Part shown: piece by piece, positions 1 to 41,480 of the stretch
How the letters are laid out: every line of letters starts with the position of its first letter
How positions within the stretch are numbered: the first letter of the stretch is position 1
IMG/VR virus record: IMGVR_UViG_3300027710_000852
Span: 1 to 41,480 of that record
Strand: one strand, 5' to 3'
DNA from: a virus
Length of the DNA: 41,480 bases
Notes under the pieces: model-generated
What the model was told of the DNA's origin: nothing
Seen by the model: only the letters and a program-made list of their open reading frames with translations
The model's database searches: none
Program-made: the position numbers and the translations under genes

Positions 1-2757
1 ATGATCTACCTTGACATACTGACTGTCATTGCCTAGATATAGATCAGTTGTATTCCCATTTGCAGTTAGGTGTATGTGATCGCCATCCTGTTGTGTGGGG
101 TAAATTGCTAGGGCTTGTCCGGGGCTTGCATTTGCTGGAGCGATAGTCAACCATCCACTACCTGGGCCACCGTTGTCAAAAATAGTACCACCGTTTGGTA
201 ATGTTAATACACCATCTGATGCTAAACTTACCACTGAGGTGCTAGAGGTCAGTTCCCATCCACTGCCGCCGCCAGTAACTTCACTACCATTAACCAATAG
301 TACACCAGCGGTACTAATTGCCAATGTGCTACCATTCATGTTGATAGTTGAACCATCAATGGTTATTTCATCTAAGTATGTGCTAGGCTGCGGAACAACT
401 GCAGGACTAGCATCGACCCATTGACCACTGTAGGCAATGTAAGCACGGCCGTCTAGGGTGTTGAACCATTGTGTGCCTGTTGTTGCTGTAGGAGAAGTAT
501 CACTAACAGTTACTGTTGCTGAACTAACTCCAACAACACCCGTGAATGCTGTAGTTTGAACTGTTAAGTCTGGGAATGTGATACTACCGTCACCGTTAAA
601 CTTCCAATCGTGTCTAACAACGTCTTCAGAATCTGTACGATCAAACGCTCTAATAGTTAGACCACTGCGATTGTTATCCAACCAGTCCATTTTTATCTGT
701 GCTCGTTCCCCACTGCTGGAACCGGAATTAGAATACACACGAATGAGTTCACTACTTGATTCATAGGTTAGATTAATCCAACGCATACTAGTTGTTCCGC
801 TAGAACAATCTTGAATAAATCTACCACCAGCGGTACCTGTTTTAATATCGCCAGGAGCAGTTAAGTTACCAATAGAATCTAATACTACTTCATAACTACC
901 GTTGACTAATCTGTCTGTACTACCGCCACTACCTGTGATATTAACTGTAGTAATATCCCCTATTTTATCAACAGTAACACCTGTTCCAGTAAATGCCATT
1001 GTAGTAACATCTTGTACTTCATAGCCTTCTGGAGTAATAACAGTCAGTGGTGTTCCGCCGCTGAAAACATCTTCGTATTCTGTGTCTTCTGCTTTGATCT
1101 CTACACGGAAAGGAATCTGCTGCCAGTCGCCAGCATTGAAATTATTAATAGCATCTGCAACATTGGTTGCATACATGTTGTTGTTGCGGGCATAGTCTGC
1201 TTCAGCTTTGGTCCAACCACTACCCCCATTGCTAACTTCAATCTCATCAATCTTATTTCCGTCTTTTTGTACAGTATAAGTTGCTGGATTATAATTAGCA
1301 CTTGGATTTTGTCCTGCCAATATCTCATAGCGTGTAGCGTCAATAACTGTAACTGTGCCGGTGATAGTTGGGTTACTGCCCCAATCATCTTCGTCATCAA
1401 CTTCTTCTGCGTAGTAGCCTGTAGCACGAGTAACACCTGGTAAAACTAGTCCACCAGTTGCTGCCTGTGTAATAACATTATCACCGATGTAAACAGATCC
1501 CGGACCAACATACACGTGACGGAATCTCTTTGTAGCACTACCTAAGTCTTGTAGAATATCTGTACTAGGAATTAAATCTCCAGTAAGATTTAATGATACA
1601 GTTAATGTGCCGTTGTACAATGTCGAAGTTGTATCAATTCCGGCCGATCCAGTGTATCCAACATCACCCTGGCTACCTGTATATCCTGCACCTTCTGAAC
1701 CAGTGTAACCAACACTGCCCGTAAAACCAACACTACCTGAATATCCTTGCGGGCCCGCATCACCTGTGCTACCAACATAGCCAACATCACCTTGACTACC
1801 TACGTAACCAACATCACCTTGACTACCAGTGTATCCAGTGTCTCCTTGGCTACCAACATAACCCACATCGCCCTGTGATCCTACATAACCTGTATCACCT
1901 TGACTTCCGTCATAACCTTGTAATCCACGACTTCCAGAGTAGCCAATATCGCCTTTGCTGCCTACATATCCGATATCGCCTTTGCTGCCTACATATCCGT
2001 CAATTCCTCGGCTTCCCACATAACCGTTATCTCCCTGACTGCCTGTGTATCCAGTATCGCCTGTCAGACCAATATTACCCTGTGAGCCTTGACTACCGGT
2101 ATAACCTAGATCGCCTTGCGGACCAACAATGGGACCAATATTTTCCCAAAGCTGTGTTCCTGTATTCCAGAAATAAACATCTCCGTCTGTGGTGTTAATC
2201 CAACCTTGCCCTGCTGTACCAAATCCGACTGTAGATGTTGTTACAGTAGTTGTACTACCAACTAATACTATACTAATACCTTGAGCGCCCGTAAGACCTT
2301 GTAGACCTGGGGTACCTTGTGCACCTTCGCTACCAGTGTAACCTCTGTTACCCTGCTGTCCAGGAGCGCCTTCGCTGCCTACGTAACCAATATCACCTTG
2401 GCTACCTGTATATCCAGTATTGCCTTGGCTACCACTGTAGCCTATTTGGCCATCATTTCCTACTAGACCGCGGTCACCTACGTCGCCTTTGCTACCTGTG
2501 TAACCTTCACTACCTGTGAAACCTAAAGTACCTCGACTACCTGCGTAACCTTGATCGCCCTGACTTCCGGTATAACCTACTCCTCGACTACCGGTATAAC
2601 CTAAGTTACCTCGACTACCGGTAAAACCTGTAATTCCTTGGACTACTGGAGTTTCACCTACCCACTTAACACCATCGTATACATATACTACACCGTTGTC
2701 TCCGGTATAGGTTAGACCTACATATAAGCCTGTGTTTGGAAAATTTAGTATTGCCAT
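1..2757 (-). CDS. Collagen-like phage fibre/virion protein (3' end outside the window)
   Basis: Reading from the ATG at 2757, the frame is open for 919 codons to the window edge, so the C terminus is missing. Residues about 40-372 are collagen-like G-x-x repeats dominated by GYTGSxG, GYVGSxG and GDxG, broken once near residues 150-215 by a globular insert. A short module of the form G-x-x-W-(F/Y)-(N/D)-x-x-x-G-R-x-Y-I occurs near residue 760 and again in the next gene upstream. The rest is beta-rich Gly/Ser/Thr sequence typical of trimeric tail or head fibres. Such repeats form triple helices in phage fibres (family knowledge). It lies 22 nt after the neighbouring fibre gene and is probably transcribed with it. 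Exact virion location is not visible. No stop codon means the length is unknown. Confidence 0.9.
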   Translation of the reverse strand, partial: MAILNFPNTGLYVGLTYTGDNGVVYVYDGVKWVGETPVVQGITGFTGSRGNLGYTGSRGVGYTGSQGDQGYAGSRGTLGFTGSEGYTGSKGDVGDRGLVGNDGQIGYSGSQGNTGYTGSQGDIGYVGSEGAPGQQGNRGYTGSEGAQGTPGLQGLTGAQGISIVLVGSTTTVTTSTVGFGTAGQGWINTTDGDVYFWNTGTQLWENIGPIVGPQGDLGYTGSQGSQGNIGLTGDTGYTGSQGDNGYVGSRGIDGYVGSKGDIGYVGSKGDIGYSGSRGLQGYDGSQGDTGYVGSQGDVGYVGSQGDTGYTGSQGDVGYVGSQGDVGYVGSTGDAGPQGYSGSVGFTGSVGYTGSEGAGYTGSQGDVGYTGSAGIDTTSTLYNGTLTVSLNLTGDLIPSTDILQDLGSATKRFRHVYVGPGSVYIGDNVITQAATGGLVLPGVTRATGYYAEEVDDEDDWGSNPTITGTVTVIDATRYEILAGQNPSANYNPATYTVQKDGNKIDEIEVSNGGSGWTKAEADYARNNNMYATNVADAINNFNAGDWQQIPFRVEIKAEDTEYEDVFSGGTPLTVITPEGYEVQDVTTMAFTGTGVTVDKIGDITTVNITGSGGSTDRLVNGSYEVVLDSIGNLTAPGDIKTGTAGGRFIQDCSSGTTSMRWINLTYESSSELIRVYSNSGSSSGERAQIKMDWLDNNRSGLTIRAFDRTDSEDVVRHDWKFNGDGSITFPDLTVQTTAFTGVVGVSSATVTVSDTSPTATTGTQWFNTLDGRAYIAYSGQWVDASPAVVPQPSTYLDEITIDGSTINMNGSTLAISTAGVLLVNGSEVTGGGSGWELTSSTSVVSLASDGVLTLPNGGTIFDNGGPGSGWLTIAPANASPGQALAIYPTQQDGDHIHLTANGNTTDLYLGNDSQYVKVDH
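1640..2640 (-). repeat. Collagen-like coding repeat tract (GxxGYTGS units)
   Basis: Degenerate 9-18 bp coding repeats specify G-Y-(T/V/S)-G-S-(Q/R/K/E)-G-D in tandem, separated by one non-repeat segment around 2100-2310. The units vary at third positions, so protein sequence is conserved more than DNA. Nearly identical pairs occur (for example around 1945-1990), where recombination or slippage could change the repeat number. Confidence 0.9.
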
Positions 2758-2779
2758 TTATTGTATATTCCCGATTATG

Positions 2780-4753
2780 TTAAAAAGTTACGCCAGCAAA
2801 TTTTAGCCAGCTGTTAGTTGCTACACAGACATACATACTAGTGCTGTCTACTGCAATCTGTCCTTTTATGCCAGTTGATGTACTTGCCGCAGGAACACTC
2901 TCTGTTAATAGTATCGAAGCATAGGTTGCTGTAGTTGATCTTGCCACAGTTCCTGTGCTAGTAATCGCATTCCATGGAGTCTTTTGCCATATTGCTCCCG
3001 GAGTAGGATCAGTCATTGTAAAGACTGTGCCTGTAGACAAACTATAGAAACCGTTACCAAAACCGCTTACATCAACTGACCATGTATTAGTAGGATATCC
3101 ATTATCAACTACTCCTGTGATGGTCCAGGTGGCAAAGGCAGCAGATACAGTCCAGCCAATTTCTGGAGTAATTGCTCCTTTGGTAAAATGCAAAGTTGCT
3201 GTAGGATTAGTAAATTCTTCTAACTGTGACAACAGAATAACATTAGTTGCCGAAGTATATGTATTTGAACAATAATAAAAATACGAACTGTCAAAAGCAA
3301 TATCACCTACGGCATTGGTGCTTGTACCTGATAATGATGTAGGAGCCGCAACCACTCTTAAATTACCTAGGCGACCAGCAGTAGTAGCAGTTGTAGCACT
3401 GATAGCACTTGCAACCAGTGTGTTTGTGTTAAAATTTGAAGTGTAATTTAAAGACGTTGTCAATTCTTGTGTTACTGGGTTATAGTTAACAACAAAGTTT
3501 GTTGCTGTGTAAGTATCATCTCGACGTAGGGGAGATTTTAAAGTACCATCTATGGATAAACTTACAGTCCAAGTTCCATTAACTAATGTAGATGTTGATT
3601 CTATGCCCGAGCCGCCAGCGCCGCTACCAGTATAACCAACTGCACCAGCGCTACCAGTATAACCAGTACTACCTGTATACCCTGCACCAGTACTACCTGT
3701 ATAACCAACAGCACTAGGATTAGTGTCAATCCAAGAATCATCATAGTATATGTAAGTACGGCCGCCTACGTCATCATACCATAATGTGCCTGTGCTTACA
3801 CCAGTAGGGGAATTGCTACTTACAGTTACTAATGAATTTGTTTGTATTGGGGCGCCATTAACTGTTAGTTGATTATTAGAAATACCTAATGCAACTCCTC
3901 CTAAATAGATTGTACTAGTGCCTACATACAAACTACGCCATTGTTTATTTGCACTACCTAAATCATATGTGTTGTTATTACTTGGAATTAAATTTGTAGA
4001 AACAACTATCGAACTTGTTGTTGTAGATAAATGACTTAGTTTATCAATTTTCCATGTGCTTGAACTACTAAGTTCAGCACCAAAAGTAAGAGTAGTTCCG
4101 TTATCCGTTCCAATCTGATATCTAGCCGGCACATGGCCAACAGTTGAAAGAGGACCATCAACTGTTACAGTTACTAAAGCCGCAGAAGCTAGTCCGTTAT
4201 TATAACCAGCAAAAACAATATCAACAATCTCATCCCCGTTTTGTACGTTAGTAGGTGCCTCATGGTTTCCACGAGTTCTATAATATGTGAAATTTGAAGC
4301 TTCTGCCGAACTATGATGTTGAGAGTAATTAAATCCACCAATTGGATTTGTAGTGTGGACATTTCTTACTACTGAAAATACTGGTGATATCCCAGCTTCT
4401 CCAACTTGTAAAACTGGAAAAGTTGCTGTAGTAGAAGGAGTATAAGTAACGGAGGGAAACGCAGATAAAGTTGTTCCAGATGCGGCATAATAGGCTAATC
4501 TATTCTGAAGTCCGGTAGTAATATTGGCAGAAGAGCCAGTGTATCCAGTAAGGCCCGCAGACCCAGTAAAGCCAGTAGCACCACGTGACCCTGTATAACC
4601 TCGACTTCCTGTGTATCCATCGCCTGCCCCACCACCAAAACTAGCAGTACTCAAATAAGCAAAGTTATTGTTAACCTTGATGAAGGCAGATCTTAGGCTA
4701 TCACCGTTGCCGGCATTTGCACTCGATCCTGTGTTAATATATTGAATAGCCAT
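2780..4753 (-). CDS. Collagen-like phage fibre protein, 657 aa
   Basis: The N-terminal 37 residues carry the motif GNGDSLRSAFIKVNNNF, a short domain I recognise at the start of many marine phage fibre and structural proteins. Two short collagen-like tracts follow, at about residues 44-76 and 348-383, both built on GYTGS. The module GTLWYDDVGGRTYIYY near residue 320 is shared with the larger fibre downstream. The remainder is Thr/Ser/Gly-rich beta sequence, suggesting a trimeric fibre shaft and tip. Its start overlaps the stop of the upstream 97-aa gene by one base (TAATG), so translation is probably coupled. It may attach to the same virion site as its neighbour (inference). Confidence 0.9.
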   Translation of the reverse strand: MAIQYINTGSSANAGNGDSLRSAFIKVNNNFAYLSTASFGGGAGDGYTGSRGYTGSRGATGFTGSAGLTGYTGSSANITTGLQNRLAYYAASGTTLSAFPSVTYTPSTTATFPVLQVGEAGISPVFSVVRNVHTTNPIGGFNYSQHHSSAEASNFTYYRTRGNHEAPTNVQNGDEIVDIVFAGYNNGLASAALVTVTVDGPLSTVGHVPARYQIGTDNGTTLTFGAELSSSSTWKIDKLSHLSTTTSSIVVSTNLIPSNNNTYDLGSANKQWRSLYVGTSTIYLGGVALGISNNQLTVNGAPIQTNSLVTVSSNSPTGVSTGTLWYDDVGGRTYIYYDDSWIDTNPSAVGYTGSTGAGYTGSTGYTGSAGAVGYTGSGAGGSGIESTSTLVNGTWTVSLSIDGTLKSPLRRDDTYTATNFVVNYNPVTQELTTSLNYTSNFNTNTLVASAISATTATTAGRLGNLRVVAAPTSLSGTSTNAVGDIAFDSSYFYYCSNTYTSATNVILLSQLEEFTNPTATLHFTKGAITPEIGWTVSAAFATWTITGVVDNGYPTNTWSVDVSGFGNGFYSLSTGTVFTMTDPTPGAIWQKTPWNAITSTGTVARSTTATYASILLTESVPAASTSTGIKGQIAVDSTSMYVCVATNSWLKFAGVTF

Positions 4754-5046
4754 TATCTAATTCCCGCCAATTTTTTAATTGATTCTAATTCTTGTCCTTG
4801 TTGAGCACTGGCAATCTTTTCATATTGATCCATGGTAAGAATCCCCATATTCTTTATAGCCAATATACGTTCTACTAAATCGTGTAGATCCTTGTCTGTT
4901 TTAATATCTTCACGGACTAATTCTAGTACACGGATTAACAAAGGAATATCAAGAGAAACAAAGTCCTGTTTGTCCTGCATTTCTTTGGCATTTAAGGGGC
5001 TTGCTGGGTTAACAATGCCGGAATGGATATTGGTAGAATGGCTCAT
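4753..5046 (-). CDS. Small conserved-looking phage protein, 97 aa
   Basis: I do not recognise a named family. The protein is hydrophilic and probably helical, with a central segment VSLDIPLLIRVLELVREDI followed by charged helices (DKDLHDLVERILAI). Its stop overlaps the start of the 657-aa fibre gene by one base, a layout seen for fibre-associated or chaperone-like partners, but that role is inference. A palindrome with a TATAAT-like core lies 13-33 nt upstream of its start and could carry its promoter. Confidence 0.8.
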   Translation of the reverse strand: MSHSTNIHSGIVNPASPLNAKEMQDKQDFVSLDIPLLIRVLELVREDIKTDKDLHDLVERILAIKNMGILTMDQYEKIASAQQGQELESIKKLAGIR

Positions 5047-5058
5047 GACACTATTTAG

Positions 5059-5079
5059 TTTGGATTTTTATAATCCAAA
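5059..5079. promoter_or_regulatory. 8-bp inverted repeat overlapping a -10 box
   Basis: TTTGGATT, a 5-nt centre, then AATCCAAA form a perfect 8-bp dyad in the gap between the minus-strand 97-aa gene and the plus-strand zinc-ribbon gene. The centre contains TATAAT (5069-5074). With ATGACA at 5045-5050 and an 18-bp spacer this gives a plausible plus-strand promoter. A dyad over the -10 is a typical operator position, so a repressor site for either divergent gene is possible. Confidence 0.5.
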
Positions 5080-5091
5080 CGTAAATAATCA

Positions 5092-5379
5092 ATGTTCTTG
5101 GAAACAAAAAAAATCTCCGTTCAATACTCTAGAAAGAGTAGTCTAGGGGTTGAACACCCCTACTTGAGAACCAAGACCGTAGCAATACTTAAATGTAATT
5201 CTTGTTTGTCTATATTTGAGCGCGATTTAGGTAAAATGGATCATCGTAGGGTCAGTGAAGAATACCAGCATGTCTGCTCAAAATGTAATCCAAAACAGTT
5301 TGCTCAGGCTTGTGGAGTAGAAAATCGCAGATTATGGAATTTACCTGTGGACAGTGATTTAAAAATAAACAAGTTATGA
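5092..5379 (+). CDS. Zinc-ribbon-like small protein, 95 aa
   Basis: Two CxxC knuckles (CNSC and CSKC) about 25 residues apart suggest a zinc ribbon. The C-terminal half (QFAQACGVENRRLWNLPVD) looks like a short conserved phage protein family that I cannot name. The start is uncertain. The ATG used has no Shine-Dalgarno and sits only about 11 nt after the predicted transcription start. A TTG at 5164 would give 71 aa and still keep both knuckles. Two hairpins (5125-5140 and 5144-5162) lie just before that TTG, which suits a 5' untranslated region better than coding sequence. A DNA-, RNA- or protein-binding role is inference. Confidence 0.65.
   Translation: MFLETKKISVQYSRKSSLGVEHPYLRTKTVAILKCNSCLSIFERDLGKMDHRRVSEEYQHVCSKCNPKQFAQACGVENRRLWNLPVDSDLKINKL
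5125..5162 (+). other. Two adjacent small hairpins
   Basis: TACTCT-AGAA-AGAGTA (6 bp) is followed after 3 nt by TAGGGGT-TGAAC-ACCCCTA (7 bp). Either they lie inside the coding sequence of the zinc-ribbon gene or, if that gene begins at TTG 5164, they form its leader and end one base before the start codon. A regulatory leader is possible. Confidence 0.45.
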
Positions 5380-5381
5380 TA

Positions 5382-5410
5382 TTGACTTTTCTGGTATTAT
5401 ATGCTACAAT
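5382..5410 (+). promoter_or_regulatory. sigma70-type promoter for the HNH gene
   Basis: TTGACT and TACAAT are separated by 17 bp. The predicted start (about 5417) falls at an ATG followed after two codons by TAA, so the transcript begins with a three-codon mini-ORF ahead of the real start. The spacer contains TGGTA, as do the early promoters on the right side of the window, but not their full palindrome. Confidence 0.65.
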
Positions 5411-5443
5411 AAATACTATGGAACAATAATCAGCAGTATAAAC

Positions 5444-5953
5444 ATGTCAACTTTAATGCTAAACGCAGACGGAGCACCAATCTCCTATCTGCCATTATCA
5501 ACAATCCCCTGGGAAGATGCTATCAAATATTTGGTGCTTGATAAAGCCACACCTTTGGAATTTTACGAAGATTGGATTGTGCATAGTGCAAATTGGGAAA
5601 CACCTGTGCCCAGCGTTATGATCCTAAAGGAATACGAAAAACGTAAGACCAGTATTCGATTTTCCAAACATAATGTATTCCTTCGCGACGGATACATCTG
5701 CCAATACTGCGGTGATGATGTCAACAAGAAAACTGCTACATTAGATCACGTGTTGCCAGTGAGTCACGGTGGTAAGACTACCTTTGAAAATACTGTGTGT
5801 GCCTGTTCTGATTGTAATGCCAGTAAAGGTAACAACAAGAAGATTGTACCCAAGGCCAAACCTTACAAGCCTAACTACTTCCAGTTAGTTGAAAAGCGCA
5901 AGAAATTAAGTTGGGATTACCAACATCCAAGTTGGAAACAATACTTAGAATAA
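5444..5953 (+). CDS. HNH endonuclease, 169 aa
   Basis: The C-terminal half is a clear HNH domain: zinc knuckle C86-x-x-C89, catalytic DH at 101-102 in the context TLDHVLPVSHGG, conserved N116 (FENTV), and second knuckle C121-x-x-C124-N. The first 65 residues (IPWEDAIKYLVLDKATPLEFY) form the N-terminal extension typical of the McrA-like/HNH-5 group of free-standing phage and bacterial nucleases. It may act in homing, packaging or defence; the sequence does not decide. There is no Shine-Dalgarno, but a good promoter lies 34 nt upstream and a terminator follows directly. Confidence 0.92.
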   Translation: MSTLMLNADGAPISYLPLSTIPWEDAIKYLVLDKATPLEFYEDWIVHSANWETPVPSVMILKEYEKRKTSIRFSKHNVFLRDGYICQYCGDDVNKKTATLDHVLPVSHGGKTTFENTVCACSDCNASKGNNKKIVPKAKPYKPNYFQLVEKRKKLSWDYQHPSWKQYLE

Positions 5954-5979
5954 AAAGCCCTGAAAAGGGCTTTTATTTT
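5953..5979. terminator. Rho-independent terminator, usable in both directions
   Basis: AAAAGCCC, a TGAAAA loop and GGGCTTTT form an 8-bp stem flanked by A and T runs on the two sides. It ends the plus-strand HNH gene and overlaps the last codons of the convergent IF-1 gene, so it can stop both transcripts. Confidence 0.85.
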
Positions 5980-6191
5980 GAACGGTAAACAATACGACAC
6001 TTGGTTAGGTCGTAGGGGCTCATTTCTACTTTAACACGATCCCCTTGCAGGATTGTTATTCTATTTTGGCGCATCTTGCCCGAGATGTGTCCTAACACTG
6101 TAGAGCCTTGCTCTAATACTACCCTAAACATTGCGTTGGGTAATACTTCTTCAACCTTGCCTTCAAGGCTGATTACGTCTTCTTTAGCCAC
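5973..6191 (-). CDS. infA: Translation initiation factor IF-1
   Basis: This is a full-length 72-aa IF-1 with an OB fold. It begins [20 protein letters not shown] and keeps the family signatures [20 protein letters not shown] and [14 protein letters not shown], closely resembling bacterial IF-1. IF-1 binds the A site of the 30S subunit and helps IF-2 and IF-3 select the initiator tRNA. It starts with GTG, preceded by GGAGAAAC at suitable spacing, and lies 2 nt after the stop of the 80-aa gene, so it is probably expressed from the ligase operon. A phage copy could raise or bias initiation on phage messages (inference); many phage genes here have weak or no Shine-Dalgarno. Confidence 0.95.
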
Positions 6192-6193
6192 GA

Positions 6194-6436
6194 TTAAACT
6201 GTTTCTCCTTTTAAGCCTTTTACTACGAGATCCTTAGCTCGTTGATTAAGATCAGCTTCTTCAGCTTCACATAATTTTGCACCTATCAAATTCATATATT
6301 CGAGGAGTGCCGCTTTTCCTTCTTCGGTGAAGTGGCAATAATTACTACCTACTGAACTGAAGTAGTAGTATTTACGGTTTTTCATTAATTCGGAGAGACC
6401 TCCGAACATAACTTCTTTAATTGCATCTTTATGCAT
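6194..6436 (-). CDS. Hypothetical protein, 80 aa
   Basis: I do not recognise it. A longer in-frame reading exists but overlaps the ligase gene extensively; the ATG at 6436 sits 1 nt after the ligase stop, so I take that start. The product is charged and helical ([19 protein letters not shown]), with a short aromatic patch (KYYYFSS) and a C terminus rich in Glu and Lys. It sits between DNA ligase and IF-1 in one operon, with no visible catalytic motif. Confidence 0.7.
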
Positions 6437-6437
6437 T

Positions 6438-7736
6438 TTAGATTTTTTCACCTGCTTTAAAGCCACGGAACCGGAGAAATCGGGGGAACCGTAGACTCCA
6501 CACGTCTTCGCTATCTTGACTCCGAGTCGCCGCATCTGCTCGGACTTCCACAATCTGACCCATGAGTGCATCTTGGTCTGCCCAAAATTCATCACGCTGT
6601 TCGTCAGTAAGGCCTGAACCAACATTAACACGGATCTTTTTACCATCGTCTTCACCTTCGCAGATAATTGCACCAAGTCTTCCAAGATTTTTACCCGTGC
6701 CTTCTTCAACGGCTACAACGGCTAAACTAACTTCGATAAATGGCTTTTGTTTGAGCCAAGATACGTGACGCTTACACACATATTCAGCATCTACATCTTT
6801 GATCATAATGCCTTCGAAGCCTGCTTCAATAGCATCTTTATTATATTGTTTGAACTGCATCTCACCAACACCAGTGTCCAGATCAATTTCAATCTGTGGG
6901 ATAAGATCAATACTGCCAACTTTTTCAAAGGTAGCCTTCATACTGCGGAGAAGGTTGCTTCGGCGCTTTTGTCCGAGAACGCTTTTACCCTTTTGGAATT
7001 CGCTGAGTGGCAAGATGTCAAACAACATTAAACGAGCATCTTCACTTTGAACATCACTCTTACGATGCACCTGCTTCATCAGTGCTTGGAAACTTGAACT
7101 AACCATTTCTCCGTCCAGGACTAGGCTACGTTCAAACAGTTCAATGTTTGCTTCCAAGGCTGCGGTGATATGCCCAAAGTTTTCCAGAAGTTTTCCGTTT
7201 CGGCTGTACATACTTGCAGTCTTGTTTTCTGCATTGATAATTGTGATAACACGAACTCCGTCAAGTTTCGGCTCAAGCAGTTTCTTACCTGTGATTTTCT
7301 TTTCGTGATTAGCACCATCATGTGCTAACATACATTCAAATACCGGGACGGCATTCTTTTTAACTTTGTTGATTGTTTTCTCTGATACACCGCAACGAAG
7401 ATCCTTGATAAGGATTCGACGATACCAATCGTTCCATTGACGTTGTGTGCTTGCAGATAATGCGAGTTCAATAGCATCTCGAGCATCGTGGCCAGTAAGC
7501 TGTCGAGTATACAACAAATGGCAGAGTTCTTTAAATGCTTCCCAGGGCAAGCCCTGTCCATCAGGACCACCATGACTAGGAACTTTCTTAACACCAAACG
7601 TGTAGAGATTGTCCAGGGCCATACGCATACCTTCAAACAATTCTACGTTGTCAATTTCTGCTTCTAGTATTGCTTCTTTGTTTAGGCGACTAGGGTGGTC
7701 TTCCAAACTGGAAATAACTCGATAACAATCAGTCAT
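6438..7736 (-). CDS. ATP-dependent DNA ligase (T4 gp30-like), 432 aa
   Basis: It seals nicks in duplex DNA using ATP, acting in phage replication and repair. The nucleotidyltransferase motifs are in order: motif I EPKLDGVR with adenylated Lys157, motif III LVLDGEM near residue 206, motif IV EGIMIKD near 310, and motif V WLKQKP. An OB-fold domain follows and ends with DVWSLRFPRFLRFRGF. An N-terminal helical domain of about 145 residues precedes motif I, as in the T4 ligase. A strong promoter lies 32 nt upstream. No Shine-Dalgarno precedes the ATG; the leader instead has a C/T-rich tract. It heads an operon with the 80-aa protein and IF-1. Confidence 0.95.
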   Translation of the reverse strand: MTDCYRVISSLEDHPSRLNKEAILEAEIDNVELFEGMRMALDNLYTFGVKKVPSHGGPDGQGLPWEAFKELCHLLYTRQLTGHDARDAIELALSASTQRQWNDWYRRILIKDLRCGVSEKTINKVKKNAVPVFECMLAHDGANHEKKITGKKLLEPKLDGVRVITIINAENKTASMYSRNGKLLENFGHITAALEANIELFERSLVLDGEMVSSSFQALMKQVHRKSDVQSEDARLMLFDILPLSEFQKGKSVLGQKRRSNLLRSMKATFEKVGSIDLIPQIEIDLDTGVGEMQFKQYNKDAIEAGFEGIMIKDVDAEYVCKRHVSWLKQKPFIEVSLAVVAVEEGTGKNLGRLGAIICEGEDDGKKIRVNVGSGLTDEQRDEFWADQDALMGQIVEVRADAATRSQDSEDVWSLRFPRFLRFRGFKAGEKI

Positions 7737-7767
7737 ATTAAAAGGGGAGTTGGTTGAACATACAACA

Positions 7768-7796
7768 ATTATACATTCATTTTAGCAGATTGTCAA
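7768..7796 (-). promoter_or_regulatory. sigma70-type promoter for the ligase operon
   Basis: On the minus strand TTGACA and TATAAT are spaced by 17 bp, full consensus at both boxes. A TGGTAAAA element lies 6 nt upstream of the -35 (7803-7810), the same octamer found in the right-hand promoter array and near the SleB gene. Confidence 0.85.
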
Positions 7797-7813
7797 CTGA
7801 ATTTTTACCATTT

Positions 7814-8137
7814 TTAAACGGAGAAACTACTGCCGCAACCGCAAGTGGATTGGGCATTTGGATTTTTTATGGAAAAGCTAGATCCCTGTAGATCTTCTTT
7901 ATAATCAATCTCAGCACCTTGTAGATATTGCATACTCATAGCATCTACTATAACTCTAAATTCCCCAATTGGGAACTCAAAATCATCTTCGTTGAGTTCT
8001 TCATCAAAGGTAAATCCGTAGCTAAATCCACTACAGCCGCCGCCCTGCACAAAGGTTCTTAGGGCAAGTTTTGGATTGTTTTCCTCCATTAGAAGGTCTG
8101 TAATCTTTGTTTTAGCATTTGATGTTATATTGATCAT
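7814..8137 (-). CDS. A-type Fe-S cluster carrier (IscA/ErpA/HesB family), 107 aa
   Basis: The protein has the three family cysteines at C35 ([12 protein letters not shown]), C99 and C101 ([10 protein letters not shown]), full family length and the expected fold pattern. A-type carriers accept [2Fe-2S] or [4Fe-4S] clusters from scaffold proteins and pass them to target enzymes. I chose the ATG at 8137 because extra upstream codons lack homology and run into the divergent gene. The phage encodes three radical SAM enzymes, each needing at least one [4Fe-4S] cluster, so this carrier may help mature them (inference). The family is known as an auxiliary gene in marine phages. Confidence 0.92.
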
Positions 8138-8157
8138 ACTACTATTTACACTATAAA
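8130..8157 (+). promoter_or_regulatory. Probable promoter for the Cys-rich mini-gene operon
   Basis: TTGATC and TATAAA are separated by 16 bp, and a Shine-Dalgarno AGGAG follows before the ATG at 8178. The -35 overlaps the start codon of the divergent Fe-S carrier gene, so the two genes may influence each other's expression. Confidence 0.5.
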
Positions 8158-8177
8158 TATCCAAGCAGGAGAAAAAC

Positions 8178-8342
8178 ATGGAACAATACATGGATGACTT
8201 TCAAAACTACAAACGATTTACAGCTAAATGCAAATGCGGTTGTCCTGCACACTGCAATCATAGTTGTACCAAATGCGAATACTGCCCGGACTGCGAATGT
8301 CCAGAGTGCGTGGAACTAGATAAAAGCAGGGGATACAATTAA
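8178..8342 (+). CDS. Cysteine-rich mini-protein, 54 aa
   Basis: A strong AGGAG lies 6-8 nt before the ATG, and the stop overlaps the next gene's start by one base (TAATG), so the gene is well supported despite its size. Ten cysteines fall between residues 18 and 44 in closely spaced C-x-C, C-x-x-C and C-x-x-x-C patterns (CKCGC, then CTKCEYC, then CECPEC), with two histidines among them. Such density is typical of metal binding, as in metallothioneins or compact zinc/Fe-S binding peptides. I recognise no named family. It is divergent from the Fe-S carrier gene, which suggests a link to metal or cluster handling (inference). Confidence 0.85.
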
Positions 8343-8683
8343 TGTCGTACTGGTCTAGAGCAGATACCAAAGAATGGATAATACAATTAGAACATCGTAT
8401 TCAAGACATAGACTATTATCTTAATAAAGCCGAGGAATGGTGCGATGAATATGGAATTGATAACAATAACCTAATATTCATGTGTAGTTTTTTAACCTGC
8501 GTTTGGGTTAGTAATATGAGAGGTGAGCCCATTACCTTTAATGAGCTTATGGAAATACTCGGGGTTGACGAATGGAATGATGACGAGGAAAAGTATTACG
8601 AACTAGACGAATGTTGGGGAAATTTAGATTTCCACGAGTTTCTAGAAAAGGTTGTAGCTACGTATTCTGAAGATGATGATTAA
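8342..8683 (+). CDS. Acidic hypothetical protein, 113 aa
   Basis: I do not recognise it. It is strongly acidic, with many Asp/Glu, several Trp, and a C terminus ending EDDD. A hydrophobic central segment (NLIFMCSFLTCVWVS) is flanked by helical acidic stretches. Its start overlaps the stop of the Cys-rich mini-gene, implying coupled translation. Its last 4 bases overlap the end of the convergent 81-aa gene. A role as a partner of the Cys-rich protein, or as a host-protein inhibitor, is speculation. Confidence 0.75.
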   Translation: MSYWSRADTKEWIIQLEHRIQDIDYYLNKAEEWCDEYGIDNNNLIFMCSFLTCVWVSNMRGEPITFNELMEILGVDEWNDDEEKYYELDECWGNLDFHEFLEKVVATYSEDDD

Positions 8684-8925
8684 GAATAATCTTTAACCGG
8701 GCCGCCGTGAGTGGCACTTTTGAGTTTGCGGCCCTTTAGCTTTACTCCGGAACCTTTTACACCTTGTTTACCAGTTCCAGCTGTATGGTCACTGTCGTGT
8801 TTAAGTAAACCGTTACTCACACATTGGCTGTACCGGACATTGCTCAAACGAGAATGCCCCACAGAGCATTGGCTGGCTGTGGGGGTAGGTAGTTTCTTTT
8901 CGGCTAAAAGTTCTGTGATTCGCAT
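8680..8925 (-). CDS. Hypothetical basic protein, 81 aa
   Basis: It begins MRITELLAEKK, a start common among small marine phage proteins. The second half is Gly/Lys-rich (GTGKQGVKGSGVKLKGRKL) and ends GGPVKDYS. I cannot name the family. It lies 8 nt after the 3-TM gene on the same strand and has no clear Shine-Dalgarno, so it may depend on coupling. An overlapping plus-strand reading looks less protein-like. Confidence 0.65.
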   Translation of the reverse strand: MRITELLAEKKLPTPTASQCSVGHSRLSNVRYSQCVSNGLLKHDSDHTAGTGKQGVKGSGVKLKGRKLKSATHGGPVKDYS

Positions 8926-8933
8926 TCAGTTAT

Positions 8934-9254
8934 TTATTTGAATACAATCATTCCTAACATTACCACTTGTCCAATAAATCCTACGCAAATAGTGGAAACA
9001 TACAGGAAGTTCTTTTCGATAAGGCTTTTAAAGAACAAGGTAGTCAGTGCGGCCCACACAAAGATCATAAGATCATAGGGTGGTAACTTATCGCTCTGTG
9101 CTAGAATCATAGCAAGTAACGTGGGAACAGCCGCAAAATGCAATAGCACAATAGTAATCCAGCCTAACGTATGAGCACTAATATGTCCCAAATGTTCCTT
9201 AAAGAACATGTAGATAAAGTTAATCAGTTTAGAGACGAGTCCGATAAATTTCAT
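8934..9254 (-). CDS. Small integral membrane protein, 106 aa, about 3 TM segments
   Basis: Hydrophobic segments at about residues 28-50 (TLGWITIVLLHFAAVPTLLA), 60-80 and 85-105 predict three membrane helices in the inner membrane. A Shine-Dalgarno (AAGGA) precedes the ATG. It directly follows the SleB hydrolase gene, so a holin-like or spanin-like lysis role is possible. It has no diagnostic holin motif, so that remains inference. Confidence 0.8.
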   Translation of the reverse strand: MKFIGLVSKLINFIYMFFKEHLGHISAHTLGWITIVLLHFAAVPTLLAMILAQSDKLPPYDLMIFVWAALTTLFFKSLIEKNFLYVSTICVGFIGQVVMLGMIVFK

Positions 9255-9263
9255 TTTAAGTCC

Positions 9264-9839
9264 TTATTTGTAAAAAATATGATTGCCAATTTTTGTAATC
9301 TTTTCACGCTTCCATCCTGGATTAATGTAATCTCCGTGAAAGTACATTGCATCCTTTAAACTAGGTAATCGGAATCCTTCTAGTAGAACTTTTTTAGCAA
9401 CTTCTTCACTTTCCTTAAAATTAGCTCGGTTAACAGGTCTAGCCATAACAGCTCTGTCGCAGACCCAACTGAATTGACACAGGACCTTTTCATAGACAAT
9501 GTTCTTTTGATAGATAGTCTTACAAATGTCAGCTGGATATAAACCGCTTTCGGTTCTGTTTATTGTTACTTGTGCCACGGCTACTTTACCTTCAAAAGGC
9601 TGATTGCCTGCTTCGTAGTAAATGTTTGTAGCAAGACAGGCCAATTGCCTTTCTCTCAGTGCTGTTGTGATTTGGGAACTCTCCATGGACTCATATTTGT
9701 CGAGTTTATCAACAACTATCCATTTAAGCATAAACACCGAAAGCATCAGTGCTGTTACCATTAGTAGAATTTTTACTGCTTTTACTAAAGCTGTAACATC
9801 CACATCCGGTTGTTCCTTATCTAGCGTTAACTCAGTCAT
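9264..9839 (-). CDS. SleB-type cell-wall hydrolase with N-terminal membrane anchor, 191 aa
   Basis: The C-terminal domain (about residues 62-191) matches the hydrolase_2/SleB family: catalytic Glu76 in NIYYEAGNQPFEGKVAVAQV, then CQFSWVCD and a terminal FHGDYINPGWKR...IGNHIFYK. The family cleaves peptidoglycan glycan strands. Residues about 22-43 form one hydrophobic helix, suggesting a signal-anchor endolysin exported by host Sec rather than released by a holin. A near-perfect Shine-Dalgarno (AAAGGAGG) precedes the ATG and a good promoter sits about 33 nt upstream. Probably the phage endolysin or a virion-independent wall enzyme. Confidence 0.9.
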   Translation of the reverse strand: MTELTLDKEQPDVDVTALVKAVKILLMVTALMLSVFMLKWIVVDKLDKYESMESSQITTALRERQLACLATNIYYEAGNQPFEGKVAVAQVTINRTESGLYPADICKTIYQKNIVYEKVLCQFSWVCDRAVMARPVNRANFKESEEVAKKVLLEGFRLPSLKDAMYFHGDYINPGWKREKITKIGNHIFYK

Positions 9840-9871
9840 TGAAGACCTCCTTTTTCGTTAGTGGTAAAATA

Positions 9872-9901
9872 ATTATACAACAATGACTATTATACAGTCA
9901 A
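9872..9901 (-). promoter_or_regulatory. sigma70-type promoter for the SleB gene
   Basis: On the minus strand TTGACT and TATAAT are separated by 18 bp. Three TGGTAAAA octamers in plus orientation lie in and around it (9862-9869, 9905-9912, 9925-9932), the last two 20 bp apart. They may be binding sites for the factor that acts on the right-hand early promoters. Confidence 0.65.
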
Positions 9902-9933
9902 AGTTGGTAAAAAGCAAGCGATTTTGGTAAAAT

Positions 9934-11412
9934 TTAGGAGCAGACTGTAATTCCGTACATCATTTCAAATCGATCTGCATCACTTCTATCATTGACCATA
10001 GGTTCGCCTCGAATGTTAAGGCTTGTGTTCAACAACATTGGACAGCCTGTTAGGGCGTACCATTTTTCCAAGAGTCTTCGAATTCCCGAATCGTCTTTTG
10101 GGACAGTTTGTACACGACTAGTCCCGTCAGCATGAACGATAGCAGGAAATAACTGAGGGTGCCTACAACGAGCGACTGACTGCATATACCTGCTGTTACT
10201 CCAGCCAGGAGGCATATCAAAGTACTGATCAGCCAGCTCCTCCAGAATAACTGGGGCGAAAGGTCTGAATTTCTGTCTACGTTTAATTCCATTTACTTGA
10301 TCCTTAATTTCTGGACCTCTTGGGTCTGCAAGTAAGCTACGGTTGCCTAATGCCCTGGGTCCAAACTCTGCACGGCCGCTTGCTACACCGACTATCTTAT
10401 TAGTATATAATTCTTTAATAACAGCGTCAATTGGATAGTTACCCGGTATATCGTGTCCGAGGAATGCGTCAGTCCAATGTATTTTGTATCGATATCCCAG
10501 TGCGGCAGCGCCTAGACTACTGCCAGCGTCACCCGGATTGGGCATAATCCAAATGTCCTTATAGTAATTCCCTAATAGTCTATTAGCTGAACAGTTAAGG
10601 GCAACACCACCACCGTAGACTAGATTATCACTGCGTCCGAGTTGTTTGGCTTTTTTAATTACGGTTGTTATTAGAGTTTCGACTAATGCCTGGCTGCTGG
10701 CTGCAATATTGTAGTGATCCCCATTAGGATTAAACGCTGGATCTATTCCCTTGTGTAAATTGTATTTGAAAGTTAACTCGTCTACATCTTTAATTAAATG
10801 ATCTTCTAAATTTACAGTATTAGATCCGTAAGCTGCCATACCCATTAGTATATATTCTTCATCTAAAGGACGTAGGCCAACATTTGCAGTCATTGCCGAA
10901 TAAAATAGCCCTATACTGTTAGGGTATGATTGAGACCATAATTTTTTATATTCGGCTCGACCTGTGTCAGTATCGTATTCAGCATGCCAAATAGTGATAG
11001 TGTCAAACTCACCGATAGCATCAATAATCACAACTGTGGCATTATCAAAAGGACTTGTTTGAAATCCTGCGGCTGCATGACTTAGATGGTGCCCATGAGT
11101 ATATATCTTTCCGTTGCCTAATGTTTTTATATTTGCAGGACCAATAATGTTTTTAACATTCAAGTTAGCAACAGATGGCTGTTGTCCTGCTACTAGTTGT
11201 CTTAGATATTTTAACCAAGGTTTTTCATAATAATGAATTTGATATTCTGTAGTATATTGTAAAGCGTCTGCGATTATAGAACTACATAGGTTATCATCGT
11301 GCTTGTTCTTACTGTATCGCTCACTATGGCCAGCAAATACAATGTTCCCAGAAGAATCTATAACACTTAGGGCGGCATCGTGAAAGCCGCAACTTAAACC
11401 AATATAGTCCAT
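9934..11412 (-). CDS. Carbamoyltransferase (NodU/CmcH/TobZ family), 492 aa
   Basis: It transfers a carbamoyl group from carbamoyl phosphate, via carbamoyl-adenylate, to a hydroxyl, usually on a sugar. The N-terminal Kae1-like domain shows the metal-binding HHLSHA motif (H108, H112), D131 in IDAIGE, and the nucleotide loop YGGGVALNCSAN. The C-terminal YrdC-like domain shows GRAEFGPRALGNRSLLADP and NTSLNIRGEP. Length is slightly short for the family (about 530-600) but both domains are present. It is the last gene of the long minus-strand sugar cassette and probably adds an O-carbamoyl cap to the glycan (inference). Phage homologues are known. Confidence 0.95.
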   Translation of the reverse strand: MDYIGLSCGFHDAALSVIDSSGNIVFAGHSERYSKNKHDDNLCSSIIADALQYTTEYQIHYYEKPWLKYLRQLVAGQQPSVANLNVKNIIGPANIKTLGNGKIYTHGHHLSHAAAGFQTSPFDNATVVIIDAIGEFDTITIWHAEYDTDTGRAEYKKLWSQSYPNSIGLFYSAMTANVGLRPLDEEYILMGMAAYGSNTVNLEDHLIKDVDELTFKYNLHKGIDPAFNPNGDHYNIAASSQALVETLITTVIKKAKQLGRSDNLVYGGGVALNCSANRLLGNYYKDIWIMPNPGDAGSSLGAAALGYRYKIHWTDAFLGHDIPGNYPIDAVIKELYTNKIVGVASGRAEFGPRALGNRSLLADPRGPEIKDQVNGIKRRQKFRPFAPVILEELADQYFDMPPGWSNSRYMQSVARCRHPQLFPAIVHADGTSRVQTVPKDDSGIRRLLEKWYALTGCPMLLNTSLNIRGEPMVNDRSDADRFEMMYGITVCS

Positions 11413-11413
11413 A

Positions 11414-11530
11414 TTATTTGTAGATAAAGGGATCTCGTTTTTGAAGTTCTTTTATTCTTTTGCGTATCTTTCGCTGTTCTATTCTAAATTTAATTTCTCT
11501 AAAAATAAAATTATAAAATCGTTTAAACAT
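11414..11530 (-). CDS. Small basic peptide, 38 aa
   Basis: It starts at ATG with a good Shine-Dalgarno (AAGGAAA) and stops one base before the carbamoyltransferase start, so it is very likely translated. Fourteen of 38 residues are Lys or Arg, arranged as an amphipathic helix (IKFRIEQRKIRKRIKELQKR) ending DPFIYK. I do not recognise it. It could bind nucleic acid or membranes, or act as a leader for the downstream enzyme. Confidence 0.7.
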   Translation of the reverse strand: MFKRFYNFIFREIKFRIEQRKIRKRIKELQKRDPFIYK

Positions 11531-11539
11531 TGGTTTTCC

Positions 11540-12322
11540 TTAAATTTTTCCTAGTAGTAACGTTGCCACAGCATCATGCACTTTTTCTGCAAAATGGCGT
11601 TCAGGACACAGAACGCCGATATTAATATCTTTGGCTATTTTAGGCATCTCTACTGCATAACTAAAATTTGCATATTCTTTAAAATTATTAAAATCTTTTA
11701 TATCTTTATTAACAACATTATCTTCAATAATGTTAGAATTTCCTGCGACCCAAAGTAACTTTATACTATTTACTTTACAAAAATCTTGAAGAAGAATTAC
11801 ATTCTTATAGAACATAATCATTCTGTGGTAACGACTTAGGTTTAACAAATAAAATTGAGATATTGGATTATTGATATTATCAGTTTTTGCCAAAAAATAA
11901 GGTTTCCAAAGAAGATCAGTGTTGTCATTTGGTAATTCCAATCTTGACGGGTCGGCAGTACCTATAAGTGCAACAATATTTTTATGTTGTTTTTTTATTT
12001 CTATTAAATCTTGTAATGCAACCCTAGTTATTCTGTCATTACTGCTGCCACCTTGTGCATTGTTTAAAAAATTACAATTTAAATGTTGTTGAATTTTAGC
12101 AGCAAAATTTTTGTTATACTCTTCTGTAGAAATTCTTTTTAAGAATTCATTAGATCTAAATTCATTTCTTTGCCGATCTTCTAAGACCCACGAGGATATA
12201 TGCTCGGGTCTTTCTTCGCCAAAGTTGTAATAACCGGGGAAATCTTTTTTTAAGAAATTACCTAGTTCTTCTCCTTTAACAAAACTATCACCATTAGCAT
12301 ACAAAAATAAATCAGTTGACAT
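11540..12322 (-). CDS. SGNH/GDSL-like hydrolase family protein, 260 aa
   Basis: The motif order suits an SGNH esterase/acyltransferase fold: block I ANGDSFVKGEELG near the start, block II-like NNAQGGSSNDRITR, block III-like VALIGTADPSR, and a C-terminal H in PERHFAEKVH. The nucleophile would be the Ser of GDS. It could remove or add acetyl groups on the glycan (inference). I use the ATG at 12322; a TTG 18 nt upstream overlaps the preceding gene. This is one of four related proteins in the cassette, all quite divergent. Substrate is unknown. Confidence 0.75.
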   Translation of the reverse strand: MSTDLFLYANGDSFVKGEELGNFLKKDFPGYYNFGEERPEHISSWVLEDRQRNEFRSNEFLKRISTEEYNKNFAAKIQQHLNCNFLNNAQGGSSNDRITRVALQDLIEIKKQHKNIVALIGTADPSRLELPNDNTDLLWKPYFLAKTDNINNPISQFYLLNLSRYHRMIMFYKNVILLQDFCKVNSIKLLWVAGNSNIIEDNVVNKDIKDFNNFKEYANFSYAVEMPKIAKDINIGVLCPERHFAEKVHDAVATLLLGKI

Positions 12323-12326
12323 AATT

Positions 12327-12890
12327 TTACTTAACTCCAATTAGCATGTACCGGGTAAATCTCCAATCTGGATAGACAAACTGTTTTTCTCCTGCGTATA
12401 TCTGTTCAGTTGTAGGAAATTGAGCTACAAACTCTTGTAAACAAGTGCTATGTATATAATGATCATTATGTATCATGTTGTTACCTTGTAACGCCACTGT
12501 GGTGCCTTTAGGAATACGGTGCCACCAATCAAAGCTGTCAAAATGTTCTGTGCTGGTATTAATTACTAAATCAGGCGGTGAAAATTTAATATCTAACTTG
12601 TTGCAATCTGCTGTATGTGCTTTAAACTTCCAATCTTGGTAGACCCAATTCTCGTTGATCATGTCTGCAACTTGTTCGCAGTACGGATCAACATCATAAC
12701 TTCTAATAGAAGATATTGCCAACTGTCCTCTACTGCGTAGTAAGAATGCCGTTATGCCATACCACCCACCGTAGATCCATACTGTGTCTATGCTAGAAAA
12801 TTGTTTCTCTAATTCTTCGCAGAGCCAAATCTTACTGCCAACTTGCCCACTACTAAACGCATCTTTATCTACGCTCAATATCTGACTCAT
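12327..12890 (-). CDS. Class I SAM methyltransferase-like protein, 187 aa
   Basis: The fold pattern fits a Rossmann methyltransferase: WIYGGWYGITAFLL takes the place of the usual glycine-rich motif I, SYDVDPYC supplies the acidic residue that would bind the SAM ribose, and PPDLVINTSTEHFDS resembles motif IV. I chose the ATG at 12890 because CGGAG lies 9 nt upstream of it; longer readings overlap the upstream gene more. It overlaps the cytidylyltransferase-cupin gene by 26 nt. Probably methylates a sugar or small metabolite; substrate unknown. The weak motif I leaves some doubt about activity. Confidence 0.75.
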   Translation of the reverse strand: MSQILSVDKDAFSSGQVGSKIWLCEELEKQFSSIDTVWIYGGWYGITAFLLRSRGQLAISSIRSYDVDPYCEQVADMINENWVYQDWKFKAHTADCNKLDIKFSPPDLVINTSTEHFDSFDWWHRIPKGTTVALQGNNMIHNDHYIHSTCLQEFVAQFPTTEQIYAGEKQFVYPDWRFTRYMLIGVK

Positions 12891-13617
12891 TGCAGGCATC
12901 TCCGTATTGTATTTCAACTATCCTGCAAGGGACATCATAGGGATTAGATAACTGATGCCAATCTCCTTTAGGAATCTTATAAGATTGATGCGTTGATAAT
13001 TCGGCGGGTAGGAGAGCGTATCCGTTTGGCATCATAGAATATACAATGCACTGTCCTTCTGATACTAACCAATATTCACTTCGCTGATCGTGCCGTTGCA
13101 TACTTAGGCTCTGTCCAGGCTCTACTGTCAGTTCTTTAACTTTAGTACCGCTAACTTCGTGCAGGACACGATAGTATCCCCAAGGGCGTTCTGTTTTAGG
13201 AGCTTTCCATTCTTCAAGAATCCAACTACTACTATTTGCTTTGTTAGTTCCACCAACTCCGAATACAAACTCTACGTCATCAAATACCATTTCTGGAATA
13301 TTATCTCTAGTTCTGTCTCCACCATTGGCAAAGACTATTTTATCCCTAGGAAACATTTCTGTTACTTGCCTAATAGCATCTATAGCACTTCCATCATCGT
13401 CATTAAATTCTATAACTCTGTGGACCTGATATAAGTTTTCAATAATAGACTTTCGTTCGGCGACCGGCATGAACGATCTACCCTTTTTGCGGGCAAGCCA
13501 AGCGTCACTGTTTACACCTACAATTAATAGGTTGCCTAATTGTTTTGCGGCTTTGAAGTAATCAATATGACCGCTATGTAGTGGATCAAAGCCACCTGTT
13601 ACTAATACAATTTTCAT
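12865..13617 (-). CDS. Cytidylyltransferase-cupin fusion, 250 aa
   Basis: Residues 1 to about 135 form a nucleotidyltransferase domain of the RfaE-C/TagD type, with GGFDPLHSGHIDYF carrying the HxGH motif (H14, H17). Residues about 143-250 form a cupin like the C-terminal domain of type II mannose-6-phosphate isomerases: ERPWGYYRVL, MQRHDQRSEYWLVSEG (H176, E181) and IPKGDWHQLSNPYD (H221). The first domain activates a sugar phosphate or polyol phosphate with CTP or ATP; the second binds a metal and may isomerise the sugar. It heads the 9934-13617 transcript, with a TATAAT promoter upstream. Confidence 0.9.
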   Translation of the reverse strand: MKIVLVTGGFDPLHSGHIDYFKAAKQLGNLLIVGVNSDAWLARKKGRSFMPVAERKSIIENLYQVHRVIEFNDDDGSAIDAIRQVTEMFPRDKIVFANGGDRTRDNIPEMVFDDVEFVFGVGGTNKANSSSWILEEWKAPKTERPWGYYRVLHEVSGTKVKELTVEPGQSLSMQRHDQRSEYWLVSEGQCIVYSMMPNGYALLPAELSTHQSYKIPKGDWHQLSNPYDVPCRIVEIQYGDACNESDIERR

Positions 13618-13656
13618 TTGATTTATTTAACTTTAATAAAACTCGTTTATAAATTT

Positions 13657-13686
13657 ATTATACACTCGTTAAACTAGGTAAGTAAA
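13657..13686 (-). promoter_or_regulatory. Probable promoter for the 13617-9934 operon
   Basis: On the minus strand TTTACT and TATAAT are separated by 18 bp, in the AT-rich gap between the divergent cytidylyltransferase-cupin and radical SAM genes. Confidence 0.55.
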
Positions 13687-13708
13687 GATATTAACTCATT
13701 TCAATTAC

Positions 13709-14812
13709 ATGTCAGACATTTTAAAAAAATACGTATGCATCTCACCGTTTAGGTATTTGGACGTTCAAGGAACTAGCCAATATATTTGTTGCCCTTCTTG
13801 GTGCCCTACTAATATTCGAGAAACTGAAGATAACCATATCAATTGGGATCCAGTTTCATCGGATGAAGATTTATTAAAGAATTGGAATTCTCCAACAATT
13901 CAAGAAGTTAGAAAATCAGTAGTCGATGGATCATATAAGTATTGCAACCATAAAATATGTCCAGCTTTATCAAGCCTAATAAACACCGGAATACCAACAC
14001 CTGTATTATTAGAGAGATCAGCATTTGAACATACCTATGACATTAAAAGCATAAACGATGTTAAAGACTTCCAAGGATTACCTGAAGAGATATTATTTGG
14101 ATTTGATAGAAGCTGTAATCTAAAGTGTCCATCTTGCCGAGCCGATCTTGTTTCAAATGATGATGTTGATTCTGATGAACACGCAAGAAAACTGTTACTG
14201 CTGTCATTTATAGAGCAATCATTTGCTTCATCACTTAAAAAGATTATGATAACAGGCAGTGGAGATCCGTTTTACTCTAAAATCTACCGAGACTACCTGA
14301 TTAATTTTAATGAGAATCTTTATCCAAATTTAGAATGTATACAGATTATCACCAACGGCGTTTTGCTCAATGAAAAAATGTGGAACAGTCTAAAATCTAA
14401 AAAGTATATTAAGGTAGTAGAGATAAGCATAGATGCTGGCTGCAAAGATACCTACGAAAATGTTACTAGACTTAATGGAGATTGGGATAAACTTATAGAA
14501 AATATTAAATTCTTAAGCACACAGTCTTCAATTATACATATGACATTCTCAATGGTTGTCAGTCAACACAACTATAAAGAGATGTTACAAATGTATAATA
14601 TTATCTCTGATATTTTCAAAGAGTCTACTGTAGGATTTGATGTTCATTATCGTCAATTAGTGCATTGGCAAACTGGAAAGTTCTCTATTAAAGAAGTTGG
14701 TGATCTTTCTATTTTTGAACCAACACACACGTTGTTCAACGACTTTGTTTTAGAATTGCAAAAAATAGCTACCTTAGATAAAGTCAACCACAACTTCCAT
14801 CACTTGTTGTAA
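13709..14812 (+). CDS. Radical SAM protein, 367 aa
   Basis: The [4Fe-4S]/SAM motif is C136-N-L-K-C140-P-S-C143, followed by a glycine motif in MITGSGDPF. Extra cysteines near the N terminus (C27, C28, C32) and at 79 and 84 could bind an auxiliary cluster. Radical SAM enzymes make a 5'-deoxyadenosyl radical to drive difficult C-H chemistry; the substrate here is unknown. It is the only plus-strand gene within the sugar cassette. It has no visible Shine-Dalgarno, and its end overlaps the convergent E1-beta-like gene by 13 nt. Its position breaks the minus-strand operon in two. Confidence 0.9.
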   Translation: MSDILKKYVCISPFRYLDVQGTSQYICCPSWCPTNIRETEDNHINWDPVSSDEDLLKNWNSPTIQEVRKSVVDGSYKYCNHKICPALSSLINTGIPTPVLLERSAFEHTYDIKSINDVKDFQGLPEEILFGFDRSCNLKCPSCRADLVSNDDVDSDEHARKLLLLSFIEQSFASSLKKIMITGSGDPFYSKIYRDYLINFNENLYPNLECIQIITNGVLLNEKMWNSLKSKKYIKVVEISIDAGCKDTYENVTRLNGDWDKLIENIKFLSTQSSIIHMTFSMVVSQHNYKEMLQMYNIISDIFKESTVGFDVHYRQLVHWQTGKFSIKEVGDLSIFEPTHTLFNDFVLELQKIATLDKVNHNFHHLL

Positions 14813-15342
14813 TACAGTTCGGGATACTCAACTAATACATGTATGCCGCCCCGAGTGTATGCTGTTTTATAAGTATCTACAATATCAGTGGCGTCGGTTA
14901 AGTTATGAAAAGTTGTATTAGGACACATTGATTTAAATTCAGAAAAATAGTTGCCCTTATGCTGGTGACCCGGGTCTAACGGAGTATCAGCACCCTTGCC
15001 TAATCTGATCAATATGTTAGCAGTATTTCCAGTCATTGATTTAAACTTATCAACGTGGTTGACTAACTGATTGGCTGCTAATAATATAAAATCCCAACGA
15101 GGATAAAATGTTACCACTGTCTTTCCAGTCATTGCAATACCTAATGACATACCCATTTGAGTTTCCTCCATTACAGGAACTTCGATCATTTTATCCTTAG
15201 GTACGTTACCTAGTGTAGTACTCATAGGATTACCAGCATAGACAATTTGTTGCCCTATGAAGATTACGTTTGATTGATTCCCTAGGAAAGTCATTGCATC
15301 TGTTAATGCGCCTTGATAGGGTGCAGTTGTAGGTTTGTTCAT
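14800..15342 (-). CDS. Thiamine-diphosphate enzyme PYR domain (E1-beta/transketolase-like), 180 aa
   Basis: The sequence fits the pyrimidine-binding domain of 2-oxoacid dehydrogenase E1-beta or transketolase: MIEVPVMEETQMGMSLGIAM, with Glu59 as the likely catalytic residue that activates the cofactor, then AANQLVNHVDKF. It ends where the usual C-terminal transketolase domain would begin, at about half of normal E1-beta length. Its partner PP domain is encoded separately at 22368-23000. Together they could form a minimal ThDP enzyme acting on a keto-sugar or adding a two-carbon unit (inference). Its start overlaps the upstream stop by 4 nt (ATGA). Confidence 0.85.
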   Translation of the reverse strand: MNKPTTAPYQGALTDAMTFLGNQSNVIFIGQQIVYAGNPMSTTLGNVPKDKMIEVPVMEETQMGMSLGIAMTGKTVVTFYPRWDFILLAANQLVNHVDKFKSMTGNTANILIRLGKGADTPLDPGHQHKGNYFSEFKSMCPNTTFHNLTDATDIVDTYKTAYTRGGIHVLVEYPELYYNK

Positions 15343-16151
15343 ATATTTTTACTTTTTAAGAATGGAAATAGTATATTTTTACACCAAAGTTTTGTTCCGT
15401 ATGCTCCTGGGTGAAAACCATCTGAAGAAAACAGTTCTGAATTTCTAGATGATTCAATACGTTGTTCAGGAGTTAACATTTCATCTTTCTTTTTTGAAAT
15501 AGTTAAAAAAGACTCTAAGTATTCTAACATACCCTGTGTTATTATATTGTCAAAATCTAATTGTTTATATAGATAATTTATAATTTGGTGGTTTTTGTTA
15601 TTTTCAATATCGTTGAATACAAAATCCATATAAAATTGCTGTATTAATGTTACATTATGCAATTTACAAAAATTCTGTAACATTATGATATTTTGTAAAC
15701 TGTCGTGGACTTTGCCAACTCCGCCAGTAAATTTATCTATAAGGAAATGTTGTTGGGTGAATCCTAATATATAATCGTTTTTATTATTACCATGCTCAGT
15801 AGTATACCATCCACCGTTATTCGATCTAAGATTTTTTAAGTTTAATAAACATCTATCCGTTAGATCCATTTTTTTAATTGTATCAGGGTTGTCTATATAC
15901 CAAGACGATCTGCTAGTTCCGCTCCACATTACTATAACTAAAATTTCCTCAGGAGGTATTCCTTTGTTAAACGCTTCAACTAATTCAAACATTATTTTTT
16001 TTTGAATCATCCCTTGGCCTTGACTGGGAAACGCTGTTTTTATAGATATTAAATTATCATTTTTAGATTTTAAATAATTCTCTAATGTATGGACCCAACT
16101 ATTTTCCCAGTTAGTAAAACTACACCCCCCAGTAATAAAATGACTAATCAT
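15339..16151 (-). CDS. SGNH-like hydrolase family protein, 270 aa
   Basis: Block I is ITGGCSFTNWENSW near the N terminus, with the Ser of GCSFT as likely nucleophile. A block III-like WSGTSRSSW lies near residue 75. The C-terminal DGFHPGAYGTKLW matches the DxxH block V. The family covers esterases, acyltransferases and sulfated-sugar hydrolases. It overlaps both neighbours by 4 nt, so translation is coupled. The middle is AT-rich and variable. Acyl modification of the glycan is the natural guess from context. Confidence 0.8.
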   Translation of the reverse strand: MISHFITGGCSFTNWENSWVHTLENYLKSKNDNLISIKTAFPSQGQGMIQKKIMFELVEAFNKGIPPEEILVIVMWSGTSRSSWYIDNPDTIKKMDLTDRCLLNLKNLRSNNGGWYTTEHGNNKNDYILGFTQQHFLIDKFTGGVGKVHDSLQNIIMLQNFCKLHNVTLIQQFYMDFVFNDIENNKNHQIINYLYKQLDFDNIITQGMLEYLESFLTISKKKDEMLTPEQRIESSRNSELFSSDGFHPGAYGTKLWCKNILFPFLKSKNI

Positions 16152-17005
16152 TGAGGTTTGGATTTTTCTAGATATTTTATAATACCGTCTGCCATTATAT
16201 CATGACATTTTACAGAAGGATGATGGTCTTTGGGAGGTTCTTCAAAGTTGTCATAGTCGCTGTTAATTGTAAGGTACTTATGAATAGACATTAATTTTTC
16301 AATGCTGTTAAACGTAGTTCCTTTGTAGTCTAATGTTATAAATCTTTCAGCTAACCAGGGATCCGCCTGTATGTATTCAATCATGTCTTCGGGCCAAACT
16401 AATACTCCTGTCTTAATGCCACGTTGTTCAAACTTTTCTAAAAAGAGTCTAATGTTAGATGCATCTTCTTGTTTAGACTTATGAATAAAATCTTCAAATG
16501 ACATTTTGTTCTCATTAAGCCAGTGAATAAACTGGTTGAGGTTATCAGGATTTTGCCAAAAGTCACATCTTTGTTTTGGTCCTATAGTTTTTCCGTTGTG
16601 AGTGATAGTTAGTGCAGTTCTATGCCACTGAGTGACTTGAAAGAAAACATGAGATATATCATTGTAGTCATAATAGTATTGCCCAGGATCTTCAATGGAT
16701 TTTTGTATTTCAGAAGTATCACTAAATCTATTGTTCCAATATTCTATAATTGAATGAGTTGAACCACCATTAAAGTTTTGAGTTACTTCAAATGTATTAA
16801 AATGATTAGCGACCTTCCTAGGGTACCTAGCAGTTTCTAAAAATTTATGATGTGACCACCTTACTAGATATGATTGGTAATGATCAGGAGGAGGCTCTTT
16901 TAAAGAAGGCATATTACTATAATAGTAAAGTCCTTGTCCCCATGTGAATGAACAGCCTGCAAAGACCATTCCTTTAGAAACTACTGCATCAGGTTTGCTT
17001 ATCAT
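16148..17005 (-). CDS. SGNH-like hydrolase family protein, 285 aa
   Basis: Block I is FAGCSFTWGQGLYYY; NGGSTHSIIEYW resembles block II; VFFQVTQWHR resembles block III; and DHHPSVKCHDIMADGI carries the C-terminal His. It is adjacent to, and probably a divergent relative of, the 270-aa SGNH protein. It overlaps the upstream 141-aa gene by 17 nt. Which hydroxyl or ester it acts on is unknown. Confidence 0.8.
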   Translation of the reverse strand: MISKPDAVVSKGMVFAGCSFTWGQGLYYYSNMPSLKEPPPDHYQSYLVRWSHHKFLETARYPRKVANHFNTFEVTQNFNGGSTHSIIEYWNNRFSDTSEIQKSIEDPGQYYYDYNDISHVFFQVTQWHRTALTITHNGKTIGPKQRCDFWQNPDNLNQFIHWLNENKMSFEDFIHKSKQEDASNIRLFLEKFEQRGIKTGVLVWPEDMIEYIQADPWLAERFITLDYKGTTFNSIEKLMSIHKYLTINSDYDNFEEPPKDHHPSVKCHDIMADGIIKYLEKSKPQ

Positions 17006-17414
17006 GTTTACTCCAACTAATTTCCCAATCTTTCCAATCTGCTGCTAGGCAATCAACTTTATAATCAAGTCTACCACCTACTATTTCTTGAATCTTATTC
17101 TTAGCAGTGTTACGAATTCCGTTTAGACCATGTGTTAGTTCTAAGTTGTTGCCATCTTTGATTCCACGACGATAATTAGATTCGTTGTGCCATATATGCA
17201 GATTCATCTGAGATACTACAACAATAGCACGAATAGTATCTGCGGTAATTGTTGCACTTGTATCAGATAGAATAATTTGTATATCATGTACAATATCAGC
17301 AATTTCTTGTGAGTATTCTTCTTTGTGTTCTGCAATGAACACTTCTTTTAATTGAACAATACTTAAACGATCAATTAGATCGCCTAGTGTATGTAAGTAT
17401 TTTCTTTCGCTCAT
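16989..17414 (-). CDS. DUF6165-like helical protein, 141 aa
   Basis: The N terminus LGDLIDRLSIVQLKEVFIAE resembles the start of DUF6165 proteins such as the one at 34807 in this window (LGELIDKITILELKQEYI). The rest is helical (two long segments), with a Trp-rich C terminus. DUF6165 genes often accompany LPS or capsule glycosyltransferases, but their function is not established. Here it sits between an epimerase and an SGNH gene, overlapping both. Confidence 0.65.
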   Translation of the reverse strand: MSERKYLHTLGDLIDRLSIVQLKEVFIAEHKEEYSQEIADIVHDIQIILSDTSATITADTIRAIVVVSQMNLHIWHNESNYRRGIKDGNNLELTHGLNGIRNTAKNKIQEIVGGRLDYKVDCLAADWKDWEISWSKHDKQT

Positions 17415-18346
17415 AAGTTAGTAAAACTCCTGTTGTTGTGATTTATTATAAATTGATATGCTTCAATTAATTGTTGGACACCATAGTCTAGATTATAAAA
17501 CGGTATCCAGCCTAACTTTTCAATCTTTTCGTTTGATACAATATAGTTGCGTTTATCAAAGTCTTCTTTAAAATCGTCTTGTTTGATCACAAGATTAGGG
17601 ACATACTTTTTAATTGTTTCTGCTAGTTCTAACTTAGTTAGATTTGCAGTACTTAACCCTACATTGTAAACTTGTCCTTTACACCGATTGTAATTCCTAA
17701 TCATAAACTCAAATGTTTGAGCAATGTCTTGGACATGAATATAGTTACGTTTAAAATGAGCTTCAAACAATACCAAGTATCCATCTGTTACACTCTTATA
17801 AACAAAATCGTTGACTAGCAAATCTTGTCTCATACGTGGACTTACACCAAACACTGTAGCAAGTCTAAGTACAATGGCGTTACCTCTTTTAAGTACATAC
17901 TCTTCAGCATCACATTTAGTTTCAGCATACAGACTTAAAGGTTTAAATGGACTGTCTTCTGTAATAATATCCGGGCTAGAACCATACTGACTGTTTGTAT
18001 TAGGAATTATTAATTGTTGGTCATCTCTAAGAAAATCTGCAATTTTTCTAACATGATAATAATTTACATCAATAGCCATCTGTGGATTTTCTTTACAAGC
18101 AGGCATCCCTACAATAGCAGCTAAAGGAATGATAACATCGTGGCCTTCTACTAAAACTCGTAGTTGCTCCGTATCCCTAACATCGCCTTTGATAAATTTA
18201 AATCCAGTTTTTTTAAACAGGTGAAGTAAGGATAACTGTTTGTACATCAAGTTATCAAACACTGTAACTTCGTAGCCGTTATTGAGCAAATGCTCTGCTA
18301 GGGTTGATCCTAAATAGCCAGCGCCACCTGTAATTAAAACTTTCAT
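17411..18346 (-). CDS. NAD-dependent sugar epimerase/dehydratase (extended SDR), 311 aa
   Basis: A Rossmann motif GGAGYLG opens the protein, and the active-site YAETK (Y-x-x-x-K) follows TNSQYGSS, with RNYIHVQDIA further on. These are the marks of UDP-glucose 4-epimerase/dTDP-glucose dehydratase-type enzymes, which act on nucleotide sugars with bound NAD(P). Of the three SDRs in this cassette, only this one keeps the catalytic Tyr. It overlaps both neighbours by 4 nt. Confidence 0.92.
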   Translation of the reverse strand: MKVLITGGAGYLGSTLAEHLLNNGYEVTVFDNLMYKQLSLLHLFKKTGFKFIKGDVRDTEQLRVLVEGHDVIIPLAAIVGMPACKENPQMAIDVNYYHVRKIADFLRDDQQLIIPNTNSQYGSSPDIITEDSPFKPLSLYAETKCDAEEYVLKRGNAIVLRLATVFGVSPRMRQDLLVNDFVYKSVTDGYLVLFEAHFKRNYIHVQDIAQTFEFMIRNYNRCKGQVYNVGLSTANLTKLELAETIKKYVPNLVIKQDDFKEDFDKRNYIVSNEKIEKLGWIPFYNLDYGVQQLIEAYQFIINHNNRSFTNL

Positions 18347-19311
18347 TTAAACTCATCCTTGTTTTCTAGATACCAGTCATGCGCTTTCTTAAGTCCAACA
18401 GCCAGTGGAGTTTTTGCAGACCATCCTAACACACTATTAATCTTATTAGAATCAATTCGGCGAGTAGGAATCATACTAGGCTTGCCTTTGACATATTCAA
18501 TAGGATTGTCGTTGTTTACCAAAGACTTCATTGTGGCCAATACATCGTTAACAGAGTAAACATTGTTGCAGCCTACGTTGAATACATCATACGTTTCTTG
18601 TTTTTCAATTACTAATTGTAATGCTTCAACAAAGTCGTCTATGTATAACAAGTCTCGTAATTCTGTGCCGTCGCCCCAAACAGGAATTGGATTCATATTG
18701 TCTGCTACTTTGCGGATAGTGGCTGGAGTTACATGACATTTGGCAAAGTCATACTTGTCATGCGGTCCAAACAGATTAGCAGGACGAATAACAACTGTGG
18801 TCATTGGGTTAGGCAAATACTTAGAGTATAACTCGCATTGTACTTCAGCATAACGTTTCATCCAGCCTACTGGAAAATAAACAGGATATGGTTCATCAAA
18901 CAAAAAGTCTGTTTCGACTACTGGAGTATCACCTTTAGGAGGATATACCGTGTTACTGCTAATAAAGATATACTTACTAACCTTGTTGCGATAAGCACTG
19001 TCAATAAGGAAGTTGTTCATAGCTACATTAGGTGTAACGTGTGCTAATGGATCTTGCACTGTATCTACAGCATTGCTTGTGCTAGCGGCTGCATGTATAA
19101 CAATTCCAACATCTTTGGTAATTTCTAAACAGTTACTATACTCCATTAAGTTACCTGTAACATACTCAACAGAGTCATGTTTGATACGAGGTTGTCTTGT
19201 ATGGAGATGTACTCGAATATTTGTATATCCGTCTGCTACCAGTTTGTTGGTTAAGTTTTGTCCAACTAGGCCTGCACCGCCTGTGATTAAAATTTTAGTA
19301 TTTGTGTTCAT
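18343..19311 (-). CDS. GDP-fucose-synthase-like SDR lacking the catalytic Tyr, 322 aa
   Basis: GGAGLVG at the N terminus binds NAD(P), SSNTVYPP corresponds to the Ser/Thr active-site strand, and RPANLFGPHDKYD and RDLLYIDDFVEAL are typical of GDP-L-fucose synthase (Fcl) relatives. At the Y-x-x-x-K position the sequence reads FPVGWMKRYAE, so Val replaces Tyr while Lys is kept. Relatives usually have YGWSK or similar. The enzyme may use another residue or only bind the sugar nucleotide. It overlaps the oxygenase gene by 17 nt. Confidence 0.9.
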   Translation of the reverse strand: MNTNTKILITGGAGLVGQNLTNKLVADGYTNIRVHLHTRQPRIKHDSVEYVTGNLMEYSNCLEITKDVGIVIHAAASTSNAVDTVQDPLAHVTPNVAMNNFLIDSAYRNKVSKYIFISSNTVYPPKGDTPVVETDFLFDEPYPVYFPVGWMKRYAEVQCELYSKYLPNPMTTVVIRPANLFGPHDKYDFAKCHVTPATIRKVADNMNPIPVWGDGTELRDLLYIDDFVEALQLVIEKQETYDVFNVGCNNVYSVNDVLATMKSLVNNDNPIEYVKGKPSMIPTRRIDSNKINSVLGWSAKTPLAVGLKKAHDWYLENKDEFK

Positions 19312-19984
19312 TTGTTTTTTTATCTCTATTGTATATAAAATCTATATAGCAAAATCTTTTAAAATTATTTTTAACAGCTTCGACACTATGTATAATATCG
19401 TGCTTGGTAAAATCTAATATAACATAATTACCTCTAACAGGCAGCACCTCAGTGCGAACCTGATTTTCAGAAATAATCAATTTGCCCCCGTCATCATTAT
19501 ACGTAACGGGATTTGAAAGATAGATCAAAACAACACAGAGACGTCCAGGGTTGGCGCCATCAGTGTGTTCTTTGATAAAGTCATCTTTTTCAAATATAGT
19601 AAAACTATCAACATGATGGATGTTAGTTTCATTTAACTCATCATAGATTTTAAAAGCAAGGGCTGCGGAAGTTTTTCGGAAGAAATCAAAGATAGGATTA
19701 AACTCATGTGTTATATTAGTGGTTTCATACCACTGTTGAAATACCGTAAGGCCTTTTTCTTCTACTAGCTTTCTTCTTTCTGGTATCTGTGATATTGCTA
19801 GTTTGTTTTCAAGTCCGGGCCATCCCTGCTCGTTTATGTTGTGCCTGTAAGTATAATGCTTTGATTTATCAACCGATAAATTTATTAGGTCCTCACTAAA
19901 CTTGTCCATTTCATTTAAATTCTCAAATAGTTCGGAGATTTTGCCTACATGGTATCCTTGTTCAATTACTTTATGATCCACCAT
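19295..19984 (-). CDS. 2-oxoglutarate/Fe(II)-dependent oxygenase, 229 aa
   Basis: The iron triad is H140-x-D142 (KEHTDGANPGRL) and H199 (DIIHSVEAV), with Arg210 placed to bind 2-oxoglutarate. GGKLIISENQ and the double-stranded beta helix pattern fit prolyl-4-hydroxylase-like proteins. It would hydroxylate a sugar, lipid or protein side chain using O2. A Shine-Dalgarno AAGGA precedes the ATG. Its place between two SDR genes suggests the substrate is a glycan intermediate (inference). Confidence 0.88.
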   Translation of the reverse strand: MVDHKVIEQGYHVGKISELFENLNEMDKFSEDLINLSVDKSKHYTYRHNINEQGWPGLENKLAISQIPERRKLVEEKGLTVFQQWYETTNITHEFNPIFDFFRKTSAALAFKIYDELNETNIHHVDSFTIFEKDDFIKEHTDGANPGRLCVVLIYLSNPVTYNDDGGKLIISENQVRTEVLPVRGNYVILDFTKHDIIHSVEAVKNNFKRFCYIDFIYNRDKKTNEHKY

Positions 19985-20012
19985 TACTAGTTCCTTGTCA
20001 TTATGTGCGTTT

Positions 20013-20993
20013 TTAATTATACCTATTTATATAAGACAAAATTGTTAGCTTGAGACCATCTTTTAATGTTGTTCTTGGTAAAATATTGTATTTTTTTTGT
20101 TTAGTTGCACTTAAACATCTAAGTAAATCACCGTTGGGCTTAGTCTCATCCCAAACAATGTTTTTCTCTGTTCCTTTGATTTCTTTGTAGACTTCTACTA
20201 TTGTTTCTATAGTTTCTTTGATAGTAACAGCTTCGCCGCAGCCAAAGTTGATTACATCGTTGATTTCTTTCTTAACAACATCTATGCTGGCCTGAGCAAC
20301 ATCATCACCAAACACAAAGTCTCTACGGGCTGATCCGTTGCCCCAGCATACCATATCACCTTCTACATTCAATAGCTTCCATATATTAGCACTAATCACT
20401 GTTGCATCTTTGGCAAAGTTATCGTTGCATCCATAGATGTTACTAGGACGGATAACAGTCCACTTAGTCCAATTGTGCTGTATTCGTAGTGCATCTAAGG
20501 CAAGTTCTCCCATGCGTTTAGTCCATCCTGGATGCCAATCATTCTTACTGGGCATTGTAGACCATACACTGTCTTCTTCCATAACATCAGCAGGAGCATA
20601 TACACCCACAGATGATAGATATACAAACCAATCTACATTTGCTTTAAAGGATGCCTGTATCATATTCATATTGAACATGCTCATTGGGAACATGTAGTCA
20701 GCAGGAGAAGTTGCTGTTCGAGTAGGACTGCCTTTGACTCCGGCAATGTGTAGCACAACGTCAATCTTTTCATGTGCAAATAAGTCTTCGCACTCATGCA
20801 AGTATGTTAAATCTTTTAATGTAATAATACACTTACCTGGATACTCAGCTTCTAATGAACGTAGGTCGTCGCTAATTCTAATATCAACGGCATATACTTT
20901 AGATGCGCCTTGTTCGAGACATTTTCGCACAGCAGGAACTCCAACTAGTCCACTGGCTCCGGTTACTATAATTGTTTTTTGTTTAATTTCCAT
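20013..20993 (-). CDS. Sugar epimerase/dehydratase-like SDR lacking the catalytic Tyr, 326 aa
   Basis: GASGLVGV near the N terminus, VYLSSVGVYAP, RPSNIYGCNDNFA and RRDFVFGDDVAQA place it in the extended SDR family, near GDP-fucose-synthase or GDP-mannose-type enzymes. The catalytic region reads DWHPGWTKRMGELAL, so Pro occupies the usual Tyr position while Lys is kept. It is a relative of the SDR at 18343, which has Val there. It overlaps the upstream putative GT gene by 11 nt. Confidence 0.9.
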   Translation of the reverse strand: MEIKQKTIIVTGASGLVGVPAVRKCLEQGASKVYAVDIRISDDLRSLEAEYPGKCIITLKDLTYLHECEDLFAHEKIDVVLHIAGVKGSPTRTATSPADYMFPMSMFNMNMIQASFKANVDWFVYLSSVGVYAPADVMEEDSVWSTMPSKNDWHPGWTKRMGELALDALRIQHNWTKWTVIRPSNIYGCNDNFAKDATVISANIWKLLNVEGDMVCWGNGSARRDFVFGDDVAQASIDVVKKEINDVINFGCGEAVTIKETIETIVEVYKEIKGTEKNIVWDETKPNGDLLRCLSATKQKKYNILPRTTLKDGLKLTILSYINRYN

Positions 20994-22383
20994 GATTTTT
21001 AATTTTGTTAATTGTTATTTCAAAAGGATTGTGATGCATATAAGACTTACAATGATTTTGATTATGCACTAGTATATCTCTCATTAAATAATACAGTCGA
21101 TGAATTTCTTCTAACGACATTTTACTAAATCGTTCTATCTCTTTGGCAATCATTGCCATACGAACTTGAGGATCTTCTTCATTGTCATAACTTTCATCAA
21201 TGACAGGATGGAACGTTTTAAATCCTAGGTCTTGCAGAGTTTTTAAAGAGTAAGGATTGCCAACATATATAAAAGGTTGTAAATTTACTATTGGGTGAAA
21301 TGTTTTTTCTGAGAAGAACGGATGTTTAGAATCACCTTCGCTGAAAATGCTTTCTGATGTAATATGTATATATGAATTTAGGTAATATTCTTTTTTGTTA
21401 TTATTCGTAGCAAACCCATTTAATTGTTCACTTGGTAGTTCTTGAGTATCTAATTGATACGGAACCATATCAAATATCTCTTGGGCATAAGTTTTATTTC
21501 CTGAATAGAAATTTAACGTATGGTCGACTGCACCTTTGCCGCCGCCAGAATGCACTAAGAAACTAAAATAACTAGTATCTAATAAATTTAATTTAAGTGC
21601 AAGGTAGGCTAAGAAGTATCTATGGGGTTTTAAATTCCTATTAAAGCATAAAAACTTTTTAGGACGAAGTTGTTTAACATCTAAGTCAGGTTCTCTAACT
21701 AATTCTGACATATAACCTAAAGATGTTATCATTGGATAATTATCTATCCTTTCTCCTGCTTGTTGCAGAGGTAAGAAGCCACTTGAAATATTTAATTTAC
21801 TGTCTGGAAATTCTTTAAAATACTCTTGATAGTTATTTCCGGATATCATAAAAATATTATTTGAATTTATTCCTACCTTGTTTAGATATCGTTCTACAAA
21901 TCTTAACTCACTAGAAAAGTAAATTGGATCATGAATACAATTAAATACCAGTTTAACTCTACCTGTTCTAATATGATTCAAGACTACTGGATCAATAGTA
22001 TCAATAAAATAGTATGTGTAGTCAACTCCATCTAAGTGTAAGCAATGTTGTTTATATACGCTATCCAGACTGGCTCCTATATCTACAGGAAAGACATACA
22101 CAGAATCATCGTCAACAATTTCATCAATTTTGATTATGTTCTTACGAGGATAGTGCTTGACATAGTATCCTATAAAATTTCCTGCACGAAAAAACGCACT
22201 CCAACTATCAGATTTATTAAAACTTTGAATTCGATTTATAATTGTATCACGAGGAACATTAGTACCGATGTAATTATCTTTAATGTGTTTAATGACTGCA
22301 GGATGTATTCCGTTCAGTAGGTAGTCTTCGTATCCGTTTATAGGATATCGTTCATTGTAAATTAGTTTTAGAACGCGATCCAT
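20983..22383 (-). CDS. Putative glycosyltransferase-like protein, 466 aa
   Basis: The C-terminal 140 residues contain FFSEKTFHPIVNLQPFIYVG, then GFKTFHPVIDESYD and SLEEIHRLYYLMRDILVHN. A close match to this block ends the 475-aa protein at 23542. The block resembles the nucleotide-sugar half of GT-B enzymes of the exostosin or fucosyltransferase type, where a conserved SEK or SEKT motif occurs. The N-terminal 300 residues have no motif I can name. Probable glycan transfer is an inference from motif and context. Confidence 0.65.
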   Translation of the reverse strand: MDRVLKLIYNERYPINGYEDYLLNGIHPAVIKHIKDNYIGTNVPRDTIINRIQSFNKSDSWSAFFRAGNFIGYYVKHYPRKNIIKIDEIVDDDSVYVFPVDIGASLDSVYKQHCLHLDGVDYTYYFIDTIDPVVLNHIRTGRVKLVFNCIHDPIYFSSELRFVERYLNKVGINSNNIFMISGNNYQEYFKEFPDSKLNISSGFLPLQQAGERIDNYPMITSLGYMSELVREPDLDVKQLRPKKFLCFNRNLKPHRYFLAYLALKLNLLDTSYFSFLVHSGGGKGAVDHTLNFYSGNKTYAQEIFDMVPYQLDTQELPSEQLNGFATNNNKKEYYLNSYIHITSESIFSEGDSKHPFFSEKTFHPIVNLQPFIYVGNPYSLKTLQDLGFKTFHPVIDESYDNEEDPQVRMAMIAKEIERFSKMSLEEIHRLYYLMRDILVHNQNHCKSYMHHNPFEITINKIKNHGN

Positions 22384-23000
22384 TTTCCAGTTCCGTAATG
22401 TGGGTATTTTGATTTGTAAGAATAGTGTATTACATCAGCGGGAATATCTCTTTTAACATTCCATGTTGCTTCTGTGGGAGTATAAGTTGAAATGCCATTG
22501 TCTTCTACTACAAAATGTAAAGGAAGATCAAAGTTCCTAGCATACTTCCAAACTTCGTAGAATGAACCACTTTCAAAACTCATGTCACCGACGAAGACCC
22601 AAACTTTATCATTGAGGCCGCTTTGCTTGATTGCCTGCGCTACTCCTAGCGCAATCGGCAGCGTTCCTCCAACTATCGCCGAGGAATAGAACTTGTTTTC
22701 TATATTACACAGCGTAATAGATCTACCAGCCAAAATTTCTTGCTCAATCCAATTAGGATCAATGCCTTTTAATAACGCATGGTAGTGTGAACGCCATGTA
22801 GAGAATACCCAGTCAGTTGTTTGTATTCTTTTAAATATTTCTATCAGTGCAGATTCGTTGCCGTGTGACAAATGCACAGGACCTTTAATTTTAGCTGACT
22901 CCCAGTGTTCGACTATTTTGTTTTCAAACTCAATTAAATCATTTTCTGAAAATCCCGGATCGTCTCTTACGATCGAATACTGTTCTAAGTGTTTAATCAT
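22368..23000 (-). CDS. Thiamine-diphosphate enzyme PP domain (E1-alpha-like), 210 aa
   Basis: The ThDP/Mg motif is G138-D139-M with Asn168 (GDMSFESGSFYEVWKYA, then VVEDNGIST), the classic GDx(28)N spacing. STWRSHYHALLKG and AIVGGTLPIALGVA match pyruvate dehydrogenase E1-alpha. At 210 aa it is much shorter than a normal E1-alpha (about 350). The PYR half is encoded about 7 kb downstream at 14800. The last residues, GTGKWIAF, stop short of the usual C-terminal region. It overlaps the GT-like gene by 16 nt. Confidence 0.88.
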   Translation of the reverse strand: MIKHLEQYSIVRDDPGFSENDLIEFENKIVEHWESAKIKGPVHLSHGNESALIEIFKRIQTTDWVFSTWRSHYHALLKGIDPNWIEQEILAGRSITLCNIENKFYSSAIVGGTLPIALGVAQAIKQSGLNDKVWVFVGDMSFESGSFYEVWKYARNFDLPLHFVVEDNGISTYTPTEATWNVKRDIPADVIHYSYKSKYPHYGTGKWIAF

Positions 23001-23545
23001 TATCTATCTCTTTGTTGTAAGGTTGGGGTGGTAGTTGGCCATTCAATATTAAATTTTGGGTCGTTCCATTTTATAACACCTTGTTTGTTTTCATCTACAT
23101 ATTCACCTTGATAGAACAATGTATAATGAAAAACACAGTCTGTTAAGGCAAAGTGACCATTAGCAAAACCGGGCGGAACTAATACTTGATCTCTAGTCTT
23201 TTCTGAAATTATATAGGATTCCCATTTACCAAATGTAGATGATCCTGCTCTAACATCTAGAACAACCAAATAGATATCGCCAACAAGGGCCTGTACTAAT
23301 TTCCATGTCTTGTCGTCGTAGTGAAGGCCACGAAGCACTCCTGCATAAGATTTTGAGAACCTACTATGTACAGCAACATCTGCAGGTAACAAGTTATTAA
23401 CTGGATGTGCCTTAGAATGATAGGTTGTAAATATTTCTCCTCGATATTCTCTATAAATGCTAGGAGTAAAAATTGGAACTGCCTTATCAAACGTATTCAA
23501 ATATGATACAGAAATATCTTTCCAACTACTGTTTTTATAATTCAT
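23000..23545 (-). CDS. RmlC-like sugar 3,5-epimerase, 181 aa
   Basis: A cupin enzyme of the dTDP-4-dehydrorhamnose 3,5-epimerase family: SKSYAGVLRGLHYDDKTWKL carries the catalytic His, followed by VVLDVRAGSSTFGKWES, VPPGFANGHFAL and GVIKWNDPKFNIEW. It would epimerise a dTDP- or other NDP-4-keto sugar made by the SDR enzymes. Length matches the family (about 180). Its stop shares a base with the next gene's start and it overlaps the upstream gene by 4 nt. Confidence 0.92.
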   Translation of the reverse strand: MNYKNSSWKDISVSYLNTFDKAVPIFTPSIYREYRGEIFTTYHSKAHPVNNLLPADVAVHSRFSKSYAGVLRGLHYDDKTWKLVQALVGDIYLVVLDVRAGSSTFGKWESYIISEKTRDQVLVPPGFANGHFALTDCVFHYTLFYQGEYVDENKQGVIKWNDPKFNIEWPTTTPTLQQRDR

Positions 23546-24969
23546 AATTGATTTCCATTTGATAATCGATCGTTTAGATATTTGATTAATCCTGATGAAT
23601 GTTTTTCATTCTTATAAATCTCTCTCAAATGGTGATGGTTGTAAATTAATATTTCTTCCATATTCCAATACCACTTATGAATTTCTTCTTTGCTCATAGC
23701 GCATAATCTTGTTATTTCTTCATAGATCATTTTAACTCTTAGTGCAGTATCTGGCTCGTCATCATAGCTTTCGTTAATGTAGGGATGAAATGTTCTAAAT
23801 CCCAGTTCCTTAAGAAGTTTTAATGAACCTTGAAAAGCAACAAAGAAGAACGGCTGAAAATTTGCCAAAGGAGAAAATACTTTTTCTGTTAAAGATTTAT
23901 GTCCAGTATTTGTGTATGTTTCTGTGCAGATGTCAAAATACGAATTTTGATAAGTCAGTTTATCCTGCCACTTCCATGCTCCAATTGAATCAAAATTAGA
24001 ATCTGGCTCTTGCTGCAATCGATGAGGGAAAGTTTTACAGAATTCCTCAATCTTTGCAGATTCTAAAGTTATTCTAAAATTCTTTTCTAATTTTTCAATA
24101 TCATCTCGAATAAACTGTTCAGATGACATCCACGACCAATCACCTTTATCTAAAAGACCGTCAGAAAATAGTTGATATAAAATTGCTTTCCTATGCGGCC
24201 TAGGTCTTCTAATTTTGAAAACAAAATAATTTTGTCGTAGGTTTTGACGTGTTTGTTGCAATATCTCAACAGTCATCATCCTATTGTGATCATAACCATA
24301 AGATGCGTTGACCATTAGGAACGGAAAATTCCTAACAATCAATCTACGTTCCTCTTCTGAAAACCAGGTTTCATAATTTTCCTGAGCATTAAAACTATTA
24401 TACGCTAATACTATTTGCTCTTTAGGAATGCCACTCTGAGCAAGACCTTCGTGTAGTTTAACGTAAGTAGCCTTATCAACAAAGTTCTCTAATGCATAAT
24501 CTAAAAATATAATTGCTCTTCGATTTCTAACATCTTCTAAAACTTCTTTAGATATAAATTTCCAAAAGTATTGTCCGTTTAATCTGTTACCAGTACCGCT
24601 TACTCCTGTGAAATCATCAAAGTGAGGAGTTACTCGTATAGGGTATATGTAGTGTTTAAATCTTTTCTTACCAAAGAATACAGAATTTTCGTAGCAATCT
24701 ACATACCACGAAAAAGGTCCTGCCACTAAATGGGGACTCCCTCCCCACGAAGTAGTCCAGTCACCGAAGCTATTTTCAAACATATAGGTTAGAACATTCT
24801 GATAAGTCCCTATACTATCAGTTTGATCAAAAAATGTATGTCCGTTTAATCTGTTAGAGTGCAATGAATGTAGGTAGTTAGCCATGCCCAACTCTGGAGG
24901 AATGGCGTTTGGTAACACATAATTCGGAAATGTATAATCGTAAAATAATGGTAGGGTTATTTTTGTCAT
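23542..24969 (-). CDS. Putative glycosyltransferase-like protein, 475 aa
   Basis: It shares its C-terminal block with the 466-aa protein: SLTEKVFSPLANFQPFFFV, GFRTFHPYINESYDDE, and KEEIHKWYWNMEEILIYN. The N-terminal parts of the two are not obviously similar, suggesting a common sugar-nucleotide domain with different acceptor domains. A conserved-looking middle region includes KIRRPRPHRKAILYQLF. Function as a glycosyltransferase is inferred from the E-K motif, GT-B-like length and the cassette. Confidence 0.65.
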   Translation of the reverse strand: MTKITLPLFYDYTFPNYVLPNAIPPELGMANYLHSLHSNRLNGHTFFDQTDSIGTYQNVLTYMFENSFGDWTTSWGGSPHLVAGPFSWYVDCYENSVFFGKKRFKHYIYPIRVTPHFDDFTGVSGTGNRLNGQYFWKFISKEVLEDVRNRRAIIFLDYALENFVDKATYVKLHEGLAQSGIPKEQIVLAYNSFNAQENYETWFSEEERRLIVRNFPFLMVNASYGYDHNRMMTVEILQQTRQNLRQNYFVFKIRRPRPHRKAILYQLFSDGLLDKGDWSWMSSEQFIRDDIEKLEKNFRITLESAKIEEFCKTFPHRLQQEPDSNFDSIGAWKWQDKLTYQNSYFDICTETYTNTGHKSLTEKVFSPLANFQPFFFVAFQGSLKLLKELGFRTFHPYINESYDDEPDTALRVKMIYEEITRLCAMSKEEIHKWYWNMEEILIYNHHHLREIYKNEKHSSGLIKYLNDRLSNGNQL

Positions 24970-25754
24970 TTAGGATATCCAAACAAAGGACTTAAATATC
25001 CCTTGTCATATTTTTTTCGAAACGTTTGATAAAACTTATTAGATTGATTTTCTAGTTTAGAATAATCAAATTCAATCTCAGATTGATCTAATGTTGTCTT
25101 TGATCGATCAGTGACAAGTTCAGGAAAATGATCTTGGGCAAATTTAAGATGAGCCCGCATAGAAGGATGGCCGTCTGGTCGATTGGTATCTTGCCAGATA
25201 GGAGAGTCGCTATTCTCGATACTTTCAGTTCTCCATTCATCTAATGTCTTTTTAAAATCTAAAATATTATAGATATCTTGAACTTGGTTAGCCTGCACTT
25301 CATTAGTTGTATTTGCATATTCTCTATTATCAATACCCATTAAAATCTTATGTGGAATTTTATTCAGGGTTAACGTATTTTTTATAACCTTTGCAGCAAT
25401 CCAAGATTGATAGACCATCCATTCTTCAGACCACATTACATCGATAAGTTTTCCGATGTTAGGATTTTTAGTATGAGCAAAATTAGAAAGTAAATCTCCT
25501 TCAGTTACCCATTGGCTGTTATTCATATAAGAAAATCTACCAAACCCTGTGAGCATTACTAAAATCAAATCATTATCTGGATTAAATTTAAAACGGTCAT
25601 TGGCTTCAATTACCTGATTCATGATATAGGTATTAGATGCACCACTTCTTCCGTAGTTGTAGTGTTCGTCAAAATTAATACCTATAAAATCAGCCCAGGT
25701 TGGGTAGCAATAAAGTGTATAACTACAGCCGAATGCAAAAAGTCTCTTTTTCAT
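24966..25754 (-). CDS. SGNH-like hydrolase family protein, 262 aa
   Basis: Block I is FAFGCSYTLYCYPTWADFI, block II-like YNYGRSGASNTYIMNQ, block III-like LVMLTGFGRFSYM and block V DGHPSMRAHLKFA with the catalytic His. It is the fourth SGNH-like protein in the cassette and keeps the cleanest G-x-S and D-x-H motifs. It lies 8 nt after the radical SAM gene stop and overlaps the GT-like gene by 4 nt. A sugar O-acyl esterase or transferase role is inference. Confidence 0.82.
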   Translation of the reverse strand: MKKRLFAFGCSYTLYCYPTWADFIGINFDEHYNYGRSGASNTYIMNQVIEANDRFKFNPDNDLILVMLTGFGRFSYMNNSQWVTEGDLLSNFAHTKNPNIGKLIDVMWSEEWMVYQSWIAAKVIKNTLTLNKIPHKILMGIDNREYANTTNEVQANQVQDIYNILDFKKTLDEWRTESIENSDSPIWQDTNRPDGHPSMRAHLKFAQDHFPELVTDRSKTTLDQSEIEFDYSKLENQSNKFYQTFRKKYDKGYLSPLFGYPK

Positions 25755-25762
25755 TTTAATAT

Positions 25763-27199
25763 TTATGTAGGGCTATATTCACCAGTCTCCGGAGGAGTAA
25801 TCCCATCCTGATTCAACTGTTTAATTTCGAATACTTTTTGTAATTCAATGTTATTGTACCATTCAGCTAATCTAGGAAATGTCGATACTAGATCTTTTCC
25901 TCGACGTTGATCATATTGTGTGAAAAAACTTTTGAAATCATGAAACAACAACGACTTATCATCTGTGACTGTAACATGACCTTTGTCTAATACTTCAATG
26001 TAATCTAATAGTCTTTCTATTTGGGATACTTCTGAAGGAACTAACAAAGTTGAATGTTTATTTTTATCATACCAAATTTTTAAATTTTGATGTAGTTCAA
26101 ATTTAATATCATCGGGCAATGTTAATGGGCTCATAAAACTTGGCCACCGTAACATATTGAAACTAAGGTGAGGTTTATATTTTCCATATTTAGATTTTAA
26201 TTCTAACATGTCATCTAAGAATTCTGTAATGCTGAACAAACATAGATTGTTTATTGTCATCATCATTGTAACTGCTCGACATTTAGCATTTTCTATAAAA
26301 TAGATTAAATTGTTTTTCCAAAGATTATAATCTAATCCATCTCGTATATACTCAGCATGGGCACCAAAACTTTCATTGCTGGTATACAAATCAAATTCTT
26401 TAATTGGTAAAGTATGTGTTATACTAACAAATTTATGGAGGGCTTTTTCGCTCATGCCTAAATTAGAATTAACTGCGAATCGCAAGCCAGGTGCGTCAGC
26501 AGTATGCATAATGTCAACAAATCTCCAGAAGTTCTGGCTTACTGTAGCTTCTCCACCAGTGATCCTTAATTCATAAAGAGTCTTTGATAGAGTTGGCCAC
26601 CATTGAAAAAATGCTTCAGTGTATGCATTATTATCTAGATGTTTACCTTGAGATTCTGCCCAAGACCCATCGGCTTCATATGCTCCGCCTCCACCACCCG
26701 GAGCAATAAAGTTCTGGTATGCTCCATTCTTTTCTAAATCTTGTAACCAAGTAGTGCTATAACCTGCATTGCAATAACTACAGGCAAAGTTACATTGCCT
26801 GTCAAAACTAATCTCAAGAGTTTGTAAATCAACATCAGCATCCCAGGGTAATTGTGGAATACTCGCTATGTCTTGAATAGTGTACTGCTGACTTTTATAG
26901 ATTCTATCACTAACGCTGTCTCGGCCAATGTCTTCTATCTTCCAACAGTAGCCGCATTCAGCAGGTCTAACACCTTCGAGCATCATCTTACGCATCTGCT
27001 TCTTATGATCAGTGTTATGTATTGCACTAGGATTGTTCTTAACCTGTTCAGCATCGATCAAGTGCGGTAAAGGTAAGTGGCAGGACCCTGTATATCCAGA
27101 TCCTAATTGTATACTAGCATTAAACCACTTAGCGGCGCAAAAACTTGTGCTAATAGAATTTAGATGCTTGTCTCTCCAACGTATTAAATGTTCAGACAT
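25763..27199 (-). CDS. Radical SAM protein with N-terminal Cys motif, 478 aa
   Basis: The SAM/[4Fe-4S] motif is C136-N-F-A-C140-S-Y-C143, followed by RITGGEATVSQ (the GGE motif). Before it lie SCHLPLPH (C40) and a CxxCW motif (C82, C85, in ECGYCWKIED), which in twitch- or SPASM-like enzymes bind an auxiliary cluster. Here the extra cysteines come before, not after, the radical SAM core. It is paralogous to the 530-aa protein and overlaps its gene by 8 nt. Substrate unknown; peptide or glycan modification is likely from family precedent. Confidence 0.92.
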   Translation of the reverse strand: MSEHLIRWRDKHLNSISTSFCAAKWFNASIQLGSGYTGSCHLPLPHLIDAEQVKNNPSAIHNTDHKKQMRKMMLEGVRPAECGYCWKIEDIGRDSVSDRIYKSQQYTIQDIASIPQLPWDADVDLQTLEISFDRQCNFACSYCNAGYSTTWLQDLEKNGAYQNFIAPGGGGGAYEADGSWAESQGKHLDNNAYTEAFFQWWPTLSKTLYELRITGGEATVSQNFWRFVDIMHTADAPGLRFAVNSNLGMSEKALHKFVSITHTLPIKEFDLYTSNESFGAHAEYIRDGLDYNLWKNNLIYFIENAKCRAVTMMMTINNLCLFSITEFLDDMLELKSKYGKYKPHLSFNMLRWPSFMSPLTLPDDIKFELHQNLKIWYDKNKHSTLLVPSEVSQIERLLDYIEVLDKGHVTVTDDKSLLFHDFKSFFTQYDQRRGKDLVSTFPRLAEWYNNIELQKVFEIKQLNQDGITPPETGEYSPT

Positions 27200-28784
27200 C
27201 TGTTTTATCCTTGATAATATGTTTAGAATTTGTCATTTCTCCGCACAACAGATAAAAATCTTTCATCTCAGGAAATGTTTCTAGAAAATTAGTGCCGTTC
27301 CTTGCATCGAGTTGATTAACGAAATCGTAGAACTTGGCCCTATTTAAAATTGTATCAATGTTGTCACCAGCTTCAACTGCTTTAATTTTAGTTAATATTT
27401 GAATAACAATACGTTTTAATTTTTCAAGTTCGTAGTCTTCAAAGCCCTGATGACTGTTCCAGATATGTTGTCCAGTATTCCTAGCCATAAAGTTTATAGC
27501 AGGAATTAAATATTTCTGTACAGTAGCTTTGTCAATGTATTGAGCATCTAAAAACCAAGGTTGTCGTAGATAAGGCATGTCAATACCGACTACTGACTCT
27601 TGATCAGGGTTAGCTGCTTTTCTTTCTGTAAAAGATTTGCCAACTTCTCCTAGTTCAATACCATACTCAACTTCCCACGATGCAGCCATGTTGCTGTTGT
27701 TGTATTTTCTTTTAAGAGACAACTGCCATTCTAATAGTTCTTTAATGCTAGTAACACTAAAGATATTAAAGGTACACATAATTGTTGCTCTAACATTAGG
27801 AATCTTTAATAGCTGCTCATATCTCTTTTTAAAGAGATCAAAGTCTAATCCTGCCCTAACATATTCAGCTTTCTTACCCCAACCGTCTACACTAGTAAAC
27901 ACCGTAAATCTTTTTACTGCCCTAGCTGATGTAATTAATTTAACTTTCTTAATAAACTCGTCCCATAGTTTATCAGGGGCGCCAAGATTTGTGTTAATGT
28001 TAAATTCTAAATCCGGATTAGGATTAGCAATGAACCAGTCTATACTCTTAAACGTTTCTTTGCTTAACAAAGGTTCGCCGCCGGTGATACGGTAGACTTT
28101 TAGATGCTTGTATGCTTCTGGAAACCATTTCCAGAATGCATCTACATAAGGATTAAATTCTCTCTTTTTATAAGCCAACGAATCTAAATCTTTTTGATAG
28201 CCCTGAGCCCATTGCACTTGACTGGTATTTTCTAAAAGTTTAATAGGGCCATGTCTCTTTAAATCTTCAACCCATTGAGTGCTATACTCTGGTCCGCAAT
28301 ATGCACATTTAAAATTACATACATTGCTAAAGTCTACTTCAAGGTAAGTTGGATAGAAATTGTTATTGGGATCTGATTCTTGAATCCTATCATGATGTTC
28401 CAGTGCCCAAGGTTCAATGCTCTTAAAGAATCTATCACTGTGACCACCACTGTCTTCAATTCGCCAGCAATAGTCACACTCTTTTGGACGTTTACCTTCT
28501 AGCATTTCTTTTCTAGCATGTTTTAAATGTTTGGTATTAAACAAAGCGGCTGGATCCATTGCAATTTCTTCTAAAGGAATCTTATGTGGAACAGGGTGAT
28601 GGCATGAGTGCGTCATTCCTGTTCCTAGATGCATAGTAACCTGTGTAAACTTAGCAAGACAAAAACCTGGACCAGTGCTATCTAATAATTTTTTAGCTGT
28701 TTTAAAATTATCCCCGTGATTTGCCTGAACTTGACCACTGTTATATCGTAGCCAAATTACATCGTTTAGTTTTTTCTTAGTCAT
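27192..28784 (-). CDS. Radical SAM protein with N-terminal Cys motif, 530 aa
   Basis: The core motif is C156-N-F-K-C160-A-Y-C163 with RITGGEPLLSK. The N-terminal region mirrors its neighbour: SCHHPVPH (C61), then KEMLEGKRPKECDYCWRIED (C103, C106). The C-terminal 200 residues are longer than in the 478-aa paralogue. Adjacent tandem paralogues with the same layout suggest gene duplication and two steps of one pathway, or two acceptors. It starts 2 nt after the GT-A gene ends. Confidence 0.92.
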   Translation of the reverse strand: MTKKKLNDVIWLRYNSGQVQANHGDNFKTAKKLLDSTGPGFCLAKFTQVTMHLGTGMTHSCHHPVPHKIPLEEIAMDPAALFNTKHLKHARKEMLEGKRPKECDYCWRIEDSGGHSDRFFKSIEPWALEHHDRIQESDPNNNFYPTYLEVDFSNVCNFKCAYCGPEYSTQWVEDLKRHGPIKLLENTSQVQWAQGYQKDLDSLAYKKREFNPYVDAFWKWFPEAYKHLKVYRITGGEPLLSKETFKSIDWFIANPNPDLEFNINTNLGAPDKLWDEFIKKVKLITSARAVKRFTVFTSVDGWGKKAEYVRAGLDFDLFKKRYEQLLKIPNVRATIMCTFNIFSVTSIKELLEWQLSLKRKYNNSNMAASWEVEYGIELGEVGKSFTERKAANPDQESVVGIDMPYLRQPWFLDAQYIDKATVQKYLIPAINFMARNTGQHIWNSHQGFEDYELEKLKRIVIQILTKIKAVEAGDNIDTILNRAKFYDFVNQLDARNGTNFLETFPEMKDFYLLCGEMTNSKHIIKDKTDV

Positions 28785-28786
28785 CT

Positions 28787-30586
28787 TTATTCTATCTCTT
28801 TAAATTTTTGTTCTAACCATTTGTAATCATTTATTCTCAGGAGAGCTTGATGATCGTTTATATTTTCTTTAGCATACTGACTGCCTGACCATGCGCCTAA
28901 CATTGCATATTCACCAAATGGTTTATTAGCATCAGAGTTAAGCCATGAAGTTAGTTTAGCCATCTGATTAGCTTTGTATAGCTTAACGCATTCTCTAAAG
29001 GCACTACGCCAAGTTGCAAACTCATCCACGTTAAAAGAAGTAATACAACTAACTCTATCTTCTGCACGTATCTTTGGCATGATACCTGTGAACATGTCTA
29101 GAGTATCCCATTTCTTTTTCTTCATAAGGATGCTCTTATTAAACAGTTTAACACCTCCGTTTTGATAAGTCAAATTGTTTACGGGATTTTGACTGCTCCA
29201 CACATAGGCGCAGTCTCTGTCAAAGATACTTGGTTGGAAATCAAACTGCCATTCATCTACAAGCCAAGCATCTCCGTCAACTACAAAGAACATATCTGTC
29301 TTGGCCAATTTGGCTGCTGCTTTGTGTGCATTAAAGATACCTTCAACTCCGTGAACACGTTTTGCCCATGGTGCTTTCTCTAAGACACGCTGCCAGTTCT
29401 CATCTGCATTTGGTTCTTTGTAAGATATAAAGATAACGTCTAGGTGGTCTGCAAACAACGGAACTACTGCACCAACTTCTTTTTCACCAATAGGAGTAGC
29501 ACACATTGATGCTTTAACTGCCCAAACTTTTTCTTTGGTAGTGCTAGATGATAGATACCAAACGTGTTCATAGGCTAGGTCATGCCATGGCACAACATAC
29601 TCCTCATTATATTCTAATTTAGGTAGTGCTGGGTTGTATTCAATGTTAACATTTGGACTAATGTAGTCTATAATTTTACTACCTTCTAATTCTTCTGTTA
29701 CTTGTATAGTAAAAGCCCAAATATCTTCTTCATCCTCTTTTAGATGTTTTCTGTCTAACATCCAAACATGTTCATAAGCAAAGTCGTGCCAGGAGATTAG
29801 ATAATCTAAATCGTAATCTAAATTAGGCAATTCAGGATTATATATCACAGTAAACTCAGGAGTAATTGTACCAAGCCATTTCCATTCTTTAGGCTTACGC
29901 CACATAGGAATAAACTTTACAACCCATAAACGTTCATTGTTAGTTTGATGTATGGGATCAAGCTCGTAGGCACATTCGTGAGCTAGATCGTAGAACGGAG
30001 GACAACAATCGTTAGCGTCTACACCAATGTCAGGAAGGTGTTCGTTAAACTGGACCAATACCTCAGGCACAACAAAACCCATATCCTTGGTGCCTAATAT
30101 TTCTTTACCAATAGGTTGGCAGCTAAATGCCCAGACTTTATCATCTAAGGGATTAAATCTAGGATCAATATACCATACTAACTTATAGTCTCTATCCCAC
30201 TTAATAGGATCAAAGGTGCCAAATGGATCGTCTTCATAGGTGATTAATTTGTCAATGTCTGAGTTTCTAGTCCAAGCAAGTTTAGTCTTAACAATCTCCA
30301 CAGTCTCGTAGCCGTGATAAGGATACCAACCATCTTTGAATATTTTAACTATCCACTTTCCTTCATAGGAGATAACTACACACTTTCGTGTGTCAGGGAG
30401 TTCTTCTATATAATACTTTAGATCAGTTCTCCACTTTTCTGGAATACCATTATTTGGATTAATGGCATAAAACTCTGCATGACCTTCACCTAGTTCGTAG
30501 AGTTGCAGATCATAGTGTAGATCGTAGCCTTGCCATTTAACTGTAAGGGCTTCTTCGTGGGGAATTTGATAGATATTGTCCAGCAT
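28787..30586 (-). CDS. GT-A glycosyltransferase-like protein with N-terminal repeats, 599 aa
   Basis: The C-terminal region (about 380-599) looks like a GT-A glycosyltransferase: LDVIFISYKEPNADENW opens the fold and FFVVDGDAW supplies a DxD-type metal site (437-439). Residues about 130-380 contain roughly four degenerate repeats of about 60-70 residues, seen in the echoes WHDFAYEHVWMLDRK and WHDLAYEHVWYLSSS, with YNPELPNLDYD and YNPALPKLEYN. These may bind the glycan acceptor. It is the first gene of the cassette, right after an 8-bp hairpin and with no Shine-Dalgarno. Confidence 0.8.
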   Translation of the reverse strand: MLDNIYQIPHEEALTVKWQGYDLHYDLQLYELGEGHAEFYAINPNNGIPEKWRTDLKYYIEELPDTRKCVVISYEGKWIVKIFKDGWYPYHGYETVEIVKTKLAWTRNSDIDKLITYEDDPFGTFDPIKWDRDYKLVWYIDPRFNPLDDKVWAFSCQPIGKEILGTKDMGFVVPEVLVQFNEHLPDIGVDANDCCPPFYDLAHECAYELDPIHQTNNERLWVVKFIPMWRKPKEWKWLGTITPEFTVIYNPELPNLDYDLDYLISWHDFAYEHVWMLDRKHLKEDEEDIWAFTIQVTEELEGSKIIDYISPNVNIEYNPALPKLEYNEEYVVPWHDLAYEHVWYLSSSTTKEKVWAVKASMCATPIGEKEVGAVVPLFADHLDVIFISYKEPNADENWQRVLEKAPWAKRVHGVEGIFNAHKAAAKLAKTDMFFVVDGDAWLVDEWQFDFQPSIFDRDCAYVWSSQNPVNNLTYQNGGVKLFNKSILMKKKKWDTLDMFTGIMPKIRAEDRVSCITSFNVDEFATWRSAFRECVKLYKANQMAKLTSWLNSDANKPFGEYAMLGAWSGSQYAKENINDHQALLRINDYKWLEQKFKEIE

Positions 30587-30587
30587 T

Positions 30588-30608
30588 ACTACTAATTATC
30601 TTAGTAGT
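30588..30608 (-). other. 8-bp hairpin just upstream of the GT-A gene
   Basis: ACTACTAA, a TTATC loop and TTAGTAGT form a perfect stem in the 39-nt gap between the structural block and the sugar cassette. On the minus strand it ends one base before the ATG. It has no T tract on that side, so control of translation or weak attenuation is more likely than full termination. Confidence 0.5.
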
Positions 30609-30625
30609 TAACGCTGTTAAAAATA

Positions 30626-32077
30626 TCAGGTTGGCAGTGGCACAGTACTTACATCAACTGACCAGATTTCTGGATTGGTAGCAAATGATGCAATGAATCC
30701 TCTAAACAAATGTGTCCTAGGATCATCTGGATTGAATGACTCTAATTGGTAATATCTTGAAGGAGTATCGACATCCGAATAATAATGGAAAGCACGAGTT
30801 ATATTATTCAAAGTTGCGTCAAAGTCAGTATCTCCTGATAATTCTCTTAGATTATTCAGTTCAATAGTAACAGTATTGAATCCGTCATAGGTTACTATAA
30901 ACATAGAACCAACACCTTGTTCAAATCCAAAATAATCAGCATAATTTAAACCATCTGTTGTTTTCTTGAGATATAAAGGAACATCATTGGCATTTAAGGC
31001 ACCACTTAGGTAGGTGCCTGCTTCTGGGATTGGAATACTACAGACTGTGGACCAATAAGGATAAGGAGGTTCAATTGTTCCTGCACCAATTGATAAGTTC
31101 TTCATAGTTGCAAATAAATTTCCGCCGTCTTCATAGATAGGAGTGCCGTCCCCGCCAGCACCAACACCTATTGTAACAGTCTTAACTCCGTCAAATATAT
31201 CAAAGCTAACACCAATAAAACTATTGTTGCTGCTGGCCGCACTAAACCATGTTGCTAGATTTCTGTATCTAGTATAATCAATATTGATAAATGCAGTATT
31301 AGTTATTTTAATAGTGTCAGCTATTCCTTCTACTGCAATAGTTAGAGTAGAGATATATCCAGTCGTTGTGTTATTAATATTACTTTCGATATCTGGGTCC
31401 CAGTTTATGTTAACTAAATTACTGCCTGAGGCGACTGTCCATCCATTACTACCCGACATCGAAGTTGTAAAGTTTATTGGTCGTTCGTAGTCGTCAACTC
31501 CATTTACTATCGGAATCAAATCTATTGTTGTCGTATACGACTCGCCAAGCACTGTGGTAGTAACTGATGTGCTAGTTGAAGAAGGCCTTACGCCGAACAC
31601 TGATATTACGTTTTGAAGTGTGTCTATCCTGTAATAAGGAACGTCAGCTGTTGAAATCAGTAAAAGAGATTCTGGATATTCACCAATAGTGGTAGCATAG
31701 TAACTTAGATTAAATGTATAAGATCCCCCTGCTGATATTGTTGCTGGCAACGTACCAATATCAACTATTGCGGTAGTTTCATAGTCGGTTGAAGTTGTTC
31801 CAAGAAGAACAATAGCCGAGGTACCGCTGTTTAACACTGTTACTACCTTTGTTGTACTGGTTGTATTTGGAAAATAGGTAAATGTCGGTACTGGAGGAAC
31901 ATATAGCATCTTTGAATTAGCAGTAACACCAGTTATAGCAAACGTGTCACCATCTAAGGTCTCAGTGGTTTGTAGCACCGGTCGTGGAGCACTGTATCCT
32001 CCACGAGCAGCACCGTCAGGTCTTTTGAAACCAACGAAACTTTGGATAGGTACATAAACTGTTGAAGTCGAAGCCAT
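30626..32077 (-). CDS. Putative virion/adhesin protein, Ser/Thr-rich, 483 aa
   Basis: The sequence is low in charge, rich in Ser, Thr, Gly and Val, and looks like stacked beta domains. The part at about 65-165 (TKVVTVLNSGTSAIVLLGTT, then GGSYTFNLSYYATTIGEY) resembles immunoglobulin-like bacterial adhesin repeats. I see no enzyme motif. It is probably a fibre or head-decoration protein, followed by the sugar cassette. The start ATG is 3 nt downstream of the stop of the 70-aa gene. Confidence 0.75.
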   Translation of the reverse strand: MASTSTVYVPIQSFVGFKRPDGAARGGYSAPRPVLQTTETLDGDTFAITGVTANSKMLYVPPVPTFTYFPNTTSTTKVVTVLNSGTSAIVLLGTTSTDYETTAIVDIGTLPATISAGGSYTFNLSYYATTIGEYPESLLLISTADVPYYRIDTLQNVISVFGVRPSSTSTSVTTTVLGESYTTTIDLIPIVNGVDDYERPINFTTSMSGSNGWTVASGSNLVNINWDPDIESNINNTTTGYISTLTIAVEGIADTIKITNTAFINIDYTRYRNLATWFSAASSNNSFIGVSFDIFDGVKTVTIGVGAGGDGTPIYEDGGNLFATMKNLSIGAGTIEPPYPYWSTVCSIPIPEAGTYLSGALNANDVPLYLKKTTDGLNYADYFGFEQGVGSMFIVTYDGFNTVTIELNNLRELSGDTDFDATLNNITRAFHYYSDVDTPSRYYQLESFNPDDPRTHLFRGFIASFATNPEIWSVDVSTVPLPT

Positions 32078-32080
32078 GAT

Positions 32081-32293
32081 TTACAATGATATAGTTAAAG
32101 ATGCTAGCCAGGCTTTGTAGGCTTGAATCAGCGGATTGTCTTCAGGTCCTTGCCCTGTTACAAGATAAGTTATAAGTGGAGCATCTGGTAATACTTTGTG
32201 CAGTAGTTCTTTGTGTTCTACGATCATAGTTAAAAACTCAATCTTTTCAGCTTGACTTAGAGTGCTAAAATTTAAAAATGCTTGTTCTATCAT
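32081..32293 (-). CDS. Hypothetical protein, 70 aa
   Basis: I do not recognise it. It is helical with a leucine-rich N-terminal half (FLTMIVEHKELLHKVLPD) and a short C-terminal hydrophobic patch. It overlaps the upstream 287-aa structural gene by 4 nt and precedes the 483-aa gene, so it may assist virion assembly (inference). Confidence 0.75.
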   Translation of the reverse strand: MIEQAFLNFSTLSQAEKIEFLTMIVEHKELLHKVLPDAPLITYLVTGQGPEDNPLIQAYKAWLASLTISL

Positions 32294-33153
32294 TGTGTTA
32301 ATTCCTTGTATTTCTTAGTTTTGGCAAACACGAAACCTATGCCCTTACAGACTGCCAGCCCCAGAGAGACTGTTAACCAGCCACGTAGGGTCCAGGGTAA
32401 ATCATGTCCTGCACGACGGGCTATCTCTTTGGCAAATGCTGAGCCCACGAATTGGGCCACTGCGATGGCTATGCGTTGGCTCATGGCCTGTTGTTCTTCT
32501 TGCGTTTTCCAGAACATCAGTTTAGGCAATAATGGACGTCCTTCACCTTTAACATAGGCCACTAGTATGTCGGCCCACATCCTGTAACCTTTGTAGGCCA
32601 CAGGGTTATTTTGATATAACCATACCCCAAAGGCCTGATCGTATTCGTAGATATCCTTGTCCATTAGCCCTAGCTCATAAAGAGCAGTACATATAACTTT
32701 GCCACCTCCACCGCCACCTCCACCGCCATCAGCAGAGCACGACGAACTACTGTCTGCACAAGCGCCAGGACCACTGTCTCCCCCACCACCACCTCCGTCA
32801 AATAAGCCAGGATCACCCACTGGAGCAGAAGACACAACTATATTAGCATCAAGACTTGCTTGATCTGGAAATCCATTAACTGTTCCGTAGACTGTTAGTA
32901 TATTGTCATAGGTGGTTAAATTGCCATTAGAGTTAGTATAGTCCAGAGTAAAAGGAATACCAGCAGAGGGAGCTAGGCTAACTGCCAGTCCTGTAAGTGA
33001 CGGGTTGGTATAAGTTGTGCTGGCCCCAAATCCTGAAAGGTCAGCTCGATGTTGAGTACCATCTGAGGTAGCAAACACTAGGCTGCTGATTGTAGCTGTG
33101 CCTGTTCCATAGTTATAAAGGGTAAAAGGTTTAGGGTCTTGTGGGAAGGTCAT
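32290..33153 (-). CDS. Virion-associated protein with glycine-rich linker, 287 aa
   Basis: Residues 1-115 form a beta domain (DPKPFTLYNYGTGTATISSL). A low-complexity hinge follows at about 117-149, with two poly-Gly runs around SGPGACADSSSSCSADGG. The C-terminal part (about 150-287) begins KVICTALYELGLMDKDIY, a block I recall from the ends of phage tail-related proteins, then has amphipathic helices and a hydrophobic stretch (WLTVSLGLAVCKGIGFVFAK) able to span or insert in a membrane. A tip or ejection-related role is inference. Confidence 0.75.
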   Translation of the reverse strand: MTFPQDPKPFTLYNYGTGTATISSLVFATSDGTQHRADLSGFGASTTYTNPSLTGLAVSLAPSAGIPFTLDYTNSNGNLTTYDNILTVYGTVNGFPDQASLDANIVVSSAPVGDPGLFDGGGGGGDSGPGACADSSSSCSADGGGGGGGGGKVICTALYELGLMDKDIYEYDQAFGVWLYQNNPVAYKGYRMWADILVAYVKGEGRPLLPKLMFWKTQEEQQAMSQRIAIAVAQFVGSAFAKEIARRAGHDLPWTLRGWLTVSLGLAVCKGIGFVFAKTKKYKELTQ

Positions 33154-33168
33154 AGGTCTGATCTCAAA

Positions 33169-33957
33169 TTATACAATAATATTCCAATAGCCCCTATTTG
33201 GTACTATCTCTAAATCACGTCTCTTATACTTAACAGTGAACAGTATTTGGTCTTTAGCCGCATTTCTTTCCACTGCCAAAGATATTCTAAGGGTTCCGCT
33301 GGACCAGCTTTTGGTAACCAAAGAGGTATCAGGGTTAACAAAGTAGGGCCTAGTATATTCAAACCCGCCGCGATTTTGTACATAATTAATGAAACTTACC
33401 CATTGGGTGTCTATGGTTGCGGTAGTACCTGTATTGGCATAAAATGGTTTGTAAATGAAATAACCACCTTGATTAAAGAAGTAACGTGCAGTCAGCGGAG
33501 TAGTCCAGGCTGCGTTGACCTTGTGTGTGATCTCAGAAGTGGCTTCCATGTCCCAGATCAAGGTTCTTGTGCTGGTTCCATTGGTGGTATTCCAAGTTTC
33601 ACTGGTCACTGGATCTGCAAAGAATTGATTAGGGTGGCAGATGTAACGCTGACCCAGAATCTCATTGACACCGCTGTAGACTGCGTTACTGAGTGTGCTG
33701 TTCACTATGGTAGTGTTGGACACAATGGTTGTATTAGTTCCTGTATCAGTAACGTGTATGAATATGCTGTTAAGGTCGCGCTGTAGGTAATTCCAATCTT
33801 GAGCTCTAATCTTGGTTTTGGTGCTGACCGGACCACTCCAGGGCACTGGAACACCATATCCATTCTCCCCAATGCCTATAATGTCATTGATAACAGTGTA
33901 GCTGTCCATGTAGTCAGCAACAGTGGCAGTAGATCCGGGAGAAATGGGAAAAGTCAT
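33169..33957 (-). CDS. Putative phage structural protein, 262 aa
   Basis: The N terminus (SYTVINDIIGIGENGYGVPV, then KIRAQDWNYLQRDLNSIFIH) matches a pattern I know from marine phage virion proteins, in which YGYGQ and a W-x-x-L-R-x-D helix occur. The rest is beta-rich with Asn/Thr. I chose the ATG at 33957; a TTG two codons earlier is less likely. It is the first gene of the minus-strand structural/sugar block. I see no clear promoter for it. Confidence 0.75.
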   Translation of the reverse strand: MTFPISPGSTATVADYMDSYTVINDIIGIGENGYGVPVPWSGPVSTKTKIRAQDWNYLQRDLNSIFIHVTDTGTNTTIVSNTTIVNSTLSNAVYSGVNEILGQRYICHPNQFFADPVTSETWNTTNGTSTRTLIWDMEATSEITHKVNAAWTTPLTARYFFNQGGYFIYKPFYANTGTTATIDTQWVSFINYVQNRGGFEYTRPYFVNPDTSLVTKSWSSGTLRISLAVERNAAKDQILFTVKYKRRDLEIVPNRGYWNIIV

Positions 33958-33991
33958 AATCAACTATTTAGCCCTAGTTTTATTTGCTGGG

Positions 33992-34020
33992 TTGAACAAA
34001 CAATTAAATACGTATATAAT
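33992..34020 (+). promoter_or_regulatory. sigma70-type promoter for the heptosyltransferase-like gene
   Basis: TTGAAC and TATAAT are separated by 17 bp, 24 nt before a TTG start with AAAGGA upstream. Confidence 0.7.
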
Positions 34021-34043
34021 AGTATATCAAAGGAACAGCCAAA

Positions 34044-34805
34044 TTGTCTAAGAAACTTGGAATCATACAAACCCGGGGCCTGGGTGACATTATCATAGCT
34101 CTGCCCATAGCCCTACACTATCACGAGCAAGGGTATCACGTGCATTGGCCCGTGGTAGACGCTTGGGTAGAACAACTATCAGCCCAGGCCCCCTGGGTCA
34201 AATGGATACCCATACAGCCAGACCAGGGTGCCTTCTTCTATGACACACCCATGGAGCGTCTCAAGAACTTCAAGGTAGACGAAGTCATTTGCCTGTATCA
34301 GGCCCTGACAGGCCACCCTGAGTTTACCAGTGAACCTTGGTTCCAACACACCGCATTTGATCAGTACAAATACATACGTGCGGGGGTGCCCTTTAAAGAC
34401 AAGCTACGCCTGGCTGAATGTATCACCCGTGACCCAGCTAGAGAGGGTGCCCTCTATGATCAGCTCATAGGCACAGCCAGCCCACCCTACATTGTCACAC
34501 ATCTCAGCAGCAGTGAGCAGACCGTCAAGTATGACCCAGCAATCATACCCGAGGGTTGGATGACCATCAACATCACCAATCAGGGTCGCATATTCGATTG
34601 GATCCGGGTCATAGAGGGTGCAGAAGCGGTGATCATGACGGACAGTGTATTTGCCAATCTAGTAGATGGCCTGGACATCCAGGGTCCGGAACGTTATTTC
34701 ATCCCACAGCATCACATACAGCTATCCGCAACATTCCTGGGCAACTGGAGTTATCTCGCCAATCCAGAACTCAAGCGCGGTGCCATCATATTTGGAGCAG
34801 GCTAA
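34044..34805 (+). CDS. Glycosyltransferase family 9 (heptosyltransferase)-like protein, 253 aa
   Basis: The N terminus KLGIIQTRGLGDIIIALPIA matches the R-x-x-LGD-x-x-x-x-P start of heptosyltransferases, GT-B enzymes that build LPS inner core. The C-terminal half contains IEGAEAVIMTDSVFANLVDG, the site where the family binds the sugar nucleotide. At 253 aa it is shorter than typical heptosyltransferases (about 330), so it may be a trimmed form. TTG is used as start, with AAAGGA upstream. Base composition is GC-richer than the minus-strand cassette. Confidence 0.82.
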   Translation: MSKKLGIIQTRGLGDIIIALPIALHYHEQGYHVHWPVVDAWVEQLSAQAPWVKWIPIQPDQGAFFYDTPMERLKNFKVDEVICLYQALTGHPEFTSEPWFQHTAFDQYKYIRAGVPFKDKLRLAECITRDPAREGALYDQLIGTASPPYIVTHLSSSEQTVKYDPAIIPEGWMTINITNQGRIFDWIRVIEGAEAVIMTDSVFANLVDGLDIQGPERYFIPQHHIQLSATFLGNWSYLANPELKRGAIIFGAG

Positions 34806-34806
34806 C

Positions 34807-35184
34807 ATGAGAATACTAGCACCCATAAGCCTGGGCGAGTTAATCGACAAGATCACCATACTGGAGCTCAAACAAGAGTATATCACTGACCCAGCTAAGT
34901 TAACCAATGTAGAACACGAACTAGATGAGCTCAATAACATTTTGGGCAACCTACTTATTAAAACACCCCTACAGGATGAGCGCGAAGCGCTAAAAGCGGT
35001 AAATCGTGCGCTATGGCACATAGAGAACTTCAAACGTGAGTGCGAGGGCAACGGCCGCTTTGATCGTGCGTTCATTGAAGCTGGTCGTGAAGTCTACTTG
35101 AAAAACGATGAGCGTGCCCGTATCAAACGTGAAATCAACACTCTCACAGGTTCAGCGATTGTAGAAGAAAAGAGCTACAGTTAA
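34807..35184 (+). CDS. DUF6165 family protein, 125 aa
   Basis: MRILAPISLGELIDKITILE followed by LKQEYI and a long helical body is the DUF6165 signature. Family members lie beside LPS or capsule glycosyltransferases, as here, one base after the GT stop; their molecular role is not known. I start at the ATG at 34807, which keeps the family N terminus. Two long helices around a short LWHIENFKREC segment complete the protein. Its end overlaps the convergent 35181 gene by 4 nt. Confidence 0.85.
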   Translation: MRILAPISLGELIDKITILELKQEYITDPAKLTNVEHELDELNNILGNLLIKTPLQDEREALKAVNRALWHIENFKRECEGNGRFDRAFIEAGREVYLKNDERARIKREINTLTGSAIVEEKSYS

Positions 35185-36092
35185 CTCAGTCGCAGACTTT
35201 CGAACTCAGTGAATCCGTGGGCCAGCAAGAGATCAAGGTTGGTCTGATGCCAATCAACTATTCCCTCGTGGAATTCTTGATGGTCCTCAATGTGGAAACG
35301 ATCAGCTAGGTAATGGGGTTCACAGATAATTCGACGTAGATCTAAGAGGCTGCCCCCGTGTTGCCGCACATGTTTTAGATAGCCCACAGACTGGGCTTGA
35401 TGCAGGGAAGGCTGAAAATAACCGTGATACAACTGCGAAGCTGTGAGCTCAAAGGCCTGTTCCAGGGTCAACGGGTTGTCCTTGACCACCAAAGCTCTAT
35501 ACAACACAAAAGAAGCGTGATGCAGGTCGTGATCCAGCATGTATGCTTGAACCTCATCCAGTGAATACCTACCTTCCAGCGCGGTAATACCACGTGCTGT
35601 GCTGTGTGCTAGGAATTGACTGGGAGTTGCCCGGACCTTGATCACAGTCAGGGCCTGTGAGTATTCTCTCCAAAGCCCCACAGAGGTTAAAAAATGGCAG
35701 GGATGTTCAGTGAATAGTTCAGCTTCTACCTTGTGCATACGAAACAAAGGCACCCCACTGAGCTCAAAGAACTGCTCACAGTCAGACAAATTAGAGTCAG
35801 TGACCAATTCAGCTTGGACTAAAATGTCAATGAGATTCTGTCTGGATCCAACTTCAAAGGGCAGTTTATTCATTATATACCCATATAGTTCTGGATAGGC
35901 AATCATGGTGCGATTGAGCTCGGAGTTCACAGTGGACTGGGTTTGTTCCGCGTGTCGATGAACACTGCTGTATTGTCCAATTCGATTGGAGAAGAACTCG
36001 CCACCCTCACCCCCACTGTAAACTAGGAATTCCTGTGGTCTGTCTAACAATGCATTGAGTCTAAGTAGTAGTTGAGGTTGGATCATAGTCAT
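35181..36092 (-). CDS. Hypothetical protein, 303 aa
   Basis: I do not recognise it. Early on it has QEFLVYSGGEGGEFFSNRI, glycine-rich and reminiscent of a phosphate-binding loop as in sulfotransferase-like phage proteins, but lacking the G-K-S/T. Further blocks are HPCHFLTSVGLWREYSQAL and a His-rich C-terminal third (HIEDHQEFHEGIVDWHQTN). I use ATG 36092; a TTG 12 nt upstream overlaps the 61-aa gene. Composition is GC-rich like the neighbouring GT. Confidence 0.65.
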   Translation of the reverse strand: MTMIQPQLLLRLNALLDRPQEFLVYSGGEGGEFFSNRIGQYSSVHRHAEQTQSTVNSELNRTMIAYPELYGYIMNKLPFEVGSRQNLIDILVQAELVTDSNLSDCEQFFELSGVPLFRMHKVEAELFTEHPCHFLTSVGLWREYSQALTVIKVRATPSQFLAHSTARGITALEGRYSLDEVQAYMLDHDLHHASFVLYRALVVKDNPLTLEQAFELTASQLYHGYFQPSLHQAQSVGYLKHVRQHGGSLLDLRRIICEPHYLADRFHIEDHQEFHEGIVDWHQTNLDLLLAHGFTEFESLRLS

Positions 36093-36096
36093 ATAT

Positions 36097-36282
36097 TTAC
36101 TCAAACAAGTCTTGATCTCTACGCCTAGTCAACTCTGGATCTATAAGGTAAGCCCAAGCTAGCTCAGTCTCCCGTATATACATACAAACACCCACGGTCT
36201 GTGCTTGAGTGTATACAGCAATAGGATCAAAACGATCTAGCTGATCACCACTGTAATAACTGTGTACGCAACATAATCTCAT
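36097..36282 (-). CDS. Hypothetical protein, 61 aa
   Basis: Small protein, unrecognised, starting MRLCCVHSYYSGDQLDRFD with two early cysteines and a charged C terminus (LTRRRDQDLFE). There is no Shine-Dalgarno, and no clear promoter in the AT-rich upstream region. Its stop lies 4 nt before the ATG of the 303-aa gene, or overlaps its TTG start. Coding status is moderate. Confidence 0.5.
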   Translation of the reverse strand: MRLCCVHSYYSGDQLDRFDPIAVYTQAQTVGVCMYIRETELAWAYLIDPELTRRRDQDLFE

Positions 36283-36714
36283 AGTGTATATAGTTATACA
36301 TGAAACTGCCCAAAGCTACCCTAGAGAGCGACTAGATCATATATACATAACTCACTGTGAATACAGTATAGCATACAGTGAATAGCTATGTATACACTCA
36401 AATACCCCGCTGTAGCCCATAGTGGTCTTGCACATAGAGCACAGTATATATAGCGTGTATAGGGAGAATACCCCGCTGTAGGGGCCGTCAGGGGGCGGTG
36501 GGAGAAGGGTGGTCTATGGTGGGAGAACCTGGGGAGAAAGTTGGAAAAGTTTGGAAAAGTATTTGACTATAGCCTCTCAACCCCACCATGACCTCACGAT
36601 TTCTACTCTAAAAAACCGTGGAAAAGGCTGTCAAACTGCCCCAAATTGGTGGAAATTCCGGCCAAAATCTCCTGAAATCTTCCTATTTTTGTCACTTATT
36701 AGCCACACTTTTGG
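36283..36714. other. Repeat-rich non-coding region, possible origin or control region
   Basis: No convincing gene. It contains AATACCCCGCTGTAG twice (about 36401 and 36470), two tandem TTGGAAAAGT units (36542-36561), further GGAAA motifs, the inverted pair CACTGT/ACAGTG near 36350-36380, and many alternating TA/GT tracts (TATATAC, GTATAG). Such direct repeats plus AT-rich tracts suit a replication origin or a binding region for a regulator. I cannot choose between these from the sequence. Confidence 0.5.
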
Positions 36715-36743
36715 TTGCTCTTGAACCAGTTCTAGTGTATAAT
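36715..36743 (+). promoter_or_regulatory. sigma70-type promoter for the tRNA
   Basis: TTGCTC and TATAAT are separated by 17 bp, with the tRNA beginning 32 nt further on. The same -35 hexamer, TTGCTC, is used by the promoter at 40980. Confidence 0.7.
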
Positions 36744-36775
36744 TACTGTATGCACAGTAGTATATACTATGTATA

Positions 36776-36852
36776 GGGCCGTTAGCTCATTAGGTTAGAG
36801 CAGTGGACTCATAATCCATTGGTGCGGTGTTCGAATCACCGACGGCCCACCA
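36776..36852 (+). tRNA. tRNA with anticodon CAU, probably tRNA-Ile2 (reads AUA)
   Basis: A complete cloverleaf is visible: acceptor GGGCCGT/ACGGCCC (7 bp), D stem GCTC/GAGC, anticodon stem GTGGA/TCCAT with loop CTCATAA, T stem CGGTG/CACCG with TTCGAAT loop, and an encoded CCA end. It is not an initiator tRNA: the first pair is G-C and the anticodon stem lacks three G-C pairs. The TTAGCTCA start and GAGCAG...TTGGT layout look more like tRNA-Ile2, whose C34 becomes lysidine to read AUA, than elongator tRNA-Met. AUA is common in the AT-rich genes here. Confidence 0.93.
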
Positions 36853-36853
36853 T

Positions 36854-37092
36854 AGTGTATATATACAGTATATAGAGTTGATAAACCCGAGGATGCAGGA
36901 TATATGCTGAAGCTAGAGATCAGGAGCTAGAAGTCTGGGAGATCTTGAATGACAGATGAGGGGCGACCTAGTCTAACCGTTACTGCGCCTAACCAATAAC
37001 CATATTCTTCTAGTGGTTAGGGCTCATTATCGAGAGATAATAGGAATAAGTTGGCGGGGATTATATAACGACACCTGCGTATATATAATACT
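36854..37092 (+). ncRNA. Candidate structured RNA downstream of the tRNA
   Basis: No gene reads through this stretch. Its two ends can pair: AGT plus TATATATAC (36854-36866) with GTATATATA plus ACT (37079-37092), 12 bp with a small bulge. Inside are GCAGG/CCTGC (36895-36899 with 37074-37078), CCTAACCA/TGGTTAGG (36988-36995 with 37014-37021) and ATTATC-GAGA-GATAAT, a stem with a GNRA tetraloop (37026-37041). It begins one base after the tRNA CCA and ends where the strong hairpin starts, so it is probably transcribed with the tRNA and processed. Much of the terminal helix is TA-alternating, which weakens the case. Confidence 0.5.
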
Positions 37093-37131
37093 GATAATAG
37101 GGATAATGTTTTTGGCATTATCCCTATTATC
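37093..37131. terminator. 16-bp perfect hairpin, probable terminator
   Basis: GATAATAGGGATAATG, a 7-nt loop and CATTATCCCTATTATC pair perfectly. Only CTTT follows on the plus strand, so termination may depend on stem length. It ends the tRNA transcript and lies 8 nt beyond the stop of the convergent 48-aa gene, so it can serve both strands. Confidence 0.7.
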
Positions 37132-37138
37132 TTTAATA

Positions 37139-37285
37139 TTATTCTTCGTCTATATAATAATCAAATGCACTAGCTAATGCATTAAATGCATCCTGTATGT
37201 CGACATTATCCTCATAATCCTCCATAATAATGTCTTGCATTTGCAACATTAAGCTAGTAAGTTTATCTTTAGTATTATCTGACAT
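37139..37285 (-). CDS. Small acidic hypothetical protein, 48 aa
   Basis: It starts at ATG with AAGGAAAC upstream and encodes an acidic helical peptide (MSDNTKDKLTSLMLQMQD...) ending DEE. I do not recognise it. It lies 25 nt after the 86-aa gene in the same AT-rich operon, and its codons are AT-rich, unlike the plus-strand early genes. Confidence 0.7.
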   Translation of the reverse strand: MSDNTKDKLTSLMLQMQDIIMEDYEDNVDIQDAFNALASAFDYYIDEE

Positions 37286-37310
37286 TTTAGTTTCCTTTTT
37301 AAGTTAATAA

Positions 37311-37571
37311 TTAAACAAATTCTATATTATCTGTGCGACAGTGCTTTTTAGCAGTTTCTGTTAAACGAGATACTTCTGCTTGTAACTCCTCATAATTAAT
37401 ATCTCCGCTAACATAAGCGCATTTTGCTTGTGTTGGGAATATATGCACAATATCCCCATTTTCTTTAACTTTAGTATGTACGTTAAATGCGACAACTAGT
37501 TTATATAATTCTTTTTGTTTATTATAAACAAGTTTTGCTTTAGCAAGTGTATTAAATGCAGTACTTAACAT
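37311..37571 (-). CDS. Hypothetical protein, 86 aa
   Basis: Well-supported gene: a consensus promoter, an ACACTAAAAAGGAG leader and ATG. The protein is helical with a basic N-terminal half (LAKAKLVYNKQKELYKLVVA) and an acidic C-terminal helix (YEELQAEVSRLTETAKKHC). I know no family for it. It is AT-rich like the 97-aa gene at 41038, which suggests both come from a different source than the flanking early genes. Confidence 0.8.
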   Translation of the reverse strand: MLSTAFNTLAKAKLVYNKQKELYKLVVAFNVHTKVKENGDIVHIFPTQAKCAYVSGDINYEELQAEVSRLTETAKKHCRTDNIEFV

Positions 37572-37598
37572 AGGAGCTCCTTTTTAGTGTATGCGTGT

Positions 37599-37627
37599 AT
37601 TATAGCGCAATTTTGGAGTGCCGTCAA
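37599..37627 (-). promoter_or_regulatory. sigma70-type promoter for the 86-aa/48-aa genes
   Basis: On the minus strand TTGACG and TATAAT are separated by 17 bp. The spacer lacks the TGGTAAAACC element, although the downstream ACACTAA-AAGGAG leader is shared with the plus-strand promoters. Confidence 0.85.
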
Positions 37628-37650
37628 GTGTGGCTTTATATACACACTTG
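37625..37650. promoter_or_regulatory. 8-bp dyad between divergent promoters
   Basis: CAAGTGTG and CACACTTG, 10 nt apart, form a perfect inverted repeat overlapping the -35 of the minus promoter. TTTTT follows on the plus side, so it could also stop plus-strand transcription coming from the tRNA side. Operator or terminator cannot be told apart here. Confidence 0.45.
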
Positions 37651-37667
37651 TTTTTGCGGGTCTTTAG

Positions 37668-37696
37668 TTGACATAGTGGTAAAACCATGTTATAAT
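37668..37696 (+). promoter_or_regulatory. Early promoter with TGGTAAAACCA spacer palindrome
   Basis: TTGACA, 17 bp, TATAAT with extended -10 (TG). The spacer carries TGGT-AAA-ACCA. The predicted transcription start is at or next to the ATG of the GIY-YIG gene, so that message may lack a leader. Confidence 0.9.
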
Positions 37697-37702
37697 TATG
37701 AC

Positions 37703-38041
37703 ATGGACACAAACACTAACACTCGTAAGAAGCGCACCGACCGCAATCATATTATATATGAGCTGGTCGTGAATGGCAAGAACTACATTGGTGTGACAGC
37801 TAAGACTGAGTCCACTGTCAACAAGAGCGTTCTAGCTCGTGCCGCAAAGCATTTTTATCGTGCAAAGACTGAGACCAAGAACTGGCTCTTGTGTGCAGAG
37901 CTTCGTAAGCTGGCTGACAAGTCAGAGATAGAAGTATACGTGCATGAGATCATACGTGGCAAGAGTGCCGCACACAAGAGGGAAGTTGAGCTTCGCAGGA
38001 TGCTCAAGCCTATTTTAAACACTGACACTAGAGGAGATTGA
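37703..38041 (+). CDS. GIY-YIG nuclease-like protein, 112 aa
   Basis: The motif pair IIYELVVNG and NYIGVT marks a GIY-YIG domain, followed by a conserved basic stretch (LARAAKHFYRA), then HKREVELRRM with the metal-binding Glu, and a closing LKPILNT. Such small single-domain nucleases cut DNA and occur free-standing in phages. The ATG lies 7 nt after the -10 box, so the message looks leaderless; no Shine-Dalgarno is present. A longer upstream reading would run through the promoter, so I reject it. Confidence 0.8.
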   Translation: MDTNTNTRKKRTDRNHIIYELVVNGKNYIGVTAKTESTVNKSVLARAAKHFYRAKTETKNWLLCAELRKLADKSEIEVYVHEIIRGKSAAHKREVELRRMLKPILNTDTRGD

Positions 38042-38042
38042 T

Positions 38043-38258
38043 ATGAAGACAGCCAAAGTTGAGGGACAGACAGTTACCATCGGAGACTGGGTCGGCTTCA
38101 AAGCTGACATTGAACAAAGCGGACAGATCGTAGACATCAAGTCTAGCTACATGGGGCAGGCTCTTGTCTTAGAGAACAAGGGCGGCTTCCATGGTGACTA
38201 TATCGGTGGGGAAACAATAACCACACAGGAAGCCAGGGATTGTTGGCTGGAAGGTTGA
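38043..38258 (+). CDS. Hypothetical protein, 71 aa
   Basis: The sequence DWVGFKADIEQSGQIVDIKS, then GGFHGDYIGGETIT and ARDCW, looks like a short conserved phage family with a beta-barrel (SH3-like) pattern that I have seen in marine phages but cannot name. AGAGGAG precedes the ATG. It is read from the same message as the GIY-YIG gene, and the next promoter overlaps its end. Confidence 0.8.
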   Translation: MKTAKVEGQTVTIGDWVGFKADIEQSGQIVDIKSSYMGQALVLENKGGFHGDYIGGETITTQEARDCWLEG

Positions 38259-38283
38259 CAACTTGGTAAAACCATGTTATAAT
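38255..38283 (+). promoter_or_regulatory. Early promoter with TGGTAAAACCA spacer palindrome
   Basis: TTGACA (overlapping the stop codon of the preceding gene), 17 bp, TATAAT with extended -10. A leader ACACTAACAAGGAG leads to the 46-aa gene. Confidence 0.9.
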
Positions 38284-38308
38284 TGTCTTACACTAACAAG
38301 GAGTTGAT

Positions 38309-38449
38309 ATGCAAACACCAATGCCAACAGAACAGCCCAAAGAGGGTTATGAGTGGGTCTGGAACATGATGAGCCGAGTATGGGTCCAACAAGAAAAGGA
38401 CACACCTTGGGCTTGCCGTGTAGATTCAGAATCTTACTGGAGTTCTTGA
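38309..38449 (+). CDS. Trp-rich small protein, 46 aa
   Basis: Consensus promoter, AAGGAG and ATG, and a stop one base before the next ATG, make this real despite its size. It has five Trp and a Pro-rich start (TPMPTEQPKEGYEWVW). I do not recognise it. A short host-interaction or inhibitory peptide is plausible for an early phage gene, but that is inference. Confidence 0.75.
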   Translation: MQTPMPTEQPKEGYEWVWNMMSRVWVQQEKDTPWACRVDSESYWSS

Positions 38450-38450
38450 T

Positions 38451-38651
38451 ATGATTAAATGGGAATGCCAGATGTTCTACAAGGACAAGCTATACACGGG
38501 CCACTATTGGACGGATGAGCTGAGTTTGGCACGTGCCCGTCGTAAGGTTGCAGAATTACAACGATATCATCCTGCAATGCGATTTACGTTGACAGACTGG
38601 GAAAAAGGCAGTATAATCAATTTACACACTAACACTAAGGAGCTGGCATGA
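38451..38651 (+). CDS. Hypothetical protein, 66 aa
   Basis: Unrecognised. A short beta-like start (KWECQMFYKDKLYTGHYW) is followed by a basic helix (LARARRKVAELQRYH). The final 20 codons overlap a complete promoter and leader for the next gene (see 38589), so this C-terminal sequence is constrained by both protein and promoter functions. Its stop overlaps the next start (ATGA). Confidence 0.75.
   Translation: MIKWECQMFYKDKLYTGHYWTDELSLARARRKVAELQRYHPAMRFTLTDWEKGSIINLHTNTKELA
38589..38617 (+). promoter_or_regulatory. Promoter embedded in the preceding coding sequence
   Basis: TTGACA, 17 bp, TATAAT, followed by ACACTAACACTAAGGAG before the ATG at 38648. The spacer lacks the TGGTAAAACC element, so it would escape any control acting through that site. 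Confidence 0.8.
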
Positions 38652-38938
38652 GCATTCAAACAGTAACAGCAGAGATCCTGCAGGGCAACTTCACCAATGA
38701 TCAGTTGTCGTCGATCATTGACTCAGTTAAGTATGCTCGAAGCAAGCTGACTCGACACACTATCCGCAGTCTGCAGGTAGGCGACAACGTTAGCTTCGAC
38801 AGTGCCAAAATGGGCCGCAACGTCACCGGTGTAGTGATGAAGATTGCTATCAAGTATGTCACGGTCCGAACAATCGCTGGGTTGTGGAGAGTTCCTGCTA
38901 ACATGTTAACACTAGTAGAAGACAAGGAATACGCATAA
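38648..38938 (+). CDS. Conserved-looking early protein, 96 aa
   Basis: The N-terminal helix (NDQLSSIIDSVKYARSKLTR) is followed by a small beta-barrel pattern (LQVGDNVSFDSAKMGRNVTG, then VTVRTIAGLWRVPANML) like SH3 or KOW folds. I have seen the same layout in hypothetical phage proteins but know no function; RNA, ribosome or polymerase contact would suit the fold. Strong AAGGAG. Its stop shares a base with the next start (TAATG). Confidence 0.8.
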   Translation: MSIQTVTAEILQGNFTNDQLSSIIDSVKYARSKLTRHTIRSLQVGDNVSFDSAKMGRNVTGVVMKIAIKYVTVRTIAGLWRVPANMLTLVEDKEYA

Positions 38939-39318
38939 TGACACGCTATTACGACGAACTGGCTGTATACGAACGCAACGGCTTTGACGTTATTGTGGAC
39001 AAATCATATGAAGACATGGATCCCAAAGACTGTTTCGATGACTCCTGCTTCGATCTCAAAGAGATGTACAGCGACATCGAACACGGGAATCTTGACTGGT
39101 TCATGCTCCGTGTCCGAGTTATGGTTGAGAACATCGAACTCAGTTCACAGTTCCTGGGCGGATGCTTATACAAAGACGCCCGCGAAGTCCTTACTGACGG
39201 GACTGCCGAGGACCTCATTGCTGAAGCGTTGGTAGAAGCTAAGAAGGATGTCTATAGACTGTATAAGAAGTTCCAGGACATCAGCTGGGAACTCGATGCT
39301 GAAGGTTGTAATGTATGA
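38938..39318 (+). CDS. Acidic hypothetical protein, 126 aa
   Basis: Starts at ATG overlapping the previous stop by one base. It is acidic and helical, with FMLRVRVMVENIELSSQFLG, then GGCLYKDAREVL, and AKKDVYRLYKKF. I recall similar hypothetical proteins in marine phages but no function. It overlaps the following membrane-protein gene by 4 nt (ATGA), so three early genes are translationally coupled. Confidence 0.8.
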   Translation: MTRYYDELAVYERNGFDVIVDKSYEDMDPKDCFDDSCFDLKEMYSDIEHGNLDWFMLRVRVMVENIELSSQFLGGCLYKDAREVLTDGTAEDLIAEALVEAKKDVYRLYKKFQDISWELDAEGCNV

Positions 39319-39551
39319 GCTATAGAAACATAGACGAAGTACTACAGTGGGTCGGAGCGGTATTAATTGTAGCGGGCCACGCACTCAATGCCATTGGTCC
39401 AGAGGTGTATCCCTACAATATTGCAGTGTTCGCCTTGGGAACTGTGATGTTCTTGGCCTGGGCTTATCGTGTGGGAAATAAGCCACAGATGGCAGTTAAC
39501 GTAGTATCAATAGCCATAGGGCTTGTAGGGTTATACAAAGCTGTTGGTTGA
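39315..39551 (+). CDS. Small membrane protein, 78 aa, about 3 TM
   Basis: Three hydrophobic segments: VLQWVGAVLIVAGHALNAIG, IAVFALGTVMFLAWAYRV and VNVVSIAIGLVGLYKAV. The GxxxG-like spacing and GPEVYPYN turn between helices 1 and 2 look conserved, but I know no function. It may alter the host membrane early in infection (inference). The next promoter overlaps its stop codon. Confidence 0.8.
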   Translation: MSYRNIDEVLQWVGAVLIVAGHALNAIGPEVYPYNIAVFALGTVMFLAWAYRVGNKPQMAVNVVSIAIGLVGLYKAVG

Positions 39552-39576
39552 CAAACTGGTAAAACCTTGCTATAAT
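39548..39576 (+). promoter_or_regulatory. Early promoter driving the non-coding RNA
   Basis: TTGACA, 17 bp with TGGTAAAACCT, extended -10 TATAAT. The expected start, 7 nt after the -10, is 39583, exactly the first base of the terminal helix of the RNA that follows. Confidence 0.9.
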
Positions 39577-39582
39577 TAGCAC

Positions 39583-39798
39583 ATGGACAGTTAGAAAAGA
39601 GTTAGAGGTTACCTACACCGTTAGGTACTTAAGGCGAGGACTGTGGGGCCGCCCACGCTCAATCTAAGTATATGAAATAGGTCAGCAATGACTGGAGAAG
39701 CGACGGAGTATGTAGGCAGTAATGATGAAGGCAGACGATCTAGCAGACGGTGCTAGCGCCTAGTCCGGAGTTCCTTTAATTCTTTTCTAACTGTCCAT
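39583..39798 (+). ncRNA. Novel structured RNA, about 216 nt, with 26-bp terminal helix
   Basis: The first codon-like ATG is followed by a stop after three codons, and I find no gene here. The ends pair perfectly: 39583-39600 (ATGGACAGTTAGAAAAGA) with 39781-39798, and the helix continues through GTTAGAGG (39601-39608) with CCTTTAAT (39773-39780), giving 26 bp with two G-U pairs. Inside: hairpin TACCTA/TAGGTA (39610-39627); closing helix GGACT/AGTCC (39638-39642 with 39762-39766); within it GTGGG-GCCG-CCCAC (39643-39656), GTCA-GCAA-TGAC with a GNRA loop (39681-39692), and AGGC/GCCT around CTAGCA-GACGG-TGCTAG (39729-39761). These helices are mutually compatible and several abut. I recognise no known family. 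Confidence 0.82.
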
Positions 39799-39804
39799 TA
39801 GGGG

Positions 39805-39833
39805 TTGACAGGTTGGTAAAACCATGTTATAAT
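39805..39833 (+). promoter_or_regulatory. Early promoter with TGGTAAAACCA spacer palindrome
   Basis: TTGACA, 17 bp, TATAAT, extended -10, starting 6 nt after the ncRNA's terminal helix. Leader ACACTAACAAGGAG leads to the 88-aa gene. Confidence 0.9.
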
Positions 39834-39860
39834 ACACACATACACTAACAAGGAGCAACT

Positions 39861-40127
39861 ATGCGAGCACTACAAGAGTTCATTGCACAGAAGAATCACT
39901 GGAACAGCTTCTTCAACGGCGAGCAGTATGAGATCAAAACAGCCCGTGGTCGTCAGCGTGTCGCAGATATGATTGATGCGGCCCTTAGTCCTGAGAACTT
40001 GACCTGCGATGGGGAACTTCCTCGCGCAGAGGTCAATCGGAGATATAAGGAGCTGATGACTGCGGCTAAGCAGTTGAAGAAGTTGGACCCTGCTGTTAAG
40101 TTCTACGAATACGAAACGGAGATCTAA
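39861..40127 (+). CDS. Hypothetical protein, 88 aa
   Basis: Strong promoter, AAGGAG and ATG. Charged helical protein with FFNGEQYEIKTARGRQRVAD, then NRRYKELMTAAKQLKKLDPA. Unrecognised. First gene of a three-gene early unit with the 68-aa and Api92-like genes. Confidence 0.8.
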   Translation: MRALQEFIAQKNHWNSFFNGEQYEIKTARGRQRVADMIDAALSPENLTCDGELPRAEVNRRYKELMTAAKQLKKLDPAVKFYEYETEI

Positions 40128-40128
40128 G

Positions 40129-40335
40129 ATGAAAGTTCTTGTTACAACCGTACTCCGTCAGGAGATTGAAGTGCCAGATGGGTGGGAGAAAGCTCACGTC
40201 TTGGACTTCCTTGCAGAGTATCAATCGTTCCGTACAGCCTTTCAAGGTGTCAGCAACGAAGACCAAACAGCCCGTATCATCGACATTGGTGTCGTTGATG
40301 AAGAGATTGCAGAACTTTCGGAAGGACCTTACTAA
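40129..40335 (+). CDS. Hypothetical protein, 68 aa
   Basis: Small protein, one base after the preceding stop. The pattern KVLVTTVLRQEIEVPDGWEK, then ARIIDIGVVDEEIAEL suggests an alpha/beta fold. I know no family. Its stop shares a base with the ATG of the Api92-like gene, so translation is coupled. Confidence 0.78.
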   Translation: MKVLVTTVLRQEIEVPDGWEKAHVLDFLAEYQSFRTAFQGVSNEDQTARIIDIGVVDEEIAELSEGPY

Positions 40336-40955
40336 TGCCTAATTGGTGCAACAACTCGGTAGAGATCTACCACGATGACCCTAAGATGCTTGAGCGTGTT
40401 CGCTCTGCGTTCAACGGTGAAGGCTTGCTAGGAGAGTTCATCCCAGTGCCTAAAGAGTTAAGTGATACTGTATCTGGATCGTTTGGTGATACAGACGAGC
40501 AGGCCAAGCTTCTAGAGAAGACCAAAGCCAACATCGAGAAGTATGGCTACGGCAACTGGTATGACTTCTGTGTCAACGAGTGGGGCACTAAGTGGGAGAT
40601 TGGTGCAGACGGCAACCCTGCACAGGACATCCCAGGCGGATTGATGTTAGGCTTCGACAGTGCGTGGTCACCTCCGATTGCTGCCTATGAAAAGTTACAG
40701 GCCATGGGCTTCCGTATCCGTGCAATGTATTGCGAGTCAGGTATGGCCTTTGCAGGCATTTGGGACAACGGCAATGACGACTACTACGAATACGGTGACT
40801 TGAGTAGTGTTGAGATTGCTGAAACATTGCCTGTGGAGTTAGATGAGGCGTTTGGTATCAGTGAGAGTGCCGCAGAGTGGGAAGCAGAAAACGAAGAAGA
40901 TGACGAGAACATTGACATTGACTTGGACGGTGGGCTGTCAGCTACTAACGAATAA
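40335..40955 (+). CDS. Api92-like/YubB (DUF1281) family protein, 206 aa
   Basis: MPNWCNNSVEIYHDDPKMLE is the family start (MPNWC-N), and FIPVPKEL, then NWYDFCVNEWGTKWEIG and DSAWSPPIAAYEKL follow in the expected order. The C terminus is a long acidic tail (EWEAENEEDDENIDIDLD). The family occurs in phages and plasmids with a ferredoxin-like fold; its biochemical role is unclear. A terminator follows directly. Confidence 0.88.
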   Translation: MPNWCNNSVEIYHDDPKMLERVRSAFNGEGLLGEFIPVPKELSDTVSGSFGDTDEQAKLLEKTKANIEKYGYGNWYDFCVNEWGTKWEIGADGNPAQDIPGGLMLGFDSAWSPPIAAYEKLQAMGFRIRAMYCESGMAFAGIWDNGNDDYYEYGDLSSVEIAETLPVELDEAFGISESAAEWEAENEEDDENIDIDLDGGLSATNE

Positions 40956-40959
40956 CCCT

Positions 40960-40978
40960 AAGCCCGGAAGGGCTTTTG
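40960..40978 (+). terminator. Rho-independent terminator after the Api92-like gene
   Basis: AAGCCC, GGAA loop, GGGCTT followed by TT. The stem is short and the T run brief, but it lies 4 nt after a stop codon. Confidence 0.75.
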
Positions 40979-40979
40979 G

Positions 40980-41008
40980 TTGCTCGTTTTGCAAAAGTTT
41001 GCTATAAT
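40980..41008 (+). promoter_or_regulatory. Promoter with TTGCTC -35, for the 97-aa gene
   Basis: TTGCTC, 17 bp, TATAAT. The spacer has no TGGTAAAACC element, unlike its neighbours, and matches the tRNA promoter's -35. The leader still has ACACTAAACAAAAAGGAG. Confidence 0.8.
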
Positions 41009-41037
41009 ACGTATACACTAAACAAAAAGGAGCTCAT

Positions 41038-41331
41038 ATGTTAGCAAATAAACACATTGTCGCTATTAATCAGTTAATGCTTAATACAACTGCGGAATAT
41101 ATTAACTGTTTTGCTAAAGACGAATCTGATATTGATCAGTTTAAAATGTATACTAGCGATATTGCACATAATATCGCCGCATTAGATGTTTTTAATAATA
41201 CATTTGATGTTCAGCAACTGCACAATAATATAATGTATCAGGATACTCTTGTACGCGAGTTTTATATTAGTGTGTTATTATATATTGAGAATAATAAGTT
41301 AATACCCGCTAAAATGTTTTGTTGTAATTAA
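41038..41331 (+). CDS. AT-rich hypothetical protein, 97 aa
   Basis: Start ATG after AAGGAG. Helical protein with no recognised motif (NKHIVAINQLMLNTTAEYIN), ending MFCCN. Codon use is strongly AT-rich, unlike the adjacent GC-richer early genes but like the minus-strand genes at 37139-37571. Those genes also lack the TGGTAAAACC promoter element, suggesting the two sets entered the region together or from a common source. Confidence 0.8.
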   Translation: MLANKHIVAINQLMLNTTAEYINCFAKDESDIDQFKMYTSDIAHNIAALDVFNNTFDVQQLHNNIMYQDTLVREFYISVLLYIENNKLIPAKMFCCN

Positions 41332-41336
41332 ACAAC

Positions 41337-41363
41337 AAAGGCCCTGCTAGCTGTAGGGTCTTT
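41337..41363 (+). terminator. Probable terminator after the 97-aa gene
   Basis: AAAGGCCCT and AGGGTCTTT pair over 9 bp (one G-U) with a 9-nt loop, ending in TTT, just after the stop codon and 2 nt before the next -35. Confidence 0.65.
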
Positions 41364-41365
41364 GG

Positions 41366-41394
41366 TTGACAAACTGGTAAAACCTTGCTATAAT
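41366..41394 (+). promoter_or_regulatory. Early promoter with TGGTAAAACCT spacer element
   Basis: TTGACA, 17 bp, TATAAT, extended -10, with ACACTAACAAGGAG before the last ATG. Its boxes and spacer are identical to those of the ncRNA promoter at 39548. Confidence 0.9.
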
Positions 41395-41421
41395 AGACAC
41401 ATACACTAACAAGGAGCAGAC

Positions 41422-41480
41422 ATGGACAGAGACGAATACCTAACAAAGCTAGACGAAGTTGTTGAGCTGTTAGATCGTGC
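41422..41480 (+). CDS. Start of an early gene cut by the window edge
   Basis: Nineteen codons are visible after a consensus promoter and AAGGAG; they read MDRDEYLTKLDEVVELLDR. This is a charged helical start with no identifiable function. Confidence 0.75.
   Translation, partial: MDRDEYLTKLDEVVELLDR

Follow-up and report, generated by a model that had tools for sequence, protein, structure and literature searches.

What lies between a viral tRNA gene and a strong hairpin some 240 nt downstream, and if it is an RNA, what would that RNA do? The question is raised by IMG/VR virus record IMGVR_UViG_3300027710_000852, whose full 41,480 bases constitute the window analysed here. An initial annotation of this DNA placed a second structured RNA directly behind a tRNA with an encoded CCA, ended it at the hairpin, and suggested that it might be co-transcribed with the tRNA and processed from it. 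We identify the tRNA, the hairpin and, between them, a conserved RNA whose structure is backed by covariation (Table 1). The original observation is thus confirmed in part, and much of the fold proposed with it is wrong.

Results

A structured RNA between a tRNA and a terminator-like hairpin

Both ARAGORN and Rfam find a single tRNA in the window. The promoter-like site ahead of it has a weak -35 box (3/6), which a scan requiring 4/6 does not list; the same hexamers and spacing recur in L003, L006 and L008, and L009 has TTGCCC-17-TATAAT. Among the 24 distinct members of the family described below, 14 have a promoter-like site (at least 9/12) before the tRNA or the RNA, against 2.1 expected. 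A terminator-like site follows directly 3' of the RNA in 21 of the 24, against 1.4 expected in shuffles, and the hairpins behind the RNA in L073, L084 and L115 have no T-run. In the window this hairpin could equally serve the minus-strand ORF 37139-37285. In all 24 members, all three forward frames of the core are interrupted by at least one stop codon.

Table 1. Features of the tRNA-RNA locus, in window coordinates
Feature	Position	Strand	Remarks
Promoter-like site, upstream of tRNA	36715-36743	+	TTGCTC-17-TATAAT; 9/12 consensus
tRNA	36776-36852	+	Anticodon CAU (Met or Ile2), CCA encoded; ARAGORN and Rfam agree
AU-rich spacer, tRNA to RNA	36853-36882	+	Outside conserved fold; variable
Structured RNA core, 212 nt	36883-37094	+	AAACC...UACUGA; covariance models R1, R2
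P1	36886-36889 with 37055-37058	+	CG/GC switch at third pair; GC/UG/UA at fourth
P2	36891-36898 (one bulge) with 36983-36989	+	7/7 pairs changed on both sides; 89.9% paired
P2a	36906-36911 with 36951-36956	+	86.0% paired
P2b	36917-36921 with 36941-36945	+	5/5 pairs changed on both sides; 98.3% paired
P2c	36923-36925 with 36934-36936	+	Third pair from scan of all column pairs
PK1	36927-36933 with 37007-37013	+	5' loop strand CTAGAAG; perfect Watson-Crick in 24/24
P2d	36965-36973	+	3-bp hairpin, triloop NUA; 3/3 pairs changed on both sides; 100% paired
P3	36993-36998 with 37050-37054, and 37047 past AA bulge	+	6/6 pairs changed on both sides; 100% paired
P3a hairpin	36999-37017 (stem 36999-37002 with 37014-37017)	+	Loop contains PK1 3' strand 37007-37013 (CTTCTAG)
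PK2	37019-37021 with 37074-37076	+	5' strand AGG with CCU of P4 loop; 24/24 paired
P3b hairpin	37026-37041 (stem 37026-37031 with 37036-37041)	+	GAGA loop in window; 6/6 pairs changed on both sides; 94.6% paired
P4 hairpin	37060-37089	+	Heptaloop; 10/11 pairs changed on both sides; 97.7% paired
Terminator-like hairpin at RNA 3' end	37093-37131	+	18 pairs, tail rich in T; found on both strands

The non-coding region upstream of the tRNA (36517-36775) aligns along with the RNA region in L003-L008, the whole match having 79-83% identity. Further upstream lies a gene with a glycosyltransferase-like GLGD motif, recognised by eye (34043-34805 in the window; 7494-8237 in L056). It shows the strongest enrichment of any neighbour, standing upstream of the RNA in 16/24 RNA-bearing and present in 2/37 RNA-less loci, which is most simply put down to shared ancestry; the comparison of these 24 and 37 loci singled out no gene as a partner. 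Positions 1-33000 of the window contain genes for a 919-aa collagen-repeat protein, an ATP-dependent DNA ligase, a Nol-like carbamoyltransferase, radical SAM proteins and sugar epimerases, perhaps a cluster for surface or sugar modification.

Occurrence of the RNA among related viruses

Relatives were collected with protein baits and sequence patterns. The small minus-strand ORF 37311-37571 led to 12 related viral contigs, of which 7 conserve the sequence behind the tRNA and L010 has it in strongly diverged form; patterns from the conserved parts added L028/L056, L061 and L064. One degenerate pattern returned 44 stretches, 3 of them with the RNA by nhmmer (L028, L036, L056), and another returned 12, of which 8 had it and 4 did not. 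ORF 37703-38038, GIY-YIG-like by eye and with no Pfam or PHROG match, has 511 relatives; among the best 80, the RNA is present at 30 loci, one copy being truncated where its contig stops. A further pattern, which yielded L165, L166/L177, L171 and L178, matched 19 stretches, with the RNA in 6 of the 17 searched and the other 2 on contigs already positive. The best 80 of 374 relatives of a second protein family (71 searched with model R1, 2 searched separately, the remaining 7 on contigs already positive) gave the RNA-bearing L237 and L254-L256, and the protein at 35181-36104 brought up no relatives as bait. A final signature search of the viral collection brought up no new contigs, its 16 stretches all falling on ones where the RNA was already known. 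Full-length copies thus occur in 42 IMG/VR records including the window, as 24 distinct sequences that were all kept, with L108, cut by a contig end, excluded from the count; pairwise identity among the 24 is 41-99% (median 53%).

The RNA is single-copy in all 21 RNA-bearing records that were searched over their full length. Whole-record searching found the RNA in 16 of 32 records, one of the 32 being an unrelated pattern match, and the broader model R3 found it in 5 of 35, the 30 negatives including T4 and 14 earlier negatives. With so many records of related phages lacking it, the RNA is not shared by the group as a whole, bearing in mind that fragments can miss it. The RNA-less loci L088, L089, L101, L104, L106 and L113, and likewise L120, L121, L123, L125, L128 and L141, have tRNA-Met, -Arg and -Leu upstream of the neighbouring ORF, where RNA-bearing relatives have one tRNA and the RNA.

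The carriers are probably large tailed phages, as judged from two kinds of protein match. A terminase domain was found in two of seven RNA-bearing records tested, those of L166 (156 kb; the protein matches phage large terminases in PHROGs) and L256 (151 kb). Short, weak matches to the T4-type capsid protein Gp23 occur in three of six RNA-bearing records tested (G001-G006), that of G004 being just above the cut-off over 30/376 positions; a strong Gp23 match lies in an RNA-less relative. Searches of phage isolates returned 761 records, among whose 20 listed matches all fell on the tRNA part of the query, then 14 records matching the tRNA part only, no match in two other searches, and 6 and 2 records with short matches at E 0.7 or worse in two more. 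GTDB genomes gave none by protein and one by pattern (L269, in which model R2 detects no RNA at E up to 10), and no host was found in these isolate and GTDB searches.

Covariation supports a conserved fold

Taken alone, the 240 nt behind the tRNA fold unremarkably (z = -0.66; 43 of 200 shuffles have as good a free energy), so the argument from a single sequence fails and relatives are needed. A z of -3.39 is reached only when the hairpin is included, and the energy signal therefore comes mainly from the terminator. The nested consensus lies about 5 to 31 kcal/mol above the unconstrained fold, the energies of the two pseudoknots described below (PK1, PK2) being uncounted, and the minimum-energy fold recovers 32/52 consensus pairs in the window and 0/51 in L171.

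Comparison across members tells a different story from energy. In a sequence-only MAFFT alignment of 10 members (A4), the 60 proposed pairs are 96.2% satisfied, against 84.6% in shuffles, and 34 pairs are changed on both sides, against 11.7. A second sequence-only MAFFT alignment takes in 12 members, 8 being divergent (A5, a subset of the 24), and is 87.9% paired against 62.3%, with changes on both sides at 53 of 65 pairs against 40.2. All 24 members, fitted to the model (A9), are 95.9% paired against 64.7%, with 58 of 65 such pairs against 45.6. None of 500 shuffles attains the observed value on any of five measures in any of the three alignments. These shuffles ignore relatedness; a control that takes account of it, sliding one pairing partner by 1-3 columns, lowers pairing to 35-43% in the alignment of 10 and to 32-40% in that of 12. 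Judged by such comparison, the fold is preserved across diverged phage sequences from environmental samples. The RNA is conserved among related phages and its pairing goes beyond TA-rich pairs, the two points on which the initial annotation had staked its case.

Covariation backs helices P1, P2 with P2a-P2d, P3 with P3a and P3b, and P4. The fold is weakest at the inner end of P2a, whose innermost pair is open in 13/24, and at the fourth pair of P1, open in 5/24. P2 and P2a are 65.1% and 51.4% paired in the alignment of 12, figures that we put down to misalignment of the helix because the model-fitted rows pair well. The P4 heptaloop carries ACYUG in most members and ACUCG in L237, and 29 unpaired columns are conserved in at least 23/24 members.

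Against this structure, the earlier proposals divide. The GNRA-capped stem is real and corresponds to P3b, although the GNRA loop is lost in some relatives. Of CCTAACCA/TGGTTAGG, the conserved part is ACCA/TGGT, the stem of P3a, and nothing more; the AGG of TTAGGG pairs with the P4 loop instead. The stem said to close the whole RNA, TATATATAC (36858-36866) with GTATATATA (37079-37087), lacks conservation. Its 3' strand is taken up in P4, and its 5' strand falls in the spacer behind the tRNA, of which 4 nt are left in L028 and L064 and 7 nt in L009. An early guess of our own, that CAGG pairs with CCUG of the P4 loop, was superseded by P2 and PK2 after covariation scoring.

Two loop contacts are conserved by compensatory change

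PK1 is a 7-bp contact between the tip loop of the P2 arm and the loop of P3a. Comparison establishes at least seven perfect Watson-Crick pairs in all 24 members, built from some ten different cores of 7 nt, such as CUAGAAG/CUUCUAG, CUUACCA/UGGUAAG and CCGGAAG/CUUCCGG; in L165 the two strands are swapped (CUUCUAG/CUAGAAG). Pairing in PK1 amounts to 100% on A5 and 97.6% on A9. The 16 distinct string pairs, each represented by a single member, were put to a permutation test. The strands matched their own partners over a mean of 7.6 against 4.2 with those of other members, where 10% of wrong matches still run to 7; in 20,000 permutations the true total was never attained.

PK2 is a 3-bp pseudoknot that ties the P4 loop to the P3a/P3b junction, with variants AGG/CCU, AAG/CUU and GAG/CUC; two of its three pairs vary across the 24 sequences, one of those in a single member. 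When 21,797 column pairs of A9 were scored, the top 10 all belonged to the proposed structure and 18 of its pairs outscored all others. The two best-scoring pairs outside the first structure, both Watson-Crick, were PK2 and the extension of P3 past the AA bulge. Because PK2 and the extensions of P3 and P2c were found by this scoring, their counts on A9 are a non-independent test; on A5 they hold in 12/12, with one of the three PK2 pairs varying there.

The RNA is apparently a gene in its own right

A CAU tRNA stands just upstream of the RNA in 20 of the 24 distinct members, with a tRNA-Leu between the two in L010. Across these 20 the spacer varies in sequence and in length, from 4 to 47 nt. 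L073, L084, L114 and L115 have no upstream tRNA, and promoter-like sites end 18 nt before the RNA in L073 and 16 nt before it in L084. These four members argue that the RNA is not merely a tRNA by-product, and the suggestion that it is essentially a product of tRNA processing does not hold. Co-transcription, the other half of that suggestion, fits the shared strand, the promoter-like site before the tRNA and the terminator-like hairpin after the RNA. Such an arrangement suggests a separate gene, usually transcribed together with a tRNA.

No match among the RNA families searched

A cmscan search against 4227 families of Rfam 15 found, at gathering score, the tRNA alone in the window and nine further RNA-bearing loci. 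At E up to 5, the matches besides tRNA in the window, L010 and L165 lie below gathering scores and include neither GOLLD nor ROOL, those to the tRNA-to-hairpin stretch of the window being far below; L115 has no match at all. In the openly licensed literature that we searched, nothing was recognisable as the RNA at 36883-37094.

Discussion

We propose that this is a stable, non-coding phage RNA that acts in trans, being made by the host RNA polymerase, released from the tRNA and bound to a partner, a reading that we consider moderately likely. The host polymerase most likely transcribes tRNA(CAU) and RNA jointly from a sigma-70-like promoter and would stop at the terminator right behind the RNA. 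RNase P cutting at the tRNA 5' end and an endonuclease such as RNase E cutting in the AU-rich spacer would then release the RNA. It would fold as two arms on the short P1 stem, with the P2 tip loop docking on the P3a loop through PK1 and the P4 loop docking on the P3a/P3b junction through PK2. Such a fold would expose a core of invariant unpaired bases as the site at which a protein or RNP, of host or phage, would bind during infection, the nature of this partner being a guess. The compact, double-locked fold, the 29 conserved unpaired positions, the RNA's own terminator-like hairpin and the lack of an evident cis target together make a trans-acting, partner-binding RNA the best reading.

The arrangement of PK1 bears directly on this proposal. 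We infer a contact within one molecule, yet the covariation is equally compatible with pairing between two, in which case the RNA would multimerise through 7-bp kissing loops into a ring, chain or cage. PK1, with 7 bp and almost no linker in the P2c loop, resembles known kissing pairs, and loop-loop pairing is also how phi29 pRNA multimerises. Going by helix lengths, the P2 arm exceeds the P3 arm, and an internal PK1 would need a sharp bend; this need for P2 to fold back leaves room for self-assembly. PMC12286853 describes ROOL and GOLLD as assembling with the aid of kissing loops, but also gives raiA RNA, which is similar in size at 205 nt, as a monomer, and the comparative data bear no sign of a multimer. 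We think multimerisation unlikely. A fuller version, in which these RNAs are a small phage class that is made early, beside a tRNA, and self-assembles via PK1 into a defined ring or cage, like the GOLLD and ROOL nanocages but more compact, strikes us as rather unlikely.

Other roles fare less well than the trans-acting, partner-binding RNA. A ribozyme that cleaves, ligates or acts like RNase P on the tRNA or another RNA would suit the multi-helix core, the two pseudoknots, the well-kept unpaired positions and the adjoining tRNA in 20/24 members; with no ribozyme match in Rfam, a spacer variable in length and sequence, and four members without the tRNA, it is distinctly improbable. An RNA acting at a replication origin, as pre-primer or origin regulator, is very improbable. 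In the window the RNA does lie roughly where a mostly minus-strand block gives way to a plus-strand block, and DnaA-box-like TTATCCACA repeats, a possible replication origin, follow just behind its terminator in L010 (8 boxes, 6 exact, about 11 or 22 nt apart, at +242 to +351 relative to the RNA 5' end) and L171 (4 boxes, 2 exact, at +253 to +296). The other 22 members, however, have no such cluster, with 0-5 near-boxes within 1.5 kb, some of which are terminator stems; the window has no exact box, the two exact boxes of L003 are upstream, at -204 and -194, and the terminator stands between RNA and boxes. A cis-acting riboswitch or attenuator, with the terminator switched by the fold, could account for a conserved core that resembles a ligand pocket and for the hairpin directly behind it. 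Against it, minus-strand ORFs lie between the RNA and the next plus-strand ORF in the window, which has its own perfect consensus promoter (TTGACA-17-TATAAT) and so speaks against a cis-regulator, and no riboswitch is among the Rfam matches listed for L010, L165, L115 and the window at E up to 5; we rate this reading as highly improbable. Strings in L010, L028 and L064, which we take to be reminiscent of cobalamin riboswitch boxes, had brought up that class, but no cobalamin match is among those listed by cmscan for L010 at E up to 5, and in this member CCGCAACTG falls largely in P2 and GGAGACCTGCC in P4 of the covarying structure; for cobalamin-type control, the window offers no co-directed gene without its own promoter. 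Finally, that there is no functional RNA, the AT-rich sequence beside the tRNA folding by chance, agrees with the weak free-energy signal of the window alone and is contradicted by the covariation in the alignments of 10, 12 and 24 and by the PK1 test, which leave it hardly credible.

The RNA constitutes a further tRNA-linked phage RNA family with no detectable homology to GOLLD, ROOL or the T4 RNAs rnaC and rnaD. An RNA derived always from a tRNA transcript would be expected to have the tRNA in every member, which is not the case here. Like GOLLD and ROOL, the RNA is phage-encoded, linked to a tRNA (20/24), pseudoknotted (PK1 and PK2, by covariation) and non-coding. In the relevant parts of PMC12286853, those two are phage RNAs near tRNA islands, with no function described there and with cages aided by kissing loops. 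GOLLD, as presented there, is non-coding and elaborately folded, lies near tRNA islands in phages and prophages and has one studied member downstream of a Met-tRNA; many of its members exceed 800 nt, in contrast to 212 nt here, and the Rfam scans gave no GOLLD match. ROOL is likewise described in that source as phage-encoded, often near tRNA islands, with kissing loops and pseudoknots, but its studied member is 659 nt (PMC12286853) and the scans gave no ROOL match. The raiA motif RNA has a comparable 205 nt and a defined tertiary fold, though it is a monomer according to the same parts of PMC12286853 and likewise has no match in the scans.

T4 rnaC and rnaD (species 1 and 2) are small RNAs encoded immediately behind a tRNA, where the T4 tRNA cluster ends, but they are two genes, of 139 and 119 nt. 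We know of no described function for either. Homology was not borne out, model R2 reaching at best 2.1 bits over the region and R3 finding nothing in the T4 genome. In T4 rnaD (L270 1554-1672, minus strand), AAACCGGG starts at the sixth base, a short way behind a tRNA CCA. The phi29 pRNA is another phage RNA with loop-loop pairing, as covariation indicates for PK1, but the Rfam scans gave no pRNA match and the gene in the window adjoins a tRNA. At 212 nt the RNA is small enough for chemical probing, mutagenesis and cryo-EM, and its patchy presence in related phages together with its tRNA-less members makes a role in tRNA biology, a protein partner and self-assembly directly testable against one another. 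Several phages, then, place elaborate RNAs beside their tRNA genes, and the RNA of this window adds a family to them.
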